Source: an uncultured Candidatus Poseidoniales archaeon
GTDB taxonomy: Archaea > Thermoplasmatota > Poseidoniia > Poseidoniales > Thalassarchaeaceae
Direction: 5' to 3'
DNA: 42,321 nt
Assembly: GCA_902593945.1 (NCBI GenBank)
Contig: CACJKA010000011.1
Coordinates: forward strand, 1 to 42,321
Within the stretch, counting starts at the first letter, position 1; each line of letters starts with the position of its first letter. The notes beneath the pieces are model-generated. The model was given only the letters and a program-made list of their open reading frames with translations, searched no databases and was not told the origin of the DNA. This document shows, piece by piece, positions 1 to 42,321 of this stretch. The translations under genes and the position numbers were made by a program.

Positions 1-1266
1 GCAGTTTTCCGTGAACCAATGCCGCTCAGTGCACTGAGTGATCTTGACGCAGCAATCGATTTGTTAGATGATTTAGTTGAGAAAGGACTTGCTAGGCAAG
101 CCGATAGTGAGAATTATGATGTTCATGACTTAGTAAGAGAATTTTTAGTTCTCTCAATGGAGCAAAATTTACGAAATGAATTGCATAATAATGCTGTTAA
201 TTGGTATCGTAATCGCAAAGGAAGTCCTACTGACAGAATTGAATTTATTCATCACTTGCATAATTCTGATCAAATAGAAGAGTTGGCATCAGTATTATCC
301 TCTGAAGGTCCTAATCTGGTACAATCTGGACATACTGAACTTCTAGGGATTTTGAGATCATTGGATAGAGAAGGTTTTGATTCTATATCTTGGGGAATTG
401 TTAGAGAACTCAGAGGCGATATTCTATCAATTCAAGGTCAGTGGGATGATGCTGAGAAAGAATATGATGCAGCAATCCCTATAGCACGTAAAAACAAACA
501 GAATAAGGAATTGGCCCGACTATTATCATCTAGAGCAGATATAGCGGTTAAAAGAGGTGCAATGGATGATGCATTAGAGTTACATAGGCAAGCATTAGAA
601 ATTCAAATAAAGACTAGAGATGCTGTCTCTGCAGCACGTTCTTACAATAACATGGGCTACATCTTCCGTCGTCGTAGAGATAATAGGCACGCATTGGAAG
701 TATACGGGAATGTCGAAGAATTGCTAGAATCAGAAAATAACCCTGAGTTGTGCGATTCAAGAATCCGTCTTGCTTCTGCATTTCTAGAAATGGGTGAATT
801 AGATCGTGCAAGAGACCATGCTATGTTGGCTCACGATGAAACTAAGGATAATGGTCAAGAAACTCTTCACGCTAGAGCTAGGGCAGTGTTGGGGAGATAT
901 TATGCAAAAATTAAAGATAATGATTTAGCAATGTTACATTACTCTGGTGCCTTAGAAATACTTTCCGAACAGGCCGATCCTCACAGTGCTGTTGAAGTTG
1001 AAATGCTATTAGGTCAAGTATTAAGTGACGCAGGTAGGAAAGAGGAAGCCTCAGAACATTATTTGGAAGGTTTGGCGTTGGCTGAAGCCAACGATTTCCG
1101 GCATCTGAAAGGAGAACTCCTCGCCAGACTTGGAGAAGTTGAGACAGACCGTTCTCAGAGAATGGAATACCTTCAGAAAGCACTTTCAGTTTTCCGAGAA
1201 CTTGGCGCCAACGATCGTATGAGAGAAGTACAGAACTCAGTTCACAGAGTGGTCATGGGTCACTAA
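1..1266 (+). CDS. TPR-repeat protein, C-terminal part; probable STAND-type ATPase/regulator (5' truncated)
   Basis: The frame is open from base 1, so the gene begins outside the window; the first in-frame ATG at 19 is unlikely to be the true start. The first ~55 residues look like a winged-helix segment (a VHDLVREFL motif follows a leucine-rich stretch), as found just before the repeats in MalT/NB-ARC-like STAND ATPases. The rest is a chain of helical pairs typical of tetratricopeptide repeats, for example around residues 135-240 (DAEKEYDAAIPIARK, ALELHRQALEIQIK, ALEVYGNVEELL). STAND proteins sense ligands or partners and often control transcription or protein assembly. The NTPase domain would lie upstream and cannot be seen, so the STAND call is inference; a TPR protein is certain. 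The 3' end overlaps the convergent metallo-hydrolase by 14 bp. Confidence 0.7.
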   Translation, partial: AVFREPMPLSALSDLDAAIDLLDDLVEKGLARQADSENYDVHDLVREFLVLSMEQNLRNELHNNAVNWYRNRKGSPTDRIEFIHHLHNSDQIEELASVLSSEGPNLVQSGHTELLGILRSLDREGFDSISWGIVRELRGDILSIQGQWDDAEKEYDAAIPIARKNKQNKELARLLSSRADIAVKRGAMDDALELHRQALEIQIKTRDAVSAARSYNNMGYIFRRRRDNRHALEVYGNVEELLESENNPELCDSRIRLASAFLEMGELDRARDHAMLAHDETKDNGQETLHARARAVLGRYYAKIKDNDLAMLHYSGALEILSEQADPHSAVEVEMLLGQVLSDAGRKEEASEHYLEGLALAEANDFRHLKGELLARLGEVETDRSQRMEYLQKALSVFRELGANDRMREVQNSVHRVVMGH

Positions 1267-2083
1267 TATCTTCCTTAATACTAGTGCTAGGATTTTCCTC
1301 TCCAATTATTATTTTAAATTCAGGACCTGACTGTTCAGATATGAATATCATTCCTTTGAATTCTTCACCAATCCTCATTAGGACTTCACTTTCTGCTAGA
1401 TGTGGTGCATTATTTTTGTCGGATAGATGGCATAGAACTATTGTTTTAAGTTCCGGCGTCATAACTTCGTTCAAAATTTCTGCAGTTTGACTATTTGATA
1501 AGTGCCCCCCTCTACTAGTTATTCTTCTCTTTAGTGAATCCGGATACGGTCCTTGCATTAACTTACTATGGTCATAATTTGCTTCAATTGAAATATGTGC
1601 ACACCCTTTCAAATGTCTTTTTAATTCTACAGTCGCCTCTCCTAAATCCGTGACGAAACCGGCTCTATTACCATCTCCATTACTTACAATTAAAGCTATA
1701 TTTTCTGCATCATCATGTGGTATAGGTATTGGAAGAACACTAATTTCATCATTGATATTAATTCGCTCTAAATTGCCAAATGTCCTACAATCAGCAATAG
1801 GATTCCATCCCATTTTGATGGCAGTTTCTATATTACAATAGAGACTTGACCCCCATTTTTGAGAGGCTTTTAGAGCGGATTTGGAATGGTCTCCGTGATG
1901 ATGGGTAATAAAAATCGCATCGATTGAACTTGGTTTTATTCTTATTCTGGACAGTCTTTTTTCAGTTTGTTTAAGCGAGAAACCACAATCAATTAGTACT
2001 TTACAATTATCAGATTCTAGTAACGTTGAGTTACCTCTACTACCAGAACCTAGATGAGTAATCTGTAGCCCCATATCAATCAT
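1253..2083 (-). CDS. Metallo-beta-lactamase-fold hydrolase, YycJ/WalJ-like
   Basis: This 276-residue protein has the metallo-beta-lactamase fold signature. An N-terminal LGSGSRGNSTLL segment is followed by ITHHHGDHSKS (the HxHxDH dinuclear metal site), a later PHDDAEN histidine, the VTDLGE aspartate and a C-terminal GHLSNSQTAEIL histidine. That order, and GHLSN in particular, is characteristic of the YycJ/WalJ branch of MBL hydrolases, small cytoplasmic proteins thought to be nucleases or phosphodiesterases. The length is usual for the family. Met1 (2083) and Met4 (2074) are both possible starts. It faces the upstream TPR gene and diverges from the giant secreted protein. The substrate is unknown. 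Confidence 0.85.
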   Translation of the reverse strand: MIDMGLQITHLGSGSRGNSTLLESDNCKVLIDCGFSLKQTEKRLSRIRIKPSSIDAIFITHHHGDHSKSALKASQKWGSSLYCNIETAIKMGWNPIADCRTFGNLERININDEISVLPIPIPHDDAENIALIVSNGDGNRAGFVTDLGEATVELKRHLKGCAHISIEANYDHSKLMQGPYPDSLKRRITSRGGHLSNSQTAEILNEVMTPELKTIVLCHLSDKNNAPHLAESEVLMRIGEEFKGMIFISEQSGPEFKIIIGEENPSTSIKEDISDP

Positions 2084-2213
2084 CTCTTGAGGAGACGTTT
2101 AGTCCTTCAATGAATCTGTTTTGTATCGCAAAAAAATCAAGTTTTCATGCCATTCTGATATCGCCATAATGTATCAATCATACACATTTGTCCGAACGAC
2201 GCTCCATCATGGT

Positions 2214-2257
2214 CATAAATACATGAAAGTCGCTAAGGGTAGTTAAGGAGAGGTGAT
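2214..2257 (+). promoter_or_regulatory. Candidate TATA element and Shine-Dalgarno for the giant secreted protein
   Basis: The 177-bp gap between the two divergent genes carries a TATA-like CATAAATACA at 2214-2223. A purine-rich GGAGAGGTGAT at 2247-2257 ends 3 bases before the ATG at 2261 and matches the anti-SD end of archaeal 16S rRNA through AGGTGAT. This supports the chosen start. No tRNA or other RNA was seen in the gap. Confidence 0.45.
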
Positions 2258-2260
2258 AGC

Positions 2261-5200
2261 ATGAGGCGTAAACAAACAGCACTTCTTATGACTGTACTAA
2301 TTCTGTCAAGTTTAGCCTTTGTTTCTCAAACTAGACCTCAGGCACCAGTAGAAAATGTCGACCCAGGTGAAGCCGCCGGAGGAGGTCCTCCAGTAACTGA
2401 CGAAGATGGAGATAAGATTCCTGATTTCCATGAAGAAATATTATTTGGAGAAGATATTATTCTTGATTTAGGGGGTGAAATACTTAGTATCTCAGGACTT
2501 GATTCAAGGAATGGTACCGATAATATGTCAGATCATGACCGAGATGGAGCAAGTGCTCTTCTTGAGTATTGTTGGCCTTATACATTAGATAGATGTTTTA
2601 CCGATAGAGTCTCATTAACTGGCAAACCGGGTGAATTAACAGATTCAGGTATGAGGGAATGGCTCGATCCGAGAGTAGCAGATACTGACGGAGATGGTCT
2701 TCCTGATGGTTATGAAATTTATATGTGTACTGAAGGAGGTCTTGGTTATCTCAATACAACCAATGCATGGACCTGTCTTTGGTTTGACCCATTAGACCCC
2801 AGCGATATGTGGGAAGATATTGACAGATGTGCAGATTTCACATTTGGATGTGGAGATGGTTTCGACGTAGATCGTAACGGAATTATCGATGATACTGAGA
2901 AATATACTAATTCTGAGGAATATCTTTTCGGTACTCCAGATGATTGGGTGACTGAGAGAGATGGTTTGTGGTGTTTCGGTGAGATAAATCTGTTAAATTC
3001 CGAATCATGTCAAAAATCTGTAGAAAGACAAACTGGGGACGGATGGCTAGGTAGCGACCCGACAGAATCAGATTCAGACTATTATTCATGGGCTGAAATT
3101 ATTTCTGTTGGATTAGCTGTTCCTGGAGATGGCATTCCAGACGGTTGGGAAGTACATTATGGGCTTGACCCAAGAAATGCTAGCGATGCTATTCTAGATT
3201 CAGATTCAGATGGTTGGGATTTCGACAGGGACGGATATATTATTCCGGATACTTCTGTGGCTACATCTAGTTGGGGTGAATCCTTCAGTAACTATGAAGA
3301 ATATATGATATTTTTTGACCAAGGAGTATCAGTTACTCCCGGACTTAGGAGTATTGATTTGTCTAATGCTGGCGATAGTTTCTTGACATATGATCAATCA
3401 ACATCTCCGCAATTAGTTGATGCTAGTGTACACACTATTATTTCTGATAATCAAAGAGACCGATTAATTGTAGGTTCAGAATTTGGAATAACCATATTGG
3501 ATCCGTTTAATCAGGTATCTACAATGATAGAACTCCCCTCTGGGGTGGTGTTGAATTCAATGATGGATTGGTCGAATGATGAAGGCGAATACTTGGTTTT
3601 ATTAACTAATCAAGGAATATCAATAGCCGAAATAATTAATGGAATCCCACAAATAGACTCATCAACTTTTGAGGACTCGGAATCCAGTATCTCCGTGAGC
3701 TCAATTGATGAGATGGTTGTGCTTAAAACAGGTAATGGAAATTTAGATTTAATGCTCTTCTCAGGGAAAGATGTATGGACTACATCAATATCTGGAAGTA
3801 CTATAAATTCTCTAACTTATCTTCAACCCATATCGGAAATGTTGTCTATTAATGCTGCCAATGTAAACACTGCTTTACATATGGAGATGGATGGCCGCGG
3901 ACCTTTACTTTTGATAGGAACAGATGGAGGATTAATTGCCTGGAATACCACAGATGGTTCTGACTCTGTAGGTACTCCTTGGTGGGTTTTCAATAGGGTA
4001 AATGCAGAAGAATTTGTACAAAAAGCAGATTTACTTAATGTTTCAAAATCTGCCATAGTGAATATTTTGGAACCAGCAGGTCCTAAGGATTCTTCTGGTA
4101 ATTTCGAATTAATTACTGGTGCATGGATTGGTACAGCAGGAGGCTTACATTTGATAGATACTGATAAATTGATATCAATGCCTGTAACAGCCTTTAATTC
4201 TGAGAGAATGTGGAATCAAGAAAATTGGTTATCTGGTTCAAACGATGTTCATTCAATTCATATATTTGAAAATCAAGTAATAGTTGGTTCTAAAGATGGA
4301 ACTTGGGTTCTAGAGGGGGGTTATCAAGGAGTAACTGGAATGTCTGAAAATCAAACATTCCTTCCTGGATTAGTAACTTCATTAACAACATTAGAATCAT
4401 CTGAATCAATAATAATGTTCGCAGGTATTTCTCCTGGAAATTATATGAATATAATGCCGATTGATCCCCAATCAACTGATTCAGACCTTGATGGGATGCC
4501 CGATGGCTGGGAATTTATTCATGGTCTTGACCCAACTGATCCTTATGATAGAGATAGGGATGCCGATGCGGATGGAATTCTATACAATTCCGAGTTTGGA
4601 GAAGGTATTGATAGAAGTTGGACTAATTTGGATGAATTCCGATTTATCACCAATTCAGAAAATGGTTTTAATGGAACAGATCCAAGAAATATAGATACTG
4701 ATGGAGATGGGCTAACTGATGGCGAAGAATATTGGGGTTGGTTCACAGAGTCTACTAATTTTGATTGTCATTATCTAAATCAAGAGTATATTTGTGATGA
4801 AGTAACCGGTTCTGAAGCGTTATCTGTTCATCTTGAAGGATGGTTAGGTTCTGGTGCAGGCGGAGGGACTGACGGGCCCACTGATCCTACCGATACAGAC
4901 TCAGATGGCGATGGGATGCCTGATGGTTGGGAAATTGAAAACCGAAGATGGATTGGAGACGTATACAATGGAGGAAATCTATGGACATTAGATCCTAGAG
5001 ATCCTAATGACGCTCAAGAAGATGCAGATAATGATGGTCTTTCTAACCTCTGTGAGTACAAATGGGCTAATCTACTACAATCTGTGATTAATGAAGGGCT
5101 TCCTTCACACGGCGAAAGCTCTGATGCTGCCTTAAATTGGACTGTAACCGACCCAAATAATGTTGATTCAGATGGAGACACATTACCAGATGGTTGGGAG

Positions 5201-7981
5201 GCCAGGTATTCTTGTTCATGGTCTGCTGATGCCGCAGGAATAAATCCCTTAAATGGCTCTGATGCATTGAATAATCCAGACGGCGATGGGTACGACATTA
5301 ATCACAATGGTATTTTGGAATTAGAAGAAAGTCTAGTTAATTGGATGGAATTCCACTGGAAATCTGAGATTATTTTTTCCGACAGTACTGATAATGACAT
5401 TCCATTCCCTGATAATTTCACTACTCTTTTGTTCAATGATACATGGGAAAATTTTGCAGGCGGTTCATTCGGTAAGTATGCTAGCAATAATTACAATAGT
5501 TTAATCAATGCAACTTCTGAAATAGACATTGGTTCAGGAAATCCACTAAGTTCAGATTCGGATCTAGATGGAATGCCCGACGGTTGGGAGTTTTACCATG
5601 CTAGATGGAGTCTTTTCGATAGCTCTTGGACTCTAAACCCAGTTAATGAAAATGACCGTATAGGTGATCCCGATGGTGATGGGATGAATAACTGGGAAGA
5701 ATATAATGTAATATCTAGTAATTTATCAGAGATAGACTCTCTAATTACAGTTCCTCAATTTTATCTTCTTTACTTTGGCGGCGAATACCTCCCTAATCCC
5801 TGGTTATCTGCAGAGTCATCCAGTTCTTTCGGTTCATTTTTAACTCCTGAACAAATTAATCTTACAGGTTTAACTGCTGACCCTAATAATCCCGATACTG
5901 ACTCCGATGGTTTACTTGATGGGATGGAATTAATTTTCACGAGATGGAATTCAACTGATGAGGTTTGGACACTTAATCCTCTTGTGCCAAATGACGGAAA
6001 TTATGACTCAGATAATGATGGTATTTCCGATCAGATTGAACTCAACCTTACTCTAAATAATCCGTTCAATGGAGGGCTATCTCCTCCCGATGCCCCTCGA
6101 CTATGGGAAGAGGCAGAGTATCTTGACCCTTCAGAGGCTGAAAATAGAGTATACAGGATTCTTTTCAATAAAGAAGGAAGAGCCCAACTTGCACTTCAGC
6201 AGTTTTCTGATTGGCAAGGCGGAGCCACAGCAAAACCTCTACTAAAAGCACTATTTGGAGTGTCCGATCCTACGGCTGAAGATACTGACAGAGATGGGAT
6301 GAGTGATGGTTACGAATATTGGTTTACTGAATGGAATCTTGAAGATAATCGCTGGGAGATGAATCTTCTTACAGGAACTGATATTTCTGTTGATAGTGAT
6401 GAAGACTCATATGATTGTAATGGTGATGGGATAATTTCTCCATCTGAATCTTATGACAACTTGGCAGAGTTTGAATCAAGAATATATGGTAAAAAATTAG
6501 CAATTGATAGTATTCCAAATGGGACAGGTCTAGTTTCATACGGTGCAGATACTGTAAATGCATACATGGATGAAAAGTCTATGAGCTATTCTTTGGCATT
6601 AAGTCAATTATATGTCACATTCTCTACGAAATCTACCTCTTCATTTGAGAAATCAGGATTAATTAATCAGATTAATCCGGATAACTTCAATATTAGTTTA
6701 GCAGGAATTAGTGACCCCACCGATTCTGATTCAGACAGAGATGGAATGCCAGATGGTTGGGAATATTGTTTCTCAATATATGGTCAATACCTACCAGTTA
6801 ACGACTATAGATGGTCAATGAACCCAATTAATCCACTTGATGTAAATTATGATCCTGATGAAGATGGTTGGTATGATCGACAGTGGGAAGATGTACCAGC
6901 AACTCAAGGGAAATGGGAAAACAGACAATTTTCATCAGCAAACATCGAAGACCAAATTAGTAATGGCGTTCTTCCTTTATTCTTTACTAATATTATGGAA
7001 TATGAAAATGGAACAATGCCATTAGATTCAGATTCAGATGATGATTCCATGGTGATGAAACCTGTATTCACTAACGGTGAAGTTACAGACTATGTCCAAG
7101 ATATGAATTTAAGTGATGGGCGAGAAGTGTTCAAGTATGGTACAAATCCTTTAGACAATGATACTGATGGTGATATGATGCCTGACTTCTATGAATATTA
7201 TAGAGGTTGGAACGAAACTAATGATAATTGGTCCTCTTATCTTAAGATAGAAGTTCAATGGGAGCAAATATCTGCAAATAATCTCAAACCAGTCCAGATA
7301 TCTAATAATGTCATTTCACGTCCTGTTTTAAATTGGGTCTGGTTTACTCATGATGCAACAGATGCTAATGATGCAGGCCAAGATGCTGATAAGGATGGAG
7401 GATGGGACTGCTCAGGAGGAAATTGTGTGTACCAACCTTACAATAATTTCCAAGAATATTATGGTGTAGTAAATGCATCTCTATCTTCTCCAACCTTAGT
7501 GCGTCAGTCTTTATTGAATGATTGTTCTGGCAATTATGTAGAGGAATGGTGGCAACTAAGAGAGTCTTTGTTAGGTACATGCTCAGGTTCATCTGCTCTG
7601 ACATCAAATTATTTTAGAATGTATAAAATCAATAACAATGATCAACTATTTGCATTAATTGTTGATGATAATGATTTGGATTACCAATATTTAGACACTA
7701 CTGATGACGTGACTTTGTGCAATGGTGAATGGGCAGACTCTTACCATAGATTTGCAGGTGATCAATATCATTTCCCCAATATTGGTCTAGGGGAATATGT
7801 ATTTGGTTGGTGGGTTTTAGATATTGACGGTGATCAGATTGCCGATGGAACCGATCCAACAAAATGGGATACAGATGGAGACTGGTTAAACGACTTCTTT
7901 GAAATAGAAGATGATATGTTGGATGGAGTACGTGGAAATAGTGCTTCACCAATAAGATATGATGATAGAACTACTGCTTGA
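2261..7981 (+). CDS. Giant secreted protein with thrombospondin-type-3-like calcium-binding repeats and a central propeller-like region
   Basis: This 1906-residue protein starts with a Sec signal peptide (Arg-Arg-Lys, then a hydrophobic stretch to about residue 22). It contains at least a dozen acidic motifs of the form D-x-D-x-DG-(M/L)-PDGWE, near residues 139, 290, 739, 810, 880, 968, 1098, 1211, 1340, 1490, 1633 and 1868. These resemble TSP3/EF-like calcium loops. From about residue 880 they form modules of roughly 110-150 residues, each with a second acidic loop after a W-(T/S)-(L/M)-(N/D)-P segment. Residues ~370-720 lack the repeats and show beta-rich segments with GTDGG and IGTAGG turns, like a beta-propeller. 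There is no C-terminal membrane anchor, so it is probably released or held non-covalently on the surface, perhaps by calcium. Cysteines are few and scattered. Specific function is unknown; adhesion or a structural surface role is inference. Confidence 0.85.
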   Translation: MRRKQTALLMTVLILSSLAFVSQTRPQAPVENVDPGEAAGGGPPVTDEDGDKIPDFHEEILFGEDIILDLGGEILSISGLDSRNGTDNMSDHDRDGASALLEYCWPYTLDRCFTDRVSLTGKPGELTDSGMREWLDPRVADTDGDGLPDGYEIYMCTEGGLGYLNTTNAWTCLWFDPLDPSDMWEDIDRCADFTFGCGDGFDVDRNGIIDDTEKYTNSEEYLFGTPDDWVTERDGLWCFGEINLLNSESCQKSVERQTGDGWLGSDPTESDSDYYSWAEIISVGLAVPGDGIPDGWEVHYGLDPRNASDAILDSDSDGWDFDRDGYIIPDTSVATSSWGESFSNYEEYMIFFDQGVSVTPGLRSIDLSNAGDSFLTYDQSTSPQLVDASVHTIISDNQRDRLIVGSEFGITILDPFNQVSTMIELPSGVVLNSMMDWSNDEGEYLVLLTNQGISIAEIINGIPQIDSSTFEDSESSISVSSIDEMVVLKTGNGNLDLMLFSGKDVWTTSISGSTINSLTYLQPISEMLSINAANVNTALHMEMDGRGPLLLIGTDGGLIAWNTTDGSDSVGTPWWVFNRVNAEEFVQKADLLNVSKSAIVNILEPAGPKDSSGNFELITGAWIGTAGGLHLIDTDKLISMPVTAFNSERMWNQENWLSGSNDVHSIHIFENQVIVGSKDGTWVLEGGYQGVTGMSENQTFLPGLVTSLTTLESSESIIMFAGISPGNYMNIMPIDPQSTDSDLDGMPDGWEFIHGLDPTDPYDRDRDADADGILYNSEFGEGIDRSWTNLDEFRFITNSENGFNGTDPRNIDTDGDGLTDGEEYWGWFTESTNFDCHYLNQEYICDEVTGSEALSVHLEGWLGSGAGGGTDGPTDPTDTDSDGDGMPDGWEIENRRWIGDVYNGGNLWTLDPRDPNDAQEDADNDGLSNLCEYKWANLLQSVINEGLPSHGESSDAALNWTVTDPNNVDSDGDTLPDGWEARYSCSWSADAAGINPLNGSDALNNPDGDGYDINHNGILELEESLVNWMEFHWKSEIIFSDSTDNDIPFPDNFTTLLFNDTWENFAGGSFGKYASNNYNSLINATSEIDIGSGNPLSSDSDLDGMPDGWEFYHARWSLFDSSWTLNPVNENDRIGDPDGDGMNNWEEYNVISSNLSEIDSLITVPQFYLLYFGGEYLPNPWLSAESSSSFGSFLTPEQINLTGLTADPNNPDTDSDGLLDGMELIFTRWNSTDEVWTLNPLVPNDGNYDSDNDGISDQIELNLTLNNPFNGGLSPPDAPRLWEEAEYLDPSEAENRVYRILFNKEGRAQLALQQFSDWQGGATAKPLLKALFGVSDPTAEDTDRDGMSDGYEYWFTEWNLEDNRWEMNLLTGTDISVDSDEDSYDCNGDGIISPSESYDNLAEFESRIYGKKLAIDSIPNGTGLVSYGADTVNAYMDEKSMSYSLALSQLYVTFSTKSTSSFEKSGLINQINPDNFNISLAGISDPTDSDSDRDGMPDGWEYCFSIYGQYLPVNDYRWSMNPINPLDVNYDPDEDGWYDRQWEDVPATQGKWENRQFSSANIEDQISNGVLPLFFTNIMEYENGTMPLDSDSDDDSMVMKPVFTNGEVTDYVQDMNLSDGREVFKYGTNPLDNDTDGDMMPDFYEYYRGWNETNDNWSSYLKIEVQWEQISANNLKPVQISNNVISRPVLNWVWFTHDATDANDAGQDADKDGGWDCSGGNCVYQPYNNFQEYYGVVNASLSSPTLVRQSLLNDCSGNYVEEWWQLRESLLGTCSGSSALTSNYFRMYKINNNDQLFALIVDDNDLDYQYLDTTDDVTLCNGEWADSYHRFAGDQYHFPNIGLGEYVFGWWVLDIDGDQIADGTDPTKWDTDGDWLNDFFEIEDDMLDGVRGNSASPIRYDDRTTA
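2674..7890 (+). repeat. Degenerate DxDxDG-PDGWE repeat family inside the giant protein
   Basis: Coding repeats of the form GAT-TC(A/T)-GAT-x-x-x-GAT-GGG-ATG-CC, clearest at about 4470-4510, 4895-4935, 5550-5590 and 6720-6760. Spacing is irregular before 4460 and becomes roughly 330-450 bp afterwards. The repeats are diverged at the nucleotide level, so the array is old rather than a recent duplication. Confidence 0.7.
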
Positions 7982-8022
7982 TATTCATTGCATTAATTTG
8001 CTCATGTCTTTTCGGTTAACTT

Positions 8023-8493
8023 ATGGATAGTCAAGGGGAGATGCCTGCATCTACAGATTCTATGGAAGAGAAACTACTTTTTCTACAAGAAAATTTATCT
8101 AATTTTGTCAAGCAGTACAACCTACCAATTATTGAATCAGCATTGGTGATATCAAAATATATCAATATTCTACTGAATGAATTAGAAAAGAAAGCATTTT
8201 CCGAGAATGAAATCTTACCTTTAGAAATAACTGAACCAAGAGCAATATTGGGAGAGAGTCAAGCCCCGAAAATTGAGGATTTCCCACTTGATAAATTAAT
8301 GCAAAATATAGATCAAGATAGAATGGATATTTTTGATACAATTATTAGAACTATAATCAACGGCTCCGAGATACCCTTTGTTAATGCAATATTGCTTTTG
8401 AGGGACTGGGAGAGTGTCATAAGAACTCAACTTGCAAAATCAACAAGCCCAGGTCACCTATTCAGTCCATTAGAGTTAGATGATAACTTTTGA
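8023..8493 (+). CDS. Hypothetical helical protein
   Basis: This 156-residue protein belongs to no family I recognise. It is acidic, without cysteines, a signal peptide or membrane segments. Predicted helices lie at residues ~14-60 (SMEEKLLFLQENLSNFVKQY and the following ISKYINILLNELEKK) and ~105-140. It begins 41 bp after the giant protein gene on the same strand and abuts the convergent membrane-protein gene with no gap. The frame has good codon structure for this genome and no better competitor. Function cannot be assigned. Confidence 0.6.
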   Translation: MDSQGEMPASTDSMEEKLLFLQENLSNFVKQYNLPIIESALVISKYINILLNELEKKAFSENEILPLEITEPRAILGESQAPKIEDFPLDKLMQNIDQDRMDIFDTIIRTIINGSEIPFVNAILLLRDWESVIRTQLAKSTSPGHLFSPLELDDNF

Positions 8494-8832
8494 TTATCCA
8501 TTTTCTGCCTTTGCTACAATTCTACTTGAAACAAAAAAAGCATCCCCAATAGACCAGACATATAGTAGAAACCACAGAATAACTGTGAAAAGTAATGGCA
8601 GTTGTATCAAAAACCAGCCATTTGCTTTCTCGTGCTGCCGATTAAAATGTTGCCCTAAGAAAAGGAAAGGAATCAGAGCTAGAATAATTGTGAATAATGG
8701 TCTCAAAGTACCCCATGGTCCAACGCCTCCATTTAGTTCACTCCAAATTACTCCAATAACGCCTAATCTGCTTATTGTTTCGGCCTCTTCGTCTTCAGAT
8801 ATATTGACGACGAGTTCTTCTGCCATACCCAT
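8494..8832 (-). CDS. Small two-helix membrane protein, hypothetical
   Basis: This 112-residue protein has an acidic soluble N-terminus (~50 residues) and two transmembrane helices, around residues 47-60 (LFTIILALIPFLFLG) and 76-95 (LLFTVILWFLLYVWSIG). A short basic/polar linker between them (QHFNRQHEKANGW) suggests both termini share one side of the membrane. I do not recognise the family. Met1 (8832) and Met3 (8826) are both plausible starts. A similar-length frame on the opposite strand is a shadow. It is divergent from the Pcp-Nudix gene. Confidence 0.6.
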   Translation of the reverse strand: MGMAEELVVNISEDEEAETISRLGVIGVIWSELNGGVGPWGTLRPLFTIILALIPFLFLGQHFNRQHEKANGWFLIQLPLLFTVILWFLLYVWSIGDAFFVSSRIVAKAENG

Positions 8833-8910
8833 GCTAATAATAACTGAATGATGAAGATAGCGATTACTTGTATGGAAAACACCAACTATCTCCTACTTAT
8901 GCAAATTACC

Positions 8911-9909
8911 ATGGGTAGTCCAAGTGTGTTAATTACAGGTTATCCAAAATTCTCAAATTTTGATTACAATGTTTCTGAAAAGATATTATCAATTATCAAA
9001 GAAATAGATTTCTCGAATATAAAAATCTCTACTGAATTACTATCGGTTGATGAAGATGGTAGTGACTTAGTTGCAAAAAGAATCAATCTTGGGGAAACTT
9101 TTGATACAATAATACATTTAGGATTTTCATCCAAATCGAAAATAATTAGTCTTGAGAAATATGCATACAATGAGTATAGGATGTCACAACCCGATAATTC
9201 TGGACGTTGTATATCTAATGGCGAAATAATTCAGGGTAAGTTAGAAAGATACCATACAAATGTAAATGAAATTGTAATTAATGAGGAGTTCAAAGGAGAA
9301 TCTCGTGTAGAATGGAGTGTTAATCCCGGACGTTTTGTTTGTAACGAAACGTACTTCAAAACTCTAAATATGATTGATGATAATCAGGTTAATGATAAAA
9401 TAAAGGTTATTTTTGTTCATTTACCTCCTGAAGATATTATGAATCTCTCCGAACAGACTGAAATTATTGAGCGTTTAATTAGATGTATCTCTAAACCATA
9501 TCTTGAGGTAGTAGGGGGTCTAATATTTGATAAAAATCATAGAATTCTATCTTGTAGGCGCCCTAAAGAGAAATCATGGTCCTCCTGGTGGGAGTTTCCA
9601 GGAGGTAAAGTAGAATTGGGCGAAACTCCTTATCATGCCTTATCTAGAGAACTAAAAGAAGAACTTTCATTAAATATATTGCCATCACAAATTATTGCAG
9701 AGCAATTTTTTGATTATGAAGACAAATATGTGAAATTAATGGTTTTGAATTGTGGAATAATCGAAGAGGATAAAATAGAGTTACTTGAACACGATCAAAT
9801 TAAATGGCTACATAAACATGAATTATTTGAAGTCAATTGGTTGCCTGCCGATTTACCAATTATAGAAAAGTGGTATGTTGAAGGAATTCCTAGTCCTCAT
9901 CAATATTAA
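8911..9909 (+). CDS. Pyroglutamyl-peptidase I-like domain fused to a MutT-type Nudix domain
   Basis: The frame is open from 8848, but the ATG at 8911 gives a 332-residue protein whose N-terminus (MGSPSVLITGYPKF) matches the usual start of pyrrolidone-carboxylate peptidase. With this start, the C15 catalytic residues fall at E82 (SLEKYAYN), C144 (PGRFVCNETYF) and H170 (VIFVHLPPE), almost the classical family numbering (E81, C144, H168). An arginine at 90 followed by QPDN is also in place. Residues ~198-320 form a Nudix hydrolase: WWEFPGGKVELGE, then a Nudix box with G232, E238, R246, E247, E250 and E251, where only the late Gly is replaced by Ser253. WEFPGGKVE is typical of MutT 8-oxo-dGTP pyrophosphatases. 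The first half would remove N-terminal pyroglutamate and the second would clean damaged nucleotides. The 3' end overlaps UPF0201 by 20 bp. Confidence 0.8.
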   Translation: MGSPSVLITGYPKFSNFDYNVSEKILSIIKEIDFSNIKISTELLSVDEDGSDLVAKRINLGETFDTIIHLGFSSKSKIISLEKYAYNEYRMSQPDNSGRCISNGEIIQGKLERYHTNVNEIVINEEFKGESRVEWSVNPGRFVCNETYFKTLNMIDDNQVNDKIKVIFVHLPPEDIMNLSEQTEIIERLIRCISKPYLEVVGGLIFDKNHRILSCRRPKEKSWSSWWEFPGGKVELGETPYHALSRELKEELSLNILPSQIIAEQFFDYEDKYVKLMVLNCGIIEEDKIELLEHDQIKWLHKHELFEVNWLPADLPIIEKWYVEGIPSPHQY

Positions 9910-10408
9910 TCGTTGGATTTCCTCTTTTGTCAAACCATTCAGTAGGCTCGCCATCGCTTCTCATTGCCAAATCATCTCTTGAATATCTTGGTATTTCATT
10001 CCTTCCTTCATGCCAAGTTTGTTGTTCCAACCATATATCTATATCTTCGCCAGAGATATTGATTTTAATCATCCCACCGAGTGTCATCTCATCTACAACG
10101 AAGGAGACTTTCCCTGCGATGGCGGCTTGCCTTGAGATGTAAAAGTAGGTTGAACCAGAGTCAAAATTTAGAGTCATTACATCTAATGCAGTATCTAATA
10201 TTCTTTGTATTCTAATTTGATTTAATAGATATTCTAGATTGGATGATTCTCCAAAGATTTCTTCTTCTACATTTTTCGTTGGAAATTCTCCTTTTCCAGA
10301 AATATTTTTTATTTCACAATCCGGAAAAAACATCTTTATTGATTGAATAATCTTCTCTGGGTCTTCATATGGTTGGACTATCGAAGAGATTCTAATGACA
10401 GGTTCCAT
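9890..10408 (-). CDS. UPF0201 family protein (archaeal, probable RNA-associated)
   Basis: This ~172-residue protein matches the archaeal UPF0201 pattern. It has an N-terminal EDPEKIIQSIKMFFPDCEI segment, a central LLNQIRIQRILDTALDVM helix, then SRQAAIAGKVSFV, and LGGMIKINI before the end of the fold. The C-terminus (~25 residues past the DIWLEQQT segment) is longer than usual. The family is nearly universal in archaea and its exact role is not established. The frame extends to 10423, but Met6 (10408) starts right at the conserved domain and is preferred. It is convergent with the Pcp-Nudix gene, overlapping it by 20 bp. Confidence 0.8.
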   Translation of the reverse strand: MEPVIRISSIVQPYEDPEKIIQSIKMFFPDCEIKNISGKGEFPTKNVEEEIFGESSNLEYLLNQIRIQRILDTALDVMTLNFDSGSTYFYISRQAAIAGKVSFVVDEMTLGGMIKINISGEDIDIWLEQQTWHEGRNEIPRYSRDDLAMRSDGEPTEWFDKRGNPTINIDED

Positions 10409-10502
10409 GATTGTCCGCGGCATTCACCGGTCATGAGTTCTCTGTTTGCATAATCTCCCAAAGACACGAATGATTGAAATTGAATAGTTGCTGAGATGTG
10501 TT

Positions 10503-11258
10503 ATGGCAGAGCGCTCTAGCACCATCTCTGGAGCGTTGTTACTGACCCCAACTCTTTGTATAGTCGCATTAAGATATGGTCTTCCAACAATTAATGAAGT
10601 AATATCTAACGATATAATTATTGAAAGCTCAATCCATATTTTTGCAATTATTATTGGGGTTATTATGTTTTTAAGATATAGAGTAATTGAAGATCATGAG
10701 TATCACCGTTCCGCAGCAATAAAGAGACTTCGTAAATCATACACCCAAGAAGATAAGGGGTTATGGGAGAAATCTGATGTTGCTATCAAAAAACTTGAGG
10801 ACCAAGCTTCAGAACAAGTCAAAGGACGTAAAGGGGCTCTAATTGAAGCTAAGATGTCTGGAACTATTGGGTCGTTGAATGCCGAGTCATTAGAGAAAGA
10901 AGTAGATGGTGATCAAGAAATTGAAGTGGTCACTCATCACAGAAATATAGGTACAATTATTGACGAAGAAATAATTGATCAAAACAAAAAGGAGTCATCA
11001 AAGTCATTCTTATCAAAGAGGTTGGAAAAATCTGCTCTTAAGAGATTGGAGAAAAAAAAGCTCAAGAAAGAAAAGAGAAAAATGAAGGAAACGATAAATA
11101 AAACTAAGGTAAAGGGTTATGCCAAAAATGATGATAATCAATGGGATGTATCTTCAAAAAATCAATCAACTCCAAAAGTTATTTCATGTAAGGAATGTGG
11201 GACGCTAAATAATTCCCAGAATCCTTACTGTACATCATGTGGGACATACTTATCCTGA
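10503..11258 (+). CDS. Membrane-anchored protein with charged linker and C-terminal zinc ribbon
   Basis: About 251 residues from the ATG at 10503; an in-frame ATG at 10488 is the alternative. Two hydrophobic segments lie at residues ~8-28 (GALLLTPTLCIVALRYGL) and ~42-58 (IHIFAIIIGVIMFL). They are followed by a long cytoplasmic region rich in Lys and Glu, with a nearly pure KRLEKSALKRLEKKKLKKE stretch around residues 175-200 that should be helical and could bind nucleic acid or ribosomes. The last ~26 residues form a zinc ribbon with two CxxC pairs (CKECG and CTSCG). The family is not recognised. It lies 47 bp upstream of dnaJ on the same strand and may be co-transcribed with it. Confidence 0.6.
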   Translation: MAERSSTISGALLLTPTLCIVALRYGLPTINEVISNDIIIESSIHIFAIIIGVIMFLRYRVIEDHEYHRSAAIKRLRKSYTQEDKGLWEKSDVAIKKLEDQASEQVKGRKGALIEAKMSGTIGSLNAESLEKEVDGDQEIEVVTHHRNIGTIIDEEIIDQNKKESSKSFLSKRLEKSALKRLEKKKLKKEKRKMKETINKTKVKGYAKNDDNQWDVSSKNQSTPKVISCKECGTLNNSQNPYCTSCGTYLS

Positions 11259-11305
11259 AAAGAGAATACTTCATAGAGGACCGATAAAAAATAAACCTAG
11301 GTGAG

Positions 11306-12460
11306 ATGATGTCAGTAAAGAGAGATTATTATGAGGTTCTCGAGATTAATAGAGATGCTAGCCAATCTGAAATTAAGAAATCATTTCGTAGTTTGGCAAG
11401 AAAATATCATCCCGATAAGAATCCCGATGATCCAGATTCCGAGTTAAAATTCAAAGAGGTTCAGGAAGCTTACGCAATCCTTTCGAACCCATCTGAGAAG
11501 AGAAAATACGACACTTATGGTCATAATGGGCCTGGGGGTTCACCTTTCGGACCAGGAGGGTTCCAAGGAGTAAACATTAGTGTTGAAGATTTATTCGGGG
11601 GAGGTTTTGAAAGTGTATTCAGTTCAATTTTTGGTTCTTCAAGTTCGAGAAGAAATAAGAGGCAAAGAGGTTCAGATTTACTTGTTAGACATACTATACC
11701 ATTTGAGGCTCTAATGAATGGATGTGAAGAATCATTAGAATTTGAAGTTTTAAAAACATGCAAAGATTGTAATGGCATTGGAGCAAAAAATATCGAAGAT
11801 GTTCGTGAGTGTCCTGCTTGTGATGGGCGTGGTCGTATACAGAGAATTGAGAGAATGGGTCCATTTACTCAACAAGTTGTAAGCGATTGCCCATCATGTA
11901 AAGGCGGAGGTAAAATTATTCAGAACCCTTGTCATAGTTGTAGAGGAGAGGGACGTGCCAATCAAACAAAAAAAGTCCAATTCTCAGTCCCTCCAGGTAT
12001 TGAAAATGGCCAAAGGCTTAGGATGTCGGGTTATGGCGAATCATCTAAATCAGAAAATGGGGATTCAGGTCACTTGTACATTGAGATAGATGTTGAAGAA
12101 CATGAATGGTTTGAGAGAGATGGTTCTGATTTGCTAATGGCATTACCATTAAATTTCACGGATTTGGTACTTGGCACTACTGTGGAGATTCCCCATTTAG
12201 ATGGTGAAATCTTGAAAATTAAAATTCCTCCGGGTTCAAAGCCTAGTCAAACAATTTCTGTCAAAGGTCGTGGTTTACCGAGTAATAGATCGAGAAACGG
12301 CCGCGGCTCAATAATGGTACTTCTTAAATTAGATATCCCCAAAAAAATATCTAGGTCATTCAAGAAGAAATTGATTGACCTCAAAGGTGAAATGAGTTAT
12401 TCGAATGAAGAACTGGAAGATAAAATTCGCAAAGAAGCAAGATCAAGACGTAATGGTTAA
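11306..12460 (+). CDS. dnaJ: Chaperone protein DnaJ (Hsp40, type I)
   Basis: A 384-residue type I DnaJ. The J domain is at residues ~6-70 with the HPD motif (KYHPDKNPDD) that stimulates DnaK ATPase. It is followed by a Gly/Phe-rich stretch (~75-110) and four CxxCxGxG zinc modules at about 152-215 (CKDCNGIG, CPACDGRG, CPSCKGGG, CHSCRGEG). The C-terminal substrate-binding domains end near 370, and the length is normal. Two adjacent ATGs (11306 and 11309) follow AGGTGA at 11299-11304, the likely ribosome binding site. dnaK and grpE, often neighbours, are not in the window. DnaJ in mesophilic archaea is generally regarded as acquired from bacteria. The 3' end overlaps the convergent surface-protein gene by 4 bp. 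Confidence 0.95.
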   Translation: MMSVKRDYYEVLEINRDASQSEIKKSFRSLARKYHPDKNPDDPDSELKFKEVQEAYAILSNPSEKRKYDTYGHNGPGGSPFGPGGFQGVNISVEDLFGGGFESVFSSIFGSSSSRRNKRQRGSDLLVRHTIPFEALMNGCEESLEFEVLKTCKDCNGIGAKNIEDVRECPACDGRGRIQRIERMGPFTQQVVSDCPSCKGGGKIIQNPCHSCRGEGRANQTKKVQFSVPPGIENGQRLRMSGYGESSKSENGDSGHLYIEIDVEEHEWFERDGSDLLMALPLNFTDLVLGTTVEIPHLDGEILKIKIPPGSKPSQTISVKGRGLPSNRSRNGRGSIMVLLKLDIPKKISRSFKKKLIDLKGEMSYSNEELEDKIRKEARSRRNG

Positions 12461-14580
12461 TTCCATTCGATTATCTTATTTGGTGTTGCTGCCAATGGTA
12501 TTCCTCCAACTAGTCCTGATAATTCCAGAGCAAGATTGGCTGATTTTCCATCTAACATAATTCTTAGGAATATTTGTGAGTTTTTAGATAATTTATCTAA
12601 GAATATTTCATCTTCTTTTGAGATATATTTTGGAGAAACATCAATGATTGATAGTTTATTTCCTTCTGGATAATTAAGCCTAATAGATGCTACTTCCCAA
12701 TCCCAATCAGATGTTTTTAGACCAAGAAGAAGATTTTTCTTATTCTCTGATATTTTCCAAGCACAGATTTCAATTTCTTCAGTCATATGTCTTAGTTCTG
12801 GCTGCCCCCATATTTCATTTATTGAACTCCAAGGGCTTTCTCCTAGTTGCATCAAAGCAGAATCAATAATTTCATCATTATTGCCATTTTCATTTATTTG
12901 TTTAGAAATTCTTTCTCTAATTCGAATTAATTTTTTTCTTTCATGTAATTGCATTTGTATTGAAACATCTCCACGTCGTAAAATAATTCCTCTATTCCAG
13001 AATAAAACAATCATAAGAGGGCTCAACATCAGAATTCCAATCAGGATATAGAAATCATTGAACATCCAAGAAAGGTCTTCATAATCTTCAACTTCAGGTT
13101 CTTCATATTCTCCAAGATATTCTAATTTAAATGTATAATCAATTTCAACTTCTAAAGCGGCTCTTCTTTCTATTCTCAATGAATGGTTACCATGGGGTAA
13201 AACAATCACTTCTCCATTGGATGTATTTACAAGTGTTCCAGAATTCTGATTTACTTCCTGTATTGTATAATTTACTTCGGATTTAATTACTTCATTTAGG
13301 AATATTCTAGAACCATTATTATCGGATATTCTTATCAAAAATATATCTATATTATCTCCACCATGAAGACTTCCAGATGTCTCTGAGTCTAATTGTATTT
13401 CATTCCATCTTTCATCTGGCTCACCTATCCATTTAGACTCTGGAGCATCTGAGAATTTCATCCCATCTAGAGGTCTTAATGGGCTGAATGAAAGATTCCA
13501 CCTAGTGGTCTCACTAGATTTTATCTGAATCTCTAATGAGAATGTGTCTCCATTCGTTTCTATTATTTCTGGACATATGCCATTATTGGAAGATATATTT
13601 TCTTTTTTGCCGAAATAGTCTACTAAATATAATTCAAAAATAACGCCTTCATTACTGGTTGAACAATGCAGTGATGCTTTCATATCAGCTCCCATTCTAA
13701 ATAAAATAGAATCGCCTTTTCGATCAGATTTACCTATATATGATTCATAATACCATGAATTCTCATAGGATAATGCTTCGCCATGATTCCAAGGAACTTG
13801 TAATTCCCCTCCATTCCCAGATTCTTTTGATTGATTATTCCTATATAAGTCAAATTTATAGGGATATAACCCTTCACTAGATGAAGAAACAATTCGTATC
13901 CATAATTCACTTTCTTCAGGATATTCAAATAAATTTTCAGGTTCAGTTAAGTCATTTCTTACCAGTTCTTTGATACTATTATTTCTGTGCCATACTTCAA
14001 TCTTCAAATCATTATTACCTATAATATCAGATATCACAATTATATCCCCTGGCTCTCCAAAGATTTGTATAGAATCTTTGTCTGAATGATTTTCTAGAAT
14101 TCCTATAAATTCAATATGCCTCTGATTTTCTTCAATAAATGAATCACAATTTCCTAGGAAACAATAATCTTCAGTAATTATTGTATGATAATTCTCTTGA
14201 TTCCCCGGTGACGGAATTGAATCAATTAAATCATAATTTTCAATATTAGACAAATTGTCCGCCATTATCATATTAATTTCCACATCATTAATTGTCACCT
14301 CAGAACTAGAGAATAAACTAACAACCGCTCCTTCTTGAAGAAATCCTCCCCATTCTAATTGATGGCTATCTTCCAAGTAATATATTTCTCCATTATTGTT
14401 AATCTCTAGATTTAATCCCGAACAACTAATTTTCAAGCATGAAACACTGTACCAGAAGGGTCCTTCTAAAGATATATTTTCTTCTAAAAGCAATATTTCC
14501 TCATCATTTTGTCCACTGACATTTGTGATTCCTGAAATGATAAATAATACTGTCATCAACAGTGCAGCGGTACGTCTCAC
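12457..14580 (-). CDS. Membrane-anchored extracellular protein, hypothetical
   Basis: This 707-residue protein has a signal peptide (MRRTAALLMTVLFIISG, cleavage probably near residue 23) and a long, Asn/Ser/Glu-rich, beta-strand-like exterior of ~475 residues. A single transmembrane helix follows at about 502-523 (YILIGILMLSPLMIVLFW). A ~180-residue cytoplasmic tail starts with a basic helix (HERKKLIRIRERISKQI) and contains a folded-looking part with WDWEVASIRLNYPEG. Part of the exterior (~145-260) resembles the pre-peptidase C-terminal-like beta-sandwiches common in secreted proteins, but this is weak. Its signal peptide is very like that of the giant repeat protein. The start at 14580 is divergent from archaeosine synthase, 62 bp from that gene's preferred start. 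Function unknown. Confidence 0.75.
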   Translation of the reverse strand: MRRTAALLMTVLFIISGITNVSGQNDEEILLLEENISLEGPFWYSVSCLKISCSGLNLEINNNGEIYYLEDSHQLEWGGFLQEGAVVSLFSSSEVTINDVEINMIMADNLSNIENYDLIDSIPSPGNQENYHTIITEDYCFLGNCDSFIEENQRHIEFIGILENHSDKDSIQIFGEPGDIIVISDIIGNNDLKIEVWHRNNSIKELVRNDLTEPENLFEYPEESELWIRIVSSSSEGLYPYKFDLYRNNQSKESGNGGELQVPWNHGEALSYENSWYYESYIGKSDRKGDSILFRMGADMKASLHCSTSNEGVIFELYLVDYFGKKENISSNNGICPEIIETNGDTFSLEIQIKSSETTRWNLSFSPLRPLDGMKFSDAPESKWIGEPDERWNEIQLDSETSGSLHGGDNIDIFLIRISDNNGSRIFLNEVIKSEVNYTIQEVNQNSGTLVNTSNGEVIVLPHGNHSLRIERRAALEVEIDYTFKLEYLGEYEEPEVEDYEDLSWMFNDFYILIGILMLSPLMIVLFWNRGIILRRGDVSIQMQLHERKKLIRIRERISKQINENGNNDEIIDSALMQLGESPWSSINEIWGQPELRHMTEEIEICAWKISENKKNLLLGLKTSDWDWEVASIRLNYPEGNKLSIIDVSPKYISKEDEIFLDKLSKNSQIFLRIMLDGKSANLALELSGLVGGIPLAATPNKIIEWN

Positions 14581-14642
14581 GCTTCTCCGGACACGGCCTC
14601 CTCTTAGAATCCTTCAAGCGAAATGCTTCGTCCGCAGTATGT

Positions 14643-16427
14643 ATGGATGAGAGACCCTTGGCACGAAGCGTAGTCGCTAGACAGCGTTTTGGACGTTTAT
14701 TTAGTCTAGGTGACCGTAATTCACCTAGTTCTTGGACTCCTGCAATTATTTTAGGCGAAGATGATGAAGAATTGCCTTATTCGATAGCTCCATTCGAATA
14801 TTCTAGAGACTCCAGTAGTTTACCTGCTAATATTTCTATTAAGACTAGGACAAATCTTACTTTACCTTTCGATCAGTTAGATATTTGGCTAGCTAATGAG
14901 GGATTAGTTCTGCCTCCTAGTTTGGTAGAATCTAACTCAGGAGAGTTTGGTTTTGGAAAAGAAGTATTACCAGTTTCTTGGCAATCCTTACATCATGATT
15001 TGAGGTTAAATGATGAAGATTTACTACCTTCTATAATTATTCTAACAGATGCTCCTCAATTGGCTAATCAAAAAGGGCTACTTTCTGAGGCATTGTATAT
15101 CATTAGAACACGTTTCCCCTCATCATTAATTTGGACACCGGGGATTGGAGGGCCTGACAATTGTGCAATTCTAACATGGATGGGAGTAGATATTTTTGAT
15201 TTAGCAAGGTCTAGGCATGCCAGTTCTCTTGGTGTTATTTTATCAGAAAATGGGCCGAGAGAGGTTGAGAAATCAATTGATGAAGATTCTTCAATGAAAT
15301 ATCAAATTCAATCCTGGAAAAACTCACTAGCAGCTACTAGAGTTGCGATTAGAGAAGGAAATTTACGTGAATTGGTAGAGAAACAATCTATATCTAGCCC
15401 TAGATCTGTAGAAAGATTGAGAATTCATGATTCTAAAATGTCTTCTTTAGATGGTGGTAAATCAGGCTTAGCAAGAATAAAAGGGCAATTTCATGAACTT
15501 AGGTGCCATAGTTTCTCAAGTAGAAACGATCCATTGATTCAAGACTGGCGTAGAAGAGTTTCTAGTATTCATCAACCTCCAACCCATCAATCTAAAGTAA
15601 TGGTTTTATTGCCTTGTTCAGCAACTAAACCTTACCGACTTTCTTCATCACACAAGAGATTCAGTAGATCAATTACATCTAATACAATTCACGAGGTCAT
15701 GGTTACAGCACCACTTGGTTTAGTTCCAAGAGAACTTGAAGATATCTGGCCTGCCGCTAACTACGATATTCCAGTTACTGGTGATTGGGATATTGATGAG
15801 CTTAAAACAATCCGCGAAATGACATTTGAATATATTTCTAGGAATAATTTTTCAAGAGTTTTGAATCATAGTGGAATAGATCTAGCACATGATTCAGTAG
15901 AAATCATCGATACTAGAAGGGGAATGACTGCAGGATCCTCTGAAGCACTCGAATATCTTCAACAAATGGTTGAACAATCTGTAAATGATTTTTCTCTAGA
16001 AGACCCCAAAGAAAGTAAACATAGATTGGGTAAACTAAGGTCACTCTCAAAGTTTCAACATGGTACTGATGATTGGCTAGATGGTACTGGAATACAGGGA
16101 AGACCTCCAATTTTTACAATTCGCAAAGAGGGTAAGCAACTAGCATTATGGAACCCTCGCTTAGGCCGTTTTTCATTCACTAAAGCCTGCCTCCCACTTC
16201 TAGCTGATAGCAAGAAATTTCCAATCGCTCATATCACGCCTGGAATTGATTGGAGAGGAGATTTATTCGCCTCAAATGTAATTGATTTTCAGGGGAGTAT
16301 TAGAATAGGAGATGAGGTTTTAGTTTACCAGAATGGGGCACTAATTGGGTCGGCTCGAGCTGAAGCAGCTGGTTGGGAATGGCCAAATGGACCTAGTCGG
16401 CTGGCCCGTGCTCAACACAGATTATAA
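14643..16427 (+). CDS. arcS: Archaeosine synthase (ArcS/TgtA2)
   Basis: This protein carries the ArcS hallmark PC-x3-KPY-x2-S-x2-H exactly: PCSATKPYRLSSSH at residues ~324-337 (from the 14643 start). The C-terminal ~70 residues form a PUA RNA-binding domain (GDEVLVYQNGALIGSARAEA). The N-terminal half is the TGT-like domain without the transglycosylase catalytic residues of TgtA. ArcS converts preQ0 at position 15 of archaeal tRNAs to archaeosine (G+), with glutamine supplying the nitrogen. The frame is open from 14562, but that region lies inside the divergent gene's signal peptide; the ATG at 14643 (MDERPLARSVVARQ) gives 594 residues, the usual family size. The TgtA partner is not in the window. 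S15 follows 74 bp later. Confidence 0.85.
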   Translation: MDERPLARSVVARQRFGRLFSLGDRNSPSSWTPAIILGEDDEELPYSIAPFEYSRDSSSLPANISIKTRTNLTLPFDQLDIWLANEGLVLPPSLVESNSGEFGFGKEVLPVSWQSLHHDLRLNDEDLLPSIIILTDAPQLANQKGLLSEALYIIRTRFPSSLIWTPGIGGPDNCAILTWMGVDIFDLARSRHASSLGVILSENGPREVEKSIDEDSSMKYQIQSWKNSLAATRVAIREGNLRELVEKQSISSPRSVERLRIHDSKMSSLDGGKSGLARIKGQFHELRCHSFSSRNDPLIQDWRRRVSSIHQPPTHQSKVMVLLPCSATKPYRLSSSHKRFSRSITSNTIHEVMVTAPLGLVPRELEDIWPAANYDIPVTGDWDIDELKTIREMTFEYISRNNFSRVLNHSGIDLAHDSVEIIDTRRGMTAGSSEALEYLQQMVEQSVNDFSLEDPKESKHRLGKLRSLSKFQHGTDDWLDGTGIQGRPPIFTIRKEGKQLALWNPRLGRFSFTKACLPLLADSKKFPIAHITPGIDWRGDLFASNVIDFQGSIRIGDEVLVYQNGALIGSARAEAAGWEWPNGPSRLARAQHRL

Positions 16428-16501
16428 TCAAAATTGGTTGTTTGAGTTTGCGTAGCGATTAAAGAGGGGCAGCAAGTCGGCCGGCTACCTGAGGTCTTCA
16501 C

Positions 16502-16957
16502 ATGGCACGCATGCACAGCAAAGGAAAAGGAACTAGCGGGTCTTCTAAGCCCAACAATGATACAGCACCTTCATGGTCTGAATCAGATAAAGGGACTGTT
16601 GAGGAATTAATTATAAAATACGCTAATGAGGGGCACTCTTCTGCAAAAATCGGAACTTTACTAAGAGATATGCATGCTGTGCCAGATGTAAGATTAGTAA
16701 TGGGTGAAAGAATATCTAAGACACTATCTCGTAATAATCTAGAATCTACATATCCTGAGGATATGATGAATTTAATGCGTAAAGCGCTCAGTTTAATCGA
16801 CCATCTTTCAAGCAATAAGAAAGATTTACACAATCGCCGCCAATTAGAACTTTGCGAATCACGATTACGACGTCTAGCTAAGTACTATGTAGGCACTGGA
16901 CGTATATCATCAACATGGACATACAAACGCGATCAATTGCGATTGATGGTTGAATGA
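16502..16957 (+). CDS. rps15: Small ribosomal subunit protein uS15 (archaeal S15)
   Basis: 151 residues, the normal length for archaeal/eukaryotic S15, which carries an N-terminal extension absent in bacteria. Recognisable blocks are MARMHSKGKG at the start, the VEELIIKYANEGHSSAKIG segment, then KIGTLLRDMHAVPDVR, and the C-terminal LELCESRLRRLAKYYVGTG helix that contacts 16S rRNA. A GAGGT element about 8 bases before the ATG serves as the ribosome binding site. The gene downstream on the same strand (17002) is 44 bp away. The intergenic stretch 16428-16501 is unusually GC-rich (GGCCGGCTACCTGAGG) and may hold a leader. Confidence 0.95.
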   Translation: MARMHSKGKGTSGSSKPNNDTAPSWSESDKGTVEELIIKYANEGHSSAKIGTLLRDMHAVPDVRLVMGERISKTLSRNNLESTYPEDMMNLMRKALSLIDHLSSNKKDLHNRRQLELCESRLRRLAKYYVGTGRISSTWTYKRDQLRLMVE

Positions 16958-17001
16958 TTTCTAAGTATAAGGATTTGTAGTACCCCCCTCTTCGAAGGAT
17001 T

Positions 17002-17856
17002 ATGAGGCTACTAGTCAACGAGGCTCAGTTTTCTTCAGTTTCTGAAATTTTATCATCTGCATCCAAAGAAATTGAAAGACTAAATGAGCCATTGTTGTTA
17101 CTTTGTTTGCCTACATTGTCTTCTTCTTTTTCCATGGCTGCTATAGAATCTTCTTTAGTTGATAATGGAATAACTTATCGTAGAAAATTTTCCATTGAGA
17201 GTCCCGACAATTCACCTTGGATAAAGATAATTGATGATGATTCAGACATCACATCACTTGAAACCAACCCTTTTAGATTAACAATATCTACATTGATTGT
17301 TGATGGGTTAATCAGTCATAAGGGAGAGCCTAGAAAAGGTCCTCTGACATCAGTATCTCAATCCCATGCTTTATCTCAACTAATTTCTCCAAATGGTCAG
17401 AGGACTCGTAGATTACGTCCGTGGTTAATTTCTGGCAATTGGATTAATTCTGCTATGGATAATACTTACGACCCTATTTATTCTGCATTAAGGGATTTTC
17501 TTTTAGATGATGGATTAATAAAAGTAGTTCCTTTACCCGAAGTTCCAGAACCTAATGTCTCTGAATATGAATGGATTGATGAAAATACATTGCATGCAAT
17601 TTCATCTAGATGGATTAGTCTTGATTTGGAAGGGAAAGCACGAGTATTATCCAACTTAGTTAGAGGATCCTTAATTAAATCAAAACCTTCTACTTCTAGA
17701 TTAGAAGAAATAGTTTGGCATTGTGTGTTGGCCCCAGGATGGTCTACTGATTTAGCCGGGCAAATTTCATCTGCTAGATTATATTGGAATGAAAACAGTT
17801 CGAATATTGCTTCCAGCAAGGTAATTGACAAATTAATTAGGGATGGAATGATATAA
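17002..17856 (+). CDS. Unrecognised protein next to S15; possibly a degenerate RecJ/Cdc45-like (DHH) protein
   Basis: This 284-residue protein has no motif I can name. Residues ~30-60 (PLLLLCLPTLSSSFSMAAIE, then NGITYRRKF) look like the first strand-helix-strand of a DHH phosphoesterase, in which the usual DxD would sit after the first strand, but those aspartates are missing. Later segments around residues 130-170 (SGNWINSAMDN, SALRDFLLDDGLI) would fit the region after the catalytic core. In many archaea rps15 is followed by a RecJ-family gene related to Cdc45/GAN; that context is the main reason for the suggestion. If right, it is a catalytically dead, shortened version. It is equally possible that it is an unrelated lineage-specific gene. 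It abuts the convergent surface-protein gene with no gap. Confidence 0.45.
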   Translation: MRLLVNEAQFSSVSEILSSASKEIERLNEPLLLLCLPTLSSSFSMAAIESSLVDNGITYRRKFSIESPDNSPWIKIIDDDSDITSLETNPFRLTISTLIVDGLISHKGEPRKGPLTSVSQSHALSQLISPNGQRTRRLRPWLISGNWINSAMDNTYDPIYSALRDFLLDDGLIKVVPLPEVPEPNVSEYEWIDENTLHAISSRWISLDLEGKARVLSNLVRGSLIKSKPSTSRLEEIVWHCVLAPGWSTDLAGQISSARLYWNENSSNIASSKVIDKLIRDGMI

Positions 17857-19872
17857 TTATTCTTCAATTCTAAGCATTACTTCACATCCTGAACATTGTA
17901 TTCTTAGCGGCCTAACTTTCGATTCGACGGGATTACTTGTACCACAAGCTGGACATTCAATTCTAGGTGATTTATTCTTCCTACCTCTTTCTCTATTCGA
18001 TTTAGGAGATACAAGTGAAATCGGGAATACCAATAAAATACTGGAGGCTACAATTGCAAGAACTATTTGCATTGGCATACCTAATACATAAATTACCAAA
18101 GATAATCCTCCTAATGATATAACTGAAATTAGAGCAGGCACACTACTCCTATTCCTAGTTAAGAATAACCCCATTCCTATTGCTATACACAATGCAAAAA
18201 CACACAGCATTGCGGAAATTAGAGGGCTAAATGCCATATTCCCTGAAGGAAGAAATTCTACTCTAAAATTTTCATCTATATCCAAATTTTGTTGATTAAT
18301 TTTTATCGACTCTAAGAATATCCATCTTCGATGTTCGAAATCAATATTCTCTGCAGAAACAGGACCCAATCCTGCCAACATGGATGTTTTAATTTCTAAA
18401 TCTACATTCACCTCATCCCAGTAATTATTTGAAGGGTTACGAATAAAATTCTCAATCAATAATTGTCTTTCATTCTCAATCACAGAGTATGATGTTTCAA
18501 TCTTAATGGTTATCTTTTCTGCTGCAAAAGATCTCGTTCCCCCCATATCTATTTGATATTCAGTAGGGCCTAAATCAACAGGATTTATTCCAATAATTGA
18601 TTCAATATCTAAGGATAATCCATTTTGCATAAATGAACGCATGTCAGATGAAGAGCCAGTAATATGCGACGTCAGTGCCAGTAATTCATCGTCATCCACC
18701 TTTCCATTATTTCTATGAGATGTTGCAACTGAATCGGAATAAGAATTCAAGTTCTTCCACCAACTATTCGAATCTAAACTAGAGTTGCCAATATTGTCCA
18801 TTCCCCATCTCATCCACTGAGACATAGCACTGTCAAAAGAAATTTCAATTTTCTTTTCTATATAATCTCCTTCAAATTCAATGTCAATTTCAACACTGAT
18901 TTCCGAACCGCTGTCTCTTAGAGGTTCAGATGAGGGGTAATAACTGCCTCCGCCTCCATTTTCATCATCAACATCTATGTTGTGATTCTTCGATGCTGAG
19001 ATTTCTAAACCAGATTGGGGCGATAGAATGAAGTCTGTAGAATAAGTTCCACTTTCAGTTCCTTCAGGCATTTCCCAAACAAAAGTCACTTCAACTCCTG
19101 ATTCTAGGGGGGTTGCAATTGGGCTTAGAGTCAGAGGAGTTCCTTGTAGATTGAAACTTCCACTAGATAGAGACCACATTTCTCCTCCAAATCCTGAATT
19201 CAGAACTATTGGGAAATATACAAGTCCAGACGTCACACTGGCCTCTTTTATTTTGATATCAACTAGCGGCATCTTTCCTGTTACCTTCCCTAAAGAATCT
19301 TCAGAACCCCATTTAAACGTCAAACCTGCTTCTTGAGTAGGGTTCGAGAAAAGTAGACTATTTACGGAAAGTGAAACTTCTAATTTATCACCTTCATTTA
19401 CTGAACCTGAAGAAACTTGTACTGTGATTTCTAGATTTCCTTCAGCGTTTAGAAAAGGCTCTACTCCGTTAAGTCCCGAATCTCCTGAGTAAAATGAACC
19501 ACCTATTCTAATATCTAATGTGGCATTAATTGTAACTCCAGCTGCTCCTTCAACTAAGTAAGGTATAGTAAAGGCCCAAGTGTCCGTCGGATAATCTCCT
19601 TCAGTTCCCCAAATAATTTCCCATGCTCCAACTTCAACTTCTCCTTGTTGCCATGCTGTTACAGTTGCTTCTTGTTCATCTGAAAGTTCATTTTCAAATG
19701 GTGAAAGCTTACCATTAGAAGACTCATCTAATAAAAACAGGTCAAAACTCGTATCACTACAGCAAGATGTATCTTCGCTTCCGGTATCTTGAGCGTATGC
19801 GGGTGTGGTGAAAAAAGAAACCAACAATAGCCCTACTATGGCCAAGGACCTAGTGGCCAAGCGCCCGTTCAT
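17857..19872 (-). CDS. Secreted/membrane protein with extracellular beta domains, three TM helices and a cytoplasmic zinc ribbon
   Basis: This 671-residue protein has a clear signal peptide (hydrophobic residues ~9-24, then TPAYA as the cleavage site). About 520 residues of Ser/Gly/Glu-rich beta-type extracellular sequence follow, with no recognised enzyme motif. Three hydrophobic helices come next at ~548-570, 578-596 and 598-622. A basic KSNRERGRKNKSPR linker leads to a C-terminal zinc ribbon (~638-671) with CPACG and CSGCE pairs. This layout would let an outside signal or structure be coupled to an inside zinc-binding module. It is the last gene of a minus-strand run after glutamyl-tRNA synthetase, 80 bp away. 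Function unknown. Confidence 0.75.
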   Translation of the reverse strand: MNGRLATRSLAIVGLLLVSFFTTPAYAQDTGSEDTSCCSDTSFDLFLLDESSNGKLSPFENELSDEQEATVTAWQQGEVEVGAWEIIWGTEGDYPTDTWAFTIPYLVEGAAGVTINATLDIRIGGSFYSGDSGLNGVEPFLNAEGNLEITVQVSSGSVNEGDKLEVSLSVNSLLFSNPTQEAGLTFKWGSEDSLGKVTGKMPLVDIKIKEASVTSGLVYFPIVLNSGFGGEMWSLSSGSFNLQGTPLTLSPIATPLESGVEVTFVWEMPEGTESGTYSTDFILSPQSGLEISASKNHNIDVDDENGGGGSYYPSSEPLRDSGSEISVEIDIEFEGDYIEKKIEISFDSAMSQWMRWGMDNIGNSSLDSNSWWKNLNSYSDSVATSHRNNGKVDDDELLALTSHITGSSSDMRSFMQNGLSLDIESIIGINPVDLGPTEYQIDMGGTRSFAAEKITIKIETSYSVIENERQLLIENFIRNPSNNYWDEVNVDLEIKTSMLAGLGPVSAENIDFEHRRWIFLESIKINQQNLDIDENFRVEFLPSGNMAFSPLISAMLCVFALCIAIGMGLFLTRNRSSVPALISVISLGGLSLVIYVLGMPMQIVLAIVASSILLVFPISLVSPKSNRERGRKNKSPRIECPACGTSNPVESKVRPLRIQCSGCEVMLRIEE

Positions 19873-19952
19873 GAACTACCGTGGTTGACTTATTAGACTT
19901 CAATGCGACGCTTAATAGATGCAAATTACATCACTTTGACCTTATTAGTTAC

Positions 19953-21719
19953 TTATCCATGTAACCAAAGTAGTTTGACCACATCATCATTATTAGATTC
20001 AATTTTGGCATATCCTACTCTTTCTAATTGTACAATACTATTTTTCATTATTTCAATATCTTCCATCATACCTTCTTGGATAATTATTTCATTACCCTTT
20101 GGAATAGTCAGAATTGCTTTTTTGGCTATTGTTTTTGGAAGCCAATGTATGATTTTTCTTTTATCTGTTCGATCAATTGATTGAATAATCCCAACAGAAT
20201 CTTGAATTTCAACATCTGCAAAATCCTTCAAGCGAATTTCATTAGCTCCCAAATCTGTAGATTCAATGTATATATCCAAATCTTCTAAATCCCATTCTCT
20301 ATGCCCCTTAATTTCATTTAATGGATGTTTATTAAGAACTAATTTTCTTTCGATTTCAACATTATTTTCATCTAATCTAATTATCTGTGGGTTTCTGACA
20401 AAAACTCTTCTTTCACACTTTGAATCAATCTTACTTGAGTTGAATGACTCTATTGTCTGTAGAGAAACTGAAATATCTTTTTGCGTCAAACCAAGATCTA
20501 TCCAAAAATCTCTCATAGCGTCGGAATCAAAACCTCTTCTCCGAAGAGCCCTAAGAGTTGGCAATCTAGGATCGTCCCAACCCGAATAATTCTTATTTTC
20601 TATTTCTCCCCTCATGCCTGATGTAGAAAAACTTCCAAATTCATGAATCTTAACTCTACCCCAATACAAGGTCTCTGGATATTCCCATCCAAAATGATTG
20701 TACAGTAGAGTTTGTTTCCTAGTAGAATCCATCAAATCCTTTCCTCTAATGATATGGGTGACACCTTGTTCGTAGTCTTCTATTGCACTTTGGAAGTCTA
20801 ACAAAGGCCAAACTTTGTATTTGTCTCCGACCATCGGGTGAGGTGTATGCTGTATCCTTAACGCTGGCCAATCTCTAAGTGCTGGATTTGGAAGATTCAT
20901 GTCTGTTTTTACTCTTACAACAGCCATACCCTCACTAAGCAATCCACTAATCATTTCGTTCCAATCTGAAAGGTTTTCTTTAGGATCTTTCATCCTACAA
21001 GGACATTCTTTGGAATTATCTCTTAATTTTTTAAAATTCTCTGCAGAACATTTACAGACGTAACCAAATCCTTCATTCAACATTTTTTTAGCATATTTCA
21101 TGTAAATTTCCATTCTCTCAGATGCTCTTACTATTATATCCGGCTCTTTTCCAGTTAACCATTTGTAATCTTCTTCAATCCAGGTATATGCATCTCGTAG
21201 TGGAGGTTTGACTTTAGAATCAGTATCGTCAAACCTTAGTACGACCTTTCCATCATAATTTTTAGCATATTCTGAGTTAATTGTCACCCCTCTAGCATGA
21301 CCCAATGTTAGAGGGCCGTTGGGATTCGGAGCAAATCTCAAAACCACATTTCCATTAACTGCATTCGGCAGGTCTTTCAAACCGGTCTTTTTCACTTGTT
21401 TTTGCCTATTTAAAGCCTCAGGACTGATGCTTTCTAATAATTCACGAACTTCAGTAATTCCTTTATTTTGAGCCATTTCATTGGCATCATTTACTTCAAT
21501 TTCGACTAATTGTTTGAGTTCTCTAGCTTTACTTCTTAGATCAGGTCTTTCTCCAAGTATTCTTCCTAGTACTGAACCGGATTGTCCCGCGCCATCATAT
21601 TCGACAGCATTTTGCAGAGCATATTTTCTGACAATATTTATGATTTCAGAATCCCAATCTACCGCATCAGCCATATTATCGTCCTCACCACTAGACTTCC
21701 CCATTTCACTATTTACCAA
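19953..21719 (-). CDS. gltX: Glutamyl-tRNA synthetase (archaeal type)
   Basis: This 588-residue class I synthetase charges tRNA-Glu. The nucleotide-binding HIGH-like element is RFAPNPNGPLTLGHARG at ~128-144. The KMSKS-equivalent loop is FSTSGMRGEI at ~364, in the lysine-poor form (LSTSG) normal for archaeal GluRS. YSGWDDPRLPTLRALRRRGF follows, as expected in archaeal/eukaryotic GluRS/GlnRS. A CKCS...CPC cysteine cluster lies at ~238-257, a likely zinc site. The C-terminal half is the beta-barrel anticodon-binding type (class Ib), not the bacterial helical cage. The N-terminal ~120 residues match the usual archaeal extension. The start at 21719 overlaps the rnhB stop by 7 bp; Met6 is an alternative. 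Confidence 0.93.
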   Translation of the reverse strand: MVNSEMGKSSGEDDNMADAVDWDSEIINIVRKYALQNAVEYDGAGQSGSVLGRILGERPDLRSKARELKQLVEIEVNDANEMAQNKGITEVRELLESISPEALNRQKQVKKTGLKDLPNAVNGNVVLRFAPNPNGPLTLGHARGVTINSEYAKNYDGKVVLRFDDTDSKVKPPLRDAYTWIEEDYKWLTGKEPDIIVRASERMEIYMKYAKKMLNEGFGYVCKCSAENFKKLRDNSKECPCRMKDPKENLSDWNEMISGLLSEGMAVVRVKTDMNLPNPALRDWPALRIQHTPHPMVGDKYKVWPLLDFQSAIEDYEQGVTHIIRGKDLMDSTRKQTLLYNHFGWEYPETLYWGRVKIHEFGSFSTSGMRGEIENKNYSGWDDPRLPTLRALRRRGFDSDAMRDFWIDLGLTQKDISVSLQTIESFNSSKIDSKCERRVFVRNPQIIRLDENNVEIERKLVLNKHPLNEIKGHREWDLEDLDIYIESTDLGANEIRLKDFADVEIQDSVGIIQSIDRTDKRKIIHWLPKTIAKKAILTIPKGNEIIIQEGMMEDIEIMKNSIVQLERVGYAKIESNNDDVVKLLWLHG

Positions 21720-22441
21720 TCACTAATTGATGATTGTTTACTATTTCCCTCTATCTCCTCTCTTTTTGGAATAGGCCCCCCATTCTCTTTTGCCCAAATA
21801 TTTTCTATTGTTGCCCAGGACCATCTCAAATATTTATTTGGATACTCTTCCTTTATCAGATTCCTAATTGCAACTCTAGTTTTCGGGTCAGATGGATACC
21901 CACTACCTATATCCAGATTAAGTAATTGACCTATTTTTTTAATTTCATTATCTCTATGAACTTTAGCAAGAATACTTGCGGCACCAACCAATATATTCTC
22001 TAGATCCATTTTATGCTTTGATTCGATAGTCCATTGGCTCCAATCTTGACCTAATGATTCTTTAACTCGATTACCGAATCTTTGTTCATTGACATCACAT
22101 GCATCTAAGTATATTTTTCCATTATATTTCTCGATATTTGTATTGATAATTGCTTCTTTGAATAATTCTACTTCTAAATTATTCAGATTAGTTCGGTCTC
22201 TTTCTTTATCTATCCTGCAAGCGCTGCAAGTAATCAATCCTACTTTCCAATTCCTTTTTTCAACCTCTGAATATATTTTCTCTGCTAAGTACTCTCTCTT
22301 TTTTCTGGTTAGTGATTTAGAATCTTTAGCGCCAATATTTGTTAAAAATCCTATGTCCGTAGTCGGAATGCCCAAAGCGCAAACAACAAGTGGCCCTATA
22401 GCGGGCCCTCTTCCTGCTTCATCAACTCCTAATTGGTACAT
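21713..22441 (-). CDS. rnhB: Ribonuclease HII
   Basis: A 242-residue type 2 RNase H, which nicks RNA-DNA hybrids and single embedded ribonucleotides. The N-terminal GVDEAGRGPAIGPLVV motif supplies the first Asp and Glu, YLDACDVN at ~111-118 the second Asp, and AASILAKVHRD the last acidic residue. GSGYPSDPKT follows, as in all RNase HII proteins. Length is typical for archaea (200-240). The start codon at 22441-22439 touches the stop of the upstream SGNH protein gene (22444-22442) with no gap, and its end overlaps gltX, pointing to one transcript. Confidence 0.95.
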   Translation of the reverse strand: MYQLGVDEAGRGPAIGPLVVCALGIPTTDIGFLTNIGAKDSKSLTRKKREYLAEKIYSEVEKRNWKVGLITCSACRIDKERDRTNLNNLEVELFKEAIINTNIEKYNGKIYLDACDVNEQRFGNRVKESLGQDWSQWTIESKHKMDLENILVGAASILAKVHRDNEIKKIGQLLNLDIGSGYPSDPKTRVAIRNLIKEEYPNKYLRWSWATIENIWAKENGGPIPKREEIEGNSKQSSISDW

Positions 22442-25330
22442 TTATTCCTCTTTTTTCGCTCGACCTAATTTTGAGAATCTTGACTCAAAATCATCGTTAT
22501 CCAGATTTGAATTTTGTGGATGTATTTCTTTATCGTTAGTGATATCATCTGCTAACTCTACTATGTCTTCTAGTGCGTCCTCGGTCATTGCTTTATCTAG
22601 AGAATTACTAGCAACTTTAATGTCATATTTAGAAGGAGAATCTTTCATATTTTGTACCTTCTCCTTAGACTTACTCATAAAATCAGATTCAAATCCCTTA
22701 GAATCTATAGTTTCACTCTCAACAAAAATTTTCGGTTCTGATTTCTTAATGAATTTTGACATCCACTCGCCCGCAGTTTCACCCCCCTCTTCCACAGGTA
22801 ATCCTAGCCTTTTCCTATCCTGTTCCAGTCTATATTGTATTGCCTTCACCACTCCTATGCTTCCGAATATTATTACAACTAGACTAATAATGACTGTCTG
22901 CCAAACTCTGAAGAATTCAATAATTGCTGAATCCCTATCTTCATTATTTTCGTCATCTGCTTCCTGTTTAAACAAGTCTTTATCTTCAGTAATGCTGTTT
23001 TCAAAAATTATTCTAGGATCTCTAATTGATCTTGCTTCAATTGATAGTGTTGGGCCTTCAACAAAAAACATAGTTTGAGAAATTTCATCATAAGAAATAT
23101 TCATCCATGCTGTAAAATTAATTGTTTGACCTATTTCTACGTCTAATACTTCAAATGAACGCGGATTAGGTGAATTTTGTTCTTCAGCCTCGGGCGGTAA
23201 TTCAAGTTCAAAGTCAGTGAAAATATTACAATCTAAGTTAACTACTAAACCGTCATTAATATTCCCAATATTTTCCATTGTCCATCGTGCAGAAATGTTC
23301 ACAGTTCTTTCATCATAATTATAATCATGAACATATACTTCATCAATCAAATTCCAACTAAAATAATCTCCAACAACTACTTCGAAACTAATTGTCTCTG
23401 GATTCCATCCATCTACCCATAATTCGACAACTATTTCTGTAGATTCTCCCGAAAGAACTCCTTCCTCTACTGATACATTAAGATAAATTTGATTTTTAAT
23501 CTGTCCCGAATCTAAATTAATATTATTTTGACTAATTTCAAGATTGACCCAATCTGGAGTTTCTTTGATTCTTAATTCAAAATCATATGGAATATCGCCA
23601 GTATTTTCTACAATTAATTCTGTTCGGCAACTATCTCCAGGTTTAGTCTCGAATTGACAGTCTATATTATTCAATTCTAAGTTACCGCCAGATCTTGGAA
23701 CAATATTTACTCTCTGTATGACATTAACAGCTTCATCTGGAATTGCTGTACTCCATACTTTTATTTCAAAGAATATTGTGCCTGTTATTAGATATGGCGA
23801 CTGAATCTGAAATCTAATTTTCCCGGTTTCATTAGGCCACATTGCATTCAATTCCATTTTATCTTGTATGAATACATTCCAATCTTCTAATGCAAATGCT
23901 TGCGAAAAATCTCCTAATGCACTTCCATTCTCATTAACAGGCCTTACACTTACTGCAATATCTCTTTGAGTATTGCCCAAGTTTCTAGCAGTCATCTCAA
24001 TCGTTGCAACATCATATGGTGAAATAGAGTAAGTCCCTCCTCCATTTACAATTTCAACTCCATGGAAGTAGCCATATCTCATTGAAAAATTATACCAATC
24101 ACTACTCCCTGTAATGTTAGAATTTATTTCCATTGAGAATTGATGTAAAGAATTTGCCAGAGGCATACCATTTTCAGCCATAGGAGCGGTAATCGAGAAT
24201 TCAGTCCATTCGGTAGCGTCCGATAGAATTTGAAAATCAAACCCATTTGATGCATCTGCGGAGTATTCCCAATCAATTATCCAATTATCTGGCCCATTAA
24301 TCTTAATGTTCACTATGTCATTAAATTCAGCTAGATTTGAATAATTTACATTTAAATTAATTAGAGCACCTGGGTCAATAGCGAAAACTGAACCTGAATC
24401 CGGTCCAAATTCTACTCCTGGGCCATCTTCAATTTCAAATGGATATAGATAATCTGGAGTATTATTGAAAACCGTATCTGCCGCAGCTTCTTGTAATTCC
24501 AAAGCTCTTTCAGATGAGATCCCAGATGGGAAGTTTTCTCCAACTGGAGAATTCCCAGTAATTACCGCATATAATACACAAGATGTTAGATAAGTTCCAT
24601 CTATAGAAGGATGTGAACCATCTGAGTAGAGATTTGAAAACGAGTTTTCGCCTTGTGAAGGGTCAACTCCTGTTTCATTAACTTGATTGTATATGTTTTT
24701 GAATGCGAGTCCTGCGGGTGCCAAAAATACAGGTTTCTCGATACTAGTTGAATTTTCAAGATACATTTCATAACCTTGCTGAAGATGTAGTTGCATTGTC
24801 AAATAATCTGGATTTCTTAGGGGGTTATTCGTATCTCCATCTTTCCGACCCCATGTCATGAGTAGAATCGTCTCCCCTCCTTCTGAAGTTATTCTTTCAT
24901 TTAGGTCTTGAACAGCTTCTTTACTATCGATCCAAAACTCAGAACTAGTTGGAAATGATGGAACTTGACTTTGGTCTTGTAGAATTACATAGTCATGGCC
25001 TTCGGAAAGTTTTAGGTTCAATTCACTATTTTGTTGGTTTGCATCCTCAGAATGATCAGATAACTTCATCCCTCCTCCTGTAACTGACTCAACATCTGAA
25101 TTTTCTCCTGAAACATCCAAGATACTTTCAAGTCTAATATTTAGATCATTATGGCTAGTGTAAGAGTTTCCAACTAATAATATGTCCAAAATTATTGTAT
25201 CCTCATGACCCTGCTCATGATCTTTTGTAATTGTATTCATTTGATAATTTAACTTACTTGAATCAGTAAAACTCCCTACTTGTATTAAGATTAAGGACGC
25301 AATAAACACTGCCGCGAAACCTCTCTTCAT
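22442..25330 (-). CDS. Membrane-anchored surface protein with an N-terminal SGNH hydrolase-like (DUF4886-type) domain
   Basis: This 962-residue protein begins with a signal peptide (KRGFAAVFIASLILIQVGS). Residues ~48-290 read as an SGNH/GDSL-type hydrolase of the DUF4886 kind: block I LLVGNSYTSH with nucleophile Ser56, a glycine block (TGGGMKLSDH), VILQDQSQVPS, and the final SDGSHPS with Asp237 and His240. Beta-sandwich, CARDB/NEW3-like repeats follow (~320-800), rich in conserved Trp and Asn. A single transmembrane helix lies at ~815-836 (VIISLVVIIFGSIGVV), with a charged ~125-residue cytoplasmic tail. SGNH enzymes remove acyl or acetyl groups, often from sugars, so acting on envelope or algal polysaccharide is plausible but unproven. 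It heads the rnhB-gltX run. Confidence 0.8.
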   Translation of the reverse strand: MKRGFAAVFIASLILIQVGSFTDSSKLNYQMNTITKDHEQGHEDTIILDILLVGNSYTSHNDLNIRLESILDVSGENSDVESVTGGGMKLSDHSEDANQQNSELNLKLSEGHDYVILQDQSQVPSFPTSSEFWIDSKEAVQDLNERITSEGGETILLMTWGRKDGDTNNPLRNPDYLTMQLHLQQGYEMYLENSTSIEKPVFLAPAGLAFKNIYNQVNETGVDPSQGENSFSNLYSDGSHPSIDGTYLTSCVLYAVITGNSPVGENFPSGISSERALELQEAAADTVFNNTPDYLYPFEIEDGPGVEFGPDSGSVFAIDPGALINLNVNYSNLAEFNDIVNIKINGPDNWIIDWEYSADASNGFDFQILSDATEWTEFSITAPMAENGMPLANSLHQFSMEINSNITGSSDWYNFSMRYGYFHGVEIVNGGGTYSISPYDVATIEMTARNLGNTQRDIAVSVRPVNENGSALGDFSQAFALEDWNVFIQDKMELNAMWPNETGKIRFQIQSPYLITGTIFFEIKVWSTAIPDEAVNVIQRVNIVPRSGGNLELNNIDCQFETKPGDSCRTELIVENTGDIPYDFELRIKETPDWVNLEISQNNINLDSGQIKNQIYLNVSVEEGVLSGESTEIVVELWVDGWNPETISFEVVVGDYFSWNLIDEVYVHDYNYDERTVNISARWTMENIGNINDGLVVNLDCNIFTDFELELPPEAEEQNSPNPRSFEVLDVEIGQTINFTAWMNISYDEISQTMFFVEGPTLSIEARSIRDPRIIFENSITEDKDLFKQEADDENNEDRDSAIIEFFRVWQTVIISLVVIIFGSIGVVKAIQYRLEQDRKRLGLPVEEGGETAGEWMSKFIKKSEPKIFVESETIDSKGFESDFMSKSKEKVQNMKDSPSKYDIKVASNSLDKAMTEDALEDIVELADDITNDKEIHPQNSNLDNDDFESRFSKLGRAKKEE

Positions 25331-25422
25331 ATCACATCCTGAGTGTTCTACTCTTTGATTATCTCCCTGTTTTGTTCAGAAAATGGGGAAGTGTTGAAGT
25401 CCTTAGTCGCTGCTGCCAGTAC

Positions 25423-25611
25423 ATGGCACCGATATGGCCATTCAGAAAGAAATCTTCTGGGAGCAAAAAATCTTCAAAAATTGAAGATAACATAGTAGTC
25501 GAATATGAAAGGGAAGTTAGGAGCGAAAAAAAGGAAGAAAACGACCGTTCACACCTTACAAATAAAACCTTTATTGATGCTATGGAACTACTCTCAGATA
25601 ATAGCGAATGA
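25423..25611 (+). CDS. Small basic/acidic protein, hypothetical
   Basis: A 62-residue ORF from the ATG at 25423 (MAPIWPFRKKSSGSKKSS at its start); an upstream in-frame ATG at 25372 would add 17 residues that look non-coding. The N-terminal third is basic and serine-rich; the rest is acidic and helical (VVEYEREVRSEKKEEN, TFIDAMELLSDNSE). No family is recognised. It fills the space between two divergently and convergently placed genes and ends 7 bp before the pheT stop. Codon use resembles its neighbours, which favours a real gene, but length alone cannot prove it. Confidence 0.45.
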   Translation: MAPIWPFRKKSSGSKKSSKIEDNIVVEYEREVRSEKKEENDRSHLTNKTFIDAMELLSDNSE

Positions 25612-25618
25612 GTGTAAA

Positions 25619-27373
25619 TTAAAGTACAGGGTCAGGTATTGTCCGGCCTAGTGCATCTACATCAAATTCGCCTGCTTGAATCGGAACTTTTAGGCCGAAT
25701 TCAAATGATACGATAGGATCAATTTCGCCTATTTGTCCGACTTCAATGTCATCAATTATTACTTTAGCGCCTCTACCTTTTATCCAAGGGCCATCTTCAT
25801 GATTAATCTCTTCCCATTTTACCTCAGAGAGGTTCGCTCCTAAGTCCCTAAGTAATGCGCTAGCAATACCCTTAGCAGCAGAAAATCCTCCTCCAACTTC
25901 CGCGCAAGCCCACGAAAGACGAGTTTTATTCTCCGAATCCCTAACCACATCTCCTAACTCATGCACTCTTTGAGGCAGTTCATGATGTCTATTTGCTGCT
26001 AAAAGATTCAGTAATGAAGGTAAAATATGCTGCCTTAACATCGTATGTTCGTTAGTTATAGGGTTTGAGATTATTGTACTTTTACTTTCTTCTGCCCACC
26101 TAACTCTTTCAAATTGATCACGTTTATTTGATAGCGTTAAACTTTGAGTTTCTTGTAACCCCAATGAACAAAGACTGGAACTAATTCTTCTATGCAGATC
26201 AGATGAGGGTAGAGGGATTGCATCTAAGTGCACGGTAGATAACTGTTCAGGTAGGTTGTCATAACCATACCCTATTGCAATATCTTCTACAATGTCAACA
26301 GGATGCATGATGTCATTTCTCCATCTTGGCATTGAAATAATATGTTCCTTCTCGCCTACCATACAATCTGCCCATTTCTCAATTTTATCTGGGCCATCAG
26401 TTACAGTTCTAGTTTCGACTAATTCTCCGCCCATTTTTTTGATTGATTCCGCAATTTCTGTTTTGCTTAATTCGACTCCAAGAATATTTTTAATCAATCT
26501 ATCAGGAACGTTGTGATTTTTTGAATCGCCTCTTGGTACACTTAATAATTCTTGATTCCAGTTCTTTATTTGAATAGACTCGATTTCACCTCCTCTTTCT
26601 GCAAGTGATAAACATATCAATAGTAAACAAGCTTCACAAGATCTTTCATCCCATCCCGTCACATCAATGAAAAAATCTCTAGTCTGTTCATTTACAGTAG
26701 TATGGTCTCCATTGATAATAGGAGGGAATGAAAGAACTTTGTTTTCAGAGTCTATAATTACAGGATAATCATCCATATCTGACATAAGATGTGCATATTC
26801 CTTGCCTTTAGGGTGTAATTCCAATATTTCCTCAATACTCATTTCTTTTTCTTCTGCTAATGGAGTGAATTTGTATTCTTTATCTACAGAAATCACTTTG
26901 AATGGGGGACTTAATTGAGACAAATCATGAACTCCAATTGAAGCGAATTTTCTCTTTCTACCTAAAGTCAAATGCAATTTTTCTTGGTGATCCATTAATG
27001 ATTGAATAAAATCATCTTTTTGTTTTAGACTTGCCCCATTATCTACTCCTCTTACAACGGCTCCAAAAATAACAGGGCGTATGTGTTCAAGAGTTTTGTC
27101 AACCTCGACACCTATCTCTCCCTGTTTTATTTCAAGTTCGGGTGAATCGCTAACAGAATTAAGAAAAGCTCTAGCCGCTCTAGAAATAGTCTCATGACTG
27201 AGTAAATCTGTTCTATCTGGAAAAATTTCTATCTCAATCCCTTTACTATCATTTTCTTCTACTACGCAACCTATCGATGGCATCCTTTTTTCCCAATCTT
27301 TTGAATCATATTTTATATCTTTTATTCCGTGAAGATATTCTAAGATACTATGATTAAATTTCAATGTTGGCAT
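25619..27373 (-). CDS. pheT: Phenylalanyl-tRNA synthetase beta subunit (archaeal type)
   Basis: 584 residues from the ATG at 27373 ([14 protein letters not shown]), the normal archaeal start; the frame runs to 27397 but that would extend into the upstream gene. Domains follow archaeal/eukaryotic PheT: an N-terminal segment with [15 protein letters not shown] at ~50, the B3/B4 editing domain with [12 protein letters not shown] at ~220, the B5 domain ([20 protein letters not shown]), and a C-terminal class II-like catalytic-fold domain without catalytic residues. The beta subunit binds tRNA-Phe and edits mischarged tyrosine; catalysis needs PheS, which is not in this window. Only 8 bp separate it from the upstream GXGXG protein gene. 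Confidence 0.92.
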
Positions 27374-27381
27374 AATATCAC

Positions 27382-28920
27382 CTAGTTTCCAAGCCACATT
27401 GGAAGAGGGCGATCGTATCCAATTAATCTCAGGCCAGAAATAGCCGCAGTATCATAATCTATAGCCCTTAAATTTCTTCGAGTAATCTCTTCTAGGTTTT
27501 GTACACCTAAATCTGACATCCAACCATTTATTGTTGATTTCAGCCAAAGGAGATTTTCTTCTATTTTTTCATCATTATTTGGAGCAACAATTAATGAACA
27601 GCCAGCACCTTTAGCTATGATAAAATCCTCAGCACTAGGGTTTTCATCTAATTTGATTAACAAATGTTTACCTTGTTCTTTGATATTCATTGCTCTTGAT
27701 GCCAAACCAATCCTAGGTAATGCTGCTGCTGCTCTACTGCCGCCAGGAGTTGCAGCATTGATAATTGCTCCATCCAAATTCAAATCGATAATCATTCGAA
27801 GTAAATTCTCTACTCTGTCTACTCTATCTCTTAACATTACAATAGATTTCTCATTCATTTTACTTCTTAAAGAAACAATTAAAGCTTCTATTTCAGCATC
27901 ATTCATTTTAGGAAGAGATTCCAAATTTAGGACAATTCCTGAACAACTAGTAAGGTAATCTGAAACTTGAACTATATTTTCCTGATCCACAATTAGTAAA
28001 TCAATTTCTCTTGGAGAATCTCTTACTAAGAATGGTTGTTTAGAGACCATTTCATTATCGGAGATTGGAATTTTATCTCTTTCAATAAGCCAAGGTATTG
28101 GAAACACAACACCTTCATCTCCCTCAACTGTTTTTAGTAATGTTTCGCAGTCTAATTTTTCATATAGTGATTGTCTATTCTTTCCAGATGGTACTAGTAA
28201 TATTTTTTCTAAACCTTCCATGATGCTAATTTCAGGATACTCAAAGATAGCAGTATCTTTTTCTGAAGGTATAATTACTAAGGCATCTTTATTTATTGAC
28301 AAACCTAGAGGTTCTAAATGTTCCGAGATTTCTGAGATTTCTTTTGATTTTATTTCTCTGATTTCTGCACCATTTCCAGCAGGCGGGCAATTACCTGAGA
28401 CTATTATCTTCCCGCCATTCATCCCTATTCCTGGTTCCTTTCCAACCGAACCTAAAACAATTATTGTCCCTCCTGACATTCCCGCTCCTACTCTTTCTCC
28501 TGCATGACCACGAACCAGAATGGTGCCTTCTTTCATAGACTCTCCTGCAAAATTAGAAACTGATCCTTGGACGTTAATCACTCCACCTTTCATATTAGAG
28601 CCGATTCTATCGCCGGCATCCTTTTCGATAATCAATCTACCATCTTCCTGAAAAGCTCCAGCCATTGAAGAACACCCTCCTTGAATAGTTAGGTTACCCC
28701 CTCTATTCATAGCCCCACAGCATTCTCCTAAGTTTCCTAGTAGCAAAACTCTGGATTTCTTTGGAAGGTGAGTTATTACTCCAATTTCGCCTTCTTTTGG
28801 CTTTTCATCACCGTTCCTACCCCATCCTATCCGGACTAACAGGTCACGTTCTAATGCTTCTACAAGCATTTTTTCAAGGTCACGATTTAGTTTAACGCTC
28901 TTATCCGTGACCTCGCGCAT
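27382..28920 (-). CDS. GXGXG-domain protein fused to a glutamate-synthase FMN-domain-like C-terminus
   Basis: This 512-residue protein has a right-handed beta-helix GXGXG domain (residues ~60-180) made of G-x-x-x-x-x-G-N/H-A-G repeats (LTIQGGCSSMAG, INVQGSVSNFAGE, ILVRGHAGERVGAGM, IIVLGSVGKEPGIGM). This is the domain found at the end of glutamate synthase GltB and in formylmethanofuran dehydrogenase subunit C. Residues ~300-512 resemble part of the GltB FMN-binding barrel: DGAIINAATPGGSRAAAALP recalls the GGTGA region, and GWMSDLGVQNLEEITRR recalls its end. The order is reversed relative to GltB, and the cysteines that bind the 3Fe-4S cluster are absent. It may be a scaffold or an altered amidotransferase partner; function is not known. 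It begins the operon with pheT. Confidence 0.65.
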   Translation of the reverse strand: MREVTDKSVKLNRDLEKMLVEALERDLLVRIGWGRNGDEKPKEGEIGVITHLPKKSRVLLLGNLGECCGAMNRGGNLTIQGGCSSMAGAFQEDGRLIIEKDAGDRIGSNMKGGVINVQGSVSNFAGESMKEGTILVRGHAGERVGAGMSGGTIIVLGSVGKEPGIGMNGGKIIVSGNCPPAGNGAEIREIKSKEISEISEHLEPLGLSINKDALVIIPSEKDTAIFEYPEISIMEGLEKILLVPSGKNRQSLYEKLDCETLLKTVEGDEGVVFPIPWLIERDKIPISDNEMVSKQPFLVRDSPREIDLLIVDQENIVQVSDYLTSCSGIVLNLESLPKMNDAEIEALIVSLRSKMNEKSIVMLRDRVDRVENLLRMIIDLNLDGAIINAATPGGSRAAAALPRIGLASRAMNIKEQGKHLLIKLDENPSAEDFIIAKGAGCSLIVAPNNDEKIEENLLWLKSTINGWMSDLGVQNLEEITRRNLRAIDYDTAAISGLRLIGYDRPLPMWLGN

Positions 28921-29021
28921 AGTCTATCATGACTCTGAGGGTGTATTTAGTCTTGATTCTGACGGCTTGAGGGGCAATAAAACTATTAAAAATTGAATTA
29001 AGTTTGTTAGTTAAAAAAGGG

Positions 29022-29075
29022 TATATTGATAGAGTTTCTACTCGGGCATGATATTGTCAAAGGGTAGTTAGTGAG
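29022..29075 (+). promoter_or_regulatory. Candidate promoter and ribosome binding site of the GAPDH gene
   Basis: The 158-bp gap between the divergent GXGXG gene and GAPDH is AT-rich. TATATT at 29022-29027 lies ~57 bases before the ATG, which would place transcription start near 29050. GTGAG at 29071-29075 is a weak Shine-Dalgarno. A second AT-rich element at ~28981-28992 could serve the minus-strand gene. Confidence 0.35.
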
Positions 29076-29078
29076 ATT

Positions 29079-30119
29079 ATGAATACAATTAAAGTTGCAA
29101 TAAATGGTTTTGGTACAATAGGTAAGAGAGTAGCAGACGCTATAGATGCACAAGATGATATGGAAGTCATAGGGGTGACCAAAACTGGTCCTTCCTTTGG
29201 CTGTGGACTTGCCAAAAAACGAGGATTCCCTTTATATTGCACTTTTGATGATAATGAAAAAATAGCTTCTTTTTCTGAACAAGGATACACATGTGAAGGT
29301 GGTTTGACAGATTTATTATCAATTGCAGATGTTGTTATTGATTGCGCACCCGGTAAAATGGGGGCCGCTAATCTGGAAAAATATCAATCAGCAGGTGTAA
29401 AATACATCTTTCAAGGTGGTGAAAAACATTCTCTTACAGGCCTATCGTACACTTCTTGTGCCAATCATTCAGAAAATCTCAATGCTCAAGGTACACGTGT
29501 AGTTTCATGTAATACCACGGGTCTTTCAAGAACTCTTGTTCCATTGTATGATCATTGCGGTTCTCTCAAAGTTGAGTGTACTATGATTAGAAGGGCAGCA
29601 GATCCAGGCGACTCAGATAAGGGGCCGATTAATGCAATTAAACCGGTTTTAAAAGTTCCAAGCCACCACGGTCCTGATGTTATGACAGTTAAGCCCGAAA
29701 TTGACATAAATTCTCTAGCAGTTGCGGTGCCTACAACTTTAATGCATGTTCATTCTATTATTGCTGATTTACCTGAAGGTCATGGGTTAAGTACCGATTC
29801 GATTATTGAGATGTGGAGAGAATCTCCTCGTGTTATTGTTATGAGTGGCAAAGATGATCGTATTCCGACAACTGCAGAAGTAATGGAAATGGCTAGAGAT
29901 ATAGGTAGAAAGTGGGGAGATTTACATGAAATTTTTGTGTGGGAAGATGGTGTGAAGTTAGTTGGCGATAGGTTGTATTACTTCCAAGCCATCCATCAAG
30001 AAAGCGACGTCATCCCAGAAAATGTAGATTGTGTAAGGGCTTTAATGGGTGTTGAAGAAGATTGGAAAGTTAGTGTTGCAAAAACAGATTTAGCGATATC
30101 TGAGTATTACGGCATTTAG
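29079..30119 (+). CDS. gap: Glyceraldehyde-3-phosphate dehydrogenase (archaeal type, phosphorylating)
   Basis: A 346-residue archaeal GAPDH converting glyceraldehyde-3-phosphate to 1,3-bisphosphoglycerate with NAD(P)+, used in both glycolytic and gluconeogenic directions. The Rossmann start KVAINGFGTIGKRVADA is at residues 5-21. The catalytic cysteine sits in VVSCNTTGLSRTL at ~141-153. The family-typical IRRAADPGDSDKGPINAI follows, and a histidine-rich LMHVHSI at ~225. Length is normal (~340). Sequence is of the archaeal class, not the bacterial/eukaryotic one. It stands alone on the plus strand, 51 bp before the subtilase. Confidence 0.96.
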   Translation: MNTIKVAINGFGTIGKRVADAIDAQDDMEVIGVTKTGPSFGCGLAKKRGFPLYCTFDDNEKIASFSEQGYTCEGGLTDLLSIADVVIDCAPGKMGAANLEKYQSAGVKYIFQGGEKHSLTGLSYTSCANHSENLNAQGTRVVSCNTTGLSRTLVPLYDHCGSLKVECTMIRRAADPGDSDKGPINAIKPVLKVPSHHGPDVMTVKPEIDINSLAVAVPTTLMHVHSIIADLPEGHGLSTDSIIEMWRESPRVIVMSGKDDRIPTTAEVMEMARDIGRKWGDLHEIFVWEDGVKLVGDRLYYFQAIHQESDVIPENVDCVRALMGVEEDWKVSVAKTDLAISEYYGI

Positions 30120-30170
30120 AATCTTTGACCTTTTTCCGATTCACCAAACGTTAACGGTCAAAAGGGCCTA

Positions 30171-33100
30171 ATGTGTCGCAGGCTTGCTATGACTGCTGTG
30201 AAATCGATATTCCCTATTCTTCTGATTCTAATTCTTTCATCTTGGTCAGGTGCTGTTTCTGCTCTAAGTGAAACTACAAAATCTACTGAAATTTCGAATT
30301 TTCAAGAACCGGAGGAAATCAATAAATGGGGCAAGTTATCAGTGGTTTCTGAATCTAATTATGAATTGAATCATTTTACAGGAATAATCCATTCTCCATT
30401 CGGTGATTTTGACCCTTTAGTTGATCCAATGCCTCTCGGTCCAGAGAGTTTGTATGATTCATCAGCACTTTCACGTACAGGATTGGCGATAATCCAATCA
30501 AATAGTGTAGATATGACGGAATTAATTAATTTATTAGATTCAAATGGATATTCTATAATAGATCATCTTCCAGATTCTGCTTTAATTATTAGGATTCCAG
30601 TTGAAGATATTATAAATTCTAAATCTGAATTGGAAAAATCCCCGTCTGTAAGATGGATAGAAGGGCTGCCAATTGCTTGGCGTGTATCGGCAAATTTAAT
30701 CGATTCTTCTGGAAGAGGGGGTTTATTGCTTGATTTAGATTTAACAATCACTTCTGATTTGGAACCCAGTGAACTATCTGAACTAGAATCAGACATGAGT
30801 CGTATTTCAGATAGTTCAATATCTAGAAATGTTTGTGATATTCATTTATGCCAAGTTAAAGGAATAGATGCTTCATGGTTGCCTGTTTTGGCTATGGATG
30901 GAAGAATACTTAGTATTCATGAGTCTTCAACTATTTCTATTCATAATAGTAATGCTAGTCAAATAATTGGCAGTAATATTGCATCAGCAATGTCTAATTT
31001 TACTCTTAATGGTAGTGGAGAGATTCTAGCAATTTCAGACACTGGAATAGATGCCGATCATGGAGATTTTAATGGAAGAGTTAGAGCGATATATGATCTA
31101 TTTGGTCCTGATAATTCATATCAGGATAGAAACAGTGGCCACGGGACACACGTCACTTCTACGATATTAGGGGATGGTTCTGGTGACTCAAACAACACAG
31201 GTTTAGTGCCGGCTGCAACATTTCATTTCTATCAATTGGAAGCAGATAGTTCAGGGATATTAGCTCGATGGGGATCTCTTTACGAAATGTTTGCACATTC
31301 ATACCAACAAAGTGCACGTATTCAAACTAATAGTTGGGGAAATATTAACCTTGTAGGGGAGTACAGTTCAGATTCACGTTCCGCAGATTCATACTTAGTA
31401 GATGAACCAAGTTTCCTCGCGTTATTCTCAGCAGGAGATTTGGGGGCGAATGGCTATCAGAGTATTACTCCTCCTGGGACAGCCAAGAATGTTCTAACTA
31501 TTGGTACATCTACTACTGGTTCATATGGCAGTCAATCTAGTGGAGAGGTTTATTCCTCGTCTTCCAAAGGGACGACTTTAGATGGTAGAATAAAACCCGA
31601 TTTAGTTGCTCCAGGTGTGATGATATGCTCTGCTCAAGCTGAAGAAGCACAATTTGTAGAGGGGGATAGTTGCTCTTCATCTACACATCAAGGGAATGAA
31701 ATCCCACTTTACATGACACTCAACGGTTCTTCAATGTCGACTGCAGTAGCAGCAGGTGCGACCACCATGGTTAGGCAATTCCTTCGTGTTGATCAAGGCA
31801 TAGTTGAGCCAAGATCCGACTTAATCCGATCAGTTTTGATAAACGGGGCAGATGATTTAGGAACTCCTGATATTCCAAATGCTTTCGAAGGTTGGGGGCA
31901 AATAAATATCTCAAACAGCCTGTTTCCTGAAGATTCAGGGAATTATTTAGCACAATTATACGATGACTCTAGAGAATTGAAACCGGGTCACTCTTTTGTT
32001 TACACTATTCAATCGAATGATAACTCTAGATTTGATATAACACTTGTTTGGAATGATCCCGAGGGTTCTGCTGTAGCCAATCAATCATCTCCCAAGTTAA
32101 TGAATGATTTAGATCTTAAAATTACATCTCCGAGCGGGATTGTATATTATGGAAATAATTTTGCTAACGGTTACAGTGTAGCCGGCGGAATAGCAGATTC
32201 TCTAAACAACGTCGAAAGATTTAGGATTGATTCTTCGGAAATTGGAACATGGTCAGTTGAAGTTGGGCATGCAGGTGGGAACTTACAGGACTATGCTATA
32301 GTAATGTCTGGCCAAATCATTGAAACAGTGTTACCCGATCTTACAGTTTTTACTAACTCATTATCAACTTCAGTAGAAAGCCCTCTGCAAGGAGATACTT
32401 TCTTGATTGAAGCCAAGTGGAAAAATCAAGCTGCTGGACCTACTGGTAGTTATTCTGTATTAATTGAGGATATTACTGAAAATACAATAATTTTTGAACA
32501 ATCCAAAACTTCACTTCCGGGAGGCTCGTTAGCATCTCTCTCTTATCCTCATGTTTTCTCCACAACGGGGCTACATACGTTAATGCTGACATTAGATTCG
32601 AATTCTGAGGTAGTGGAGTTAAACGATGAAATATCTGGCTTAGACAATAATAGAGTACAAATTGATGTTTATGTTTCTCAGGTAGGTGTTAGATTGACTC
32701 CTCTATTATCTGATGGTAGTTATCCTTCTACACCATCTGAATTAGATGATTCAAAGGTTAGATATTTGAATCCCAGTATATCAAGTGCAGTGACTTTTGA
32801 TTTAGAATTAAAGAATGAAGGGACCTCTGAAGTCATTGTCGATATTTCTGCTTCACCAGTTCAACTATCCGATGTAGGAGGTCTTTTAGTAGCTCCAATA
32901 GATGAGTGGTGGAAATTATTCAATGAGTCAGGCCCCTGGACTTTGTCTCCTTCGGGGCAAGACGGAGATAGCGTAATTATCAGTTTAGAATTTTCTGATG
33001 TTGATGCAGATGTTTCTAATGACATATATGCACTACCTGGTGAGTTTGTATCCCAAGTTACATTATGGGATAAGAATGCACCCACTGTGTATCATTCGAT

Positions 33101-34970
33101 GCAACTTAAGACAGTTGTAGAGAGGGTTGAAGGTTTAGTCACTGTAGTTGCAGGCGCTGACGATTTAGGTGCTATCCCAGGCCAATTTGCTCAATTCTCT
33201 CTCTCAATCCTAAATACTGGAAATGGCCCTACTCAATATACAGTTTCTTGTGAGACGGATAATCATTGGATAATCAGAGTAGGGGACAGTGGAACCTCAG
33301 TTCTAAATCTTGAACCACTTTCTAGATTACAATTCCTACCCGTGACAATCAAAGTTCGGATTCCTAATGATGTCCTAGGGTCTCCTGCTTCTGGGACTAT
33401 TGAAGGGGTTAGTTGTACTACACAATCTGTAAACGATCCAAGTTTATTTTCTATAGACTCAGCAACTGTTGAAGTTTTTGAGAATCGAGATTTTACTACT
33501 GAAATATTTTCGGAAGATGGTATTTCTTTGGGACCATTAGGACTTTCAACAGATCGCCCAGTGTTAAATGGAGATTTAGTAACTACAAATTTAGTTATAA
33601 CTAATCAAGGAAATGTTCCTTCAGAATATACAGTGAAAGTACAAAATAGCTGGCAAACTCAAATCATTATAGGCACTAATGATTTTGTCAATCAAGATGT
33701 TGTTGTAGATATTCTTGCAGGTCAAAATATTAGTATTATAATCAATACAATAGTGCCTCTTTCATCTAATATGGGCGATTCAAATATCATTACAATCCGT
33801 ACCACAATTTCAGGAGGTGAAACTCTAATCAATGGAACTAAATTAGTTCTAGAAGAGTTTGCCTCAATAGATATTGAGAGCCCTTCTGAGATATTGGTAA
33901 TCTTAGGTAAATCTTCAGTAACTCCTTTCAAGCTTCATAATATTGGAAATGTACCTCTTGAAATATCTTTGACAATGGGTACTCTTCCCGACGGTTGGTC
34001 AGGGGGATTCCTCTCAGGAAATGTTTTCGAGATGGACATGAACCGTGAAGCATTTGTTTCTGTTGGTTTAGAATTACCCGGCGCTCTACCAATTGGCTCA
34101 CTTGAACAAACTGTCTCTGTAATTATAGAATCTGAGACGCCTGGTGGAGATATTTATTTCCAGACTATAGAGTTTGAAGTAGAGGTACTTCCATCCGTTT
34201 GGCTTTCCCTTTCTTCTGAAGTGACTCTAATTGAAGATATTTCTTCTGGTAATAATGCTAATTTCCAAATTAATTTAACAAATCAAGGAAATATAATTAC
34301 CGATGCAGAGTTTTCTGCCACTTTAGCCGATGGTTTTGAAATACAATATCCCGATTGTTTCTCTGATATCAATTGCGAATTATCTCCAGGAGAATCCCGA
34401 ATCTTCACAGTATCTGTGAAACCCAATTCTAATGCAGGGTTTGGCTTATCTAGTTTCGAGATTTCTGCAATTGCAGTAAACTTCTATCCCGATGACTCTG
34501 AAGTAACTAACGCAACTCTGACACTAGAGATGAGTAGGGAAAGAACTACTAATACTGGAGGTATTTCTGGAATTTTAGATACTTTGGGATTGCCTCAATG
34601 GGTTCTACCATTATTATTCCTAATTTCTTTGACTGGGGCAGTGTTCTTAGGATTAAAGATGAGAGCCAATTCACAAAAATTCTTGTCACCTGAAGAAGAA
34701 CTGATACCCGAGGGTTCGGCTTTATTATCCGGAAGTTCAAATGAGCGTCGTGCTGCAGCATTAGATACCTCTCTAGGCTCAGGTGATACTCTGACAGGAG
34801 GAGTTAGTGATGATGAAATTCAGTCGGCTATTGCTGCTTCTGGTCCAGGTAAATTATTGCCAACACCTGATGGAGCAGCTCCTTTACCTCTTGGAGGTTT
34901 ACCCGATGGCTGGTCTATGGAACAATGGAAGTCGTATGGTCACCTATGGTGGGAACAAAACCAACCTTAA
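30171..34970 (+). CDS. Membrane-anchored subtilisin-like serine protease (family S8) with long extracellular beta-domain stalk
   Basis: This 1599-residue protein has a signal peptide (Met1 at 30171 or Met7 at 30189). A propeptide-like region extends to ~270. The S8 catalytic domain follows: Asp290 (ISDTGIDADHGD), His324 (SGHGTHVTSTI) and Ser521 (LNGSSMSTAVAAG). The oxyanion-hole position, normally Asn in an AGN motif, reads SAGDLG with Asp423. Next is a KP-43-like jelly-roll domain (~590-715), then CARDB/NEW3-type beta-sandwiches (~720-1460). One transmembrane helix lies at ~1476-1497 (LPLLFLISLTGAVFLGLKM), and a ~100-residue cytoplasmic tail ends in a Trp-rich PDGWSMEQWKSYGHLWWEQ. It would degrade proteins outside the cell while tethered, fitting a peptide-feeding marine heterotroph. 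Confidence 0.9.
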   Translation: MCRRLAMTAVKSIFPILLILILSSWSGAVSALSETTKSTEISNFQEPEEINKWGKLSVVSESNYELNHFTGIIHSPFGDFDPLVDPMPLGPESLYDSSALSRTGLAIIQSNSVDMTELINLLDSNGYSIIDHLPDSALIIRIPVEDIINSKSELEKSPSVRWIEGLPIAWRVSANLIDSSGRGGLLLDLDLTITSDLEPSELSELESDMSRISDSSISRNVCDIHLCQVKGIDASWLPVLAMDGRILSIHESSTISIHNSNASQIIGSNIASAMSNFTLNGSGEILAISDTGIDADHGDFNGRVRAIYDLFGPDNSYQDRNSGHGTHVTSTILGDGSGDSNNTGLVPAATFHFYQLEADSSGILARWGSLYEMFAHSYQQSARIQTNSWGNINLVGEYSSDSRSADSYLVDEPSFLALFSAGDLGANGYQSITPPGTAKNVLTIGTSTTGSYGSQSSGEVYSSSSKGTTLDGRIKPDLVAPGVMICSAQAEEAQFVEGDSCSSSTHQGNEIPLYMTLNGSSMSTAVAAGATTMVRQFLRVDQGIVEPRSDLIRSVLINGADDLGTPDIPNAFEGWGQINISNSLFPEDSGNYLAQLYDDSRELKPGHSFVYTIQSNDNSRFDITLVWNDPEGSAVANQSSPKLMNDLDLKITSPSGIVYYGNNFANGYSVAGGIADSLNNVERFRIDSSEIGTWSVEVGHAGGNLQDYAIVMSGQIIETVLPDLTVFTNSLSTSVESPLQGDTFLIEAKWKNQAAGPTGSYSVLIEDITENTIIFEQSKTSLPGGSLASLSYPHVFSTTGLHTLMLTLDSNSEVVELNDEISGLDNNRVQIDVYVSQVGVRLTPLLSDGSYPSTPSELDDSKVRYLNPSISSAVTFDLELKNEGTSEVIVDISASPVQLSDVGGLLVAPIDEWWKLFNESGPWTLSPSGQDGDSVIISLEFSDVDADVSNDIYALPGEFVSQVTLWDKNAPTVYHSMQLKTVVERVEGLVTVVAGADDLGAIPGQFAQFSLSILNTGNGPTQYTVSCETDNHWIIRVGDSGTSVLNLEPLSRLQFLPVTIKVRIPNDVLGSPASGTIEGVSCTTQSVNDPSLFSIDSATVEVFENRDFTTEIFSEDGISLGPLGLSTDRPVLNGDLVTTNLVITNQGNVPSEYTVKVQNSWQTQIIIGTNDFVNQDVVVDILAGQNISIIINTIVPLSSNMGDSNIITIRTTISGGETLINGTKLVLEEFASIDIESPSEILVILGKSSVTPFKLHNIGNVPLEISLTMGTLPDGWSGGFLSGNVFEMDMNREAFVSVGLELPGALPIGSLEQTVSVIIESETPGGDIYFQTIEFEVEVLPSVWLSLSSEVTLIEDISSGNNANFQINLTNQGNIITDAEFSATLADGFEIQYPDCFSDINCELSPGESRIFTVSVKPNSNAGFGLSSFEISAIAVNFYPDDSEVTNATLTLEMSRERTTNTGGISGILDTLGLPQWVLPLLFLISLTGAVFLGLKMRANSQKFLSPEEELIPEGSALLSGSSNERRAAALDTSLGSGDTLTGGVSDDEIQSAIAASGPGKLLPTPDGAAPLPLGGLPDGWSMEQWKSYGHLWWEQNQP

Positions 34971-35011
34971 ACAGGGTTTGACTTATCACTGAGTCTTTAC
35001 CGCGTAATAGT

Positions 35012-35635
35012 ATGAATGGCTCAATTGTATTATTTGGCCCCCCAGGTGCAGGTAAGGGGACTCAAGCAACAAGAATCGTTGATTTAACATCTAAACCACA
35101 GGTTTCAACTGGAGATATGCTAAGGGCCGCACTATCAGAAGGCAGTAAATTAGGTATAGAAGCCAAATCTTTCATGGAAGCCGGAGAATTAGTTCCCGAT
35201 GATGTCATTATAGGGTTAATTTCTGAAAGATTGAAGATGGATGATGCTAAAAATGGCGTACTCTTTGATGGTTTTCCCCGTACAATTGCCCAGGCTAGAG
35301 AACTTGCTAAGATTGCAGAAGTTAGCGCAGTAGTTTCAATAGAAGTTCCTGATGAATCTATAGTTCGAAGAATAGTTGGAAGGCGTATGGATCCTGAAAC
35401 TGGTGAAATTTATCATATTGATTTCAAACCAGCACCTGAATCTATCATTAATCGATTAATTCAGAGAAAAGATGACAATGAATCGACTGTGCGTAACAGG
35501 CTAAAGGCATATCATGAACAGACATCTCCTCTAGCTATTTGGTATGAAAATCAAGGGCTTTTAATCAAAGTTGATGGCGAACAAACCATAAAAAATGTTG
35601 GCGATGAAATAATTTCTAAACTTTCTGCTAGATGA
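35012..35635 (+). CDS. adk: Adenylate kinase
   Basis: A 207-residue bacterial-style adenylate kinase (ATP + AMP to 2 ADP). The P-loop GPPGAGKGTQA is at residues 8-18, the AMP-binding STGDMLRAA at ~33-41, DGFPRTIAQA at ~85-94, and the LID region GRRMDPETGEIYH at ~128-140 without zinc cysteines. RLKAYHEQTSPLAIWY follows. Many archaea instead have a distinct trimeric type, so this form suggests an old transfer, as in other Thermoplasmata-related lineages. It heads a tight plus-strand set with the RNase P protein (7 bp away) and the CRM-domain protein. Confidence 0.95.
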   Translation: MNGSIVLFGPPGAGKGTQATRIVDLTSKPQVSTGDMLRAALSEGSKLGIEAKSFMEAGELVPDDVIIGLISERLKMDDAKNGVLFDGFPRTIAQARELAKIAEVSAVVSIEVPDESIVRRIVGRRMDPETGEIYHIDFKPAPESIINRLIQRKDDNESTVRNRLKAYHEQTSPLAIWYENQGLLIKVDGEQTIKNVGDEIISKLSAR

Positions 35636-35642
35636 GGTAATT

Positions 35643-35960
35643 ATGTCAGGAAGAAGACGTTCTAGAGACTCTCTAAAGAGGAAAAATCGTTCAAAAAAGG
35701 CGATTTCGCAACTTTCTAGTATTATTGATTCGCCAGCAAATTTCTCTTTGAAAATTAGGGACATTGCTGTTAGGGATACATTGCGACTATCAAAGAGGCA
35801 CGGTCAGAGGTGTGAGCCTAATGTCCGAAAAATGTTCTGTAAGGTCTGTGAATCTGTAATGAGTTTTGGTTCTGATTCAAGAATAAGAATTAGAAAAGGA
35901 TCGATTATTATTACTTGTGAACGTTGTAATAGTAAGGTTCGTAGACCGATTAAAAGGTGA
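35643..35960 (+). CDS. rnp4: RNase P protein component 4 (Rpp21/Rpr2/Snm1 family)
   Basis: A 105-residue basic protein whose zinc-ribbon layout matches archaeal Rpp21: C in RCEPNVRKMFCKVCESV and a C-terminal ITCERCNSK pair. An N-terminal Arg/Ser/Lys-rich helix (GRRRSRDSLKRKNRSKK) comes first, and a long basic helix (RDTLRLSKRHGQR) precedes the zinc site. With RNase P RNA it takes part in 5'-end maturation of tRNA. Length is normal. The spacing to adk (7 bp) and to the next gene (4 bp) implies an operon. The RNase P RNA gene itself was not found in the window. Confidence 0.85.
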   Translation: MSGRRRSRDSLKRKNRSKKAISQLSSIIDSPANFSLKIRDIAVRDTLRLSKRHGQRCEPNVRKMFCKVCESVMSFGSDSRIRIRKGSIIITCERCNSKVRRPIKR

Positions 35961-35964
35961 TGGA

Positions 35965-36234
35965 ATGGAAATACCAAATGCAATAAAAAGAAGGGCTCTA
36001 GATAATACGCTTGATATTACAATAAGAGTGGGTAAACAAGGAATAAATGAATCATTGATAGAGGAATTAAAACAGCAACTATCCAAAAGAAAATTAGTCA
36101 AAATAAAAGTCAATCAGGGCATAGCATCTAATAACGCGGATAGGAAATTATTATTCGAATCAATTTCAAATCAATCGGAATCATTTTTGGTATTGCAAAG
36201 AGGAAATACTGCAGTATTTTGGTCCGGCGAATGA
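35965..36234 (+). CDS. CRM-domain RNA-binding protein (YhbY family)
   Basis: 89 residues from the ATG at 35965 (MEIPNAIKRRAL); the frame is open to 35917 but that would overlap the RNase P gene, and GGTGATGG before 35965 fits a ribosome binding site. The CRM fold is recognised from IRVGKQGINESLIEELKQQL, then the KLVKIKV strand, and the late FLVLQRGNTAVFW, close to bacterial YhbY and archaeal homologues. These bind rRNA and help large-subunit assembly. Neighbouring the RNase P protein, it completes a small RNA-processing operon. Confidence 0.85.
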   Translation: MEIPNAIKRRALDNTLDITIRVGKQGINESLIEELKQQLSKRKLVKIKVNQGIASNNADRKLLFESISNQSESFLVLQRGNTAVFWSGE

Positions 36235-36238
36235 AGTC

Positions 36239-36266
36239 ATGAAAATATATTATTACTAATTTTCAT
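36239..36266. repeat. Perfect 8-bp inverted repeat between the CRM-domain gene and the transporter
   Basis: ATGAAAAT at 36239-36246 and ATTTTCAT at 36259-36266 are exact reverse complements separated by 12 AT-only-but-one bases. It lies 5 bp after the stop codon of the CRM gene, so could act as a terminator hairpin or a regulator site for the transporter. Confidence 0.35.
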
Positions 36267-36304
36267 ATCGAGAGATATTTAGAGGTAACCTATCACGGAA
36301 GTGT

Positions 36305-37984
36305 ATGAAGAGACTTCTAGGCCATCCGTTCAATAGCAGAGTCTACAAGATTTATTTGTCTCTATTGTTTGTATTTTCATTCATTCCTCTATCGGTTTCA
36401 GCGGCAGGAGGTTCATCAGGAGGGTCTTGGAAGGCTGCTGAGATGCCTAGTTGGGCCGTTACTGTGGCTATCATTATTTTAGTAGCAGTTTATGCATTAA
36501 TTGTTTTTGAATTGGTTCACAGAGCACTAGCTGCAGCGTTAGGAGGTATTGCAACAGTTGCTGCACTACATGTTGCCACATACTATTCTCCGGAAAAAAG
36601 TACATTATTAGATGGTGAAAAATTACTCGGACCGGATTTAATGACTATTATGACATGGATTGATTGGGAAACAATCGGGCTTCTAATAGGCATGATGGTT
36701 ATGGTCGATATTCTCTCGAAAACAGGTCTATTTGAGTGGGCTGCTGTCCAAGCATATGCTCGCAGCGGAGGCTCGATATGGAGATTGACATTTATTCTAT
36801 GTGTCATTACTGCTGTATTCTCAGCATTACTTGATAACGTAACCACTATTTTGTTGATAGTGCCTGTGACGATACAAATTTGTAAGGTGTTAGATTTAGA
36901 ACCTGTCCCGTTAATTATAGCAGAGGTCATGTTCTCTAATATTGGTGGTGCCGCAACTCAGATTGGAGATCCTCCAAACATTATTATCGGCGCACAATTA
37001 TCCAATCAAAGCCTCAGTGGAACTATATTAGAAGCAGAGAGTATTGGTTTTATTGATTTCATCATTCATGTTGCTCCAGCGGTATTGATTGCGATGGTTC
37101 CTGCATTTTGGTTGTTGAGGATTATCGAAAAACCAGGGCTATCAGGATACAGGAGAAGAAATGTCGATTTACTAAAAATTCAATATGGGATTAAAGACGT
37201 TGAACTACTTAAGAAATCAGGTGCTATTTTGATAGTAGTAATTCTACTCTTCTTTGCACATTCTCAGATTTCTCATCCTTTATCGTCAGTTGCTATAATT
37301 GCTATAGCCGGAGCCGTTGTAATGCTTCTAGTGACGTCACCACATCATGTTGAAGAACAATTAGATTCTGTAGAATGGACTACAATAATTTTCTTTGCTG
37401 GTTTATTTATTATGATTCATGGGCTTGAATTCATGGGCTTGATTGAGATGATCGCAGATCTAATTTCAGATACTGTGTCTCGAGCATCTGAAGGAAATAG
37501 ATTGATGGTGGCTGTTTTGTTATTGCTATGGGTATCGGCAATTGCATCTGCATTCATTGACAATATCCCTTACACTGCAACTATGGTCCCAGTAGTAATT
37601 GAACTGGCATCAGATCCCACACTAGGTCTTGCATTAGGGCCTCTGGCATGGGCTTTAGCTCTTGGTGCCTGTCTCGGAGGAAATGGTACTATCATTGGTG
37701 CATCGGCTAACGTTGTTGCTGCAGGATTGGCTGAAGAATCAGGGAATGATATTTCATTTAATCGATTTTTCCGCACAGGTTTCCCAATTATGATACTTAC
37801 ACTGTTACTAGCGACAGTATATTGTGTAGTAAGATATGCCATTGAGTGGGCGAATCCAATAGTTCCATTCGTAATTATTACTCTATTGATTGTTGGTAGC
37901 CTAATGCTAACCCCGATGGTTTACAAGGATTTAGAGAATTTAGAGAATTTAGATTTGAAAAGTTTAGATTTAGAGTCTGAATAA
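36305..37984 (+). CDS. Ion transporter of the ArsB/NhaD superfamily (probable Na+/H+ antiporter)
   Basis: This 559-residue polytopic membrane protein has about twelve transmembrane helices after a signal-like first segment. Superfamily markers appear in both repeats: LLDNVTTILLIVPV then GGAATQIGDPPNIIIG in the first half, and FIDNIPYTATMVPVV then GACLGGNGTIIGASANVVAAGLA in the second. These re-entrant motifs are shared by NhaD Na+/H+ antiporters, ArsB arsenite permeases and the P protein. There are no arsenic-resistance neighbours, so sodium export is the likeliest job in a marine cell. The C-terminal tail ends in a short Leu-rich repeat (LENLENLDLKSLDLESE). Confidence 0.8.
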   Translation: MKRLLGHPFNSRVYKIYLSLLFVFSFIPLSVSAAGGSSGGSWKAAEMPSWAVTVAIIILVAVYALIVFELVHRALAAALGGIATVAALHVATYYSPEKSTLLDGEKLLGPDLMTIMTWIDWETIGLLIGMMVMVDILSKTGLFEWAAVQAYARSGGSIWRLTFILCVITAVFSALLDNVTTILLIVPVTIQICKVLDLEPVPLIIAEVMFSNIGGAATQIGDPPNIIIGAQLSNQSLSGTILEAESIGFIDFIIHVAPAVLIAMVPAFWLLRIIEKPGLSGYRRRNVDLLKIQYGIKDVELLKKSGAILIVVILLFFAHSQISHPLSSVAIIAIAGAVVMLLVTSPHHVEEQLDSVEWTTIIFFAGLFIMIHGLEFMGLIEMIADLISDTVSRASEGNRLMVAVLLLLWVSAIASAFIDNIPYTATMVPVVIELASDPTLGLALGPLAWALALGACLGGNGTIIGASANVVAAGLAEESGNDISFNRFFRTGFPIMILTLLLATVYCVVRYAIEWANPIVPFVIITLLIVGSLMLTPMVYKDLENLENLDLKSLDLESE

Positions 37985-38046
37985 ATTATAAAATTAGTTA
38001 CAATTATCTAAGATTTAAAACGTTCCAAAACTGTTTTTTAATGTTG

Positions 38047-38065
38047 TAACACAGTGTTATTTTTT
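38047..38065 (+). terminator. Possible terminator after the transporter gene
   Basis: TAACAC (38047-38052) and GTGTTA (38054-38059) are complementary around one base, followed directly by a run of six T (38060-38065). The stem is short once a real loop is allowed. The T-run is the stronger archaeal termination signal. Confidence 0.35.
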
Positions 38066-38071
38066 ACAAAA

Positions 38072-38081
38072 AAATATTTTT
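38072..38081 (+). promoter_or_regulatory. Candidate TATA box of the 23S-5S transcription unit
   Basis: An AAATATTTT element stands within a 60-bp very AT-rich stretch. Counting about 25 bases on places transcription start near 38100-38107, just before the first hairpin of the structured leader. Confidence 0.35.
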
Positions 38082-38104
38082 TCAATAATATCAGTTTCGC
38101 TATA

Positions 38105-38260
38105 CTCAGACCCCTTAAAGAGGGGGTCCCGACCCTTGACTTCATATACCAAAGGTAGGTCGCGAGGCTGCTTATAGTGCGCTTTGGTACTGCTATGTAT
38201 CAAGGTTAGTGGTTGAGACTGCTTCGCCCTGCGGGGAGACGGAGTGGTCTGAGATACCAG
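38105..38260 (+). other. Structured 5' leader of the pre-23S transcript (or independent ncRNA), function unknown
   Basis: This ~155-base segment is conspicuously richer in G+C than the preceding intergenic bases. It folds into three hairpins: GACCCC/GGGGTC at 38109-38128; TACCAAAG/CTTTGGTA at 38147-38189; and an 11-bp helix with wobbles, AGACTGCTTCG (38216-38226) with CGGAGTGGTCT (38240-38250), closed further out by GTATC/GATAC (38197-38201, 38253-38257). No tRNA, SRP RNA, RNase P RNA or clear box C/D signature was recognised. It directly precedes the processing stem. Confidence 0.5.
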
Positions 38261-38344
38261 AATTGATATGCCTGGACACCAGAGGACTCACAATGAGTCC
38301 CTGTGTTAAGATAATAAAATAGAAGTGGGAATGTAGAAATTAAT
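38261..38344 (+). other. Pre-23S processing stem, 5' strand, with bulge-helix-bulge
   Basis: AATTGATATGCC (38261-38272) pairs with GGCATATCAATT (41296-41307). TGGA (38273-38276) pairs with TCCA (41289-41292). CAC (38277-38279) is a 3-nt bulge, and CAGAGG (38280-38285) pairs with CCTCTG (41283-41288). Pairing continues imperfectly through CACAAT and CCCTGTGTTAA. The 4-bp helix between two 3-nt bulges on opposite strands is the canonical substrate of the archaeal splicing endonuclease. Confidence 0.85.
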
Positions 38345-41227
<2,883 letters not shown>

Positions 41228-41307
41228 TCAATTTCTTACACACACTAATATTAGTTAAATTAACACAGGGCTCTATTGTGGGCCTCTGTCCAATGGGCAT
41301 ATCAATT
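41228..41307 (+). other. Pre-23S processing stem, 3' strand
   Basis: Carries the complement of the 5' strand: TTAACACAGGG (from ~41257), CCTCTG (41283-41288), TCCA (41289-41292), the 3-nt bulge ATG (41293-41295) and GGCATATCAATT (41296-41307). Cleavage in the two bulges would release a pre-23S RNA and separate it from the 5S RNA, which starts about 18 bases downstream. Confidence 0.85.
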
Positions 41308-41324
41308 CATCACATTCGAAAGAG

Positions 41325-41454
41325 AGTTGTGCACGGCCATAGCGAAGGGGTACTACCCGGTCCCATATCGAACCCGGAAGTCAAACCCTTCTGCGTCATT
41401 TCCTGTACTGTGGTGCGAAAGCCCACGGGAACGTTTGTCGCTGTGCCACACTCT
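41325..41454 (+). rRNA. rrf: 5S ribosomal RNA
   Basis: Recognised from GGCCATAGCG at 41335-41344, CCCGGTCCCATATCGAACCCGG and GGAAGTCAAACCC in the loop B-C region, then GTACTGTGGTGCGAAAGCCC and CGGGAA in the E-D arm. (The first of these strings is split by helix III.) The closing helix is GTGCAC with GTGCCAC and continues outward through AGAGAG/CTCTCT (41321-41326, 41451-41456), beyond the usual mature ends, probably as a processing stem. Ends are therefore approximate. It lies downstream of 23S in the usual archaeal order. Confidence 0.9.
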
Positions 41455-41470
41455 CTTTCCTCCCCCGCAC

Positions 41471-41506
41471 AATTATAACATTCATGGGCGTAGCCATAAA
41501 ATGAAG
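41471..41506 (+). promoter_or_regulatory. Candidate TATA element and ribosome binding site of aIF6
   Basis: AATTATAACA at 41471-41480 is TATA-like and would place initiation near 41500. GAAGGAG at about 41503-41509 is a Shine-Dalgarno element 9 bases before the ATG at 41518. It lies just after 5S, so aIF6 can be transcribed apart from the rRNA. Confidence 0.4.
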
Positions 41507-41517
41507 GAGCCATCCAT

Positions 41518-42180
41518 ATGACAATTTCAACAGGAGATATATTAGGTAATTCTCAGGTAGGAGTTTACTTGAGCGTTATTGGAAACAATTTGTTTTATCC
41601 TTCATCTCTTGATAAACCTGCAATTGAAGAAATAGAACAGGCTTTCGATTTAGAGATGAATTCAATATTAATTGGAGGTTCATCTTTACTCGGTAGTTTA
41701 ATTGTAGGAAATAGCAAAGGAATAGCTGTTGCAGATATTGCAACAGAAGAAGATCTGGATATTCTATCTAGTTTCGGCGAAGTAGTAATCTTAGAAAGTG
41801 GAGTTAATGCTGCTGGAAATTTGGTAGAATGCAACGATTATGGTGCGGTAGTTAGCAAATCTATCCCTACACCTGGAGTCGAATTGATAGGTGAAGTCCT
41901 AGGTGTTAAAACAGCAAGAACTAGAGTTGCAGGTCAAGATACTGTAGGTTCTTTATTAGTCGCTAATAATAAAGGAATTCTTTCACATCCTGATGTGACA
42001 TCTTCCGAAGTCAAGGTGATTGAGTCCGTTATGAATGTACCAATTATGGTAGGTACGGTTTGTTTTGGTTCTCCTTATGTTGGTGCTGGATGTGTTACCT
42101 CTGAGAATAATGCTCTTGTCGGTTCAGGCTCAACAGGTCCTGAATTAAATCGTATTGAAGATGCATTAGGTTTAATTTGA
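41518..42180 (+). CDS. eif6: Translation initiation factor 6 (aIF6)
   Basis: A 220-residue protein of the pentein fold, the normal aIF6 length, with five repeated ~45-residue alpha/beta units. Marker segments are GNSQVGVYLSVIGNNLFYP near the start, then SLLGSLIVGNSKGIAVAD, LVECNDYGAVVS, TVGSLLVANNKGILSHPD, and the C-terminal GSPYVGAGCVTSENNALVG. aIF6 binds the large subunit at the uL14 face near the sarcin-ricin loop, keeping subunits apart and aiding 50S assembly. Its place next to 23S-5S is fitting. L31e and L39e, its frequent partners, are not seen downstream; instead a convergent gene abuts its stop codon. Confidence 0.95.
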   Translation: MTISTGDILGNSQVGVYLSVIGNNLFYPSSLDKPAIEEIEQAFDLEMNSILIGGSSLLGSLIVGNSKGIAVADIATEEDLDILSSFGEVVILESGVNAAGNLVECNDYGAVVSKSIPTPGVELIGEVLGVKTARTRVAGQDTVGSLLVANNKGILSHPDVTSSEVKVIESVMNVPIMVGTVCFGSPYVGAGCVTSENNALVGSGSTGPELNRIEDALGLI

Positions 42181-42321
42181 TTATATTGCAGTAGGCGCCA
42201 CATGATCATCGTCTTTATCTTCATTTTTTCTAACTCTGTTCCATACATTCTTCATCAATAATTCATGATGTAATTCGCAATAATGAAATCTTTTGTAAGC
42301 TTCTCTAAATGAATATGCTTT
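42181..42321 (-). CDS. C-terminal fragment of an unrecognised protein (5' end outside window)
   Basis: The minus-strand frame is open from the window edge to a TAA at 42183-42181, giving 46 residues: an aromatic/His-rich helix (FREAYKRFHYCELHHELLMK), then VWNRVRKNEDKDDDH and a short VAPTAI end. The stop directly abuts the aIF6 stop, tail to tail, the usual arrangement in this genome, which favours a true gene. No family is recognised from so short a piece. Confidence 0.5.
   Translation of the reverse strand, partial: KAYSFREAYKRFHYCELHHELLMKNVWNRVRKNEDKDDDHVAPTAI

Follow-up and report, generated by a model that had tools for sequence, protein, structure and literature searches.

A gene in the window (the whole 42,321-nucleotide stretch of Candidatus Poseidoniales DNA analysed here) joins a pyroglutamyl-peptidase I (C15) domain to a MutT/NudG-type Nudix hydrolase domain in a single polypeptide. 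The fusion is best explained, we propose, as ancient, specific to this order and vertically inherited at one chromosomal place, and with a probability of about 0.55 we regard its product as a bifunctional house-cleaning enzyme of the order, with its two jobs loosely coupled. The architecture appears to be a new and unreported one built of two known enzyme families: no C15-Nudix fusion was found in the open-access papers searched, where the single paper to name both enzymes is a proteomic study of a different organism, and the main text of a survey of archaeal fusions (PMC11237513) makes no mention of one.

Reading frame and domain architecture

The fused gene and the features recognised within it are as follows.

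8911..9909, forward strand: whole fused gene, a single uninterrupted open reading frame of 332 amino acids plus the stop codon
8923..9444, forward strand: Peptidase_C15 (pyroglutamyl-peptidase I) domain, residues 5–178, from PF01470, PDB entries 6ltq, 2ebj, 1iof and 1a2z, and the fold
9154..9156, forward strand: catalytic Glu82, invariant
9340..9342, forward strand: catalytic Cys144, invariant, within the order-specific motif CNET
9418..9420, forward strand: catalytic His170, invariant
9445..9495, forward strand: joining helix, residues 179–195, from the model and the fixed spacing, with no flexible linker
9496..9885, forward strand: MutT/NudG-type Nudix domain, residues 196–325, from Pfam, NCBIfam, PDB relatives and the fold
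9604..9672, forward strand: Nudix box, residues 232–254, with Ser for the last Gly, from the sequence and invariant columns

In Pfam, Peptidase_C15 (PF01470) matches residues 6–175 with 39.3 bits against a cut-off of 22.7, NUDIX matches residues 199–311 with 59.7 bits against a cut-off of 21.1, and both domains are present in 38/38 homologous fusions (E <= 0.001). The initial annotation had described a peptidase and a Nudix hydrolase in one chain, and the reading frame, the Pfam domains and the copies found across the order bear this out. Its choice of catalytic residues also holds: Glu82, Cys144 and His170 are each invariant in 50/50 sequences from the order and in 18/18 canonical ones. Position 8911 is the likely start of the gene, because the frame just upstream is closed or unconserved among relatives; a second in-frame ATG lies upstream at 8848, and for the same reason it is an unlikely start. 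A search of Rfam around the fused gene gave no match.

The joint between the two halves

The AlphaFold model, computed from a 38-sequence alignment, is compact and two-domain, with a mean pLDDT of 95.4 and a pTM of 0.88, and a structure search with it against the PDB returns pyroglutamyl peptidases and MutT/NudG proteins. In the model the C-terminal helix of the peptidase (residues 179–194) leads directly into the first Nudix strand (residues 197–206). The distance from His170 to V200 is 31 residues in 31/38 sequences and 29–34 across all of them, so that the linker, whose conservation had been suggested as a check, proves to be near-fixed in length.

Distribution of the fusion

The genome from which the window comes is 1.2 Mb in size and 65% complete. 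The order as searched consists of two families (f1 and f2) and 21 genera, which is the make-up described for Ca. Poseidoniales, or Marine Group II (PMC6461757); we infer that f1, with the smaller genomes, is Ca. Thalassarchaeaceae and f2 Ca. Poseidoniaceae. Intact fusions are present in 10/12 other genomes of the genus, at 44–81% identity, with close copies in the metagenome-assembled genomes Euryarchaeota archaeon UBA439, UBA605 and UBA257 and Candidatus Thermoplasmatota SFB_27D_50_5. In a further genome, UBA89 (locus L072), both halves are present with an N-filled gap between them at about 5540–5915; an insertion was considered for this apparent split and rejected, the break being a scaffold gap. 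The genus member G012, a 52% complete genome, gave no match to the fusion. Among 99 genomes of the family, the fusion is contiguous in 68 and broken by contig ends or N-gaps in four, the peptidase stands alone in nine, and neither is found in 18. Most genomes of the second family also carry the fusion.

The search for the fusion covered part of the phylum by sampling, together with plasmid, phage and viral-contig collections, and GTDB genomes for near relatives only. In the scanned sample of the rest of the phylum there was no fused protein, and C15 and Nudix matches lay at separate places. No place in the plasmid and phage collections covered 80% of the query, the matches listed being to the Nudix half only, and the fusion was not found in viral contigs.

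A sequencing or assembly artefact fusing two adjacent genes is a negligible prospect. Nothing found speaks for it, the only irregular copies being that of UBA89, with its N-gap, and one other locus, L036, with an internal stop. Dozens of genomes assembled independently carry the fusion intact at the identical place. These copies, with identities of up to 81% in separate assemblies and a spread across the order, rule out both chance and assembly error. The fear voiced in the initial annotation, of a fusion that occurs only here through a sequencing error, is therefore unfounded, and the search for the same domain order elsewhere, which it had proposed, finds the fusion throughout the order and in both families. 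Among the loci read, the only true internal stop is that in L036 (genome G040), a TAA at residue 266 in the Nudix half, possibly the sign of a recent pseudogene or a sequencing error; the stop in L058 coincides with the natural C-terminus, and other flagged loci that were read, such as L056 and L057, are intact.

Gene neighbourhood

Two neighbours flank the fused gene.

8494..8832, reverse strand: upstream neighbour, divergent, a small protein with hydrophobic segments (cluster c3, 31/34 loci), with no Pfam match above the cut-off
9890..10423, reverse strand: downstream neighbour, convergent, an RNA-binding protein, PF01877 (cluster c4, 31/34 loci)

The 3' ends of the PF01877 gene and the fused gene overlap by about 20 bases, and this neighbour is conserved across the order together with its convergent orientation. 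Gene order is near-constant across the loci examined and runs from a 156-aa protein through the divergent membrane-like protein, the fusion and PF01877 to a zinc-ribbon protein and DnaJ. The fused gene stands alone between its divergent and convergent neighbours, with no operon partner, and operon context is thus of no help as a clue to function. Farther upstream, at 2261–7981 of the window, lies a gene for a 1906-aa protein with repeated Asp-rich motifs like DTDGDGLPDGWE that resemble thrombospondin type 3 or calcium-binding repeats; its family (cluster c7) is found upstream of the fusion locus in many genomes.

The peptidase half

The best structural matches of the model in the PDB are pyrrolidone carboxyl peptidases, with E about 1e-16 and a TM-score by target of about 0.8. 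With pyroglutamyl peptidase I of MEROPS family C15 (6ltq, 1iof, 1a2z, 1aug and 5z48) the fusion has in common the fold, the Glu-Cys-His triad and the TG[FY]xxF and CN motifs; it differs from the C15 structures in its extra C-terminal Nudix domain, at about 16–26% identity. The best three NCBIfam matches to pyroglutamyl-peptidase I score 37.0–47.0 bits, short of cut-offs of 199–274, so that by profile the peptidase half is a member of the C15 domain family below the equivalog level. Against the family profile the peptidases of the order score 25–79 bits, compared with 111–179 for canonical ones. Each order genome examined has one C15 peptidase, and in the tree the peptidase halves of the order form one clade (SH-aLRT 99) separate from the other Thermoplasmatota peptidases.

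The pocket was compared by sequence; 5z48 is an example of a C15 structure containing pyroglutamate. G50, S97, R99, E146, T147, T151 and L171 are near-fixed in the order and not in the canonical set, and the pair E146-T147 immediately follows C144-N145; its position beside the active Cys makes an altered specificity possible. Together with the low profile scores, this signature suggests that the substrate may have shifted from the canonical one.

The Nudix half

The Nudix box reads G232-x5-E238-x7-R246-E247-L-x-E250-E251-x-S253-L. It matches the consensus GX5EX7REUXEEXGU at all residues except the last Gly, here Ser253, where many relatives have Gly; the description of the box as near-complete in the initial annotation was thus accurate. 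E238, R246, E247, E250 and E251 are invariant in the alignment of the order. The Ser in place of the last Gly in the window copy would favour the idea that one half is no longer catalytic and acts in regulation or oligomerisation instead, but throughout the order no catalytic residue of either half varies, and we consider this very unlikely.

The PDB relatives of this half are MutT/NudG-type hydrolases (5x1x, 3r03, 3hhj and 2rrk). Its best NCBIfam match is PRK08999, with 100 bits over positions 4–126 of 315; NudG (PRK10546) follows with 73.7 bits, short of the equivalog cut-off of 156, and then MutT (TIGR00586) with 68.8 bits, short of 97.9. No match above the cut-off of TIGR00586, the MutT 8-oxo-dGTP diphosphatase, was found in the 30 order genomes searched. 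The near-invariant D314 aligns with the PAD-motif aspartate of NudG (2rrk), 5x1x and 3r03, whereas the alignment to MutT (1mut) ends before it. The corresponding position in E. coli MutT is presumably Asn119, which takes part in base recognition. The label MutT-like stands, with the qualification that D314 appears closer to the NudG/Orf135 type than to MutT proper.

The fusion has the Nudix fold and box in common with MutT and NudG (Orf135, CTP pyrophosphohydrolase; 5x1x, 3r03, 2rrk and 1mut), and the C-terminal PAD motif with 5x1x, 3r03 and NudG, but it lies under every NCBIfam equivalog cut-off (68.8–100 against 97.9–245 bits) and, unlike these enzymes, carries its Nudix domain behind a cysteine peptidase. 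On these sequence comparisons the Nudix half appears nearest in kind to NudG and is not an established member. PRK08999-type hydrolases also have a MutT-like domain joined to another enzyme; there, however, the Nudix domain is N-terminal and the partner, which we take to be a thiamine-phosphate-synthase-like domain, is no peptidase, whereas in the fusion the Nudix domain is C-terminal and the partner a peptidase. As NudG acts on 5-methyl-dCTP and 2-OH-dATP (PMC5158307), oxidised or modified (d)NTPs are by analogy the likeliest substrates of the Nudix half.

The Nudix tree does not resolve the fused halves as one clade, and one bacterial sequence falls inside them with weak support. Since this tree is poorly resolved, the case for one fusion event draws chiefly on the peptidase phylogeny and on synteny.

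Losses of the Nudix half and of the whole gene

In genus g7 and in part of g3 the peptidase occurs alone, with its triad kept and no remnant of the Nudix domain, and in most of these loci the next gene lies 2–12 bases away. The Nudix-less forms nest within the fused ones in the tree, so the Nudix half has been lost at least twice. The whole fused gene is cleanly missing from between its usual neighbours at three g6 loci (L122–L124) and three g7 loci (L125–L127), and the downstream neighbour is still present in the seven g6 genomes searched. No Nudix domain kept after loss of the peptidase was seen among the loci compared, and no fission into two adjacent genes among the family and order genomes searched. 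Loss of the Nudix half without the peptidase, with the reverse not seen in these loci, suggests a core role for the peptidase and an accessory one for the Nudix half. Because the peptidase persists after the Nudix half has gone, an obligatory two-step pathway is argued against.

These losses bear as well on the possibility that the fusion was neutral or accidental, with both enzymes active and their joining of no benefit beyond co-expression. This reading would account for the repeated loss of the Nudix half with retention of the peptidase, for the clean absence of the whole gene from the sampled g6 genomes and some of g7, for the presence of further small Nudix proteins in the same genomes, and for the lack of an operon partner between divergent and convergent neighbours. 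Against it, the fusion is retained in nearly all other genera with its joint of near-fixed length, and neither fission nor loss of the peptidase only has been seen; we regard a neutral fusion as possible and rather doubtful. Retention across the order hints at some advantage that co-expression by itself may fail to explain, a point that also weighs against the reading preferred below.

The fate of pyroglutamate

With positive controls working, a 5-oxoprolinase of the PxpA type was found in 0/28 order genomes and one of the OplAH type (Hydantoinase_B) in 1/28. The general absence of the known 5-oxoprolinases weighs against the preferred reading: if pyroglutamate is released, it must be exported, be tolerated or be handled by an enzyme of unrecognised type.

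The initial annotation had suggested that the peptidase half might act on a different cyclic amide, for instance 5-oxoproline-like or damaged-base products. In a one-pathway form of this idea, the peptidase would open a cyclic amide in a damaged nucleotide or a cofactor fragment and the Nudix half would act on the diphosphate of the same compound. The order-specific G50, S97, R99, E146 and T147, by which the fusion differs from canonical C15 enzymes, the weak matches to canonical peptidase models and the general absence of known 5-oxoprolinases could be read in its favour. The idea has no direct support, however, since in its triad, FVCN motif and fold this half matches pyroglutamyl peptidase I, and the peptidase has outlived the Nudix half at least twice; we judge a shared pathway improbable. 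Equally improbable, though it would fit both the active-site residues peculiar to the order and the near-absence of known 5-oxoprolinases, is a lactam other than peptidyl pyroglutamate as the new substrate of the C15 peptidase. Such a lactam might belong to a metabolite that is nucleotide-linked or damaged by oxidation, and from which the Nudix half would cleave the pyrophosphate. Were this true, the fusion would be a previously unrecognised damage-repair enzyme.

Proposed origin and function

The reading that we prefer remains a bifunctional enzyme with two loosely coupled jobs. Early in Ca. Poseidoniales, a single-copy pyroglutamyl peptidase would have been joined through its C-terminal helix to a MutT/NudG-type Nudix hydrolase, and the fusion would then have been kept at one chromosomal place by vertical inheritance. 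Published genome studies portray Marine Group II archaea as living on proteins and peptides (PMC6336850, PMC6864105), and the N-terminal half may remove pyroglutamate from peptides taken up or made by these protein-eating archaea, while the C-terminal half may hydrolyse non-canonical or oxidised (d)NTPs. The benefit of joining them would be equal expression rather than substrate channelling, hence the loose coupling of the two jobs.

By analogy, the closest architecture already described is that of the plant NUDIX-dipeptidyl peptidase III, to which a dual activity has been attributed (Karacic et al. 2017, as cited in PMC5389931 and PMC5805324); the latter also reports that plant dipeptidyl peptidase III members carry a Nudix motif. 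Both proteins combine a Nudix domain and an exopeptidase acting at the N-terminus in one chain. The plant enzyme, however, is a zinc peptidase of family M49 with its Nudix domain N-terminal and belongs to the plant lineage, whereas the archaeal fusion is a C15 peptidase with its Nudix domain C-terminal, and the two are not homologous as fusions.

The lineages without the Nudix half (g7 and part of g3) or without the whole gene offer a natural experiment on the coupling of the two activities. A conserved pyroglutamyl peptidase in genomes that mostly lack 5-oxoprolinases raises a testable question as to how, or whether, pyroglutamate is recycled. Since the fusion has been retained across a whole order of archaea abundant in the surface ocean, producing the peptide and nucleotide clean-up enzymes together would seem to have been worthwhile there.
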